NCBI GenBank assembly: GCA_037974665.1
Contig: CM075778.1
Coordinates: 10,839,001-10,903,000, forward strand
DNA: 64,000 bases
Direction: 5' to 3'
Source of the DNA: Ehretia macrophylla
Lineage: Eukaryota; Streptophyta; Magnoliopsida; Boraginales; Ehretiaceae
In this document: in pieces, positions 1-64,000 of the stretch
Layout: every line of letters begins with the position of its first letter
How positions within the stretch are numbered: position 1 is the first letter of the stretch
Position numbers and translations under genes: made by a program
The notes under the pieces: generated by a model
Told to the model about the DNA's origin: nothing
Seen by the model: only the letters and a program-made list of their open reading frames with translations
Databases searched by the model: none

Positions 1-3000
1 TACGTTAATGGGGTCTGGAAGGCTTCTGGCCCTCTCATCTCTACTTTGAGTCCGGCCAATAATCAGGTCTTTTTCCATTCATATTTTTTTATCACTTTTA
101 GCCTTTCAATTTCTTTTTCAATTTACACTTAGAAAAATAAGAGATGATCCGTGTTGTAGGCTTGAGAATAATAACTGTCTTTGACCAAATATTCATATCG
201 TTGGATTAAATGAGTAAATTGAGTTATTACCGAGGACTAAATGAGTAACTCGAGTTATTACTAAGGATCAAATGATTAACCCGTGTTATTACTGTAGCCA
301 CGAGACTTCAATTTCTTTCTTTTTGTGGCGAGAAATTTACTTTATACCGCACCATATTACAATTTCTTTTTGTACTTGCACACTAGACAAATTAAGAAAT
401 GATCCGTGTGTTGAGAATAATAACGGTCTTGAGCTATAAATATCATTGGACTCAAATGAGTAACTCGAGTTATTACTCCAGACCCAAATGGTCTTGAGCT
501 AAATATCGTTGCACTTAAAACGAGTAAGGCTATGTTTGGCCTAGTTCTGAAATATTAACTTTTCAGTTGTAAAGTTTTTGTTAAAAGTGTTGTTGAACAA
601 AAACGGTTAATTGGTTAGTCTTGTCATGTCAAAAGTACTGTTTATTATCCGTAAACTTGTTTGGCCTATTACTATAAAAGTACTGTGGGTTACAAAATTG
701 TCCAAAAAAGACAAACTAAAGCTGTTAAACTGTATAGCCCATAAAATAAATTTGTAGTCGTCCACACCCCTCTAAAATAAAAATCTAATGTGAAACTATT
801 CAAATTATTTCATTATAACCACCACTGTTAAATTTCTCTAATAGTTTTATAATTGTAGAAGAGATCCCTCGAAGTACAATCGTGATAGATTTGACACAAA
901 AACTTCCCCAACGTGTTTTTTATTTACATTTTCCCTGTCATAATATTTTTTATTAACTTAACATACAACCTTATAAACATTTGGGGGTCATTGGCAGATT
1001 TGACATGGGTTACATTCGACTATTTTGCTCCTACAAAGCCTGAAAATTTAGCTTTCAGATGCGTAGGAATAGCAAGTGTTACAGCTGCTATAAAAATTAC
1101 TGAAAAAAGGTATTCCCAAAACTGTAAACAAGCAGCAAAAATTTCCATCATCGTTTTCTTCTTGTCTTGATAAGAAGATGTTTCTTGGTGGCTGCTTCTT
1201 GATAATGTAGCCAAAAACAAATATGGAAAACCAAGCTGTGACAATGATGAGTTTGGGATTGGTTTTGCTGAACCCAATCCCTGTGGACACGGGAAGGGTT
1301 TCTATAAGCGATGTGGGGCTTCCCTCAAAGAGCGATGATGATTTGATCTTCTTTACTAGTATGTTGTTCTTCTTTGGGAGGAAAAAAAAGTTGAAATATG
1401 AGAGAGAATGAGTGATCATATTAGGGTACAAATATATTGATCAAAAACTTTAAAGTGTAACGTTGGATTTTAAAAAAACATGAAGGGGTATTTTTGAGAA
1501 GAAGAAAAAAAAAAAAAGAGCTTCCTGCATTTTGTAAAAAGTGCTTCGCAAAAGCTGTTTTTAAAAAGCTCTGATTTGGAGCTTCTATATTTTAGCTTTT
1601 TTTAGCTTTGACTTTTACTTAAAAGTGCTTTAAAAAATGGGCCAAACAGGTAAGTTTGAGCTTCTAAACCCATAGAAAGTGCTTTTAAAGGTCTTAAAGT
1701 TAGGTCAAACAATCCCTAACTCAAGTTATTACTAAGGAGCCAAATGATCAACTTGCTTTATTATGCTAACTTTAACAGCCTCCTTATTTTTAGTTGCCTA
1801 CTTAGCATTAAGGTTCTCTATTTTAATTTAACTCCAACAGCTTTCTTATTTTAAGAACTCTCTATTTTGTTATAATCGTATATATGTCTATTTTGATTAT
1901 ACAAACCATTTGATTTTTTTTATTCATGTGTTTCATTTGTTAATGATGATATTCTATTTTAATTTTAATTTTATTTTTTAATTAATATTATTTTTTATTT
2001 TATTGTTGTCCCAATCGAAAAAGACGGAATCGGCTCAATTAGAAAGTTGTCATCAAAACTTGAAGTTTCGTAAAGATTATAACATTTTGCATATATAGAG
2101 AGCCATTAGGGAGCCCCATATAAGGAGTCTGTTGGAGCTTTTTTTGAGCATTTGCCTCCCTAAAATGGTTAAGGAGCCATTTTAGGGAGGCCGTTGGCCT
2201 CAGTCTTAGCGCACAAGACGTCAATTTCCTTTTGAACTTGCACATTAAAAGAAACTAAAAAATGATTCTTTTCATATCTTAGGCCAAATATCATTGGACT
2301 TAAATGAGTAACCCGAGTTATTAGTAAGGACCAAATGAGTAACTTGAGTTATTACTAAGGACCAAATGGTTAACTTGCGTTAGCACTGAGGCCACAAGAC
2401 TTCAATTTTGTTTTCAAGTTACACGTTAAAAGAATTAAGAAATTATCTGTACTGGCATGTTATATTAGTGTCAAAAACTTGAAATAACAACATTTGGCCA
2501 AATTTCACTGACCGAGATGATTAACCCGGATCATCACTTAGGACACGGCACTAAATGTCACTTCCCAGATAATTAACCTGGGTTATTAGTGATGGCATGA
2601 CTCTAACTTATAAGCCATGGTCATATCATGTTCCGTTGACAAGAGATGTTACATGATCATTCCCATTAGTGAATAGATATGCTACTGATAATCTGGTCTA
2701 ACTCGCTCTGTTGATTTGTAATATTATTATGTAATCTATAATTCCAGTAAGTATATTCTTCTGGGCAATGGAGCGTAGCATGATTTGCAAATTTTTATTG
2801 GAACTGTGTGTGTGTGTGTGTGTATCTATAAGATGCTTATCAACCCTCTGAAGATAAGAAGGGCTTCTCTTCAAACTTTGTCTTGTACAGTTTTTAATTA
2901 ATTTGTTTTGTTTGTTTTGTCAATTTAGACAATTGCTGAAGTTGTTGAAGCTTCTACTCAAGATTATGAGGAGGGCATGCAAGCTTGTGCTGAAGCAGCC

Positions 3001-6000
3001 AAAGTGTGGATGCAGGTGTGTTCATTGTTTTCAACAATTAGAAATAAATCTTTCTCGTTGATCGGGAAAGCCTCACTTATTCAAAGGGCTGATTATTTAT
3101 AACCCTTTTTGCTCATAAGCGTTGGTAGGAGCGGCAGAATGATGATGAGTATATAAATCAATAAAGACAAAAAAGGGAAGAAATGGCATCGGTCAACAAT
3201 GTTAAGTGTCACTTTATAAGTGGTGTTAGCATTTTTTTTTAATAAGTCGAATATTGACTATTGCCTATGAAACCAATCTCACTTTGTGCGCATGGCGTTC
3301 TAGTCCTGAGTTGTGATTTGTGACACCTATTGTTTCCTATATTATGTGATTATGAATATGGAAAATATGAAAATATTATCATGCAACGGTATAATATAGA
3401 AGGAAAAACTTCAAGTGCATTGAGCTTCATTTCCCCTCCCTTTACCGAACCGCATTTGACATTTCTGTTTCATTTCAGGTTCCAGCCCCAAAGAGGGGTG
3501 AGATTGTTAGGCAGATTGGTGATGCACTAAGAGCTAAACTCCAGCAGCTTGGTCGGCTTTTGTCACTTGAAATGGGGAAGATACTAGCAGAAGGAATCGG
3601 GGAGGTTCAAGTATGTTTGTATACTTTTCATGTCGATGCACAACAAAATTATATCCTCGGCAGGCAACAAGATGAAACTAGTGGAGAATAATTGTCTCCA
3701 TTTTCTAACTTCAAAACCAATCTTATGGCAGGAAATTATTGACATGTGTGACTTTGCTGTGGGATTGAGTCGGCAACTCAATGGATCAATCATACCTTCA
3801 GAACGTGAGTTCAATTCTAACATATTCCTTTCTGAAGCTTACCTTAGTAATTATATCAATCGCTATGAGATTGGAGGTTTTAACATGCCTCATTTAGTAT
3901 CCTCTCCGAGCTTCTATGAACTTTTAGAATCCTTAACGAGGAGACTTGGAATGAAATACATTAAGAGTCTTTAACTTCTCACGAAATCCACAAAAGTTTC
4001 TCTTCAAGTAATGAAGTTTATTTTGTCAAACAGGTCCTAATCACATGATGTTGGAGGTGCGCTGGATGTTTCTGCTTTGAATTTCAGGAACATATCTACA
4101 TGTCACTTATAGTTTTCTATATACCTGATCGTGTTCATTGTACACAGATGTGGAATCCTCTTGGAATAGTTGGTGTAATCACTGCTTTCAACTTCCCATG
4201 TGCTGTTCTTGGTGAGAAGCACATGATTTTAGCTGTATAATTTATACATTTGGTAGGGAGCTTCATTTCCTTGCCATGAGAGATTATATTGAGATGATGA
4301 CATTTCATACCCTTTTGCTTTACCATAATGAACCCTTAGAGCCTATCTTGGGAATCTTAATATTATTTTAACAAGGTGGTGAGTACAAAACTGCATTCAG
4401 ATGGAGGTAGGGCACAATGCATTGAATAGTTGGCAGTATAGTACTTTTTTCATTTGAGGTAACATTATTAAGTTTTATCATGTCCTGAAAGTCCAAGCTC
4501 TTTCAGAAGTCGCTGAATCACAATACCGCTTGTTATGCAACTAGTATTAACTTGCTATGTCTTTCACTTGTTAAATGTGGGTGCATTAACGTTTACGGGT
4601 GCATTAAGTTCTATCATATAATGTACATCACAACATTTAGGGCACAATTTTGATTGCAAATTTGAAGTGTATTCAAATGAGAAGTGCATATCAGCTGGAT
4701 ATATTATTTATCATTAATCAGCAGGTTCAGGTGTAGACACAAGCTCAGATTGGATATCTCATTGATCATAGTGGATATTGAATACAAGGGAGATGCAAAG
4801 AGAATAGTCGAATGAAAGAGAGAAATACATATTGATTGTGATATCGATGAAGAAGATGAACTTGTGTGTGTTCATTATGCTTACAAAGTGATGCTTATGT
4901 AGGCCTAGCATTCCACCTAATATTGAGCACTAAGATTACCTAACATTAAGCACTAAGCTAAAGGAATTATACAAATACAACAACATGATTACATGGTGAA
5001 TTATACAAGTAGAATAATAGATATGCTAACAGTGGATATCTAATTTTTTAAATTGCTTATGTTTTGTGCATTCATGTGATGGCCAGCACAATTTGTAACT
5101 TGATGGGAACTCGACTTTTATGTGTTTACTTCTAGACTTATCAAATTGACTAGCTTTAGAGCTTTCTATGTTAGACTTATCAAATTGACTAGCTTTAGAG
5201 CTTTCTGTGTTCTAACTCCACTTATATGTTACATAGGATGGAATGCGTGCATTGCTCTTGTCTGTGGCAATTGTGTTGTCTGGTGAGTCTAGCCATAGAC
5301 GACTATTTTTGGTATATATATATATATATATTTTTTTTCTAGGGAAGGAAGAATATGGAAAAATACAAATGAAATATTTTTCGTATATTTGATCTCACAC
5401 GTGCTATGCACACTGTTGTCCACTTGCAGGAAAGGTGCTCCAACGACACCTTTGATTACCATAGCAATGGCAAAATTAGTGGGTGAGGTGTTAGAGAAGA
5501 ACCATATACCAGGTGCAGTTTTTACAGCCTTCTGCGGTGGAGCTGAAATTGGTCAAGCTATAGCGAAAGATACACGGATACCTCTAGTTTCATTCACTGG
5601 GAGTTCAAAGGTAATTCACTCTAGTGTCCCTTTTTGGCACTGTCAACCGTGTTTTGAATAGAAATGTGGATTTTTTGAATACCTAATTTAGGTCTGCGTT
5701 TTATTGTAATAACATAAACTTTTATGACAAGCTACGGTTATTTCCTCATCACTTCAAATTCCTTTTGAAAGTTGCTTAGCTTGAGCTTCCTTTTTGCCTA
5801 GTAGGTCTTTCTTAAGTTCTTTCATAGTGAAAGTCCCGTACATATCCACTACAACTGAACATGGAGAGTTCATGATGTCCTTGAAATTGAAATGCACGTT
5901 ATTCCATTCTTGATATGTAAACCTTACGTTATTCCATTTTTGCCTAGTAGGTCTTTCTTAAGTTCTTTCATAGTGGAAGTCCCGTACATATCCACTACAA

Positions 6001-8356
6001 CTGAACATGGAGAGTTTATGATGCCCTTGAAATTGAAATGCACGTTATTCCATTTTTGATATGTAAACCTTACATTATTCCATTTTTGCCTAGTAGGTCT
6101 TTCTTAAGTTCTTTCATTGTGAAAGTCCCGTACATATCCACTACAACTGAACATGGAGAGTTTATGATGTCCTTGAAATTGAAATGCACGCTATTCCATT
6201 CTTGATATGTAAACCTTACGTAAACTCGAAAGTGATGATTTGTTCATAGCTATCAAAACAATATTTACCGATTTGAATCTTTTTCAAGTATTATCTTTTA
6301 AGGCACCATGTGATCTGATATCAATTATTTCTGCAAGCTTATTTTCAACTTCAAATACATGAAATATTACTATTTCATGATTTTGTTGTTGAATTAGCCT
6401 GAACTTTACAAGGAATTACTTTCTTTAACTTCTTTGGAATGTGAGCTCTTGTCTATCTCCACATCCTGAACAACTTTAAGTTGGATATATAACTTGGTGA
6501 ATCTGGCTAAGTTACTTGACAAAATTCAGTGTATGCTTATAAAATTTTATTGTAACATTAGTTTGTGTTTTATGGGCATTAGTTTCCCGTGCCTGAATCT
6601 CCGGTGTTTTATGTAAAAGATTTGTTAATTTTTGGATGCCTGCAACAGGTGGGTCTAATGGTTCAACAAACAGTAAATCAAAGATTTGGTAAATGCCTGC
6701 TCGAATTAAGTGGAAATAATGCTATAGTTGTCATGGATGATGCCGACATCGAACTAGCTGTTCCTTCTGTTTTGTTTGCTGCTGTTGGTACTGCTGGTCA
6801 GCGCTGCACCACATGCCGTAGACTGGTAATGTAAAATATGTTATATTTGGTTTCCTATGTGGTTGTAGAGCTTACCTACTGAATCAATTGCTTTTCTTTC
6901 TTCTTGATTTTTGGGATTTGAAGTTTCTTCATGAGAGGATATATCAGAAGGTCCTTGATCGACTAGTAGAAGCATACAAACAAGTTAAGATTGGAGATCC
7001 TTTAGAGAAAGGTACATTACTTGGACCTCTTCACACTCGTGGTTCAAGGGAGAATTTCGAGAAGGGAATACAAAAAATAAAGTCTCAGGTTTGTCCCGTC
7101 CTTTGCAATTTCATTTTTTGAACCATTGTTGTACAGGAGTGCGAGGTAAGCCTTTTTGTGATTGTTTACTTGCAACCTATTGCTGAAAGTCTGATATTGT
7201 TACACAGCTGCTCTTCATAACTTGATGATCTTTTACTTCTTCGTGGATCTTATGAGTTTGCTTTTTCCACTGGTGTTCTGCAGGGAGGAAAGATTCTAAC
7301 AGGGGGCTCAGTTATAGAGTCCGAAGGAAACTTTGTCCAGCCCACAATAGTTGAAATTTCTGCAAATGCTGATGTTGTGAAGGAAGAACTATTTGGTCCA
7401 GTTCTCTACGTAATGAAATTTCAGGTACCCAGTTCAAGAAGCGTGATATATGGTTTCTGCAATTCAGCAGTTGCCAGCACTATTTTAACTAATAACGATC
7501 TACGTTTCAATTAGTTTTTCACCTGTGAGCGACAATCCTCTTTTGCAGACTCTAGAGGAAGCCATTGAACTAAACAACTCAGTGCCTCAAGGTTTAAGTA
7601 GTTCTATCTTCACTCAAAAACCTGAAGCTATATTCCGATGGATCGGGTTAGTCAGCTTTACTGCATTATCAATTTAGGCTTTAGCTTAAATTGATCAGCC
7701 TGTTCTGGGGTTTTCTATGTGGGGACTAATTGGATTTTGAGGTTTTATCTATAGTCAAAGCTTTATAAAAATGTGATTTATCGTTACTCAAAATTTTAAT
7801 TTTTGTATCTTCCAACATTTTGAAAATATTTATCCTTTATATGCTTGGGGAAGTATGCCAAACCAAAATTGTTTTGTTGCGGGGGCTCCCAATTCAGTAG
7901 TCATGTATGGCTGGCCGTAGTTAACTATCTTATGTTTATATTTGATGCAGCCCTCGAGGAAGCGATTGTGGTATCGTGAATGTGAATATACCAACAAATG
8001 GTGCCGAAATTGGTGGTGCATTCGGTGGTGAAAAGGCTACAGGAGGTGGGCGCGAAGCAGGAAGCGATTCTTGGAAACAATACATGAGGCGCTCAACCTG
8101 GTAACTCCCCTAGCTTCTTTGAAGTACTTTATTTTCAGGGCTTGCATAACTCTATACCGTCCTCCACACATTTTCTTTCAACAAGAGGTCGTTGCTGAGT
8201 CTATTATGTAATTTTGCGCGTTAATTTATTCGAACTCAATTATCATATATTCGATGCCATATTTTTCTGATTCGGTCAATGGACGGTTGCGTCTCTTGCA
8301 GTACAATCAATTACGGGAATGAATTGCCTTTGGCACAAGGAATAAACTTCGGCTAG
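1..8356 (+). CDS. ALDH7B4: ALDH7B-type aldehyde dehydrogenase (antiquitin family), 5' end missing
   Basis: NAD(P)-dependent aldehyde dehydrogenase of family 7. In this family the enzyme oxidises reactive aldehydes, including alpha-aminoadipic semialdehyde of lysine catabolism, and the plant members are stress-induced. Exons read here: 1-66 (partial), 2929-3015, 3479-3610, 3732-3804, 4034-4056, 4148-4211, 5237-5282, 5430-5610, 6649-6825, 6924-7088, 7284-7424, 7549-7646, 7951-8100, 8302-8356. All junctions are GT-AG and all phases join, giving 485 residues and a stop (TAG, 8354-8356). Plant ALDH7 is about 508 residues, so roughly 23 N-terminal residues lie left of the window. Visible motifs: [23 protein letters not shown] of the cofactor fold, catalytic Glu in LELSGNN (codon 6703-6705), catalytic Cys in GQRCTTCRR (codon 6805-6807), [13 protein letters not shown], and the C-terminal [13 protein letters not shown]. 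No broken codon was seen, so the gene looks functional. The symbol is by family resemblance; the ALDH7B assignment is firm and the '4' is conventional. Confidence 0.96.
528..1716. mobile_element. Non-autonomous PIF/Harbinger-like (Tourist) element in ALDH intron 1
   Basis: The left end reads GGCTATGTTTGGCCTA and the reverse complement of the right end reads GGGATTGTTTGACCTA, an imperfect terminal inverted repeat. It is flanked by TAA at 525-527 and 1717-1719, the three-base TWA target duplication typical of PIF/Harbinger. Removing the element and one TAA restores the flanking intronic repeat (GAGTAACTC). It is 1189 bp. The interior has short ORFs on both strands, the longest being 127 codons at 1048-1431 on the - strand, but none resembles a Harbinger transposase, so it is taken as non-autonomous. 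Confidence 0.75.
1764..2205. mobile_element. Tourist-like MITE in ALDH intron 1
   Basis: This 442-bp segment interrupts the same intronic repeat unit and is flanked by TTA at 1761-1763 and 2206-2208. The left end reads TGCTAACTTTAACAGCCTCC and the right end, reversed, GACTGAGGCCAACGGCCTCC, a degraded inverted repeat. The ends resemble those of the elements at 15333-16067 and 61422-62102, so all three are probably one MITE family. No transposase. Confidence 0.6.
5135..5211. repeat. 39-bp tandem duplication in an ALDH intron
   Basis: Two nearly identical 39-bp copies start with GACTTATCAAATTGACTAGC at 5135 and 5174, just before the 3' splice site at 5236. It is a recent local duplication of no evident function. 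Confidence 0.85.
5793..6225. repeat. 146-bp tandem repeat, three copies, in an ALDH intron
   Basis: Units start with GCCTAGTAGGTCTTTCTTAA at 5796, 5942 and 6088, an exact period of 146 bp, and differ at only a few bases. The array lies in the 1038-bp intron between exons 5430-5610 and 6649-6825. Neither splice site is touched. No ORF spans it. Confidence 0.92.
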
Positions 8357-8603
8357 AATGCATGACTTTTGGTAAGATTTCTAATCAGCAAAGAATACAA
8401 GAATTCAACGTCATCTTATGTTTTGATGGCGCTTCTCGTTAATAGCTTTCTACTTCTGCATGTAGAATTAAACCTATTTCCAATGGTGGTGGACGGTCCA
8501 TTTTGCTCGCGTTGGCCACTCAAGCTTTGTTGTACTAAAGCTTCTCATCAAAGAGGAGCCATGTAAGAACTGGATGAATTCTGATATCGTGATGGAATGT
8601 TAT

Positions 8604-8609
8604 AATAAA
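8604..8609 (+). terminator. Probable poly(A) signal of the ALDH gene
   Basis: AATAAA lies 248 bases past the ALDH stop codon, followed by a T-rich tract, as expected for a plant near-upstream element. The 3' UTR would be 8357 to about 8630. Confidence 0.5.
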
Positions 8610-8612
8610 AAT

Positions 8613-10031
8613 CTTTTTTAGTTATAATACTTGTCAACTTATGTTAAGGCGTCGTCAATATGGACGAATTCTTAAAGATCTTTCTCATTAAGTGGTCCCA
8701 ATCCATGATAATTGGAAAGACAAATCTCTCGCTTTTTAAAGTTGGTTAAAGATGGTAAAAGGGTTTCTTTGGATGGGGTCATATATTTCGAGTTTTGGTC
8801 TAATTATATTTGTTGCTATGCCATGCTTTTAAGATCAGTCCTGGTCTTCTGAACTTTACTAAACTTTACTAAAGCCATGAACGAATAGCTCACTTCATTC
8901 AAATGTTGCAACATTTGAAATATTGTTGCGAGATTTTATGCACTTTTCAAAATATTGGGTTCTATGTGTAATTTCGATAAATACACAGATGTATTGTGTA
9001 TTTTACTAGATAAAGAAGTGGATAGAAACAATCAAAATAACAAAAACAATAAATATCCCTAGGGTATTCTTGGGTTAGAGTTTTTATTTTTTATTTTTTA
9101 TTTGGTACAATAGAGGTTGAAATCGACTATTTAATTATACTATTCAATTTTTGAGTTTTTAGTTTCGTCATAAAAAAGAAAAGGTTAAAAGGGGGCATTT
9201 CCTTATTTTTTTCTGAATAGTAGAAACAAATTAACAAATTGAATATTGAATAAGCAATCTAACTAAGGAAAATTTTTTATTTAGTTCGGATTGACATTAG
9301 TTTGTGAGAGAAGAAGTAAGTTTCATCTATGTATAAGATTCATTCTATGTAAGAATATTGATATTAATCCGAACTAATTAAATAGTAACTTATCTACCCT
9401 AAAAAAAAAAAAACTACAAGCTGAAAAGAAGGGATAGAAAATTCAATATAAACCAAATCGAGTGTCGTTATCTAGGAAATTATTGTACACTTACTACGTA
9501 AACAAATACTTAACAACAATCGCAAACTCACGGAACTTATAGCCAATTATTTGCTTGTTTTCCTACTTTCCTCCAATAGTTGTTTACCTAATCAAGCAAT
9601 AAATGCACATGCCAATCCTTACATATTTGGTGGCGACTAATCTCAAATAATAATGATTTGCGTGTAAATATGGCAGCATGATTGATTCTATTTTGTTGGT
9701 TTCTACATGTCAACGAGTTGTAGGCTTGTGGTTATTTTGGTCTATAGTTGGAATGATAAAACACAGGCTCTGAGAATTTTTACCGACTGTGTTATGTTTA
9801 TTGAGAGGCTAATTTTTGTGAAGATCGGTTGCTTAACTTTGGTCTATACCGTTGGCGGACTTATCATTTAAAAAAAAAAAAATTTATTATATTAGATATT
9901 TTCGTTTTATGATAGCATACATTTATTTCTTTCATGGTACAAGTGCACCACTTGAACTTAAATGCTGAGTCCACCACTAGCTTACACCATCTTATAAGAA
10001 TAATTACTTTATAACACGACTTTGTCTCCTT

Positions 10032-10062
<31 letters not shown>

Positions 10063-12357
10063 GTATGTATATAAATATAGAATGTGAAAAGCTTGGCTTG
10101 ACAATGATCCTTAGAAATTCCATGGTTGCAGAACTTTCCACCAGAAAAATCTGCGTGCTTGCCTAATAGCCCAAGTTAAACCGTGCGCTTTCGAAAGTTC
10201 AATACTTGTCCCAAGACGTAACGTCTCGGTGCATCTGCCCTTTCCAAACTATCGACTTAGATTCTTCGTAATTTTATAATGTCATAAAAAAATTTAATAG
10301 TCACACCACTGACCACTTGATTTAGTAGAATAATTCTATTTTTAAATGCGAAAGGTTTTGAGATCAATTTTAAATCAAGAGATAGAAGGATTATACACGT
10401 TATATTGGCATAAGCGTTTTCACATTTTCAGAATTGAAAAGAGACCGAACAAATTAGTACCCTCAATTATTCAGAGATCTTTGTACCAGAAGAGAAATAT
10501 TCTATTGCAAACGCTAGGTCCATTTACATGGCATAAATAAAACAGGACCAAAAATGTGCACGGTTCCACGAAAGCAAGTTAGACCAAAAGATGGAAAAAA
10601 GACAAGAGAATGATTGAGTTAGTTGTCTACCAGAGGACATGATTGAGGTTAGGTGGCCGAAGAGATGAAGTGATATGGAGCCTACATTTCTAACTATGTT
10701 GAGTGGTTAATTTACGAGTAGGAATTCTCTCATAACATCATAATATTACAAGAGAAATTCAATTATAATGAAATTGTTCACATCATTTCAATATACCCGG
10801 ATGAATAATTCTATCCACATTATTTCAATGTAACTGTATTATGATTAATAATTTACAATTGACCAATCACTAGTGAGAACACTCTTAAAATTAACAATCC
10901 GACAGGTAATGGTATTTTTATAATCTCAATATTCAAATCAACAGTTGCAATTTCAACGAAATGACTTAATATTATAACCCAATAATTAGACAATCGTGCC
11001 GAATCATCCATCTCCCACGGATTGAAGCTCACAGACAGCCTACCTCTACTGCTGTAGCATGCCAATGCTGCTTCAGATTTCTAGGTGCTTCCCCTTTACT
11101 TATCACGTCAGCGCAAATTTAGAACTAGAAGCATCTCCCTGTAACATGCAATGTCACGTGCAATATCAGAGACGGGCCCTGCAAAGTAAGAATACCTATC
11201 TGGACGTTCGGGAACTTAGATACGGTTTAGTTTTCCATTAGGCAGTCGGCCTAACACATGCTTGTGGTCTTATGTGGGGTCCACGTACATGTCTTACGGC
11301 CGGACTGGCCATTGCCTGATAGTAGAATTTCCTTTTAAATACAGTCACTAACAGGCTCAGACATGTTCGGCAGAGTGGCAATGCTTCTCTACCAAATTTT
11401 AGGACTAGAAGTGTTGCCTCTTGTTTAAAAGAAATTGAAAGAAAAGGAAAATGAAAATTATGCTTTAAAAGTTCGTTCAAGCATTTCATATGACAAAATT
11501 ATGACCACATGAACTGAAAGGGATTTATGATTCCAATTTGGAAAGCAAAGTCAAGAGTGCAACATTAAGGTATTGACTATTATCGAGTTATCACAACTGA
11601 TTGTTAGGAACTACTAATTGGGTGTCACGTTGTTGATTAGCCATGTCAGGCATCGCTAATTTTAGTAGAAAAATATAAGAAGGGTGAAAAATCTTCACGT
11701 ATCATTACTATGTAATTTCTGGTTTTTCCACAATTGTCAAAAAACTAATGCACTTTGTTTATAGTACACTTACACTTCTTCCCTGCCCCTTAGACAAATC
11801 TAGAAACTGGGATTAGCCTGGTCTTGTACAATGTAGAAAGAGTGCTAGGTATCCTAGAATGCAGAATTGATAATGGAGTCGACTAATTAGACACATCATG
11901 TTCATAAGGGATTGGATCCCTCATAACGTTATCATAATTTAGATCATTACCCGTGAAAATTAAATAGTTATAGTGTCACTTCACTATCATCAATCTTTCG
12001 TTCGACATTACGAAAAAATCCAAACATGTTCGTATGCGCGCAACCAAAACCTTATCAGTACAGTAAACATGCCCGTGAATTGTTCATGTTTGTTCTGAGC
12101 AATCACTGACAAACTCAAAATATTGGGACCATTCCAGGGCTTGAACTTCTAGGCTTGCTATCTTCTCAGTATTTTAACTAGCAAACGGCAGCCGTTTTTG
12201 AACGCCAGATGAAAAATATCATGAATTGCCATTTTAAAACTTTTTCAATTAAATACACAAAATTTTATAGAACTCCGAATCATACATGCAAGTTTTTACA
12301 AACTTTTGAATTGATCCAAAACATACATATTTACAATTGAGGAACCAAAACATACTA
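8613..12357. other. Intergenic, no gene recognised
   Basis: AT-rich sequence with only short random ORFs (under 85 codons) and (AT)n tracts near 10031-10062. No splice-linked coding pattern, repeat pair or terminal inverted repeat was found. The right part is the likely 3' flank of the - strand DUF1677 gene. Confidence 0.5.
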
Positions 12358-12601
12358 CCAAGTTGTTCTAATCATTTCCCCTTCTTTATTCTTGTCTCCA
12401 TACACTACACTTCATCGATGTAGACCCTCGAATCTATAGTCAAGACCACGAGTCCGGACCATATTCTTTTAGTCATTCGGGAACAAAATTTATATGAACC
12501 AACCATTTTTATTCTTGTTCCACCACACTTCAATAATACCCGTAGACCCTCGAATCTATAATCAAGAAAACGGGTCGGAATCACCTTCTTCTAGTCATTC
12601 A
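12358..12601. repeat. ~122-bp duplication across the end of the DUF1677 gene
   Basis: Segments 12358-12479 and 12480-12601 share TAGACCCTCGAATCTATA at 12421 and 12543, then GTC-AGA and TAGTCATTC in the same order. Identity is highest over the last 58 bases of each unit. The right unit contains the stop codon of the DUF1677 ORF (12595-12597) and the left unit is the ancestral or duplicated 3' flank. Confidence 0.7.
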
Positions 12602-13047
12602 GAAGCTTCATCATCAATCAAAGAAAGGGTAGGAATGCAACTCTCTGAGCGAGTCAACGCGATTGGATCCTTTGCGGGACTACAGGGCATGGACCTCATC
12701 ATGAGCTTAGGAGAGTCCAAACTTCTTCTCAAAATCTGTCTCATGGCTGTAATCAAATGAACAGTAGGGTTTGGAGGTGGACTTGAAGACTGAAACGTCT
12801 TGCAAAAGCTAAGGTGACGACTCAAAGCTTCCTCAGAGCTGATCATAAGCCTTTGACAACGCATGGCTTCATCTTTCACAGCCTCAGCACACAGTCCACA
12901 TATCCATTTCCCTTGGTGCACCTCGCGGATTCTTTCTATGTATTCTATGGTGCATTCTTCTGTCAGCCCACAACAATCGCATGTAGCACAAGCCACCTCT
13001 AATGGAGATGGTGTCAGCACTAGAGAATCACTCATTGTTGTAGACAT
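12595..13047 (-). CDS. DUF1677 family protein, 150 residues
   Basis: A single coding exon starts at an ATG at 13045-13047. Residues about 21-60 hold the plant DUF1677 signature: CATCDCCGLTEECT, then about 15 residues on, GKWICGLCAEAVKDEA. The paired cysteines suggest zinc binding, which is family inference. The C-terminal half has two low-complexity parts: SSPPPNP and a Ser/Arg-rich RRSLDSPKLMMRSMPCSP, and it ends in DDEASE. The 150-residue length is normal for the family. No molecular function is established; family members are plant-specific and often stress-responsive. The sequence has no frameshift or premature stop. A leader intron is predicted at 13073-13176. Confidence 0.9.
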   Translation of the reverse strand: MSTTMSDSLVLTPSPLEVACATCDCCGLTEECTIEYIERIREVHQGKWICGLCAEAVKDEAMRCQRLMISSEEALSRHLSFCKTFQSSSPPPNPTVHLITAMRQILRRSLDSPKLMMRSMPCSPAKDPIALTRSESCIPTLSLIDDEASE

Positions 13048-13072
13048 GGTTTAAGATATACAATTGATCAAC

Positions 13073-13176
13073 CTGAAAAATCACCCAAAAAAAAATAAAG
13101 TTATAAAAATGCAAAACCTTACAAAAATAAACGTAAAACAAGCTAAAAGATATGATAATGAAAAGGGTATAATTAC
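13073..13176 (-). other. Predicted 5'-leader intron of the DUF1677 gene
   Basis: On the - strand a donor CTGCAG|GTAATT ends an upstream exon at 13177. A T-rich acceptor GATTTTTCAG|GTTG lies at 13073, 25 bases before the ATG. The 104-bp AT-rich spacer fits a plant intron. cDNA would decide. Confidence 0.5.
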
Positions 13177-13423
13177 CTGCAGAAATGATAAGATTTTTTT
13201 CTTCTTTTTTTTGGTTTTGAGTATTATCTTTCTTTTTCCCACTCGCCTTCTTCGACCTTGGATTCTTCTGGGATGAAAAAAGTGTACATGAAAGACATCA
13301 TAAAGAAGCTGACAAGAATTGAGTATTGGCTATGGCTATGGCTTGAAGAAAGACACTGATACAAAAAACCAATACACAGCTTCAATGATTTGCTTTACAA
13401 CGAGAAGAGAAACAGATAGAATC

Positions 13424-13573
13424 AATATATATATATATATATATATGACAATCACAATCGAAACGAGAGAGAGAGAAAGAGAGAGAGAGAGAGGGAGAGA
13501 GAGAGATTGCTTTATGCATCTCCTCCACAAAAATTCTTGTTTAGCCTTTTACGGAGAGAGAAGATATATATAA
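13424..13573 (-). promoter_or_regulatory. CT-repeat leader and TATA region of the DUF1677 gene
   Basis: On the - strand TATATATA occurs at about 13562-13571. It is followed 50-110 bases downstream by a long pyrimidine tract, (CT)n with few interruptions (13463-13506), and an (AT)n tract (13424-13447). CT-rich tracts just downstream of the TATA box are common in plant 5' leaders. The assignment is positional. Confidence 0.4.
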
Positions 13574-13847
13574 AAGAGAGAGACACACACACAGAGATTT
13601 GGTTAACTAGTTTATCGAAATGCAAAATGATGACTTTTATTTTCTTGGGATTTTTGGTGTGTGCAAAGGCCAAAAAGAGAGAGACAAAAAAGACAATATA
13701 TATAATAAATGAAAGAAGACAGAAATGGTTTTGTCTATTTCAATGCAAAATGATGGCTTTTATTCGTTCTATTTTACTCTTCATTCTTTTGAGGCTTTTT
13801 TTAATGTTTTGTTTTGAATTTAAAATCTTTTCATAACATTATAATAC

Positions 13848-14044
13848 GGTTAGAATGTAATAATCACAAAACTTTATTAATTTTTATTTGACGGTATTTT
13901 TCTCAATCTTTACACAAGATAACTTATGATAATAATCCAATCCTATGGTTAGAATATAATAATCACAAGATCTTATTAATTTTTATTTGATGCTATTTTT
14001 CCCGATCTTTACACAAGATAACTTATGATAAGAATCCAATCCAA
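13848..14044. repeat. 99-bp tandem duplication
   Basis: Two copies start with GGTTAGAATRTAATAATCAC at 13848 and 13947 and share ACACAAGATAACTTATGATA near their ends. A few substitutions separate them. It lies upstream of the DUF1677 gene. Confidence 0.85.
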
Positions 14045-15332
14045 TAAGAGAAATATGTATTAACAAGATGTTCATTTATCTAAATAGAAATTTTAGAAGC
14101 AAAAAAAAGAAAAATTTGAATATATCATCCCATTGAATCTCATGTTAAGATTATATTTCACAATATATTCAAATCCTTCTTCTTCTTTTTTTTTTTTTGG
14201 CTCTAACTAATCATCCTGGTGTCTCCTCCCCAATTGTCTTTTTCTAGCATAAGCTTCAATCGATCAAGGGCATTGCAAATGATGGTGGTCCCAATAAAGA
14301 GTTAAGAATGCGAGATTAGCAAGTCGTTGAACACAGTGGTTAACTTCATATGTGATATATTAAAATCCTTTATTGCGTGCAAAGGCCAGAAAGAAAAAGG
14401 CTCAATGATTGGTGACACAACAGGGTTGGCGATAGTGGCAATAAGAATCAACGTCAGCGATCTACGCTGTCAAATAAGTTAAAGCCGTGAATTAATCGGA
14501 TCGCCAGCTGTGCATTATCTGCGTTAAGAGAGCTCTCCCAATTTTACGTCCACTTTCTAGGAATATTTCCTTAATTTTATTCTCCTTTGACCAATGAATC
14601 AAAGCCACGTGTAGCCACCGACGTGTGCCTTCAACTTGCGGCTAGACCATTATAGAAATCTTAAATGTAAAACTAATATGTCTTATTTTATGATAATGGA
14701 AATTTCCCATTTTAGTTTGGACCAATTTTGTGCACGTTTTGCCAACTAATTATGTGTTCACACAAATCCAGCCTCATTGTTTTTTGGTTAATGACGGACA
14801 ACGTCATTTAAAAAGTCTTTTGAATTCACATTAAAAAATCAAACTGTAAAACACGTGACTTTTTAAGAGAGACATAATTGGAGTTAATCAAATGCAAAAT
14901 TTACTAGAATAGATTCCAAAAAAATTAATTACTTGATTAATTTAAAATTGAACCGTGAACAAATTTTTCGCTCATTCCTCAAACACTCCACCTCACCCTT
15001 GGGGTCGATCCAATCTCATTTGGTCATTACTTTTTCTTCATGTGCACGTTTCTTGATATCTATTTATGATTTAAATCAACTATAATTTCTGACCGAGTCA
15101 AATGAATAAATTTTAAGGAAATAAGTGGGCGCACCAAAGAATTATTGTTGTTACTTATTGTGGAAGAAATATAAAAGAGTTGAAAAAAAACAAGTATACA
15201 TTTATGTTAGAATAAGTTGTTATCAGAATATATATATATATATGAATATTACTTCCTTTAGCGTGGAAAACAATATTTCATTGCATTTCTTGGTTGGTCA
15301 AAAATGTTTGGCCTAAGTCATCTCTATGTTAA
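14045..15332. other. Intergenic, no gene recognised
   Basis: AT-rich, with homopolymer tracts and no coding pattern or paired repeat that I could support. Confidence 0.45.
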
Positions 15333-16067
15333 GGCCAACTCCAAGAGATGCCCTTTCTCATCGCCTACTCTACATGTAGGAAAGGGATGGGTAGAAATAG
15401 TCTCTAACAAATTTCCTACTCCATCCCCTAAATTGTAAGGAATTCCTGTAATTATTTTCAACTTCTCTACATGTAGGTAAAGAAACACCATCCCCTACCC
15501 CATCTCCTAAACACTGTTCATTGACTTTTTAATTACACTAATTGTCTACTATCTTTTAATTGCATTTTAACATACTAAAAGTTATGGATTACACTTAAAT
15601 TTTTTTTTTTTTTGTACTATAATATTGTAATTTTTATTAATTAAAATAAATAAAATAAATAAAAATATAAAAAATTAACATAATATGTCGTCGAGAAAGT
15701 TTTAAATTAAATAACAAAAAATAGGGAGTTATTGAAAAAGTTTATTAAATAATAAATAATAAAAATTTATGTTAGTAACTAAAATATAATGTCATCGAGA
15801 AAAATGAACATATATTAAGAAAAAATATTAAAATAATATGTTTAATGAAATAAGGAAAGAATATTGGAATAAAATAAAAACAGGGAACCTCTACAATAGG
15901 GAAGTTGTTGCAGTGAAATTGAAATTGGGATTTCCTAAACTAAGGGATTGATTGAATGTAAGAAAGTTGTTGAAGTAAAACTAAAATAGGGGATCCGTAG
16001 ATGTAGGAAAAGTGGTTTCAATCTCCTACATGTAAGGAGAAAAATAAGGAAGTTGTTGGAGTTAGTC
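15333..16067. mobile_element. MITE with TTA(A) target duplication
   Basis: 735 bp. The left end is GGCCAACTCCAAGAGATGCC and the reversed right end is GACTAACTCCAACAACTTCC, flanked by TTAA at 15329-15332 and 16068-16071. If one A belongs to the element, the duplication is the TTA of Tourist elements. Subterminal direct and inverted copies of CTACATGTAGG occur near both ends. There is no transposase. Confidence 0.65.
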
Positions 16068-16163
16068 TTAAGAAGTGTTGCTATTGAATTAGCGTACTGA
16101 ACTGCAATAGATTTGGAGTCTCATATACATTGTTATAGTAAAAAAATTGCTCCCTCTTTTAGT

Positions 16164-16640
16164 TGGTGCAAACCTGCACAAATTAAAACACGTGGGCTAA
16201 ATCCCGGAGGATAAGCTCCGACGCTTAAGTCAGTAACCTGAAAATGATGCTAAGATAATATTGCCAAAAGAAAATAAGAGTTAAGTAAAAATTGTCTACG
16301 TTTACCATGAACAAACTTGGGGTATTTATAGAAGAAAGATTTCATCATTTTCCATACATTATTAGGTGGTGAATAATGGAGCTAGTATGGGCGCGTTGCT
16401 CAGTATTGTCCGTATTTAGTGATGCATTGGACATTTTCGGTGGATGTCTCTTCAAATAGCATAATATCAGCTTGTTAGAGAATTTTGAAAGTCCTGGTCG
16501 GGTCGGGCTAAGTCGACTGCTTAGAGAATGGTCCATTTAGGTCGATTCGTGGCAGGCGTTAAGCCACGTATCAATTAGTTATTAATCCACATATCAGTTC
16601 ATATTTTCCTATCTTAGCTACCTCCAGTTCCATATGGGAC
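16164..16640 (-). repeat. 3' LTR of the Tat element (left limit good, right limit approximate)
   Basis: On the - strand it has CTATAAATACCCC at about 16320-16332 as TATA box. Downstream is a U5-like stretch with TTACTGACTTAAGCGTCGGA, which is widespread in Tat-type LTRs. It ends with CAGGTTTGCACCA at 16164. The start near 16640 is a guess because only this LTR copy is in view. Confidence 0.55.
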
Positions 16641-16789
16641 CGAATGGCAGCAAAATAGGGCCTAGATGGAACTATCTTTCTATACCTATGTTGAGAGGCA
16701 AACGGGCATGTCTTTTCATCACGCGCCTTCAATTAATGCTCTTCGATTACCATACATCAACTGACAGGACGTTTCAAGTTCCCGTTGTT

Positions 16790-16800
16790 TTGCCTCTATA
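16790..16800 (+). promoter_or_regulatory. TATA-like box on the + strand ahead of the antisense ORF
   Basis: CTCTATATATAGG lies about 230 bases before the first ATG of the antisense Transposase_28-type ORF (17028). It could be that ORF's own promoter. Position and motif only. Confidence 0.35.
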
Positions 16801-17027
16801 TATAGGTATGTTTGCCAGAATTTTTCTTTCACTTTGTTCCATCATTTTCCTTTGCTCTCTTTATTCCTTTTTGTAAAAGAAACTTTGGCACTTTTTACGA
16901 GGAATCCTTTATCCAGGTCGGCAAGCCATAGGTACATTTCCCATTCTCTTTGTTTTTTTTGCATTTATATTTTTCTTTCCTTTTCTCTAATTTTTCGAAA
17001 ATATCTGGCTCGGGAAGTTCTTGTGAT

Positions 17028-20000
17028 ATGCCTATAGTTGTTAGTAGTGAGATATCGACTGGGTCAAGCTGTAGGGCAGAGAATCCTTTGAGAGGTGATC
17101 ACGACTATTTGGAGGGTGTGCCGGAGGTGGGTCCTCATGATATTTTGAAGTGGGTCTTCCTTCACTAGAGGGCATTCCTATTCCTATCCAGCAGGATCGG
17201 AAGCTGCGCAACAGATCTATACCTATGGTGAAAGTGCTATTGGATCATCGTGGAGTCGAAGAAGCAACGTGGGAAAGGCGAGACCAGATGGAGCAGCAAT
17301 ATCCAGCATTATTTCAAGGTAATATTGAATTTCGGGATGAAATTCTTTTAAGGAGGGGAGGATGTGAGGCCCGACCCCGATTTACGTGCGAAACCTAACT
17401 TCGTGTGCCCTAACCTAGATTTGCGTGTCATGACCTAGGTTTGAGAATTGTATTTAGTTTTGTGTGCCTTGCAAATTTTGTGCATTCATATAGGGTTACG
17501 TGCGTTTACTTGAAAAACGTGCATTCGTCTCGTAGTTCGTGTCCTACCTCGAAGTCCGTGTCCTAAACCTAGGAAAGCGTGTCTTCACGCTAATCAAGAA
17601 AGCATCTTTCACGAAACACTAGACTATTAAACAATCCTACAAAATCCACTAATAATATAATAATCCAAATTCCATTCACTAGAAGACAAAAAATGCACCA
17701 AACACTAGACATTCCTTATTCTTTATTCTTTGTTCTTTTTGCATTTTCAACACACAACAATTAACACCCAAAAGATGACAAGAATTCAGCCATTTCATTA
17801 GCCTTGGCCGACCATACCATGGTTTTGCACAAGGTTTGAGCATTTTTTTTATTCTATTGCATGCAAAGACAAAATATGACATAAGGCATTAAAAAATTGC
17901 TCAAATTGCTCCCAATTTCTTCACCATTCTTGGCCATAGCATTTTGCCCATGCTTAACATTTCAAATTAAAGCATTTTGAAGACACAAAGCTGAAAATGG
18001 ACTGCCCAATGCCGACATGCTCCTCAAAAATTGCCAAGACCTTCATTTGGTTGTCATTTCTCTCATTTCCTCTCAACATCTCTCTCTCACTCTCATTTCC
18101 TCTCTCCATTTCGGTCCTTGGATGAACTCTAACCATCCTTGCTCATCTTCATCACACCTTGGTCGAACAAGGCAAGCAAATCATCAAGAAAACCAAGCAA
18201 ACAAGCTAGAGTTCGAAAAACACTCATGCATGTGCATTGAAGCTTCATTTCGGCCTTAGGTAAGCTTCTTGACATTCATTTCTTTTCTTCAAGTTCTAGC
18301 TATGTGCATGCACTAAGAGATTGATCATTAAGCTAGGAAAAATAGAGAAAAACTAGTGAGGTTCTCGGCTAAGCAAAGGAAAGGAGAAGATTTGAGCTTC
18401 AACAAAGGGTCTTGAGCATTTTGTGGTTGATTGCTAAGGTGAGGGTTAAAACCTTTTGAAAACTCTTCAAAATTTCACATGCATGCTCATAAATGTGTGT
18501 ATTTGCTTCTGCACTTGAGATATATGGTCGTTCATAAGCTTAAACAACCATGCATGGCAAGATCTTGGCTTGAAAATGATGCTAGGTGAAGTCGAAATGG
18601 ATGACAGCTCTCTGACCAGTCTGTTCGAGGTAAGTTTAGCTAAGCAAATGATGTTGAACAAGAATCCTCTCTGCCACGGTCACATCACAGTGGTAAATGT
18701 GTGAGAATAGAGAAATAAAGTTTAGTTTGCCGGTGAGGTCTAGGCCCCGTGGAAATCTCTGATGAGTCTTCTTCTTTTGGCTCAAGTGAAGAACAATTTG
18801 AGGAGTAAATTCTTGAAGGCGCCTTTATCAACCCAGAGGGAAAGGAGGAAAAAGTGGACGCTGAGGAATTTGGTGCCATTGGAAGATCAAGTTCCTTGGA
18901 AGTTGAGGCCATAACAAGTTTATATGAAAAAAGGGCTTTGTTCTCGAGAGTGTGGATATACGAGTTCCTAAAGAGGAAGAGTGGGCTTGTAGCCCTAGGA
19001 ATAAGGACGGTTTTAATGTTGGTCTATATCTCCCTCTCCCAAGTTTGTTTGTCGAGGTCTTGAATGAATTCCAATATGTCCAGCCCAGATCGTTCCCAAT
19101 AGTTGGAGACATTTGATGTCTTTTTACGTTTTGCTAAAAATGCGTGGGGTCGAGTCATCTTTAAAGCTTTTCTGTGAGCTCTTTACAGTATGTTGCTCCC
19201 CCAAGGAGTTCGGGTGGTATTATTTTTCAGCTCAAACCAACCACTTACTTTTTGTGGGTTGGCCATCAAACAACATAGGCTGGCACAATCGATTTTTATT
19301 TTTCTCAACCCCTGTAGGATGAGAGGTTCCTACGTGATGGGTCCTGATGTTACAAGAGGCCTCCAGTATTGACCAAGTCAGAGAAATAGACCGTAGGGAG
19401 CTTAGTAGATGTGGGGGTTTGGAATGGGCCCGAGATCCTATCAAAATATTTGTAAGGGTCAGATTTATTTTCACGAATCGGTATTCGCCCACAGGCTTCC
19501 CGAGCTACGTCTCCTTCTGTTTCTGGGGATAAAATATCTTTGCTTTGCTTTTACCTTTTGAGTCTGTGTTTTTTATCTTATTAATAGTTAATCCTTTGTC
19601 TTGCAGAGATGAATCCCTTAGGCATCGTGTATTCCATCACCGTCGAGCACAAAAGGAAGGCTTCGAGCCCGTTAGAAGAGCATCCCTTAAATTCTCGTGT
19701 TGCTGGCCTAAAGAGGTTGGGTTTAGAGATTCAAAGATGAGAGCGGCGTATTTCTCCCAGCAGGTTGTCTTAGTGCAGCGACATCGTAAGGATGCCAAAA
19801 GAGGTTGGCCTCTCTCTAAGAAGTGTTGATAAAGGGCAAGGAGAAAGTTACCGAGGCGGAGATTAGGGTGGGATTAGCCGAGAACAAGATTATTTCCATT
19901 GATAAGTCTTTTGCCGAATCACAGGAGAAGGCCCAGGCTGTTGAGGCTCGCTACTTATTATTAGTAGAGTCGGTAGGGGCAAATGGGAAGAAAGTAGTGG

Positions 20001-20224
20001 CAGCGTTCAAAACAAGCCCTGCTTTCCAGGATGCGTGTACTTCAGTCTATTTGGAGCCAATGAAGTACAATGTCAAGGAAGTGTTGAAAAGGCACCTCGA
20101 CCTTGACTTATCTTTTCTCCTTGAAGGGATCCCAATGACTCCACAAACTCCTGCTATAGATAAGGCTATTTATTTGGAGGGCGAGCTCAAGCTGGACCAG
20201 GTCGGCATGGAAAAGCTTGGATAG
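17028..20224 (+). pseudogene. Antisense extra ORF of the Tat element (Transposase_28 / 'putative gypsy type transposon' family), disrupted
   Basis: N-terminal part 17028-17155 starts MPIVVSSEISTGSS and reaches VPEVGPHDILK. It is then cut by the chromovirus fragment and resumes after about 18690. The core at about 19020-19330 has the family pattern of a hydrophobic 'VEVLNEFQYVPAQIVPNSW'-like stretch, followed by LMSFYVLLKMRGVESS, FGWYYFS and GWHNRFLFF, spread over two frames with stops. A probable intron ends at a TTTGTCTTGCAG acceptor (19616). The last exon, open from about 19823 to 20224, has a heptad-like Glu/Ala/Lys segment and then FKTSPAFQDAC and LDLSFLLEGIP. The family's role is unknown. 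The ORF runs against gag-pol, as in other Tat elements. Stops and the insertion make it non-functional. Confidence 0.7.
17156..18689 (+). mobile_element. Chromovirus (Ty3/gypsy) fragment: integrase C-terminus/chromodomain, polypurine tract and 3' LTR
   Basis: Frame 17156-17398 reads RKLRNRSIPMVKVLLDHRG, EEATWERRDQMEQQYPALF and then FRDEILLRRGG. This is the end of a chromoviral polyprotein, where the integrase tail or chromodomain has an E-E-A-T-W-E core. A polypurine tract, AAGGAGGGGAGGA (17350-17362), is followed directly by an LTR starting TGTGAGGCCCGACCCCGA at 17363. The LTR appears to end at TCACATCACA, 18689, giving about 1327 bp. Nothing of gag, RT or the 5' LTR is present, so the copy was truncated before, or deleted after, entering the Tat antisense ORF. 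Confidence 0.75.
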
Positions 20225-20353
20225 GATAGAGAGGAGGCCCTCGGTGATGGAAAGGCGCACGTTTGACGATTGTTGCTAAGATGTTATTCCTGTAATTGTT
20301 TTTATTTGCTTTTGTCTAGACGTATAGGGAAGTCGTCCATTCTTTGGCTTATG

Positions 20354-20379
20354 TTGGGTCGGTCTATAAACCGACCCAA
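20354..20379 (+). terminator. Perfect hairpin after the Tat antisense ORF
   Basis: TTGGGTCGGT pairs perfectly with ACCGACCCAA (10-bp stem, 6-base loop), 130 bases past the antisense ORF stop. AATAAATG follows at 20385. It may belong to 3'-end formation of the antisense transcript. Its symmetry means it would also form on the gag-pol transcript. Confidence 0.4.
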
Positions 20380-20428
20380 GTTATTAATAAATGTCTTTTT
20401 TGAGACAATCTTCCTTTAGGTCTCGGGT

Positions 20429-20536
20429 GCCTTATTTCGTTTAAGGTCTTTCAATGCTTTAATTTGTTTAAGGTCTTTTAGTGCCCTATTTTGTTTAAGG
20501 CCTTTCAGTGCCTTATTTTGCTTAGGGTTTTTCAAT
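20429..20536. repeat. 27-bp tandem repeat, four copies
   Basis: Units at 20429, 20456, 20483 and 20510 have consensus GCCTTATTTTGTTTAAGG followed by TCTTTCAGT. The array sits between the antisense ORF and pol, where Tat/Ogre elements commonly carry short tandem arrays. Confidence 0.9.
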
Positions 20537-20803
20537 GGGCTCGGTAACCTCTTTATTGCTGACACTCCTTCTTCCTTTGATGGAGGTCTTTATAGACCTT
20601 AGAAACTATTCATATTTGCCTTAGAAATTTTATGGACGAAAGAATGGATCCAAGAGAGAACAGACAAACAGATATAAGGAAGTTCTTTCTCATTGATAAG
20701 TACGTTTTGCATAGGTCAAATATAAAATGCAAACTTTCTCGAGGTTAATGCCTAAGCATTTTACAAAATAACACTTAAACAAGAAGAAAAAGCCCTAAGT
20801 AAA

Positions 20804-23800
20804 CTAAACATAGTACTTCTTCAAGTGCTCGACATGCCAGGCATTGAGAAGATCATTTCCTTCTGAGTTGACCAACTTATATGTTATAGGTCAAATTTCC
20901 CAGATGACGAGATAGTCTTCCCTTGATTGGGCTCGGGAATAAATCGAACTTTTCTTAAGACCAAATCACCAAAACATATGAACTTTGGCTTAATTTTCAT
21001 TGAAAATATTTGCGTCACTTTTTGTTGTTGAGCCGTTCTTTGTTACCGAGCCTTACATTCATCTAGGAGGTCTAGATACTCTTGAAGAATTTGATCATTT
21101 TGATCAGAGTTATAACTTTGGGCTTGCCATGTGGGCGACCCGACCTCCATGGGTAATAGGGGTTTAACTCCAAAGACCAAGCTATAAGAGGTTTCCCTAG
21201 TGGTGGAGTGAGGGGTAGTTCGGTATCCCTAAAGTATTTCTGGCAGCAAATCTGCCCATAACCCCTTGGCTTCTTCTAGTTTAGTTTTTAAGTTGTAGAG
21301 GAGAGTTCTGTTGCTCACCTCTACTTGACCATTGTCTTGGAGGTGTACTATCGAGGCAAAATGAAGGTTAATGCTTAACTTGAGGCATAGCCCTTTGAAG
21401 TATTCTGAATCAAATTGTCAGCCGTGATTGGTAATAATAGTATTTGGGATACTGAATCTATACACAACGTTTTTCAAAACGAAGTTCTAGGCCACATTAT
21501 CTGTAATAGTTGGTACAACTTCAACTTTAATCCATTTGGTGAAGTAATCCACCTCCACAAAGGCAAATTTTCTCTGAATTTTCCCCAAAGGTAATGCGCC
21601 TACGATATCCAACCCCCATTGTGCGAAAGGCCAATGGCTAGACATTGGCATCAGCTCTTCAATGGGTTAATGCTGGATTTTGGTAAACCTTCGGCATGGT
21701 TTACATTGACAGACAAGTGTATTTGTATCAGCCTGAAGAGTAGGCCAATAATAGCCTTGGTGAAGGGGTTTTTTGTGCTAATATACAGGCTCCAGGGTGA
21801 TTTTCACAAATTTTCGCATGAATCTCCCGAAGATGTAATTTCCTTCATTAGGGTCTACACACTTTAGCAAGGGCCATGAATGAGATTTTCAGTAGAGTTG
21901 TTCGTTTATGAGTACAAAATGTAAGGCCCTTCTTTGTAGTTTCTTGGCCTTGGTTTATTTTTTTTATATGGGCAAGTCTCATCTTTCCAAGTAGTTAAGG
22001 ATCGAAACTCTTAAACCTGGGGAGTGTTGCACTTGGCATACTTCTTTTTTTGGCCCAAGGTATACACTAGGCTTTTCAACCTTTTGGACTTGCATAGTTA
22101 CACCTCTACTCCGATGAACCATTCTTCATAGGGCATCTACTTTTTTGTTTTCAATTGGAGGTATCTGCTGAATTTCGAACTTCTCAAAATTGGATATTAA
22201 TTCTTTGGCTTTTGCAAGATATCTCATCATACTATAGTCTTTGGCTTCGAATTCTCCATTGACTTCACTTGCCACTAGCAGGGAATCAGTCATAATCTCA
22301 AGTGCCTAGGCCCCCATTACCTTGGCAACTCGGGGGGCAGCTATCAAGGCTTCATACTCTACTTCATTATTAGAGGCTGGGAAGCCAAACTGGAAGGCAT
22401 AGCAGGTATCTTTTCCTTTAGGGTCGGTCAGGATGCGCTCGGCCTTACTCCTGGTTTTTTCTACGACTCTGTCAATTTGAATTTTCCAAGTGAAAGACAC
22501 GTTAGTCTCGGGTTCTCCCAAATATTTGACCATGAAATTGACCAACACCTGAACCTTAATGACGGTTCTCAATAGGTATAAAATATCGTATTGGCTAAGT
22601 TTTATCAGCCATTTCAACAATCTTACCGAAACATCAAGTTTTTATAACACTTGCCTAAAAGGCAGTCCAATGGTCACCTTAATTAGATGGGACTCGAAAT
22701 AAGGCTTGAGTTTCCTCGCAGCGGAAATTAGGGCCAGGGCTACTTTCTTAATGGTGGAATAATAGAGCTCGGCTCATCTCAAAGCTCAACTCATATAATA
22801 GACTAGTTTCTGATTCTTCCTATCTTGTCGAATTAAAGCTTCTATCACGACCATGTCAATGTAGAGAAACAGATATTCCCTTACCTCAGGATGGGCGGAG
22901 TAGACAAGTATTCCTTGAGTGTCTCAAAGGCTCGTTGGCATTCTTTAGTCTATTTGAAACCTTTGTGGTTCTACAAGATCTTGAATATGGGAGCACATTT
23001 ATCAACAGACCTCAAAATAAATCGACTAAAGGCAGCGACCCGACCTACCAAGGATTGAACTTCTGATGTTGTGTTTAGAGGATTCATATCGAGGATGGCT
23101 TGAATTTTGTCAGGATTCGCCTTGATCCCTCGTTTTATGACCATAATGCCTAAAAATTTCTAGGCGGCGATTCCAAAGGCGTGCTTCTTGGGATTCAATT
23201 TGATTCTGAATTTTCTCATGGTATAAAAAGCTTCCTCCAGATCATCAAGATGAGTTTTGGCACTTTTACTTTTTATTACCATGTGGTCTACATACACCTC
23301 CATGTTTTTGCTGATTTGATCCTTAAAAATCTTGTTCACCATCCTTTAATATGTAGTTTCGGCATTTTTCAACCCAAAGGGCATGACTTTGTAGCAATAG
23401 GTCCCTTGGTGGGTTACGAAAGAGGTTTTTTTTTTTTTTTTACCTTGTGGGGTCATCTTATCTTATTGTAGCCTTTGAAGGCATCCATAAAGGTAAGTAT
23501 CTCCTGTCCAGAATTGGCATCGATTAGCTGGTAAATTCTGGGGAGAGAAAAATAATCTTTGAGGCAAGCCTTATTGAGATCGATGAAATCAATACACAAA
23601 TTTCATTTTCCACCCAATTTTGGGGACCAAGACCACATTAGCAAGCCATGACAGATAATCGACTTTCGGATATGATTTCGGATTGACAATGAGATGATGA
23701 AGTGCTATCTTAGGGTTAATTCCCTTCATGTCTTAGGCAGACCAGGCAAACACATCTTTATTCCTTTGTAAGAACTCTTCTATTTGTTTTTTGAGATCGG

Positions 23801-25136
23801 GTCAGAGATCAGCTCTGAACCTGACAACTTGGTCTTTACGGGCGAAGATTATCTCCTTGAGCTTTTCCACTAGTCTCTTTATGGGGTTTTTTCTTCTTCT
23901 CGAGTACTTCAATCTGAAATATTTCCTTGTCATGCTTTAGATAGGTGAGATAACATTTTTGTGCTAATTTTTTACTTCCTCGGACCTAAGTTATTCTAAC
24001 TTGGGTCTGGAATTTCAAGACCCGATAGTAAGTAGAGGTCACAATGTGAAACTGATTGAGGGTCACACGTCCCAAGACTGTATTGTAGACAGACTTGCAT
24101 CTTACTACCAAAAAATCTGCCATTATGGTGGCTTATTTTGGTTCTTCTCCAAAAGTGAGGGAGAGTGTGATCATGCCTTCCGACATGACAGTTTTTCTTA
24201 AGAAACTTGCGACATTCGATTTTACAGGCTTGAGTTTCGTAGTATCCAGTTCAAGCTTCTTGGAGGCCGAATAGAAGAGCTCTTCGGCAAAACTCCCTTT
24301 GTCGACCAGTATGCTTTTGACGAGGTAATTCACTAATGTTACCTCTATCATCAGTAGGTCATCATGTGGTGCGTTAACTTGCTCGAGGTCTTTCTCGATG
24401 AAGGTTATATCTTCTAACTTCCTTGGCCTTTTGAGAAATGGTCATCCTTGGAGTTCTCAAGCGTATCTTTTTTGAATCAAGGTACTCTTTCTTCCTGCTA
24501 CTATTTCTCCGGAGATTACATGAAAGACCCCCAACCTTGGTCGTTGATTGTCTAGTTCGGGACTCTCTCCTTATTTTTTGTGCCTATCTTGCTCTCAAGG
24601 TTCTCGAATTATATAACGGCCGAGATGTCCTTGGCGAATTAAGTTTTCAATCTCAATTTTCAAATGTTTGCAATTTTCGATATTATGCTTGTGGTCTCTA
24701 TGGAACCTGTATAACTTATTTGTATCCCTTTTGTCAAGATTAAAGGTTAGAGGTGGAGGCCATTTAAGGTCTTTATTGTTATGGATTTCCATCAAGATCT
24801 CAGTCCTGGAGGTATTTAAAGGAGTGTACTTTTCAAAGGGTTGGAGTTATCCCAAGACTTTAGGGTCATTTCGCCCTTTCTACCCCTTTGTCGACTTTTG
24901 TCTTCTTTGGCTTTCCCTTTTTGAGTGTCTCGAGGCCTTTTCTTTTTTTTCTCTTGTTCCCATTTAGCCTGTATAACTTCCTCGACATTAATGCATTTTT
25001 CAGCTCGGGCCATGAGGTCGGCCAAGTTACTGGGAGGTTTTCAGGCCAATGAGACTTATAGGCTCGTAGATCGGCATCCCTACATGTAGGCCACTTAAGT
25101 GACCGAGTGCTCTAGGTCGGGTATCTCTAGGGCAGC
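20804..25136 (-). pseudogene. Tat-type gag-pol polyprotein, decayed
   Basis: From 5' to 3' on the - strand: gag end with SNLADLMARAEK and a degenerate knuckle region YRFHRDHKHNIENCKHLK (25025-24595); protease (24351-24133) with VDKGSFAEELF where VDTGS is usual; reverse transcriptase with MEVYVDHMVIKSK (about 23295), where the catalytic YVDD has become YVDH; RNase H with FPASNNEVEYEALIA (about 22380); integrase with AQWGLDIVG, KFAFVEVDYFTKWIK (about 21535), a stop inside the QFDSEYFKG motif, and HLQDNGQVEVSNRTL (about 21340). It ends AWHVEHLKKYYV with a stop at 20804-20806. Many frameshifts and stops. Confidence 0.85.
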
Positions 25137-26981
25137 TGTTGAGATTAAGGCATGCCCAAAAGATCACCAGCACCTTGTCATTAATATATCTAGATATTTG
25201 CAATGAATAATTAATGGCATCTTACTTTTATGGGCATGTTTCTCTCTTATGTGGTTGACTTTTATATATGTGTGCAAAGTCCTTGCTTCAAGTGTTGACT
25301 TGGGTACGTGGTGGTTACGTATAGAAGGTCCAAGACATGGTTACTTTCAAGCAGAAATGTTTTGTCCATAACTAAGTAGTAGAGTTGGACACTTTACTAT
25401 GATAGAAGTTATTATGAAATAAGTTCCCTTTATAGTAAGTTGATCTCCCTTGATCATGGATAGGGTTCCGAACTTACTTCACTTATGCATGTGTATGCAT
25501 TAGACGGGCTACCGTAGGTATGAACTCTAAACATGTACTATCAAAGAAGAGATCTCATATACCTACTAGCTTCAAAATGGGTCAGTTCTCTTAATCTCGA
25601 ACATATAAGGATAAACTGATGAAGTCAAGTTCTTGTACTTTGAGTCACTATGGGTGAGATCTTGTATGGGTCAATAGCTCTATGATTTGGGTGTTTGGAC
25701 TTGGTTAGAAGGGACATGCATATGCAATAAGAAATTTATACAATAATTACTCCTTTAGAATGATACAAGTTGATCATCTTGAATCTGTGCATAGTAATAT
25801 AGTCTGTATTAGTTGTTACAGTTGTGGGTCGCTCCCTTGGTCAAGTGGATAACTTCCGAAGAATGGTTGGATTATGGGTTAAAGGTTCTAAGGATAAAGA
25901 TGTAGTCAAAGAGGTAATAGTATAAGTGGTAAACATGTCTTGGATATAAGTGAGTAGGGGCAATATGGTCACTATTACTTGGTTGGTCTAAAGACTGAGC
26001 GTCATATGTTGTTGTGACTAATTCCTGTACATATAGTAATTATCTTGTAATGCAGTTATAGTCTTTTAGTGGAATAGACTAAGGTTAAAATGACAAAATA
26101 TTGCTAGAGACTAGCTAGGGTATTTTGGTTATTTTTGGTGAAAAGATAATTATGTTTTTGGTCCCTCTTCTAGCCATTTACTTTATAAGTGTCATTGCTA
26201 AAGTTGGGTGTTGTTAAATGTGGGAGAGAATTAAAGTCTAAAGGCTACTAAGAATTTAAGATAAACTTTCCATACTTGGAATGAGTTTTTATTCTTAAAA
26301 GTGGACTAGACTTGGACTTAATTAATTATTTAATTGGATAAAACTTGTGGGCTAATTAGAGCATTAATTAAGCAGACCAGGGCCTAGGACGCATGGGCTA
26401 GGTGTCCTACCGTGGGCTTAGGCACGTAGAATTGTGTGTTGGGCTAAGAAGAGGATTTTCTATTATAATTATGGAATTAAAGGATAATTCAAAATCCAAA
26501 TCCTTTTTTGTCTTGGTTTCTGATTAAGACAAAACTACCTAGCATGGTTTTCACCTATATAAAGGCCTCTACCTCAAGGTCTACAATCATACCATCTCCT
26601 TTGAGATCTCTCTCTCTCTGTCGTGTAAGCATCTCAAAGAGGAAACACGAAACACTCTTCTTTTAGTTTAGTTTTGCAAGATCAAATCTACAATTTGATC
26701 AACACTTTAGGTAGAATTTGGCTTGGAGGGGAAAATCAAAGTCGAGGAGTGGAAGCAAGCTCTAGGCTTGTAGAGCATCTTTTTCAAGGTGAAGTTTTTC
26801 ATTTCGCGATTAAAAGGTATTACGAAAAACTTTGTTTGTTTTTTGAGTTAAACTATGAACTATTTAGATGTTCAATTAGCTATTTCATACTTTATGCATT
26901 TTAAAGATCCATGCATGAATGTGTCTACCTTATTATTGTCTAAGATAGTTTTTGATTCATACGTTATAACATTTTCCTTCA
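25137..26981 (+). repeat. 5' LTR of the copia element (1845 bp)
   Basis: Starts TGTTGAGATTAAGGC and ends TTTTCCTTCA, directly followed by G and the primer site. A TATA box, CCTATATAAAGG, lies at 26554-26565. Blocks such as GTGGGTCGCTCCC recur in the copia LTR at 55092-59855, and GGACATGCATATGCAATAAG also occurs, reversed, in the LTR at 62317-64000, so the three are related families. Confidence 0.85.
26554..26565 (+). promoter_or_regulatory. TATA box of the copia LTR
   Basis: CCTATATAAAGG about 420 bases before the LTR end. This is a normal position for the U3/R boundary of a long copia LTR. Confidence 0.55.
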
Positions 26982-26982
26982 G

Positions 26983-26995
26983 TGGTATCAGAGCC
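26983..26995 (+). other. Primer binding site for initiator tRNA-Met
   Basis: TGGTATCAGAGCC is the complement of the 3' end of plant initiator methionine tRNA and starts two bases after the LTR. It is diagnostic of Ty1/copia elements. Confidence 0.93.
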
Positions 26996-27867
26996 ACTAC
27001 GAATTAAATTATGAAATAGTTAAACTAGTTTAATTAAATTCCATAAAAACTAAGAAAAATTTTTAGAACACTAAAAATTCAGATTTATTAATGTGTTAAT
27101 TGTTGCATGGAATTATGTGTTCTAAGTTATTTATATGAATATTAAATTAATTCTTGGAAATTAATTTATTTGTGGTTTTAAATAAGAATTAAACTTTGAT
27201 TAAATTACTTGGTTAATAGTAGTTTAAATGGTTACAGCTAATAGAATTTGAAACCACTTTAAACTCCCTAGAAATAATGTAGGAATTAATGGAAAATAAT
27301 TTTTCCTGTTAAAGTTTGCGATAAAAATTCTTGCGTTTAATTAAACTTCATATTAATGCGAAATTTGGTAATTGAATTAGATTAGATAACTAAAATAGTT
27401 AATCCATGTTAGCCAAGGATTCAAGACAACACAAAAAATGGAGTTTTTCCTTTAACGCGCACATGAGGACACGCGTGTTCACGCTCGAGTCATAGGCGCA
27501 ATCAACCAAGAGGTTAACTTTCCTCTTTTTTGAGTGTTATTCTTTTGTCTTGATTTTAATTTGTGGGAATTATTTTCGCATGGTTAATTTATGAAGTTAT
27601 TTTGCAGAACTTTATGGTTCAAAGTGCAAATATTGTTTTCTAGTGGGAGTTATCTAGAATTATTAATTTATCATATTCTAGAATAAAAATTTTGCTTATT
27701 CATGTGCGTATTAGATAATTAATTTTATATGAGTTTAATTTGCAAAATAGTCTAGCATTAAGATTTGAATATAGGATTAAATAATAGGCAATCCTATATA
27801 TATATATATATATCTATATATAAAGATTAAGTTCTTGATAGTCAAGTCAAATAATTAATCTAGAAAT

Positions 27868-30343
27868 TAGACTAGTAAAAATTAAAGTGTAAAGATTAAT
27901 TTAATTATGAGATTGAAATTGGTTAACAAAAATATTAAGATAACTATTTTACCTTAGAAACCTAGACTTGACTAGAGACTTAAAGTAAGCCTTATCTAGG
28001 GTTAAGAAAATAACTCAGGTTAGGTTTATGTGATTTAATGATTATACTTAAAGGTTTTAGACAAAATGATTATAGGCTTTAATCTATCTTTTTAGGAAAA
28101 ACCATAATCAAGTATTAAAGAAAAATCACATAAGTAGAAACCCTTAGTCCAAATAATCGGATAGGAAAGGGAACTAGAAAATTCCTTGACTTTCAATGTC
28201 CGGATCATGTTAAAGGGTGATAACCTCGCTATACCATACAGTATGCTCCATTCGGAGGGTGACATCATGCCTGGACTTAGTGAAATAATCTAAAATTAGG
28301 AGTTCATATAAAAGATAATAGTGGAGTGACCACCCCATCGGTGTAGTTCTAGGCTATAAATCACCTTGTAGAAATTGATGAGAGTAACATTCCCATCGGA
28401 GGCTCGAGCCGAAATAGTCTTAGGAACCCCATAAGGAATAGTGTATACACTTAACTTAAGATAGGTAGTATCCTCCCTACAAAGTAAGTGCTATTGGGAC
28501 TTGAGAAGCCAAACATATTAGTGATAGGGTTGTCACTAAAGCACAAATAATAGTTTAAAGGGTTATCTATATTGTGCATATGCATTCGTGAGTTCTTTTG
28601 TTATATTATCTCATGCGTTCTATTCATATATATATATATATATATGTCCTACATAATTTTCTCATTCTTGATTATGTTGCATGAATATCCAGATAATATG
28701 ACAGGCTCTTTTAATCCTTTGTTGGCTATTCTCACAAATAACAACCTGACTGACCCAAATTTTAATGATTGGAAGAAAAAGCTAGACATAGTACTCACCA
28801 CAAATGGGTACAAGTATGTCTTGACTCAGCCCTGCCCTTAACTGAGGGCTTATGCTACTGATGCCCAAAGGGAGGCCAATGAGAAGTGGGAAAAGGCAGA
28901 TAGCATGGCCAAGTGCTACATGCTAGCCTCGATGTCTGACGTGCTACAAGTACAACACGAGAACAATTCTATTGTTGCTGAAATCATGACCTCATTAACT
29001 GAGATGTTCTTAGATAAGAATAGGCCTACAAAGCAAGCTACAATGAGGGATATCATGACAGCCAAGATGGCAGAGGGGTCGTCTGTAAGAGAACATGTTC
29101 TCAAGATGGACTTAGACTAGTAAAAACTAAAGTGTAAAGATTAATTTAATTATGAGATTGAAATTAGTTATGAAAAATATTAAGATAACTATTTTACCTT
29201 AGAAACCTAGACTTGACTAGAGACTTGAAGTAAGCCTTATCTAAGGTTAAGAAAATAACCCGTATTAGATTTATGTGATTTAATGATTATACTTAAAGGT
29301 TTTAGACAAAATGATTATAAGATTTAATCTAGCTTTTTGGAAAAAACCAGAATTAAGTATTAAAGAAAAATCACATAAGTAGAAACTCTTAGTCCAAATA
29401 ATCGAGTGCGAGAGGAAACTAGGAAATCCCATGGCTTTCCATGTCCGGATCATGTTAAAGGGTGATAACCTCACCATACCATATAGTATGCTCCCTTCGG
29501 AGGGTGACATCATGCCTAGACTTAGCGAAATGATCTAAAATTATGAGTTCATATAAAAGATGATAGTGGAGCGACCACCCCATCGGTGGAGTTCTAGGCT
29601 ATAGATCACCTTGTAGAAATTGATGAGAGTAATCTGCCCATTGGAGGCTCGAGTCGGAATATTCTTAGGAACCCCATTAGGAATGGTGTATACATTCGAC
29701 TCAAGATAGGTAGTATCCTCCCTACGGAGTAAGTGCTATTGGGTCTTGAGAAGCCAAACATATGAGTGATAGGGTTATCATTAGAGCACAAATAATAGTT
29801 GAAAGGGTTATCTATATTGTGCATATGCATTCGTGAGTTCCTTTGTTATATTATCTCATGTGTGTTATTCATATATATATGTCTTACATAATTTGCTCAT
29901 ACTTGATTATGTTTCATGAATATCTAGATAATATGATAGGTTCTTTTAATCCTTTGTCAGCTATTCTCACGAATAACAAGCTGACTGACCCAAATTTTAA
30001 TGATTGGAAGACAAAGCTAGACATAGTACTCACCGTAAATGGGTACAAGTATGTCTTGACTCAGCCCTGCCCTCAACTGAGGGCTAATGCTACTGATGCC
30101 CAAAGGGAGGCCCATGAGAAGTGGTAAAAGGCATATAGCATAGCCAAGTGCTACATGCTAGCCTTGATGTCTGCCATGTTGCAAGTACAACATAAGAACA
30201 AAGCTACTGCTGCTAAAATCATGACCTCATTAACTGAGATATTCTTAGATAAGAATAGGCCTGCAAAACAAGCTGCAATGAGGCAGATCATGACAACCAT
30301 GATGGCAGATGGGTTGTCTGTAAGAGAACACGTTCTCAAGATG
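27868..30343 (+). repeat. 1.24-kb tandem duplication of the copia leader and gag start
   Basis: 27868-29108 and 29113-30343 run in parallel at an offset of about 1245 bases, from TTAGACTAGTAAAA through the leader and gag to GTTCTCAAGATG. They differ by scattered substitutions and a shorter AT tract in copy 2. At the junction, copy 1 gag reads VREHVLKM and then passes into the leader and a stop. Confidence 0.92.
28698..29119 (+). pseudogene. Copia gag, first (truncated) copy
   Basis: Starts MTGSFNPLLAILTNNNLTDP and continues NDWKKKLDIVLTTNGYKYVL, the conserved N-terminus of copia gag in the UBN2 family. There is a stop after TQPCP (28839). The frame then continues to VREHVLKM, where the tandem duplication cuts the gene. 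Confidence 0.85.
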
Positions 30344-30980
30344 ATGAACAACTTTAACCTTGCAGAAGTCTTGGGGCCCAAATTGACAATGCCAGTAAAG
30401 AGGACATGATTCTCGAGACACTGCCTGAATCTTTCACCCAATTCAAGCTCAACTACAACATGGGCAAGATGAATATGGGGCTCACAGAGTTAATGAAGGA
30501 GCTTTAGGCAACTGAGGCAATCATGCAGCCTAAAGGCCAAGCCCAAATGGCCCAAACATCCTCGTCTGGACAAAACCCAAAAGGGAATAAGTTCAAGAAA
30601 AAGCGAAAGCGAGGAAATGGTAAAGGGAAAAGCCAAGATAGTAATAGGCAGAAGAAGAAAAGGGTTGCAGGTGATAAGCCCAAAGGCAAATGCTTCGAGT
30701 GTGGCCAGAAAGGTCATTGGAAGCAGGACTACCCAAAGTACCTAGCCAAGAAAAATAAAGGTGTGCACTTTACTTTTATCGTTGAAACTAGATTGATGGT
30801 TGATTCTACGGAATCATGGATAGTTGATTTTATAGAATCATGGATAGTGGATTCTGGAATCACTAACTATATCTGCAACTCCTTGCAGGGGTTTTAGGAA
30901 ACGAAGAAGCTAAATAAAGGAAGATCCGCTCTGTAGGTTGGCGTTAGAGCGAAGATCTAGGCTGCTACTGTTGGAAAAGT
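29933..30980 (+). pseudogene. Copia gag and start of protease, second copy
   Basis: Starts MIGSFNPLSAILTNNKLTDP. A stop lies after HEKW (30124), a frameshift near 30375 and another stop near 30506. A basic Lys-rich segment precedes a zinc knuckle CFECGQKGHWKQDYPKY (from 30691) whose last Cys is Tyr (codon 30730-30732), so the C-C-H-C set is incomplete. The protease start ESWIVDSG (Asp-Ser-Gly active site) is present, with ESWIVD duplicated just before it (about 30817 and 30838). Homology fades after about 30980. Confidence 0.87.
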
Positions 30981-31531
30981 CACTTTACATTTTAGTTATA
31001 GTTTTTAGAATTAGGTTTTTACTCTGAAGATCTAGGCTACTACTATAAAAATATCCATATATTTAAGAAAAAGTTAGGGTTCGTGGGAGTTGTGTCATTT
31101 AGTGGGAGTTATAACATATAATTTAACACTCTTATACAAATAATTTTGTTAGTAGTGACTAGTTGATTTTTTAAGGTAAAAATATTCCTATATTAAACAA
31201 AAAAAAAAAAGAGGTCAGTGGGGGCTGCATGGTTCAATGAAGGTTATAGTGCATTTTAACATTCTTGTACAAATATTATCTTTTTAATGTAAGCTCAATG
31301 TTATTAAGGGTAAAAAAAAACTTTAAAAATAGCTATATATATATATATATTTTTTTTTTTCTTAAAAAAAAAAAATTGTGATCAGTACAGCCTCCACTGA
31401 TCAATATTTACATTTGCCCTTGCCATACATTAATTTAATCTTCCATCAATAATAGAATACATTTTATTGTGTCTTGGCCACATGATATGAGATGGAATAT
31501 ATATTATCTTAGTTCGTGGTTATATTAATAT

Positions 31532-32623
31532 GGGTAAATAGCACCATAGTTCCTTATGGTTTACCTAAAGTGTACAACACTCCCTGTAATTTTAAAAGTG
31601 CACCGGACCCCCTTGTGGTTTGAAAAAGTGACACACTTGCCCCCTCCATCGCTTTTCAATCAAATTTTATAACATAAAATATGAAATAAATTAAATACCC
31701 TCAATTAATTTTTTTCCTCTATTTTCTCCTTTTTCTTTACCAAAAAATTATATAATATATATACACACAAAACACCAAAAATTAATAATAATAATATATA
31801 ACATATATATATCACACCATATCTTTTTTTTAAAAAAAAAAGAGAAATATATATATATATACACACACACCAAACCCAAAAAAAAAAAACAAATATGTAT
31901 ATATATAATACATATACACATACAAATATATACACATACATACTGGGGTGGGTTCCGCCAAGGGGGGAGGGGTGGGGTGGGTGGGGTTTGTGTGTATGTA
32001 TATATATATATATATATACACACGCACACCAAACTCCCAAAAAAATATATATATATATATATGTATATAAATAATACATATACATATACAGTTCCGCCAA
32101 GGAGGGAGAGGAGGGGAGGGTGGGTGGGGTTTGTGTGTATGTATATATATATATACACACGCACACCAAACCCCTAAAAAAAAAAAAACAAATATGTATA
32201 TAGATAATACATATACACATACAGTTCCGCCAAGGAGGGAGGGGAGGAGAGGGGAGGGAGGGTGGAGGGGGGTGGGGTGGGGTGGGTGGGGTTTGTCTGT
32301 ACCAAACCCAAAAACAAACAAAAAAACAAATGACGATGAACTTGTTGCTGTTTTTTGCTTCTTTTTTTTTTTGTGTGTTTGTATTGTAAAGGGTTTTTTT
32401 GTCAATTAGTCCATATATTTTATCAAAAAAATTGTTAAAAACCAGCCAAAATTACATGAGAAGCGCATGTACTTCACTTGCCGTTAAAACTAACGGATTT
32501 ATTGACGGAGGGGGTCGTGGTGCTATATTTTTTAAACTAAGGGGGGTCCAGTGTATTTTTGAAACTGCAGGGGGGTGTTGTACACTTTAAGTAAACCATA
32601 AGGGGTTACGGTGCTATTTACCC
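31532..32623. mobile_element. Non-autonomous Mutator-like element (MULE), 1092 bp
   Basis: A perfect 9-bp target duplication, TATTAATAT, flanks it at 31523-31531 and 32624-32632. The terminal inverted repeats are about 100 bp: both ends read GGGTAAATAGCACC from outside, then CTTATGGTTTAC, AAAGTGTACAACAC and ACTGGACCCCC-like blocks. Long inverted repeats with a 9-bp duplication define Mutator-like elements. The interior is a tandem array of AT, GT and G-rich tracts with no transposase; ORFs there (up to 191 codons) are translations of microsatellite. Confidence 0.92.
31850..32300. repeat. ~135-bp compound satellite inside the MULE
   Basis: The marker TTCCGCCAAGG recurs at 31953, 32092 and 32225 (periods 139 and 133). 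Each is followed by a G-rich run ending GGGTGGGGTTTGT, then (AT)n, CACACGCACACCAAAC, an A-tract and AATACATATACA. The G-rich strand is the + strand in every unit. Confidence 0.88.
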
Positions 32624-34690
32624 TATTAATATTGATAAGCATAAAGATACAAATTAATTTGAACAGAGCCAAAAAAAATTTAACAAAGATTAAAGAATAA
32701 TATGGCAAGGTTGAAAAATAAATTAATTGCTAGTCGAACTAATTGCAATGAGGTGGAAGAGCCAGATTTAGAAAGAGCCCACACATTAAACTCTAATGTG
32801 TACAATAGTTTTGCTTATTGTGGTTGACTAACATGATGCTATGTTTGTTCTTATTAAATGTGGTGCTAGCTCCATTTTAGCACCAAGTTAGCTAACAGCC
32901 CAAAACTACCTAAAAGGGAAATAAAACTTTTAACATATTTCTTAATTTTATAATTTTTATCTAGTCAATGATACTGTAGTATGAGTGCATCCTCGATCCA
33001 GTAGTCGAACCATATAATTCGAGTATTTTATAATTTTGGGTTATTTAAATTAATGATTGAAATCTAACATAAATAATCTGACTGAAAAAACAATAGTTTG
33101 ACTAAAATGTACAATATTATTCATTCACCTCAAATTAAGAACATGAAGCTAAATATTTTGTGATGTACCAGTTGATCTAATAATCTTCATAATCAAAAAG
33201 CATTTTATTTTTTCGAACAAATTATATCAAAAGTAATTCCACCTAAGGGGCGAATTATATTCCCTCAAAATTATTTAAGCAAAAGTCCACTAGCCAACTT
33301 GGTCATTTCTTTATTATCTCAAGGCAACAATAAAGGGATATTATACCTTCTGCTCCAATCCATTTCATATGATGTTTTCTGTATTAAATAAAGAATGGAC
33401 CAATCAAAAGAAAAGAGTGAAATCTTTACATGATTGTGAAAATGACATGCATTGTTATGAAAGCCAAAGTGCAATAAACAAAGCTGCCCACCATGTTTGT
33501 GTTCCAATCATGGCGCTATTACATGGAATAAAACGTTGTTCATTTCTGTGACGGAAAGTTTTCAGATTTATACGAATCTCGTAATTTAAAGACATATGCT
33601 TCGATGCATATTTTAAATTAGTTGAATTTGTGATGGAAGAACATACATTCGAACTTATTTAAAATTTACATGCTATAACTAGAAATACGATACAAGGAAT
33701 TTCAAGCATCTTGCAGAAAAGAGTTTAAAACCTTAATTTGGTTACAATGAGTTAATATTCACGTGGCATTTTTTTTTTTTTTTGATAAGAAATTCTTGAA
33801 TCACATTAAATCCACTTTAAAGTTATAAATCTCATGATGTCACAGCGACTCTATTAATGCATGATTCAAATCAACCAAATTTGTGATAAAAAGACATATT
33901 TTCAAATTTTGGACCTTTGATTACAATGAGTTGTTACTCGACTATAATTGAATAGTACCACACTAGTCAATTCACATGTTTCACACGTTTTATTGGCTTG
34001 TTTAATCAAGGATGTAGATACTTCTGAAAGAAACTGGACTACTAAATTACCTTAGAAATTTCCTACGCATTTCTGTATCTCAATCCACTAGCTGACAAGG
34101 AATTAAGGATGCTTGTGATTCAGAAAAACTCGATTTATTGATATATCTCAAACAATTATGAAGCATATATATATATAGAGAGAGAGATCGAACATGGCAT
34201 AGCATCTGTAAGTACTTAAAGATTCTTTGCTTTATATCTTGTTACATGTAGCTGATCAGAATCGACCTAATATCTTTCATGTATCTGAACGCAACTTTCA
34301 CATACACCAATGTCATAATCTAAATGATGGTACAAGAAAGCTACATGTTTCTGTTCACATTGCACTAGTGATGTCAAATGTCGAATTTATAAATGAGACT
34401 AATATTATATATTTAAAAATAATTATTTTAATTTTATATTTTGTTGGAAAATGAAGTATTTGACCCGTACAACCACATAAAGCTCCATATTATGAATGGT
34501 CAGTGGTAAGGAATAATCTTTGGACCTTTTAATAGTTTCGGTTAATAAAAAGGAGAACGTGGAGATAGGAAAAAAGGCAAGATCTCAAGGTAAAGTGTGC
34601 CTTCGAGCACGGGATGCTCCCCTAACATAAAGAGGGATCTCTCAAGTATTTCTACTCCCTTTACAGCTGGTAGTGAAATCCATTCCATAG
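32624..34690. other. Intergenic, no gene recognised
   Basis: AT-rich, with short ORFs only (75 codons or fewer) and no domain or repeat pair that I could identify. Confidence 0.45.
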
Positions 34691-34700
34691 AATAAGTATA

Positions 34701-35101
34701 GGGTAAATTATGCATATTGTCCCTATTGTTTATAAATTTTTTCAAGTTGGTCCTTAATATTTTAAAAAATTATATTAATCCTTAATATTTATAAAAGGGA
34801 TTCAAAATGGTCCCTATTGTTCAAAACTAACCAATTTAGTACCTATTGTTTCTCAAAAAATTTCAATTTAGTTCATATTATTTCCTAAAAAAATTAAATT
34901 TAGTCTCTACATGAATTCCCTATTTGGAGACTAAATTGAATTTTTTGAAAAATAATAAGGACCAAACTGACTAATTTTAAACAACAAAGACCATTTTTAA
35001 TCACTTTTATAAACATTAACGACTACTATAAATTTTTTAGAACATTAGAGATAACATTGACAAAATATGTAAACTATAGAGACTACATGGAAAATTTATC
35101 C
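34701..35101. mobile_element. Palindromic MULE-type MITE, 401 bp
   Basis: AATAAGTATA occurs at 34691-34700 and 35102-35111 as a perfect 10-bp direct flank (9 bp plus possibly one terminal base). The ends read GGGTAAATTATGCAT and, reversed, GGATAAATTTTCCAT. The two halves form a long imperfect palindrome of TCCCTATTGTTTA / AATTTAGTCC motifs, like those of the element at 50584-51039. Confidence 0.85.
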
Positions 35102-35111
35102 AATAAGTATA

Positions 35112-38100
35112 TATAGACCCTTCATATTTTGAAAAAAGTAACTCAAAAATTATTATTCACTTCTTATTTTATTTATTAAGTCCCGATCTTACATCTTGGT
35201 ACTAACTTGAATATTAAAACTAGCTCCTGAAATTAATTACATGCTCACCATTTTCGTGTGTTTCAGGTTCATTGAGTCTGAGGATCTAGCTCGAGAATTT
35301 TCAACTTGTCAGTCATGTTGTTGTGAATAGTCACAACATTTGATTAATAGCCACATTGCTTCTTTTTTTTTTTGGTCATGAATAGCCACATTGTTAAGGA
35401 CACAACTGTTAATGGCAATATCTCTTCTTTAGAAATATTTGTAAAATCACTTTTGAGGGCATTTATTCCATTCAAATTCTTGTACCCAATTTTTTTAGAG
35501 AGAGGGAGACTGTGACTAGCCCTTGATTATCTTGTATTATGACACCATGGAAAGACTTTAGTGGTCTTTTCGGATCATCGAAGGGAATACAACTGTGTGG
35601 ATTAAAGGCGTAAACTAGTTTATGACATTTTGGTCGAAATACGCTTTCACAATTATGATACAATATTAGATATCTTCCCTTAAATTTAATTACCTAAAAT
35701 GATTACTTTAAATTATTATTAAATTCAACACCGCTAACTCATAAACTACTCTAATATTATATTTCACATCGACATAGAGTTTCACTTTTGAACCTTATTA
35801 AACTTCTGCTTTAGTTTGAAAGCACGCCTAAATCGTTCCAGAAGAGTTTCTATGTATTATCGTCAAACAAAAAGGAATCCATCTAAATTGCATTATTCAT
35901 GAGTAATCTGTTATTTGTCAAGTTAATTTTGTAATTCTAACAAAGTCATGACTACTTGGATGACAATATTTTAAATTAATAAAGAAAAATAAATACTTAT
36001 ATGGCACACAATTTACGGTCTCCATTAAAATTGTTTATGTGCAGATGGTTAGGTGTATATTTTTTTTTTGGTTAATGTTAGCACTATGATTGATATGGGT
36101 GAAATTAGGTTTTATGTGACTAGACGAAATTAACTCCAAAACTATCATAGTATACTAATCCGACGATATCACAAAAAATTTGGACTAGAGGGTGACACAT
36201 GATACTCCCTAGGCCACGTATATTTCTATAAATACATGACCAACTCACAAGGTAAAAGGGAGACGGGCTATGTTGCTCCTCTCTCTCTCTCTCTCGTTTT
36301 TTTTTAGCTATTGCTCTTTTGCTTAAACGCATTTTAGATCCTATAACTGACTTAAGCGTCGGAGTGGGATTTCAGAATTATCTTGAGGACCTTTGTTTTG
36401 TAGGCTAAACTTTTCTGAAATTTAGCTCAAATTGAATGACGTTAAATATTATTAAACTCGAGCAGAAGCACATTTTCTACCATCATCAATGATCATTGTA
36501 TTAGATCTTCTTTCGTACTATTAATATTTTGGTTTCAACTTTTTTGACTTAATTTGTTCTATCTTATCAATAAAGAATTTGTTTAGTGGATTTTTTTTTT
36601 TTTAGGTCAAATTGTTTGGTGGCTGATGATTGAATATGTATGAGGAGCTGCATGACACGTAGATGGAGTCGTTTTCTTGTCACATCTTTGAAATCCAGAA
36701 AGTTCTATTTTGATAACTAGAAGTAGACATGGCTATCCTTTTGCTAAAAGACATATTCGTTCTATTTGTAACATGTAGCTAGTTGTACTATGCCTTTTCT
36801 TAATGTATAAGGTTAATGTATAGAGTTGACACCTGCCTAGTGCTGAAATTTTCAATGCTTCACTGATAACATAGACTCGACCTTAAAACTCAAAACTGAT
36901 TTGATCTTGGGAAAATGTCTGATTTGATCTTGGGAAAATGTCTTTTTAAGGTGCTTGTTGTATTCTTTTAAACATGCAAATTTTGTAGTTTTTCCTTGGA
37001 GTTATATGTCGCGGATTGTAAGTTTCTTATATTTGAGTATGTACTTAGAATGATAGTATTGTTAGATATCGTCTCTTTTTATATTTTGTTGGCATATCAA
37101 AATAATTAATTTTTATTTATTTTTCTTTATTCTTTTGGTATATTATTAAAGATACACATAGGAAGTGATAAATTTAGAGTGACATCTAGCATTTATTTAA
37201 AATATACATTTTTCTGTGTATTAATATATAATATCTATGATACTGGTGAGTAATGTTGTTGACCTGTCTTAAACTGATTACATTCAACCCTCCCCCTCCC
37301 TTTCCCAAGCCTCCAAGTTTCTTTTTTAACACATGTAATATTCATAAGAAAAAAAAATACTATGACCCCCTTAATTTTTTTTTCCCATTTTCCTAATTAT
37401 ATTCCCCCATTTTTCTTTTTCTTTTTTTTTTAATTGAATCTTGATCTCCCGTAATATGAAATTCCTCACTCCACCCCTAATTACATTAGCTTATTTTGAC
37501 TTGTCAACCCAGTGTGGTTGCCTGACTCTGTATCTAATTAACTTTTGGGTACTGGACGCTACTTTTGGGTACTGGACGCTACACAGACAATCTGTAATCA
37601 ACTTGAAACAAAGTATCTCAAATAAAAGGTGATTTTGAGCCATGGAAAAAGGGGAAATTCAGGGTGATGGCTTAAGTGAGGGTACTGGCCATCACACGGA
37701 CAATTTATGTTCAATCCGCAACAATGTATCTCAAATAGAAGGTGATTTTGAGCCAAAAGAAAAAAGTTTATTAAAGGCGACGACTTATAACTTTTGAAAA
37801 ATCATAAAGACTGTTATGAGCTTCAATAGCCCGCACCTATCAATTAGGCCATTATTCATAAGCTAGCCACGGGATCTTTCTGGATCATGCTCGTGAAGCT
37901 TCGTCGAGCAATTTCATTACTAATCAGTTTACTATTTACGATACATGATGAAACATCCTAATGCTTTCTATATCTAAATCGAGTCACATCAACTTAAATT
38001 TGAGCATAGTATACACGGCAGGGTAAGTCAACTTAAATTTTAGTGACATAAAATGTAAAAACTTCTTAACAAGGATATATAAAAACTAACATTACTAACT

Positions 38101-39217
38101 ACGTATGAATTATATAACGATGACACAATATACAACACTCCCTATAATTAGTCATAAGTAGACGACATCCCTTAATTTGCCAGGTATTCTTTGAGACTAA
38201 TCTCACATCTCCTAACATTATGTTTCTGTCAACTTAACTAACAGAAGTAGTGAAATAACCCAAGTTCCCTTACAAATATGTATTCTCAGCTGTTTTTTTT
38301 TTTTTCTCTAATCAACATGGAGATGCAGGTTTAATATTAAATTATCACCTCATTTAAAATTAGGTTTAAACGGTTAAAAAGAATATGAGTGACTGATCTT
38401 ATGATGCTCATAATATGATTCAATTTTCCGGTTAAATATTTGTGATTGGCACAAAAATATATATATATATATATATATTTAATGTTATTGTCTGACAAAT
38501 TTAACGTGATGAGGGGATTTAATGAGGGTGAACTGATTTGAAGTCATAGTGGATTACTCAAGCCAAAGCGTGTTTCACACTTTTGGATCTGTGATTGGTT
38601 ACTTGACACAGCAAAATTTCTGTTCCAAGTATGTACTATCTCATATTTAATATCAAATTATCCCCTCATTTAAAATTAGGTTTATTCAGTTTTTAAAAAG
38701 TTTATTGTATTTATTTAGTGTGTTTAATACGTTCTTTCACATCTAAGTTAAACAGTTTTTTTATTAAGCCTTATACATAAATATAGTTTTACCAATGCGT
38801 AGAGGTGGATTTTAAATCCAAAACTTTTTTATACCTAAATTGTGATATCATATTAAATTATCATATCATCTAAACGTTTTACATATTAAAAAGGATTTTG
38901 TTGTTTTTATTTTATTGTGTTCAACATTTAAATCCTCTTATAACATATAACGGTTTGAGTGAATTCAATAATGATGAACTATATAAATTATTTTTTATAC
39001 TTACATTATCAGTTCACTATCATTAAATTTTCTCGTCACATTAAATTTGTGAGATGATCTAAGTCCCCACTCTGGCATCCTTCTGAAAGTCTTTTCTGCA
39101 TCTCATTCGTGATAATCAACTTGATTCTTAGTCACCACATCGTTGCTATGATTTGCCTTGGGAATATCTCACATGGCCTAACAATAATATCATATTAGGT
39201 CCAACAACTTTGTGAAA
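35112..39217. other. Intergenic, no gene recognised
   Basis: AT-rich. It holds an (AT)n tract at about 38458-38480 and a small repeat cluster at 37541-37760. No coding pattern. Confidence 0.45.
37541..37760. repeat. 20-bp perfect tandem repeat within a 113-bp degenerate duplication
   Basis: ACTTTTGGGTACTGGACGCT is repeated exactly at 37541 and 37561. From GGTACTGG at 37568 and 37681 a 113-bp unit is repeated imperfectly, ending in AGGTGATTTTGAGCCA. Confidence 0.8.
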
Positions 39218-39226
39218 TAAATCTTT

Positions 39227-40429
39227 GGTTTTATACTTTTATAGAACTCTTATCTTTTTCCAAATTATTTAGTTAGTCATTTATTTTTAAAATGAAGTCA
39301 GTCCCTTATTTTTATTTTTTGTGTCACCATTGATCCTTTTGTCACATTTCTAACGTTTTTAACATGTACAATGCATATGATAGATTTTTTTAAAAACAAA
39401 ATCGTCAAAGTATAATAAAATATATGTTACCTTCCCATTTAACCTAAACCCCCGATTCCCAAACCCATACCCCCAAATCCCTAACCCTTATTGCTACCCC
39501 AAATCCCTAATCCTAGCGGTAAACTTCCACCACCCCCTTCCTCTTCAAATACTTACATATGTAAATGATATATGTATATATGTATATTGTATTTTCTATA
39601 TGTGTTGTGTATATTCCATTGAATTAATAAAGTGGGCACCAATTATGCCACTCATGTTGTACATTATGCATCTTCGATTGTAATTTGATGTGCAGAATAG
39701 GAATTCTCATTACTCTAAATGCATTGCATTTTCGTTTTTATGTATTGCATATATATTTCATGGAAATTAATAAAATCTGATAGACTCAACTTTTTAGCAC
39801 CAATTTATGCTACGCATGTTGTACATTGTGCATCGTCAATAGTACTTTCTTCTGCTCCAGACTAGGAATTTGCATTGTTGTATATACCCCTTTCTCCGTA
39901 CTTATTTCAACACCAAAATTATTGCAAAGTGGCCAAGATTTTTAGTATATTTAGCATGTAACGAATTTAATTGAGAAACAAATTTGTCTCTTTATGCGAA
40001 AAATGATAATGTCATATCATAGTTTTACAATTTTGGATGCACAATGTATTGCACGCTTGTTGAACTTTGTGCATTACTGGTTGTACCTTTCTGTAGCTGG
40101 ACGAAAGATCCATTTAAATAATGTTTTTTGCTATGGTCTTTAGGAGGGAAATGGGAGGAATGAGGGTTAGGGATTTGGGGTAGCAATAAGCCATATATAT
40201 TGGGTGTGCCAATTAGGGTTAGGGATTTGGGGGTATGGGTTGTTTTGATGATTTTGCCTTCCAAAGAACTTATCACATGCATCGCACATGCTAAAAACGT
40301 TAGAAATGTAACGGAATGACCAACAATGATACAAAAAATGAAGATAAAAGACTGACATATGGTCATTTTAAAAATAAAAGATTAATTAAATAATTTAGAA
40401 AAAGATAAGGAAGCTATGAGGTATAAACC
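39227..40429. mobile_element. Mutator-like non-autonomous element, 1203 bp
   Basis: A perfect 9-bp target duplication, TAAATCTTT, lies at 39218-39226 and 40430-40438. Terminal inverted repeats extend for about 300 bp: the left starts GGTTTTATAC and the reversed right starts GGTTTATACC. Matching blocks TTTCTAACGTTTTTA, CATACCCCCAAATCCCTAAC and GCTACCCCAAATCCCTAA occur in both arms. No transposase ORF. Confidence 0.9.
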
Positions 40430-42007
40430 TAAATCTTTCGATTACCAACCATGTTCTCAAGATATCTAGTAAAACTCTTCTCCCATCATTTTCTGGTGTC
40501 CCACATGTCCAATAACTCTCTAGTATACAACAATCCACCATTAATGCTGAAATAGTTTTGCATTGTCTTTGCGTCATGACCAATCATGCAAGCTTTGATA
40601 TGTAGACCTAGACTGAAATGTAGCCAGAATTATGAGCTGGTGGACCATATTATTTCATAGAATTTGATTAATGCAATAATTGCCCCGTGACAGGTGTATT
40701 TTAGTCTGGGAGTCGAACTCAAGATGACATATTGGTCTTCCTCGAATAATCGTATAAAGATTGGGTGAATTATTTGGACGTGACGCGTTACTCATTTAAA
40801 GTCATATTTTTCGTTAGTTTTATACATGTAAAATTTCTGAGTATTCAATATATTAGGTCTTTTTTTACGTCTCTTATAGTGTATGATTTGTTGCAACAAG
40901 TTGGAAGTGTAGCTCTGAATTTCTGTCTCTCTAAAAGTGGAAATAATGGTAAATGTGTTAACTCGTAGATTAAAGGTTTTAAGTTCAAATTTTTCCCTTA
41001 ATTGAAATAAAATGTGTGTTTGGACATACCATTGCACCATGAAGTTTGCAAAGTTGAGATGAATTTTTTATAGTCCTGTCCAGAGTATATTTCTCGATAT
41101 ATATATGGAAAAAAAAAAATTAGATTTTGGCAACTAAAGCTCGGGTTAAAGCATCGAGAATATATTATTTAAGCATTATCAAGTAAATATTTTCAATGAT
41201 CAGTAGCGGTGAATATGATAGAATGAAAGAAGGAAATTCATTCACTCTGCGATCTTTCCACTCTGATGCCTGTCATGATGAATCTTGCAACATTTTGGGC
41301 ATCATTTCTATGGTTATTTCTTAAACGATGAGGTCTATTATTAGAGACTTTTCTAAAGTGCTCGCCATTGATAATGAATATAATTTCTCTTCACTGGTGT
41401 TACATTCTAGATAACGAGTGAAAATCCCTCTCGCTAGACAATGTGGATTTCAGGACGAAAGGCAACAAAAGAGTAACTTCCTCTGCTACTCTATGAAAAG
41501 ATCGAACCTATTTCTTAATTAACCAAGAAGTTGAAAAAGACAATGGGGTTGCTTTCAGGAACTTAATTGTTTTGCCAAATTAATTTTTCTATTGGAGAAT
41601 TTTCCAGTTCAGAAATGTTATTATTTCTTAAAGGTAAATTGCAACGACAATTATACATATCTCATGTGTCAAAGTAAGTGTCAAAATACTCCCTTATGTT
41701 TAGTTGAAATGTCATACGAAGGAAAATGAGCAACACAAGGAGGCAACGTACAACTTCAACGTATTTTTTTTCCCTTCATGGGAGGCAAAAACTTTCTATA
41801 ACACTACGATCTTAGGGCACTTTTCACCCCTTCTATGTTTCTCAATGAGAACCAGCAACGGCTGAGGAACTACCCTAATATCATGGAGGCCAACCAAGAG
41901 TTGAAAGGCAAAATTAGCGACTAAATCTGTGCAAAAATTTGTTTATCGATAAACATAGACCTGCTTAAATCCCTTATTGGCACATAGCATCTTCTTGTAG
42001 TCTCCAA

Positions 42008-42190
42008 TTAATAATTTTCAAAGGTTACTGAGCAGCATTTTCTTCTCATGAGATTAACGATCAGCCTCGAGTCCGACTCAACAGTGAGATGGTCAATACC
42101 CATCAATGACTTTTTCAAAACTTCTGCAAGGAACCGTGAGCTCCGCCATGTTGTTACTTCGATGTAGTTTATTATAGGAGGATATTGCAA
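42008..42190 (-). pseudogene. Possible RNase H-like fragment
   Basis: The short frame reads FLAEVLKKSLMGIDHLTVESDSRLIVNLMRR. This resembles the E-S-D-S region of the RNase H-like domain found in plant LINE-derived and stand-alone proteins. Flanking frames are broken. It may be a retroelement relic or chance. Confidence 0.35.
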
Positions 42191-43307
42191 TTCACTTCTT
42201 TCTTAAAACAGAATTTGTATGCTTAACATCACAAAGATATCACTATCACTGGACATGTTGCTAAACCTCAAACCGAAGACAAGTCCCTCACACGATCGTC
42301 ACATGATCACGAACGAAAATAGAGAATTGCGTAAATAAGAGAAATAAACAAACCGAAGTAGATTAAGAAGAGATATAAGGACTTTTGATCTCATCTAACT
42401 AGCCTATAGTAGTCAGCCTAACTAAAGCGTCACAACAACATAAAATTAACCTTAAGTCAATTTGAGTGAGCAATCTTGTCGAGTCACAAAAAATTCCCTC
42501 CTCAATCCTACGGAGAAAAGGGATGGATATCACAAATTGTATTAGATACTGGATGTGGATAAGTTCACCAAGCAAATTCAAACTGGATCCAGACAAACAA
42601 ATTGGCAATTAGATCATATAGGCAAGAAAAAAAGCTATTGAGTTGATCTTATTTTCACCATGGAATTATCTTTAATTCTAAAAATGCTATTGACTATTAG
42701 AGAAAAAAAAATTATTCAAATAGTTCCATCAAGCGTCATACAAAAGAAACATAATAAAAAGAGATAAAAAGTTAATAACTAAATTTAAAGACTCATATAA
42801 ATTCGTTCTTTCCCCCTTTATATTTTTCAAAATTAAAAGACTCAAATAAATTTATACTTTATTAATGAAACAATGAACTCAAGAGACTAATCTACCCCTA
42901 TAAACGCATATATCCCAACAAGAGATGCATCTGAATGCATAAAAAACATAACCAAGATACAGCTCATTCAATTGCAAACCATATGCCGATTGATTAATGA
43001 ACCAAAGAATCAAAATTTAGGTCTCTATATGATATGTACAAAGATTCCAATGCTTCAAGCTGTTGTATAACCATCAGGATGGGTCACGGATCGAGTTGAA
43101 CGGGTTCAAGCTTTCATCCGGGAGAGCATACTTTTTTGCTTCAAATGACCTTCTTGAAGCAGCAGCCACTCCCCTTTTCCACAGAGAGAAGACCAGAAAC
43201 CCATTTTGATTGCCCCGCCAAATAATGTCCTCCAGCATTTTCTATCGAAATATCTATTGATCCAAGTTCTATCCTCTGATATTTCATGATCAGTTTCTTT
43301 TATACCT

Positions 43308-46300
43308 CTAGGGAACATCTGATACTCCTTCTATCTCCAATTCTTTAATCAGCTTTTCAATTTGTCTTCTATATATTGGCATAAAGTGATCGCTGATCAT
43401 GGTCTGTGATAGCCTTATCTTACTATACGATGATCTAGGGGTTAAAAAAATCCCAACCTTTTCCTCTGCTGGATGGCTATGGTCCGAGCTACGAGGGGAA
43501 TCCTCGTCAGTTTCATGGCTGACTTCAGCAGAGAGAAGTGTCACAATGTGCATAATCTTTCCTGCAGGGAAAAATCTGTGCACCTCGTTCGTATTTGGAA
43601 CCAGACCTTCAGACTGGCTATCAGCTACTTCTGCAATGGCCGCTGCTTCTTCTTCCCTTATTTCCTTCACCACATCAGCTTCTTCGGCCTCAACTTTGTC
43701 ATAAAGCTCATGCTCAAGTTGTTGCCACAATTCAACTTCGGTCATGCGGTCTTCATGTCTATCATACTCCGCGACATCCTCATCATCAACAAGAGCCGAA
43801 TTCATGCCTTCTTCTGAAGTGATCTCATTTGTACCAATTTGGGAATTCCAGACCATTCCCTCAGCTGAAGACACAGGAAGTTCCATGGTTTCGATTGTAC
43901 TTGTCATCACCTCAGAAGTAGTAATAAAAGGCTGCAAAGCTTCTTTTTGGGTTGAGGAAGACTCTGAGGAATCTACCTCTCCATTGGAATTTAAGGAAGA
44001 AGCTGTGGTCCGACGACGAGGACCAATACAGGACCATGACGATAATTGTAGTGATGGACGTGACCATGCTGCCTGAGCCATGCTTTGAGCTCTCTTCATA
44101 ACAACCTATGGTGAATAGAAACCACATCAACCTGTCTCAGTAAACATGTCTTCTATACCAGTATGGAACATGGCTACAACATAGGTTAAGAACTGAGACA
44201 ACCAAGCACCTAAAAGAAATTGAATATTATTTGTGATTATATTTGCCATCCCATTAATGAGGTCACTGTGGGATGTTACAGGATACCAGAAAAACATCTC
44301 GAGTCATTTTGGCAGAAGAAGTGAATTTTTTAACACTGATAATGTTGTTAACATTTAACATCCGCAAACCAGCTAAGAAACAACACAAAATATGTTCTGT
44401 GTTTTACTTGCTGTAAAGAGAATAAAATACCTCAAGCAAGTACCACACAATATGACATCTGGATGCAAAAGGACCCGTGAAAGAGCATAGAAGGGCAAGA
44501 AGTATGTGGTCCAGCAAAATTATTTAAGGCAATACGATGTATTCAAATTCAAAACCCTAGTAGAATTTCAAATGCCAAAACGACGTCTAGAGGATGAGGC
44601 ACAAAAAGGTTCATAAGAACCAAAGATATATGTTTGTAAGCGGATTGATTGCATAACAACAATATACTATTACCTGTGTACCATTGGATACTGGACGCAA
44701 TATTGCACCGGCGCCAGCAACTTTTGCTCTAGCACTGGCAATAGATGGAAGACGAGAGCCCAAGGCTGATGCAGAACGATAGACAGTGCTCAATATTCTG
44801 GTACGTTCAATCTGGTTTCTCAAATCATTCAGCCAAGCAGAAGCTGTCACCTGCAGTAGAGGAAAAATTTTAGCTTTAATAATCACACAACCTCAGATGA
44901 AAAGCAGCAGTGGGAGCAAAATCCAAAAGAAGAGCACTATGGTCAAATAAGAATATCTGAGGGTCTATATGTTACAAATCCATTTAATATGTGAGCTAAT
45001 AGTTGCAATACGTGATTCCTTCAGAACTTTGTACACACAAAAGAAACAAAAGATATCATTGTGTCTGCAGCAGATTAGAACATTTTTGCTGCTAAACAGG
45101 AAGCACCCATCACAAGAGACATTTGGTGCTTTTTATTGGGCTGAGACCACCACTGATTATCCCAAAGAAACCTAGGTACATCAGCTTTGCCATTTAAATG
45201 GATTTGGCCTATGATTATATACAGACCAGAGTTGGCAATAAGACTCCAACAAATGCTACAGGATGCTGACACTCAACATGTGCCAGATTTGAGCTAGCAT
45301 TATATTGTTAAAATTCGCAACGGAGTGTGGCATTGTCCGTGTACATTCATTTTCGTCTCTATCCTTCAGTAACCACTTAAATAATACATTGAAGTCAATA
45401 CACATTTAATGCCAGAATAAAAATGCTATATTAGGAAGCAGACTATAACATCACCAGAATTAGGTATATAATGACTGAAATTGTCTCAAACTTAACAATT
45501 CCAATAATTTGGATGATAAGAAGGCCCATACAAAATTGACCTATGGCACATGAAGTCCCTTCAGACCCAGTTTCTGTTTATCCACTTTTTACACGCAACA
45601 AGAAGACTATGACAAGGATTTACAAGAGCTTCCCATGCTTGCATATCAAAACAAATTACCTCAGAAAAAAAAAAAAAAAAAAAGCACATGAGGAGAAGGA
45701 GGAGGAGGAGGAGGAGGAGGAGGAGGGAGGGGTGGGGGGGAGTATGACCTCAGCACGCAGGTCATCCACTGAAGCAGCAGAAAATGTGGGCACCAAATCT
45801 GCTCCATTTATTACTGATGTAATGAACTCATTGCCAGACTCCGCCAATTCCCATGTCATACAAGCAGCTGCATCAAATTACCAGTGAGAACTAAGGCAAA
45901 TATCGTAAATTGAGCCTCCCCCTAAAGGACAGATATAAAATGGCCAACTACAAAGGGATGCTTTTCATACAATGTGGCAAGTGCAAATTAGAAACCAAAG
46001 AACAGTTCAGTGACCTGGAGCGAAAGTGACACAAGTGGCTGATGATAGTTCCTTCTGTTCACGCAATACATAAGTTAGGAGAGCTGCAGTGCCTCCACCC
46101 AGAGAATGTCCAACAATCTATCAATGAATTAAAGGAAGAATAAATAAGAAACTATGCCGTTCAAGAAATTAAGCCACAATCTGATACCCCCCAAAAAAAA
46201 TTAGATGGTCATGAGAAAAGGAAAAACAATCATGCATAGACAAGAAGTGCAAAGGTAAGGATCAGAAGGCAATTAGGTTAACTGAATATTTGTTAATCTA

Positions 46301-48169
46301 TGACTGAGTTCTGTTAACCCACCAAAGCAGACATCCTTCATGTAACAAAAGTTTCAAGTATTTACTAGTGTCTTTGAGAAAGGAAGGCCTAAAGGAAGTG
46401 GGGGAAAGAGAGGAGATCCCACGTAGCAATTCATAAGTGAAGAGGAGGAGGACGGAAAAAATAAATAAGAAAAAACCAAAAAGACCAAATTCACATCAGA
46501 AAATTAAATACTTATACTTCCAAAAAGAGATGGGAAAGAATCACCTCACTAGGACTGAAGAAGAAAATTATTTGAAATGAAAATGACATTCTCAACTGGA
46601 AGAATGTCAGCACTTATTTCAGCAAATGGAACTCTGAAGTACCTTAAGTTTGTAATTAGGATATGTGCTGAGTGCTTGGGTAAGACAAGGAGTTGCAAGC
46701 TTTGCAATCCATCGAGCAGCTGCAACCATTCCACCATGGGCATAACCTAAAACTAAATTGCTGACTCCCCCCTCATGCACAACAGTGTGATGGAATGGTA
46801 CAACAGCTCCAGTAACAGCTGTCAATGTATCCTTGATACTGTGAGTTCCGCGGATCAGTAAGAGAAAGCTTTCTGTTTTGTGGTCAACCAATATCGTAAA
46901 AGCTGGCTTCAAAATCTGCATAAGATATAAAGATGCATATATAGTGAAACTAAAGAATTGCATATGCTTCTTCACTTATTCCTCTCCCTACTGAAAGACC
47001 ATAACAACCGCCACACACACACGCCCAACAAAATATGCTTCCTTCCTCTCTCAGAACAACCTAAACTAAGTGATTAGATATCCATGATTCCAGATCTAAA
47101 GCCACTAAACTAAGTGATTAGTAGATATCAAGCAGACAAAATGACTTACCCCAGCTTTGGGTTCTTGAAGAAGAACATTTTCTTCGGAATAACCAGTCTC
47201 CTCTAGAAATAAGAGGAACGGCTTTTTAGAAAAATGCCAACAGAGAGTCAACAAGTTCAAGAGATATCTGAGCTCTGCAGCAATTTCAGATCCTTTAAGC
47301 TGTACACTATCTTCACCACCAAATATGCTTGCAACATGTAAATGTCCCTGCAAGGAAACATCAGATGCTCAAAGAGAGACACTTCATATAAGTAAGAACT
47401 TCACAAGATGACAGAGTGCATAGTTGATAGCTTTTCTTTTTCTTTTTCTTTTTCTGGTAATTAAAAGGTCATTCTCCATTAACAGAATGAAAGGTTAAAT
47501 AGGGAAGTAATAATATTTTCCCATATCTATTGCTTGCAGCAAGAAACATAAGAAAAGTCTGCTTGAGAACTGAAAGTTATGGTTTTTTCAACTAGGACTA
47601 GTTGTCCAAAATTCACAGATAAATGGTTGCCGATGCAGCAATTAAAACCGGGATTCATATCCTTAAAATGTTTTAGTAGCCCATTCACGCATTACCGCAC
47701 ATAACAGAACACGTATCTCGTATCACTTTTGCATATAATACGCGCATGTGGCTGACGTATGTTTCATAAAATTCAACAAACCAATTAAGTAAAATGACAT
47801 TCTCTCCAACACGCATTCTTCACCAAATTAAAAAAAAAAAGAGATACAAGGTCAACACGTGCTTACCTGCCTCTTCAAGAGAAAGTTGATGCCAAAAGCT
47901 AAATCTCCAATCGGCCACTTCCCTAAAGTCTCGGAATAAGTAAACCTAAGTGTCTCCGACAAAGTTGAAATCGTCTCCAACCACGTCGCTGGAGCTTGTA
48001 TTAACCTATGCGATACTCTATCAACCCCTAACCGAGCACGACTATCCGCATTACTCCCATTCTCATCCTCCTCTTCCACTGTTGTCGAACCCGACTGCAG
48101 TTTCCTATTTAATGTATAATACAATAGAGCAGCTGCACCCGCTGCTGTAGCCATAGTTGCCGTCGCCAT
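43308..48169 (-). CDS. Class 3 lipase, mono/diacylglycerol lipase type, 656 residues
   Basis: Seven coding exons on the - strand: 48169-47867, 47347-47150, 46915-46643, 46117-46015, 45867-45749, 44850-44674, 44105-43308. All introns are GT-AG and phases join (1971 bp including stop). Residues about 5-18 are hydrophobic and could be a membrane anchor. Residues about 100-260 fit the N-terminal domain of this lipase family, followed by IRGTHSIKDTLTAV of the lipase fold. The nucleophile elbow GHSLGGG puts the catalytic Ser near residue 263. The Asp is near 316 (NGADLVPTFS) and the His near 631 (SDHFMPIY). The acidic, Ser-rich stretch between about 410 and 545 (many Glu, EEEAAAIAE) is probably a disordered insert. 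It should hydrolyse acyl esters of mono- or diacylglycerols at a membrane; the substrate is not determined. It resembles the Arabidopsis lipase class 3 proteins with a PF03893-type N-terminus. Confidence 0.93.
45686..45727. repeat. (GGA)n microsatellite beside a lipase splice donor
   Basis: A run of GAG/GGA triplets lies in the intron after lipase exon 45867-45749, starting about 20 bases past its donor site (45748). On the sense strand it is a (TCC)n pyrimidine tract, followed by a long T run (45665-45682). Confidence 0.88.
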
Positions 48170-48188
48170 TAGCTTTTGATTCCTAGAT

Positions 48189-48889
48189 CTTCAAAAAAAC
48201 AAAACAATCAGCTCAATTAGTGATCTCAAACTTTCCATTTATCCAAATTACTTCACATTTTTAACCTTCAAAGTAATGTCACTTCATCAAATTAGTAAAC
48301 TTTACATAGATTGACAAGCTAAGTGTTCACTTCCGTACAAGCAACAATTTACTTTCATTAATTAACCAAAAAATATAATCAGAAAAACAATTTAATTCAT
48401 TACTTTTAACATATTATAGCAGCATTTAAATAAAACCCTTTGTTCATTTGCTAAAATCCCTAAGGTTATATACATACATATATGTGTATAATTACACACA
48501 ACCACACATACATAGCAGCATCTAAGAAAAAACCTTTCTTGATTGCTAAAATTTCTAAGGTTACACACACCTATATATATACATATATATGTATAAAGCA
48601 AAGTTTCTTACTTTCTTGTGATCGTTTGAGCAAATTTGAGGTCAGAATAATTAATTACTAAGAACTCACAAACAAATAACTTAATTATAAATATTCATTT
48701 TCTGTCATTATCAGAAAGCAAAACACACACACACAGAGACATATACATAATCAGAAAAAACTAAAGGAAATTAACTTAAACATAATCAAAATTGGAATAG
48801 CAAAACCCTAAAAATCCAATCTTTGCGACACATGAAAATTAAAAGTTATGGTTTTTTTTTTTCTCTTTAATTTGCAGAATAAAACAAAC
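48189..48889 (-). other. Possible 5'-leader intron of the lipase gene
   Basis: On the - strand a donor TTTGAG|GTTTGT at 48890/48889 and an acceptor TTTTTTGAAG|ATC at 48188 would remove 701 bases, ending 19 bases before the ATG. Weak sites; cDNA needed. Confidence 0.3.
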
Positions 48890-49989
48890 CTCAAATGGAT
48901 ATGGGAAAAACTGTTAGCTTCGAGTGTAAGCAATTCAAAAAATTGAAGTGAATAAGTAACGTATAAACGAAATTTGAGGGCTCTCTACGTTAATTTGGTG
49001 TAGTTTCTTTTTTTCTTTTTTCTTAAAATTTGCCGTTTTTTATATCTCAGTATTTGTTTACTTTTGTTGTCGTCAAAGACACGTGTCGGTTCAAATGTAC
49101 GAACATTTAAAGAACCAAATCGAAGAACCGACTTCAGGTGGTCAGGTTTGTTCCTTGTTTTAAAGGTCATCTTAATTACCAAAGCTCATCGACCTTCAAT
49201 TGCTTGAAGCCCATCAACTTGGATTTGATATTTCTCTTTTGGAAAGAAAGAGATAAACTTAACAAAGACTTGTGCAATAAATAAAATAGGATTTATATGT
49301 TCCAATAAACGCTTGTGCAAAAATAAAATAGGATTAATAATTTAAATAAAGTGAAAAAGACACAGAATTTACGTGAAAATCCTTTCAAATAATGAAGGTA
49401 AATAATCACGGGGCAAAAACTTCACTATATAAATAAAATAATGGGATTAAGGAAAAAGAAAAGAAAAACTATCCTAAAAAATTTCCAAAAGTAATCTAAC
49501 CTGAATCAATAGATTCTCTCTCTTAATCTCTATGTAAGGGATACGTAAGGGATAGGAAATTCTCTCTATCTCTATGATAGGAAGCTTTCTCTATCTATGT
49601 GATAGGAAAATCTCTCTGTGTTCTCAAAGTATGAGAAGAATGAGGTATTTATAGGAGAGAATATGATCCTAAATAGACTAGGATTGGTGATACTAATCCA
49701 TTTGGGATTTGAAATTAATATAGATGAGGATGTTAAGAAATTATTTTCCCAATGGGTTTGAAAAACTCAACAAATCTCATTCTCCAGTCCCAAGAGAAGG
49801 GGGGCCTTGCCCGTCATTACTTGTTCCAATTCATCCCAGTCATATCTCTACAAAACTCGAGTTTCTCTCTCGGTACAATCTTTGTGAGCATATCGACTGG
49901 ATTTTCATTAGTGTGAATCTTTGTCAGCTTTATTAGTTATTTCTCCATGACTTCGCATATCCAATGATATAGAATGTTGATATACTTGG

Positions 49990-51480
49990 TACGGGAATAA
50001 CACATGGAATTTTTTCTTAGATTCATTACCCTCTGACCATCGCAATTAACCATGTACTCATCTTGCTTCAATCCCAACTCTTAGAGGAAAAGTTTTATCC
50101 ATAACATTTTTTGCCAGCTTCAGCAACTACAATATATTTTGCTTCAGCTGTAGATATTTTTGCAATTTGGACTGCCATGACACAACTCCCCCTGCAAAAG
50201 TAAACAAATATGCAGGAATAGACTTTCTACAGTCGAGATCTCATGCCATATCAGCATCTACATATCCTTCCAAGATAGGTCTTGAGATACCAAAGCATAG
50301 GTATAACTTAGAAGTACCCTTTAGGTATCTGAGGATCCATTTTACTACCTCCCAATGTTTTGTATTAGGATTTGAGAAAAATATGCTTACAATACCTACA
50401 ACATGGGCAATATTTGCTCAAGTGCATAACATTGCATACATTAAACTTCCTACTACAAAGGAGTAGGGAATACATGTTATCTCATCTCTTTCTTGTTGGT
50501 TGAAAGGACATGATTTCTTGCTAAGCTTGAAATGATTGGCAAGAAAAGTACTCACAGGTTTGTCACTCTCCATGTTGAATCTTGGGAAAATCTCAACATT
50601 TAGTCCCTATTGTTTGCAAAATATCTCAATTTAGTCCTTATTGTTCCCCTAAAAGTTTCAATTTCATCTCTATTGTTTACACTTTTCAATTTCGTCCTTA
50701 TTATTTTCTAAAAAGTTTCAATTTCGTCCCTATTATTTTTAAAAAGTTTCAAATTCATCCTATTGTTGCTCAAAAAAAATTAATTTAGTTCTTGGATAAT
50801 AGGGACGAATTTGCAACTTTAAAAAAATAATAGGGATGAAATTAAAACTTTTTAAAAATAATAGGGACGAAGTTGAAACTTTTTTAAAAATAATAAGGAC
50901 TAAATTGAGACATATTAAACAATAGGGATGAAATTGAAACTTTTGGTAAAACAATGAGGACTAAATTGAGACATTTTAAACAATAGGGACTAAACCTTGA
51001 CACTTTGCAAACAATAGGGACTCAATGTGAAATTTCCCCTTGAATCTTTTAATCACTTGTTCAATGTACTTCTGTTGTGACAACTACAACTTCTTAACCT
51101 TGCGATCTCGAACTATCTTCATGCCCAAGATTTGTTGGGTTAGACCTAAATCTTTCATTTTGAAGGACTTGGATAACTCTTTCTTTAACTTTCCAATCAT
51201 TTCGATTTCTCATCCAACAATCAACATATCATCTACATATAGTAAGAAAATAATAAAGTCACCACTAGAAAACTGCTTGATGTAGATGTATTGGTCAGCT
51301 TCAGGTCTTTTGTATCCACAACTCACCATGAACGAGTCAAATTTCTTGTACTATTGTCGTGGTGCTTGTTTGAGACCATATAATTTTTTTCTTAGTTGAC
51401 AAACCTTATAATCTTTACCTTTTTCTTCAAATCATTCAGGCTACTCCATATAAATTTCTTCTTCTAAGTTACCATGATTC
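49990..51480 (-). pseudogene. Copia RT-RNase H remnant
   Basis: The frame reads EEIYME, QLRKKLYGLKQAPRQ, FDSFMVSCGYKRPEADQYIY and FIIFLLYVDDMLIVG (the RT active site is intact). It resumes beyond the MITE with ESDKPVSTFLANHFKLS, WILRYLKGTSKLYL and GGVVSWQSKLQKY of RNase H. Several stops are present. Confidence 0.82.
50584..51039. mobile_element. Palindromic MULE-type MITE inside copia pol, 456 bp
   Basis: A perfect 9-bp target duplication, TTGAATCTT, lies at 50575-50583 and 51040-51048. The ends are GGGAAAATCTCAACATTTAG and, reversed, GGGGAAATTTCACATTGAG. The arms carry alternating TTTAGTCCCTATTGTTT motifs in inverted orientation. Excision with one duplication copy restores the copia reading context. 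Confidence 0.9.
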
Positions 51481-52526
51481 TCCATATCCTTTAACATATG
51501 TATACCTGGCAATCTGACCTTGGTGTCTAGTAGCTAATCAAATACCAAATGAAATTAAATCTTAACCAATGGTTTCTTCAGAATTTGCCCCATTTCAGGA
51601 CTTTTTCGATAGGAGCCTGACATGAAATCTTCTCCCAATCAATAAAAATTAGCAAACGCAATGGAGAGGCCAGGGGCAGAGGGAAGGATCTCCAAAAATA
51701 ATATATTTATTGGATTGTTTAAAAAAAAAAAAAAAAGATTTGGCTCCCCCAAAATAAAAAGGAAAAAGGTTGTATGAACTGTCAACAATATGAAGTTGGC
51801 CTTGGTGGTTAATAACATGCATTGTTGTGTTGTTAGCTCTGGTTCGACTTACTGCTGCAACAAAGTTTTTTTTTTTTTAGTTTCTAGTTTTAAGTTGATA
51901 TATATATATATATATATAAATAAATAAGAATGGCTGGGAAAATGCCACGTAGGAACTTCCCTTTGCCAATTTTTCTAGGAAAACACTTCCCTTTTTATTA
52001 ATCTATCATCTATTTATCATCTATCATTTATCTTTCTTTTTTAATTTTAGCTATCATCTTCATCTTCTTTGTCTTTGCTGCGAAAACAACAAGTACATTT
52101 TTTTTGTCATATATAGTTCTATACGATCATATCATCTAATACTTGCTCATGTACAACTTAAAAAAGAAAGCTATACGTTTATACATTTCTTTTTGTCATT
52201 AATTTATTTTTAACTACCATATGATAGTAGTAGATGGCAATAACTTTATTTTGTCTTTTTGTAAAATTATTACTTTTTGGTTTACTAGTGATTAACTGAA
52301 ATTCATCATTGCATAATTGCATCAATTTTTTATGGTGATGCAGTTATGTCATTGCTAATCATCCTTTATTGATTGTTGAAATCTATCTTGATATAACTTT
52401 GATCTATACGTCAATAGGAACTGTGATGTATGCCTTTATTGCTATTCATTATGGTAATGGTTCAACGCTTGACTTGTAGTTGATATTCGTATAAATATTT
52501 ATTGATTAATATTTTCAGGTTAAAAT

Positions 52527-54950
52527 ATGAGTAAGTGTAAAATAATTTATTCATTCTTTAAAAGAAAAAAAAATGATGTTGACTCAGAACCTGGAGAACA
52601 ACCTTCTATATCTGATAATGATACAAATATAATTTTAGAACCTCCAACAAAATTTTCAAGGATTGAAAATGAGACAATTGATATAAGTTCTTTAGTGTGT
52701 GACCCGGGTTTATGTCCTCAAATTTGGGAGTATCCAGTTAACCAAAGAGATAAAATTCATAAAGCATGTATTAATTTGGTCCATATCAACATATTCAATT
52801 ACATTATCCATATTCTGGACAAGAGAGTCATCCACACCGATTTCAAGCTCATTAGTTTAAAATATTTTATTGGTTGGAGTATTCACCTACAAAAGATGCT
52901 GTGTTCTATTTTTCTTGTTATGTATTTGCAAAAGAATCAAATGAAAAATCTAGATCATATGTATTCGCTGCTAAGGGATTTAAAATTTAGAAAAAAGTAA
53001 ATAGCAAAAAATATTGTGCTTTTTTATCTCATGTAAGGAATGATAGCAATTCAGCTCATAATTCAGCTGTCAAAGATTGTAAGAATTTGAAGAACTCATA
53101 TTGAAAAGGTGATGCAAAGGCAAACTTCTTCACAAATTTTAAAAAATCGCTTGTGCCTTAAAGCTTCCATAGATGTTGTTCATTGGTTAACATTTCAAGG
53201 ATGTGCTTTAAGAGGGCATGATGAAAGTTCATATTCAATAAACCAAGGTAACTTTCTTGAAATGATAAATATGTTAGCATCTTACAATGAGAAAGTGCAT
53301 GGAGTTGTTTTGGATAATGCCCTACAAAATTCTAAATATACATCACATATTATTCAAAAATAAATTTTATCTATTTTGACTAGAAATGTGAAAATCAATA
53401 TTTGTAAAGAGATTGGTGAAACAATATTTTGTTTAATTGTTGATGAAGCTCGAGATGAATCTAAGAGCAAGCAAATTGTTCTTGTTATAAGATTTGTTGA
53501 TAATGAAGGATTTGTTAGAGATAGATTTTTGACCTTGATTCATGTTACAAACACCAAAGCATTAACTCTTAAAAGAGAGATTTCTTGTGCATTATCTCAT
53601 CATAACCTCAATATTCTTAATATTCGGGGCCAAGGGTATGACGGAGCTAGTAATATGCGTGGATAATGGAATGAGTTGCAAGCTTTGTTTTTTAAAGATT
53701 GTCCTTATGCTTATGTGCAATGTTTAGCTCATCAATTATAACTAGCTCTTGTTGCTGCATCTAGAGAAGTTTATGATATACATAACTTTTTTGAAAACTT
53801 GAGTTTGATTGTTAACATTGTGGGGTCTTCTTCCAAGCGCAATGATGAATTACAAGCTGCCCAAGTAACTGAAAATGCACATTTAATTGAACGTGGTGAG
53901 ATTAATACTAGTAAATGATCCAATCAAATAGGAACTTTACAACATCCTGGAAAAACTAGATGGAGTTTACATTTTAATTCAATGTGTAGTTTGATAAGGA
54001 TGTTTGATGCCACTTGAGTAGTTCTCCATAATATAGCTATTGAATGATCTATTTACTTTCAACGTGGAGATGCTACCTTTGCTATTAAGCTATTGATATC
54101 ATTTGATTTTGTATTTATCTTGCATATGATGAAAGAAATTATAGGTATAACAAATGTGCTTTTCCAAGTTCTGCAACAAAAATCTCAGGACCTTTTAATA
54201 CAATACATATAGTGTCAAATATAAAATCGTTACTGCAAAGATTGAGGGATGTTGGTTAGGAAACTCTCATAGAGAATGTGACTTCTTTTTGTTCTCATCA
54301 AAATACACAAGTTCCTGATATGAATGCTTCTTACTCTAACATAGTCCAATCTCGGCGTTGAAAGGATATTGTAACAATGGAGCATTATGACCAACTAGAC
54401 ATATTTACAACTACTATAGATCAACAATTATAAGAATTAAATAGCAGATTTAGTGAGCAAGCAATTGAACTTCTTACTCTTAGCACAACATTGGATTCTA
54501 GGGATAATAATAAGTCATTTGTAGTTAATGCTATATGCAAACTTGCTGAAAAATTTTATTGTTCTGACTTCTCTGAACAGAAGATGATTCATTTAAAATA
54601 TGAATTGTAGTATTATAAGCTTGATGTGCCTAATCATCCTAACTTGAAAATTTTGACTAGCATAACAGATATGGGTAAAGGATTGGTGAAAACTGAAAAA
54701 TAAAAAGTTTATCTTTTAGTTGAAAGATTGATACGGTTGATTTTAACTCTTCTTGTCTCGACAATAACTACAGAACGAGCTTTTTCTGCTATGAAGGTTA
54801 TCGAAACAAGGCTTCAAATTGAATGAACGATGGATCTCTTAAAGATACCTTAATTGTTTATATAGAAAAAGAAATTGCCAAAGATGTTCCTATGGTTATA
54901 ATAATTGATGAGTTCTATTCCATGAAGGAAAAACGAGCACAACTTCATTG
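52527..54950 (+). pseudogene. hAT transposase of the TTF/ZMYM-like class, degenerate
   Basis: Starts MSKCKIIYSFFKRKK, then DPGLCPQIWEYPVNQRDKIH of the TTF-type zinc-finger region, followed by frameshifts. The DUF4371-type part reads ASIDVVHWLTFQGCALRGHD, FCLIVDEARDESKSKQIVLV and GQGYDGASNMRG (53109-53666). Remnants of the middle domain follow with several stops. The C-terminal dimerisation domain reads TTERAFSAMKVIETRLQ (about 54765), with a stop just after it. At least ten stops or shifts, so it is inactive. Confidence 0.88.
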
Positions 54951-55091
54951 ACTGAACAGGTAAACATTATTTTGTATATCTTATGTTATTTTTGGTAAAT
55001 AATATTTTATTTATTTATTTATGTTTAAAAATTTAATATCGTTAATCTTCTAAATGAATTAGAATCTCAGCCCCCTAGTATTCCTGGTTCC

Positions 55092-58000
55092 TGTCAGGAA
55101 TTGTATGCCCTAAAAACTGATAGCACTAAGACATCTCAGTGAAGGGATATTATAACAATTAATAATCAGTGCATCTAACATGAGCATCTTTATACTCTCA
55201 TTATATTCTCTCTATATATGCATGCTAAGACTCCTTGATTTGAGTGAATGACATAGGTGTGTGGTGATCCGCACAAAAGGTATATAGTAACGCCCCAATC
55301 CCTCACGGAATCGAGACCAAATAATAGCAACCTGTCCCAATCTCAAGGCACAAAAAACGAAAAAAAACATATAGAGTTTCTCCTATACCTAGGCCAAACC
55401 AAAACCTGCTCACAGAATATTTCCACAACATACAACAACCATAACTTGTACAAGATTCCATTTCTAGTTAATAAGATAATTCTAGCTTTCTTTTACTTAG
55501 AATAAATATAACTAGGCATTCTAACTAATCACCCAAGAACTAAGCAGTTATTTAGACTTATTACATGTCATTTATTAGTTATCTAGCTTTAATTACACGC
55601 CTTTACAACTATGAATTACATACAAGATTACTTACAAAATAAATACAAGGTCAAATTATCAATAATGACTTCACTTTACAACATTTTCAATCGCATATCA
55701 CAAGTATCCAACTCAAGTAATTAATGCAATGTTTCCACTTCTCATTCCTTTACAATTCAAGGCACAATCTCAGCATCCTGAAATATATTAGATAAAAAGG
55801 GTAAGCAAAATACTATGCTCAGTTAGGGAAGGAAGAATTAATCTGGGGAGCTTTGAAAACGTTTTCGTGCAATGCATGTAAACAGCTATATTATTAAGAA
55901 ATAAGGACATTAAAGGGAATACAAGAGTCTAATAACAATATGGAGCAATCATTTAAATTCAATAAGCTCCAAGCAATAAAAATAATACACATTGACCGAA
56001 CTAGCATAAGTTGATAGGAAAAAGAATAAGAACACTTTCAAGCATTAAAACCTTAAATAACCATACAACCTAACTCCAAGGAACAAGAGCCCAAGCGAGA
56101 GTAGGTACCATAAATATAAAAAAAGAAAATGATCTCGATCACGAGCACGAACCACAAGCCACAAGCACGAACAAGATCACGATCTCAATCAAGATACGAT
56201 AACGATAACGATAACATAGCCGGCATCCCTTTACACCAACGGGGGTGCTCCAGATGTAACACCTCATTATCCTACGACCCAACTCTCCAACGAACTAGGG
56301 CCCAAGTGAGAGGAAATAGGGTACGGAGGTCGAGCAACAATTGGCAAGCCCGATGCTGCCCAGGGAGGCCCAACACATCTATCCCGAAATGGTTGCGCAA
56401 CCACGATAACAATAACGATACAACATTTAACACTTAACATTCACACGATTCTGTAACACACAATTGAGGACAACAAAAGAAGTTGTCCTCGCAAGTAGGC
56501 AATAGACAACAATGTAAACGATAGAACACGTCAGATAAGCTATAGCAATCAAAGTGAGCAATAAAACATATTTACCTTCAATTCAAAGTTATGAACTCAT
56601 GTATACAATCAATCTCTAACTTTCCGATTAACCACATATAAGCAACATTCAACTCTTTAGCAATTAAACATTTATAATTTCAATTAAAGCTATCTTAATT
56701 CACAATTTAAGTATTCTAAAAGTTCAAGACAATATAAGATAGAACACCCTATAACAACTAACAATTTATAGCACAACTTAGCATTCAACCCTTTTAGCAA
56801 TTAGACAACCCAATTTTCAATCAAGACTGCTTTATAACACATTAAAACTCTTTAGACAACACTTAACTAACCAAATTTAATTCAATTAATGACAATCAAA
56901 GAAGCATGCATTAAGCTAACATTTAACTTTTCTAGCAACTAGTCAATCCAATTTCCAAACAAGATTACTTTGCTAGCTCATTAGACATTTTATAACCATC
57001 AACTAACTCAATTAAACTCTAGCAACCACTTAGCATTTACAAGGATTCATTTAGCATAAAAACAAGCCTCACACACACGACCATTTACACGCACACATAC
57101 ACAACCTCTTACACTTACACTATGCTCAACGATCTTTTGACGCATTCTAGCTAGTTTAGACACTTATTTAGCTATGTGAACACCTATAACACTTCACTTA
57201 GGCATTTAAATAAGCACATAGCCATCAAACATTGTCTTTTGTAGCAAAATAACTATTCATCATCTTCTTCATTCAATCACATACCAACTCTAGCTAAACA
57301 AATACAACTAAGCTAAAAGTTTACTCTACTAGCTAGCTAAACGACATTGCATGCAAGAACAAGCTTTATCTCAACCATTTACACTATAACAAATATTATA
57401 CTAACAAAGCAATTAACTAAAATGTACAAATAAATAAAATCCCTCACCAAAATAAAGTAGAAGAGGCTTTGATCTTGCTTGGAACACCTCTAGCTAGCTT
57501 GGATTTGCTCTCCATATGCCCAAAAACCCTAGCTTTTCTTCCCTTTTTTTTTCTCTTCATGGCCGGCTTCTTCATCTTCTCTTTCTTTGATTTTTTGTTC
57601 ATTTTTTGTATTATATGATGATAGATAAGCATGTTGGGCCTTGGGTTTTGGTTGTATATGGTTTGGGCTCATATAAAAATAATTCAAAACTAACTAGTTG
57701 GCCCAAAAACAAAGCTAACTTCATTTGGCCCAAAATAATTCCTACAAGCTCTACTATTTATACGGTTGACTAATCATTTTATATCTCTCGTTCCTGATAT
57801 GCTATGCACGTAATTTCAATGAACAAATGCATAAAATATGGTAAGTAATGAGCGAAAAATATAAAATTAAAAAAATAAAATAGTTGAAAATTCACTCCGG
57901 GCTTGGAGCTACTTATTCAAATAATTGAAAATAGTGAAACTAACAATTAAATGCAAGAGAATGATTTCAAATAAATTTAATACTAAGATAATTATTTCAT

Positions 58001-59855
58001 TTAAATTAATCTAATACAATTTGTATGTTTTTCAAGAAATGTGAAAATAGTGCTAATAAATGGATGAAATTAATTAAAGTAAACACATAGTTATGCACAA
58101 CCACTTAATATAAACACATATGCATATGCAAGTAAGTATTATTCACTATATGCTAGGTCCGGGATGTCACTTATATGCCATGAGGCTTGAATTTAAACTA
58201 TAGGCTCATAACCATATAGTGAAATTGGGCACTTCACTATGAAATGTTATAATGAGAAAGTCTTCTATTTGGTAGAGTGACCTACCTTGGTCATTGGAGG
58301 GGCTTTCGATACTTTTCTCATTAGTAAACAAGAGTACATTGAACTGGACTATGGTAGATGTGACCTCTGTAAAAGTATTATCGCTCGTATGAGATCAGAA
58401 ACATCTCAAGCTACTAAGTGACCAATGTTCTAGTTCTTGAGCATATGTGGATGACCAATGAACCCAAGGATATTTGTTTTGATTCACTATGGATAAGATC
58501 TTATATGGGTCAATAACTCTGTGTTTTAGATACATGAACTTGACTAGTTGACACATGCATATGTGTCAGGCCATTCTATGTCATCTTAATTGGTGGGTTA
58601 TAACGCCTTTGTGGCATCCTATTAATCATCGGAACCTAAGTACTTTGTAATATAGTCAACTGAGACTATATTTAGATATTAAACTTGTGGGTCGCTCCCT
58701 AGATCAAGAGAATAATATCTAGATGATGATTATTAAAGGACTAAAGGCATCAAGTATAAAGGTAATCAAGAAATGTTGATAGTACAAGGTTAAGACCTAA
58801 TATTGATTACGGGTTCTACATGTAATGACATTTTGGTCATTTTGCTTAGTAGGTCAAAGACAAAGGTCAAACATCATTTGATTACGTTCTAGGGAATCAG
58901 TATTCATTCTAGAGTGCAGTCATAGCTCTTTAGTGGAATGAGCTAGGGCTAAAATGAATAAAATGCAGCTAGGGTTTAGCAGGGGCATTTTAGTCATTTT
59001 AGAGCTAGGGCGAATATGTATTTTGGTTCCTCTTCTAGCTAATTTCCATATTGATAAGTACACATTCCTTTTCTCTATGAACGGCATGTAGAGTGTGTAT
59101 TTAACAAGATGAAGTTGTGTGGATGGATTAGGAAAGTAGGAAGATGGAATTGTAGGGTATCTATTATTATAGGACTCTTTATTTTATGAATTTATCTTTA
59201 TTTGTTTAAAGATATGGAAATTCATAAAGATAAATAAAGAGATTATGCAATAGATTATCTAACATATTATCTTCATTAATAGTGTGGACAACTTGTAGTC
59301 CAAATACATTATTATATGCAAGTGCAATTCCTAGGTCTCCTAGTATTCCTAAAACACACGAGTCACTTAAGACTCTTGCTAAGCTAATACATGGTCAACA
59401 AAAAGAAAAAAATGAAGAGTTTTTCATCACTTCTTCTCTTGAAAGAATACCACATGACCATAGAGAGGAAAAAGGAGAGTGATTCGTCCCACAACGAATA
59501 CCACCAAAGCTTGGAATTAGAATAGGAGAGAAGATCAATTGAGTCTTCTCCTTTAGTTGCTATTTTCTTCTTCCATTGGTACGACACTCTCAGCCAAGAC
59601 AAGTAAGGAGGAGTGGCATCCACTCATTGCAGCCATAACGTGGTAAACATATTATAGTGTTGAGTTTTGACACCAACACTTAAGGTAATCAAATCTGTCC
59701 GCAAAAATTAAACAACATTATATGCATGTATACTAGCATGTTTTATATATATTTGCTTGGTTTTCAGTTCTTGTTGCTTTCACTGCCATAGATTAAGTTT
59801 TTGATGCATAAAATCATTAGTAATCTAGGTAATCGAACCCTGGTAATAACCATCA
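55092..59855 (+). mobile_element. Copia solo LTR nested in the hAT element
   Basis: Starts TGTCAGGAATTGTATGCCC and ends GGTAATAACCATCA. It is flanked by GTTCC (55087-55091) and TTTCC (59856-59860), a 4-of-5 match. Joining the flanks restores the hAT right end. Without the nested gypsy LTR it is about 1.88 kb, the same size as the copia LTR at 25137-26981. It shares with that LTR GTGGGTCGCTCCCT and GGACACTTTACTATGA-like blocks. There is no internal domain, so it is a solo LTR. Confidence 0.78.
55286..58169 (+). repeat. Gypsy (Tekay/Del-like) solo LTR nested in the copia LTR
   Basis: The left end is AGTAACGCCCCAATCCC and the right end is GCTAGGTCCGGGATGTCA. These are degraded forms of the TGTAACGCCCC...GGGGCGTTACA ends of Tekay-type chromovirus LTRs. 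The copia LTR resumes at once on the right with ACTTATATGCC. It is about 2.88 kb with no pol sequence. A target duplication is not clear; TATAT at 55281-55285 and 58172-58176 is possible. Confidence 0.65.
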
Positions 59856-59875
59856 TTTCCGCCCCTGGGAGAGGC

Positions 59876-61418
59876 AGCGCGTATTCTCTACTACAGACCA
59901 AGACGACATATTAGGTTTCTCTTAATAAGACCAAGATCCACCTTATGGCCAAAGAGATCTCTGATGTTGTTAATCCCATAAAGCATCATTGTAGGCCTTT
60001 CAAATGAAAGGCCCCATGCAATGACCCGAACAGTGTAAATCTTTTCATATATATATATATAAGTGAGTAAGAATATCTTTGTAATTTTATTTTCTAAAAA
60101 ATATGCCCACAAGTTAAAAAAGTTAGATTCTCACCTGTTCACATGAAAAACAAATTTGAGAAATTCATGGGAATACTTATTCTATGCCCATGAATATTTT
60201 TTTTTATTTTGCAAACCAAATATAAGAGTATTACATTCCTGACTTCACTTTTCGAGAAATCCTACAAGATTCTACAAACTAAATACCCTTTTACAAAAAA
60301 AGGTTATTTTCAAGATTTAACATAGCCCATTATGAAATTTAAGTCTGAATTTCAAAACCTGTAATAAATTGCTCAAACTTTTAAAAATGACTATTTTACA
60401 TATACATTGACCACCTAATATGGGCTTAATATCTCTATACCGCACTAATATTTTTTTTCATACTACTCTGGGAGTAAAGGTCAAGACCAGTACTTGGAAC
60501 ATGATAAATATTGCCAAAGCCCAATACTGCAGAGGAAATTACTTTGCTAGTTGAATGGGCGAAACCTGATAGTCTATGCATATTGCTGTCTCTAAAAGGT
60601 TGGTCGTTCACCTCCTTATATAATTTAGTTAATGAAGTTGGCCCTTATAATCGTTAAAAAATATGCGAATGCATAAATTATTGGTTCTTTGTACCTTATT
60701 TATTATTTAGTGTTTTGTTTTCTGTAAATGTTAAAAACTCATAGAAGAAAAAAACTTCAAGAAAAATATTAACATTTTACCCCTGAATATTTGTTGTCTT
60801 TTTTAGGTTAATATCACTTTAGCCCCTTAATGTACATATAATGTATCATTTTGTCATCTCATATTTATTTTATCTCACTTAAACTCTTTACGTTATTGAG
60901 TACAAAGAGAAGGGGCATATTTATATTTGTATAATTTATAATGGCTATAAAAAAATTTATTTTAGTAAAATATGGAAGTGTTAAGTGATACAAATGAAGG
61001 GAAAAATATTTCATTGTATATAAGTTGAAGGGGGTACAATTATTTAAACTAAAAACATTAATGACACTTTGCCAATTTAGTGCATATTGTATAGCATTTT
61101 GTCTCCTAATTTATATTTTGTATCTCTTAACCCTTTTATAAGGTAAATAAAAAGGGTATTTTGTAAATTCTTATATTTTGCTTCGTAATGTTTATTAGAA
61201 ATTATTCTTTATAGAGATCGCAAATGATATTTTGAGTTTGACTTCTATTCTAAAACTTTGGCAAATTTTCCCAGTAGGAGCATTTTTGGTCTAAACCCAA
61301 TCCTATGCGAATCTTATACCTAACTAGACTAACCTGTTTTGCATGATGTTTTCTCATTTTAAGGTGATCATGCTCTAAGATCAGAGTATTCTAGAAGTCA
61401 AGTACCAACTTTATCTCC
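59876..61418. other. Intergenic, no gene recognised
   Basis: AT-rich. Between about 60780 and 61180 two stretches resemble each other (ATATCACTTTAGCCCCTTAATG and ATGACACTTTGCCAATTTAG, each followed by GCATTTTGTC-like sequence). They may be arms of an old MITE, but no flanking duplication was found. Confidence 0.4.
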
Positions 61419-61421
61419 TTA

Positions 61422-62102
61422 GATCATCTTTAACAAGCTCCTTAAAATGGCTAAAGAATCAACTTTTTTGTCTTTCTCGACTTGTTAGACCAACACCAAC
61501 ATGATCTCCAAATGCTCAAAATGAACTCCAACAGATCCTTTCAGGGGTAACCTAAAATTGAGAGTGAAAAGAAAAAAAAATATGCCTACCTTGTGCCCAA
61601 AAAATATTTACAATTAAAAACCAAATAAATCAAATAGATTTGAATTTTTGTAGATTTTGTGTCGAATTCTGCAACATTATTGCATAAATTTTGCCTGGGT
61701 AGCTAATAATCCGCTTGGGCCGAAATCTTCCGGAATGTATTTTTGTTGCAAGTCGCCTGAACTGCTAATTTATTTGCCTAGGCGAAAAACTTGCAAATGG
61801 AATACGAACTCTTTACTCCTATGCCGCTCAACTTTATGCCAATCTCCAATAGAGAGCCCCAATGTTTTTGCGGGCCTCAATAGATATAAGTAACATACGA
61901 TGGTTCCCTATTTCTTGTGAGTATAACAAGCATTGTTAGTGTGAAACTAAAACAAAAGACTTTAAAATAGGAAGAGATTAAAAATAGAAAATGGTATTGA
62001 AATAAAACTGAAATAGTTATTATAGTTAAAATTAGAGAACCTGTTGGAGTTTTTTTTATTTTTTTGGGGGGTCAAAAACCTATTGGAGTTGGCCTCAATG
62101 TC
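61422..62102. mobile_element. Probable Tourist-like MITE, degraded
   Basis: The left part has CTTTAACAAGCTCCTTAAAATGG and the right part, reversed, GAGGCCAACTCCAATAGG, matching the ends of the elements at 1764-2205 and 15333-16067. The flanks TTA (61419-61421) and TTT (after 62102) are not identical, so limits are approximate. Confidence 0.4.
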
Positions 62103-62316
62103 CTTTGCATTTTCATTACTTGCATATTTGTTGGGTAAATATTGTGGTAGCAATATGTTACTAACGCCCAGTCAAGTCAAGTCACGTGTGTTTTTTTCTT
62201 TTTTTCTTTAAAGTGAAACGCATATGTATTAGCTTGTGATTTTACGTCTCTTAACAACTTAATTGGAGTTTTCTTTTGATAAAATTGTTATTTAGCCAGG
62301 GCTAATGACTGTCATA

Positions 62317-64000
62317 TGAAGGAAAACGGGGTTAGGTTACATGATTCATATTCAAAAATTTTTATGAACATGGCGGAAACAATCATGTAGGATCTTACTA
62401 CGATTAAACATGTAATAGTAAAACAAAAAATAGTTTACAATTTAATTCCCAAATGAAACAAGGATCTAGGCGTCTCTTGTGAAGAACGATGCAAGAACAC
62501 AAAACACCTTGATCTACAAGTCTGGGAGATATTGCTTCTACTCCTCTACTTTGATCTTCTTCTCTATGACCAATACATTTCTAAAGTATAATCTAGTTGT
62601 GGGACTAGATTTTGCTAAATTAAAATATATAAACTAGAATTGAGTTTCTTCACAAAGGCGAAACTTATTCAAGAGAGAGAAAATAAATCTCAGAAGAGAT
62701 GGTGTGTGGAGCATTTTTCAGAGTTAGAGAATAGGCCTATTTATAGGCAGAAGATCTAGAGAAAAATTCATGAAATTTTGATGTAAGATTTGGTAAGAGA
62801 AAAGTCCAAATCTCTTACACAAGTAATTTACTATTTTTTTCTCCTTCTCCCTTCTTTTCCTCCCTATAGCCGATTTTCCTAAGGTGGGTGGGTCCCACCT
62901 CCTACGTCCAGCCTTGGCTTGTAAGCCACGGTCCTGGTTCAGCTAGCTTGCTCCAATTTAATTTAATCCTGACAATAATTAAAAAATAGAAATTCATGTC
63001 CACAAAATAGAAAGTCTATTTTTAAATATCTAATTGTCAATAAATTAAATACTCCTTGATTAATTCTAAAAGTCTAAATTTAAACTACTATTTAAGAATA
63101 ATCTATTTTTCCAATAGTTAAAAAATTATCTTAAATATCTCAGCAGTCTTCTAGACTTTAATTAATCAATTAATTACATAATCCAATATTTTGACCATTC
63201 TCAAAATAGAAACTCCTTCCCAAAATGGAAAGTCTACTTTGATTCTAATCGTCAAAGGATTACATCATCTCTCAAAATAATATATTTTAACTAAGTTTAG
63301 ATACTTAACAAGGTAGATGGCTAGAAGAAGAACCAAAAACATAATTAACATTTTTTCTGGAAATGAATAAAATATTATTGCTAGTCCCCTATAAATACTT
63401 TACCATCTCAACCAAGTCTATTCCACTAAAGGACTTCGGCTGCACTCAAGGATAATTATTGTAAGTACATGAGTCAGTCAATCTATACATGATGCTCTGT
63501 CTTTTGACCAACTAAGTATTATATTGATCATAATGCCCATCTATACTCATTCATAGCCAAAGACAGGTTCCGGAAGTGTACTATCACCTCTTTGACTACA
63601 TCTTGTCTTTTAGAAACTCTAATCTACAATCCAACCATCCTTCTGAAGTTATTCACTTATCTAAGGGAGTTACCCTTAAGTGTGACATTCAACACCTCAA
63701 GTGTTACTGCGACCACATATTCAGGATGATCTAGCTTGGATCATTCTAAGGAAATGATTAATGTATAGATTACTTATTGCATATGCATGTCCGTCTAATC
63801 AAGTTCTATACACCCAAACCACATAGTAGGTGATCTAACTATTAATACCACACCCATAATGGATCAAAGTGTAAGCACTCAACTTCATCGGTTCATCCAC
63901 ATATGCTCAAGATTGAGAGCTATGGTCTACTTAGAAGCTTGTAGGTTTAGGTGAACTCTTTCTTTGATAGTACATATTCAGAGCTCACACCTATGGGGTC
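62317..64000 (-). repeat. Copia LTR, 3' end in window, running off the right edge
   Basis: On the - strand it ends GTTTTCCTTCA at 62317, matching the end of the copia LTR at 26981, and contains GGACATGCATATGCAATAAG, AGATGTAGTCAAAGAGGT and TGTTTTTGGT-TCTTCTTCTAGCC blocks in the same order. No primer site follows at 62316, so this is either a 3' LTR, with its element beyond the window, or a solo LTR. Confidence 0.82.

Follow-up and report, generated by a model that had tools for sequence, protein, structure and literature searches.

The DNA analysed here, a 64-kb window of contig C15 (10839001-10903000), holds a hAT element split by a copia-family solo LTR, which is itself split by a second solo LTR. 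This nest is located inside a 3' fragment of a phenylalanyl-tRNA synthetase alpha (PheRS-alpha) gene, a spliced copy that is fused to copia pol sequence. We put the probability at about 0.94 that it was built by successive insertions, the PheRS-alpha/copia fusion being followed by the hAT element, the copia LTR and the inner LTR, with collapse of both LTR elements. Relatives of each component were sought within the same 1.58-Gb, apparently plant, genome, and comparison with them gives the nesting order and the limits of the layers. The first-pass annotation had described a three-level nest of a hAT element, a copia solo LTR and a gypsy solo LTR; the three levels stand, with a second solo LTR inside the first, but the gypsy label was not demonstrated, three complete relatives of the inner LTR, picked for close-set LTRs, having no recognisable pol.

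The hAT element and its target

The outer element is a hAT transposon by its 8-bp TSD, its short TIRs and its matches to the DUF4371 and hAT dimerisation domains. Its main part (51671-55091, plus strand) runs from the left terminus CAGGGGC through a decayed transposase to GGTTCC, and the last 7 bp of the right terminus, GCCCCTG, lie at 59861-59867 on the same strand. The TSD copies, GGAGAGGC, occupy 51663-51670 and 59868-59875 and agree at 8 of 8 positions, each adjoining one of the two termini. These are the only plus-strand copies of the 8-mer in the 64-kb window, where its reverse complement occurs zero times.

Transposase domains were recognised by Pfam in three of eight separate open pieces: PF14291 (DUF4371) twice (4.1e-17 and 9.4e-24; 63.3 and 85 bits, cutoff 32.1) and PF05699 (hAT dimerisation) at 7.1e-5 (23 bits, cutoff 21.4). 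The reading frame is broken by stops and frameshifts, damage that makes independent transposition of this copy unlikely. In TSD length, termini and both Pfam families the element resembles plant hATs with a DUF4371/hAT-dimerisation transposase, the TTF-type zinc-finger group. It differs from them in its decay and in its first 820 bp, where it does not resemble the common copies (L008, L059, L060 and L062); the left end has no match in these four, and partial likeness to the 820 bp was seen in a cluster on C4 only.

The hAT target is unoccupied at two loci, C3:45231767-45232047 and C13:19580694-19580789, both of which are paralogous loci of this genome rather than orthologous loci of related species. 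The C13 site reads CGAGAGGC where the window has GGAGAGGC. The C3 site has an 8-bp gap exactly at the insertion spot, and so C13 provides the cleaner empty site. A chance match between the flanks is ruled out by their restriction to the two termini, with two plus-strand copies in the 64 kb, together with the two unoccupied sites. The proposal that exact 8-bp flanks 8.2 kb apart mark the outer limits is thereby confirmed.

The right end of the element had been read as cut after GGTTCC at 55091 and resumed as GCCCCTG at 59861, with alignment to other copies suggested as the check. That alignment bears the reading out: an uninterrupted right end, at most two substitutions from CTGGCTCCGCCCC, is present in 17 of the 19 other hAT copies retrieved, the remaining two (L022 and L024) being without one in the stretch examined. 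The 17 copies form nine groups by downstream flank, so some of them are duplicates of one insertion.

The copia-family solo LTR

The sequence that cuts the hAT terminus is supported as a copia solo LTR in two plus-strand pieces, one at 55092-55285 starting TGTCAGGAATTG and the other at 58177-59855 ending AATAACCATCA. Together they make an LTR of 1,873 bp with TG...CA ends. Its limits agree with those of relatives in the genome: most align as far as 59855-59856 on the right, and the left limit is aligned at 55092, with the first 5-7 bases partly extrapolated. The flanking TSD copies, GTTCC (55087-55091) and TTTCC (59856-59860), are identical at four of five positions; by arithmetic assuming equal base use, two random 5-mers agree at least this well in about 1.6% of cases.

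Among 29 sampled relatives, a tRNA-Met-type PBS follows the LTR in 10, a PPT-like tract precedes it in 8, and at 5 other places in the genome it stands as a solo LTR flanked by a TSD. Within the window, no PBS or retrotransposon interior adjoins the LTR. The interior of one apparently complete relative (L056/L065) matches the copia gag family PF14223 at 1.5e-5, its 25 bits falling just below the Pfam cutoff of 27; the other four L065 pieces scanned gave no Pfam match. The LTR resembles a Ty1/copia solo LTR in its ends, its length, the PBS of its relatives and the sub-cutoff copia-type gag match of that one relative, and departs from it in having an imperfect TSD and in being split by another LTR. 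We also considered a gypsy origin, prompted by a gypsy-type gag-pol (L063) 3 kb downstream of the LTR of relative L045. This assignment was set aside given the copia gag match of L065 in another copy, and we favour reading the L063 gag-pol as a separate element downstream of that LTR.

The inner solo LTR

The 2,886-bp insert between the two copia LTR pieces (55286-58171) is not a retrotransposon interior, a reading that is ruled out since the insert is the LTR of another, high-copy family. It is flanked by TATAT at 55281-55285 and 58172-58176, a TSD matching at 5 of 5 positions. The first-pass annotation had left the limits of this LTR unstated, and its gypsy label was a guess. The left piece of the copia LTR could be placed in 21 of the 29 relatives, all of which continue through the inner target without an insert; the target itself reads TATAT in 20 of these, L046 being the one that differs. 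Relatives without an insert are thus found at each joint, and the order previously suggested, hAT, then copia LTR, then inner LTR, stands.

In relatives, a PBS is found beyond the end that corresponds to 55286 and a PPT beyond the one that corresponds to 58171, which places the sense of the inner LTR on the minus strand. L091 has TGGTATCAGA (PBS) after one LTR and AGTGAGGGGGAGAGAG (PPT) before the other, and in L092 and L093 the corresponding places hold purine-rich and PBS-like stretches that have diverged. With the 5-bp TSD in the window, the PBS and PPT of these relatives identify the inner element as a member of an LTR retrotransposon family. The window copy ends in AG...CT rather than TG...CA, its outermost bases being A...T; in relatives the first base is T in 10 of 11 and the last base, read by eye, is A in 11 of 12.

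Three complete relatives, picked for their close-set LTRs, have LTRs of 2.4-2.9 kb around interiors of 1.0-1.1 kb, and a Pfam scan of the six open pieces in these interiors found no gag or pol. The family is probably non-autonomous. We regard it as LARD-like on account of its LTR length, PBS, PPT and pol-less interior of about 1 kb in those three relatives; classical LARDs have a longer interior. Membership of the gypsy (Ty3) group is an even call. The length of the LTR, its GTAACGCCCC-type end and the tRNA-Met-type PBS fit some plant Ty3 lineages, but neither gag nor pol was recognised in the same three interiors, whose source copies had been selected for LTRs lying close together, and so the family is not tied to Ty3 rather than Ty1.

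Formation of the single LTRs

Recombination between the two LTRs of a full element is the standard inference for the origin of each single LTR. The internal sequences are gone and the full-length stage is invisible, so one might suppose that neither LTR was ever part of a full element here, both having arrived as single-LTR DNA, for example derived from circles. We consider this extremely improbable, as both families have relatives with PBS and PPT, as well as paired LTRs, and solo LTRs with TSD are a product of LTR-LTR recombination according to a published survey (PMC7251063).

The first-pass annotation had taken the two collapses to suggest active DNA removal. Two solo LTRs inside 4.8 kb could indeed point to a removal hot spot with unusual local recombination. 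Solo LTRs with TSD of both families are present on other contigs, however, and among the inner-family copies with both ends available three of four have solo-LTR flanks. Moreover, recombination of this type is generally favoured by long LTRs. A hot spot is therefore very unlikely, and the claim of local removal was not upheld. The same survey, of 15 species, describes solo LTRs as widespread in plants, in proportions that vary between chromosomes (PMC7251063).

The spliced PheRS-alpha copy and its copia fusion

The PheRS-alpha fragment lies on the minus strand on both sides of the hAT element. Part of its 3' UTR occupies 51474-51670, and the start of the 3' UTR with the last coding exons, which are intronless, occupies 59876-60032 (PF01409, 2.8e-8). 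A copia pol remnant (RT and downstream sequence; 49432-51477, minus strand) is fused to the 3' UTR at about 51474-51477. Its RVT_2 matches (1.7e-5 and 6.1e-5) are under the Pfam cutoff in short pieces, and a continuous relative, L076, scores 2.1e-21. A foldback insert at 50584-51039 splits the remnant. The PheRS-alpha/copia layer was absent from the first-pass account. To the right of the PheRS-alpha piece, a repeat of about 250 bp starts at 60039.

Read along the minus strand, the PheRS-alpha 3' UTR passes into copia RT sequence of the same orientation, with a few bases matching where the two meet. This layer may represent gene capture, in which reverse transcription of copia switched between copia RNA and spliced PheRS-alpha mRNA and the hAT and LTR elements landed later; we advance this tentatively, at somewhat less than even odds.

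Order of events

On the proposed history, a spliced PheRS-alpha mRNA fragment would first have been placed beside copia pol sequence and fused with it. A hAT element would then have entered the 3' UTR of this fragment, producing the 8-bp duplication. A copia LTR retrotransposon presumably entered 7 bp from the right tip of the hAT element, and recombination between its two LTRs would have left the single 1,873-bp LTR. Finally, a high-copy, probably non-autonomous LTR retrotransposon would have entered the copia LTR after bp 194, in reverse orientation and with a 5-bp duplication, and would also have collapsed, leaving the single 2,886-bp LTR.

As a record of mobile DNA the nest is clean but ordinary. 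Layering of elements within elements, with solo LTRs, is common in the nested transposon clusters of plant genomes, of which wheat 3B is reportedly an example; the window shares both features and differs in nothing essential, its outermost layer being a chimeric gene fragment. The locus is an ordinary nested insertion, and the chimeric fragment is its more interesting part. What the locus offers is a readable order of at least four events at a single spot, with every joint compared with relatives; it offers no ages, and a solo LTR lacks the second LTR with which it could be compared. If it arose by template switching, the PheRS-alpha/copia chimera would be a small natural record of LTR retrotransposons acquiring host mRNAs.

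The hAT element and its empty site

The outermost layer is a decayed hAT element at 51671–55091 and 59861–59867. Its limits, placed by the first-pass annotation at exact 8-bp flanks, are borne out. The sequence GGAGAGGC occurs on the plus strand of the 64-kb window only at 51663–51670 and 59868–59875, and its reverse complement is absent from the window. A 600-base query comprising both flanks and one copy of the target-site duplication (TSD; best 40 of 197 candidates scored) retrieved, besides the window itself, two sites that are unbroken across the insertion point: C3:45231767–45232047 (79% over query 104–368), with an 8-base gap exactly there, and C13:19580694–19580789 (78% over query 271–368). 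The C13 site reads CGAGAGGCAGCG, its window counterpart GGAGAGGC...GGAGAGGCAGCG.

Just inside the TSDs are the termini, CAGGGGCAGAGGGAAGG and, in the opposite reading direction and spanning the insertion, CAGGGGCGGAACCAGG. A plus-strand transposase, decayed by frameshifts and stops, makes up the 3.4-kb body; three of eight open pieces, scanned one by one, match Pfam, to PF14291 (DUF4371; 4.1e-17 and 9.4e-24) and PF05699 (hAT dimerisation; 7.1e-5).

The assembly (1.58 Gb, 20 contigs), in which the window is C15:10839001–10903000, was searched with the last 593 bases of the element, the best 40 of 510 first-look candidates being scored and 20 loci fetched, including the window itself. In 17 of the 19 relatives the right end is unbroken and differs from CTGGCTCCGCCCC by at most two substitutions; in L022 and L024 no such end was seen within the stretch examined. 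These 17 form only nine groups by downstream flank, one of six and one of four, and so are not 17 independent insertions. The window has CTGGTTCC, 4,769 other bases, then GCCCCTG, confirming the earlier proposal that the right terminus is interrupted and resumes at GCCCCTG.

The first 820 bp of the element (51671–52490) are unlike the common relatives L008, L059, L060 and L062; parts are common to a cluster on C4 (L002–L007; C4:11.51–11.77 Mb), in which left terminus and leader adjoin a transposase start of opposite direction. At position 1167 of another relative, L061, the left end resembles, by eye, the inverted right end of the family (CAGGGACGGAATCGAAAATTAATACTGG...), which suggests that left ends may have been swapped.

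A spliced synthetase fragment joined to copia pol

The nest interrupts a minus-strand copy of a phenylalanyl-tRNA synthetase gene's 3′ end (51474–51670 and 59876–60032), presumably of the alpha subunit, to judge by a motif. Pfam model PF01409 (class II core, F) hits the window piece 59894–60130 at 2.8e-8 and two exon pieces from C3 at 4.6e-12 and 1.1e-12. The C3 and C13 gene copies have introns after GAAAG and after CATAAG; both are exactly missing from the window copy, which therefore derives from spliced RNA.

At 51474–51477 the synthetase 3′ UTR runs, in the same sense, into copia reverse transcriptase (RT) sequence, whose short pieces match RVT_2 at 1.7e-5 and 6.1e-5, both below cutoff. 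In the copia pol relatives L076 and L070 the copia sequence continues into upstream RT where the window has synthetase 3′ UTR. TCAT at the joint is common to the copia side, the gene having TTAT there; no poly-A was seen at the joint. All 15 matches of the joined 600-base query to copia copies terminate at one base, 51477 (query 107); the best 40 of 197 candidates included no second chimera. A model in which the gene copy simply landed in an intact copia element is disfavoured, because nothing right of the nest matches the 1.4 kb of upstream copia sequence in L076. We prefer template switching during reverse transcription, at less than even odds, since the gene match was followed rightward only to 60032, where it stops.

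The copia pol remnant also holds a 456-bp near-palindromic insert (50584–51039; GGGAAAAT...ATTTCCCC) with a perfect 9-bp TSD, TTGAATCTT, as expected of a Mutator-type miniature element. L076 and L070 are continuous at this site, without it. Elsewhere in the window, 27867–29108 and 29112–30343 form a direct repeat of ~1.24 kb, 90% identical and nearly head to tail.

The copia-family solo LTR

The middle layer is a copia-family LTR at 55092–55285 and 58177–59855, flanked by GTTCC on the left and TTTCC on the right. A search with 59000–59866 (best 40 of 275 candidates scored; 30 loci fetched, the window among them) gave 29 relatives. Most alignments end at 59855–59856, a few extending to 59858–59861. 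A position for the left piece was found in 21 of the 29, 11 of which start with TGTTGGGAATTG, and the LTR is ~1,830–1,882 bp long. A primer-binding site (PBS) resembling TGGTATCAGAGCC follows the LTR in 10 of 29 and AGTGCAAGTGGGAGTA-like tracts precede it in eight; five are solo LTRs with TSDs (one mismatch at most), five lack a recognisable left end and one is unclear. No PBS follows the LTR in the window. Judging by their common flanks, the pairs L030/L031, L033/L036 and L035/L037 may be duplicates of one insertion.

L056 and L065 together make an apparently complete copy with an interior of ~5.4 kb. One L065 open piece matches PF14223 (copia-type gag) at 1.5e-5 and 25 bits, the cutoff being 27; four other pieces scanned gave zero Pfam matches. 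One copia-family LTR is followed, ~3 kb downstream at L063 (C2:6475500–6478700), by long open gag, protease and RT pieces of a gypsy-type element. Within the window, 63300–63996 and 25512–26193 are 74% alike in inverted orientation and in parts resemble the nest's copia LTR more weakly; they are perhaps LTRs of a related family.

The inner LTR

At the innermost target the window reads TATAT, 2,886 other bases (55286–58171), TATAT. The target is uninterrupted in all 21 placed copia-LTR relatives, 20 of which have TATAT there. The inner family is large (first-look candidates: 3,443 for the right part, 1,506 for the left). Among the best 40 candidates scored per part, 23 of 61 left matches, the window's own excluded, start at 55287, and 32 of 41 right matches stop at 58169 or 58170. 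Of 11 fetched left ends, 10 begin with T and one (L100) with A; of 12 fetched right ends, read by eye, 11 finish with A and one (L083) with T. The window departs from this pattern symmetrically at its two ends of the LTR, with A at 55286 and T at 58171.

Full interiors were read at three places picked for LTR pairs 1.0–1.13 kb apart (C2:4957513–4958640, C19:22723436–22724446 and C19:22709580–22710568). In one copy, L091, the interior starts with TGGTATCAGA, behind one LTR, and finishes with AGTGAGGGGGAGAGAG, ahead of the next; L092 and L093 carry diverged forms of both sequences. Open frames are at most 129 amino acids, and six of the longer ones contain no Pfam gag or pol match, one giving an unrelated match at E 0.072, far below that model's cutoff. 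The family is therefore non-autonomous in the copies seen. The layers and nesting of the proposed three-level nest stand; its 'gypsy' label for the inner LTR is unproven but may still hold, the six frames scanned from the three interiors giving no gag or pol match.

Both ends were fetched for four copies (C1:73669898, C2:12266323, C8:67456107 and C18:50541475). By eye, three have the matching flanks of solo LTRs (TGTTA/CGTTA, GCTTA/GCTTA and AGAAC/AGAAC) and one an adjoining PBS.

Order of events

Because relatives without the insert were found for every joint, the order originally read here, hAT, then copia, then inner LTR, holds: the inner LTR lies within the copia LTR, that within the hAT element, and the hAT element within the flanking sequence. 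By standard inference, LTR–LTR recombination reduced each of the two retrotransposons to a single LTR. The further suggestion of active DNA removal at this spot is unsupported, since solo LTRs of both families also occur elsewhere in our small, similarity-ranked samples and, according to PMC7251063, are widespread across plants. That paper also describes solo-LTR proportions that vary from one chromosome to another, which leaves room for a local effect.

The first-pass interpretation is for the most part correct; its exceptions are the label for the inner LTR, which is unproven, and the inference of active removal, which is unsupported. The locus is not named in the literature we found, in a search not designed to settle that point. 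Overall, the nest is an ordinary record of nested transposons, set in an interesting substrate.
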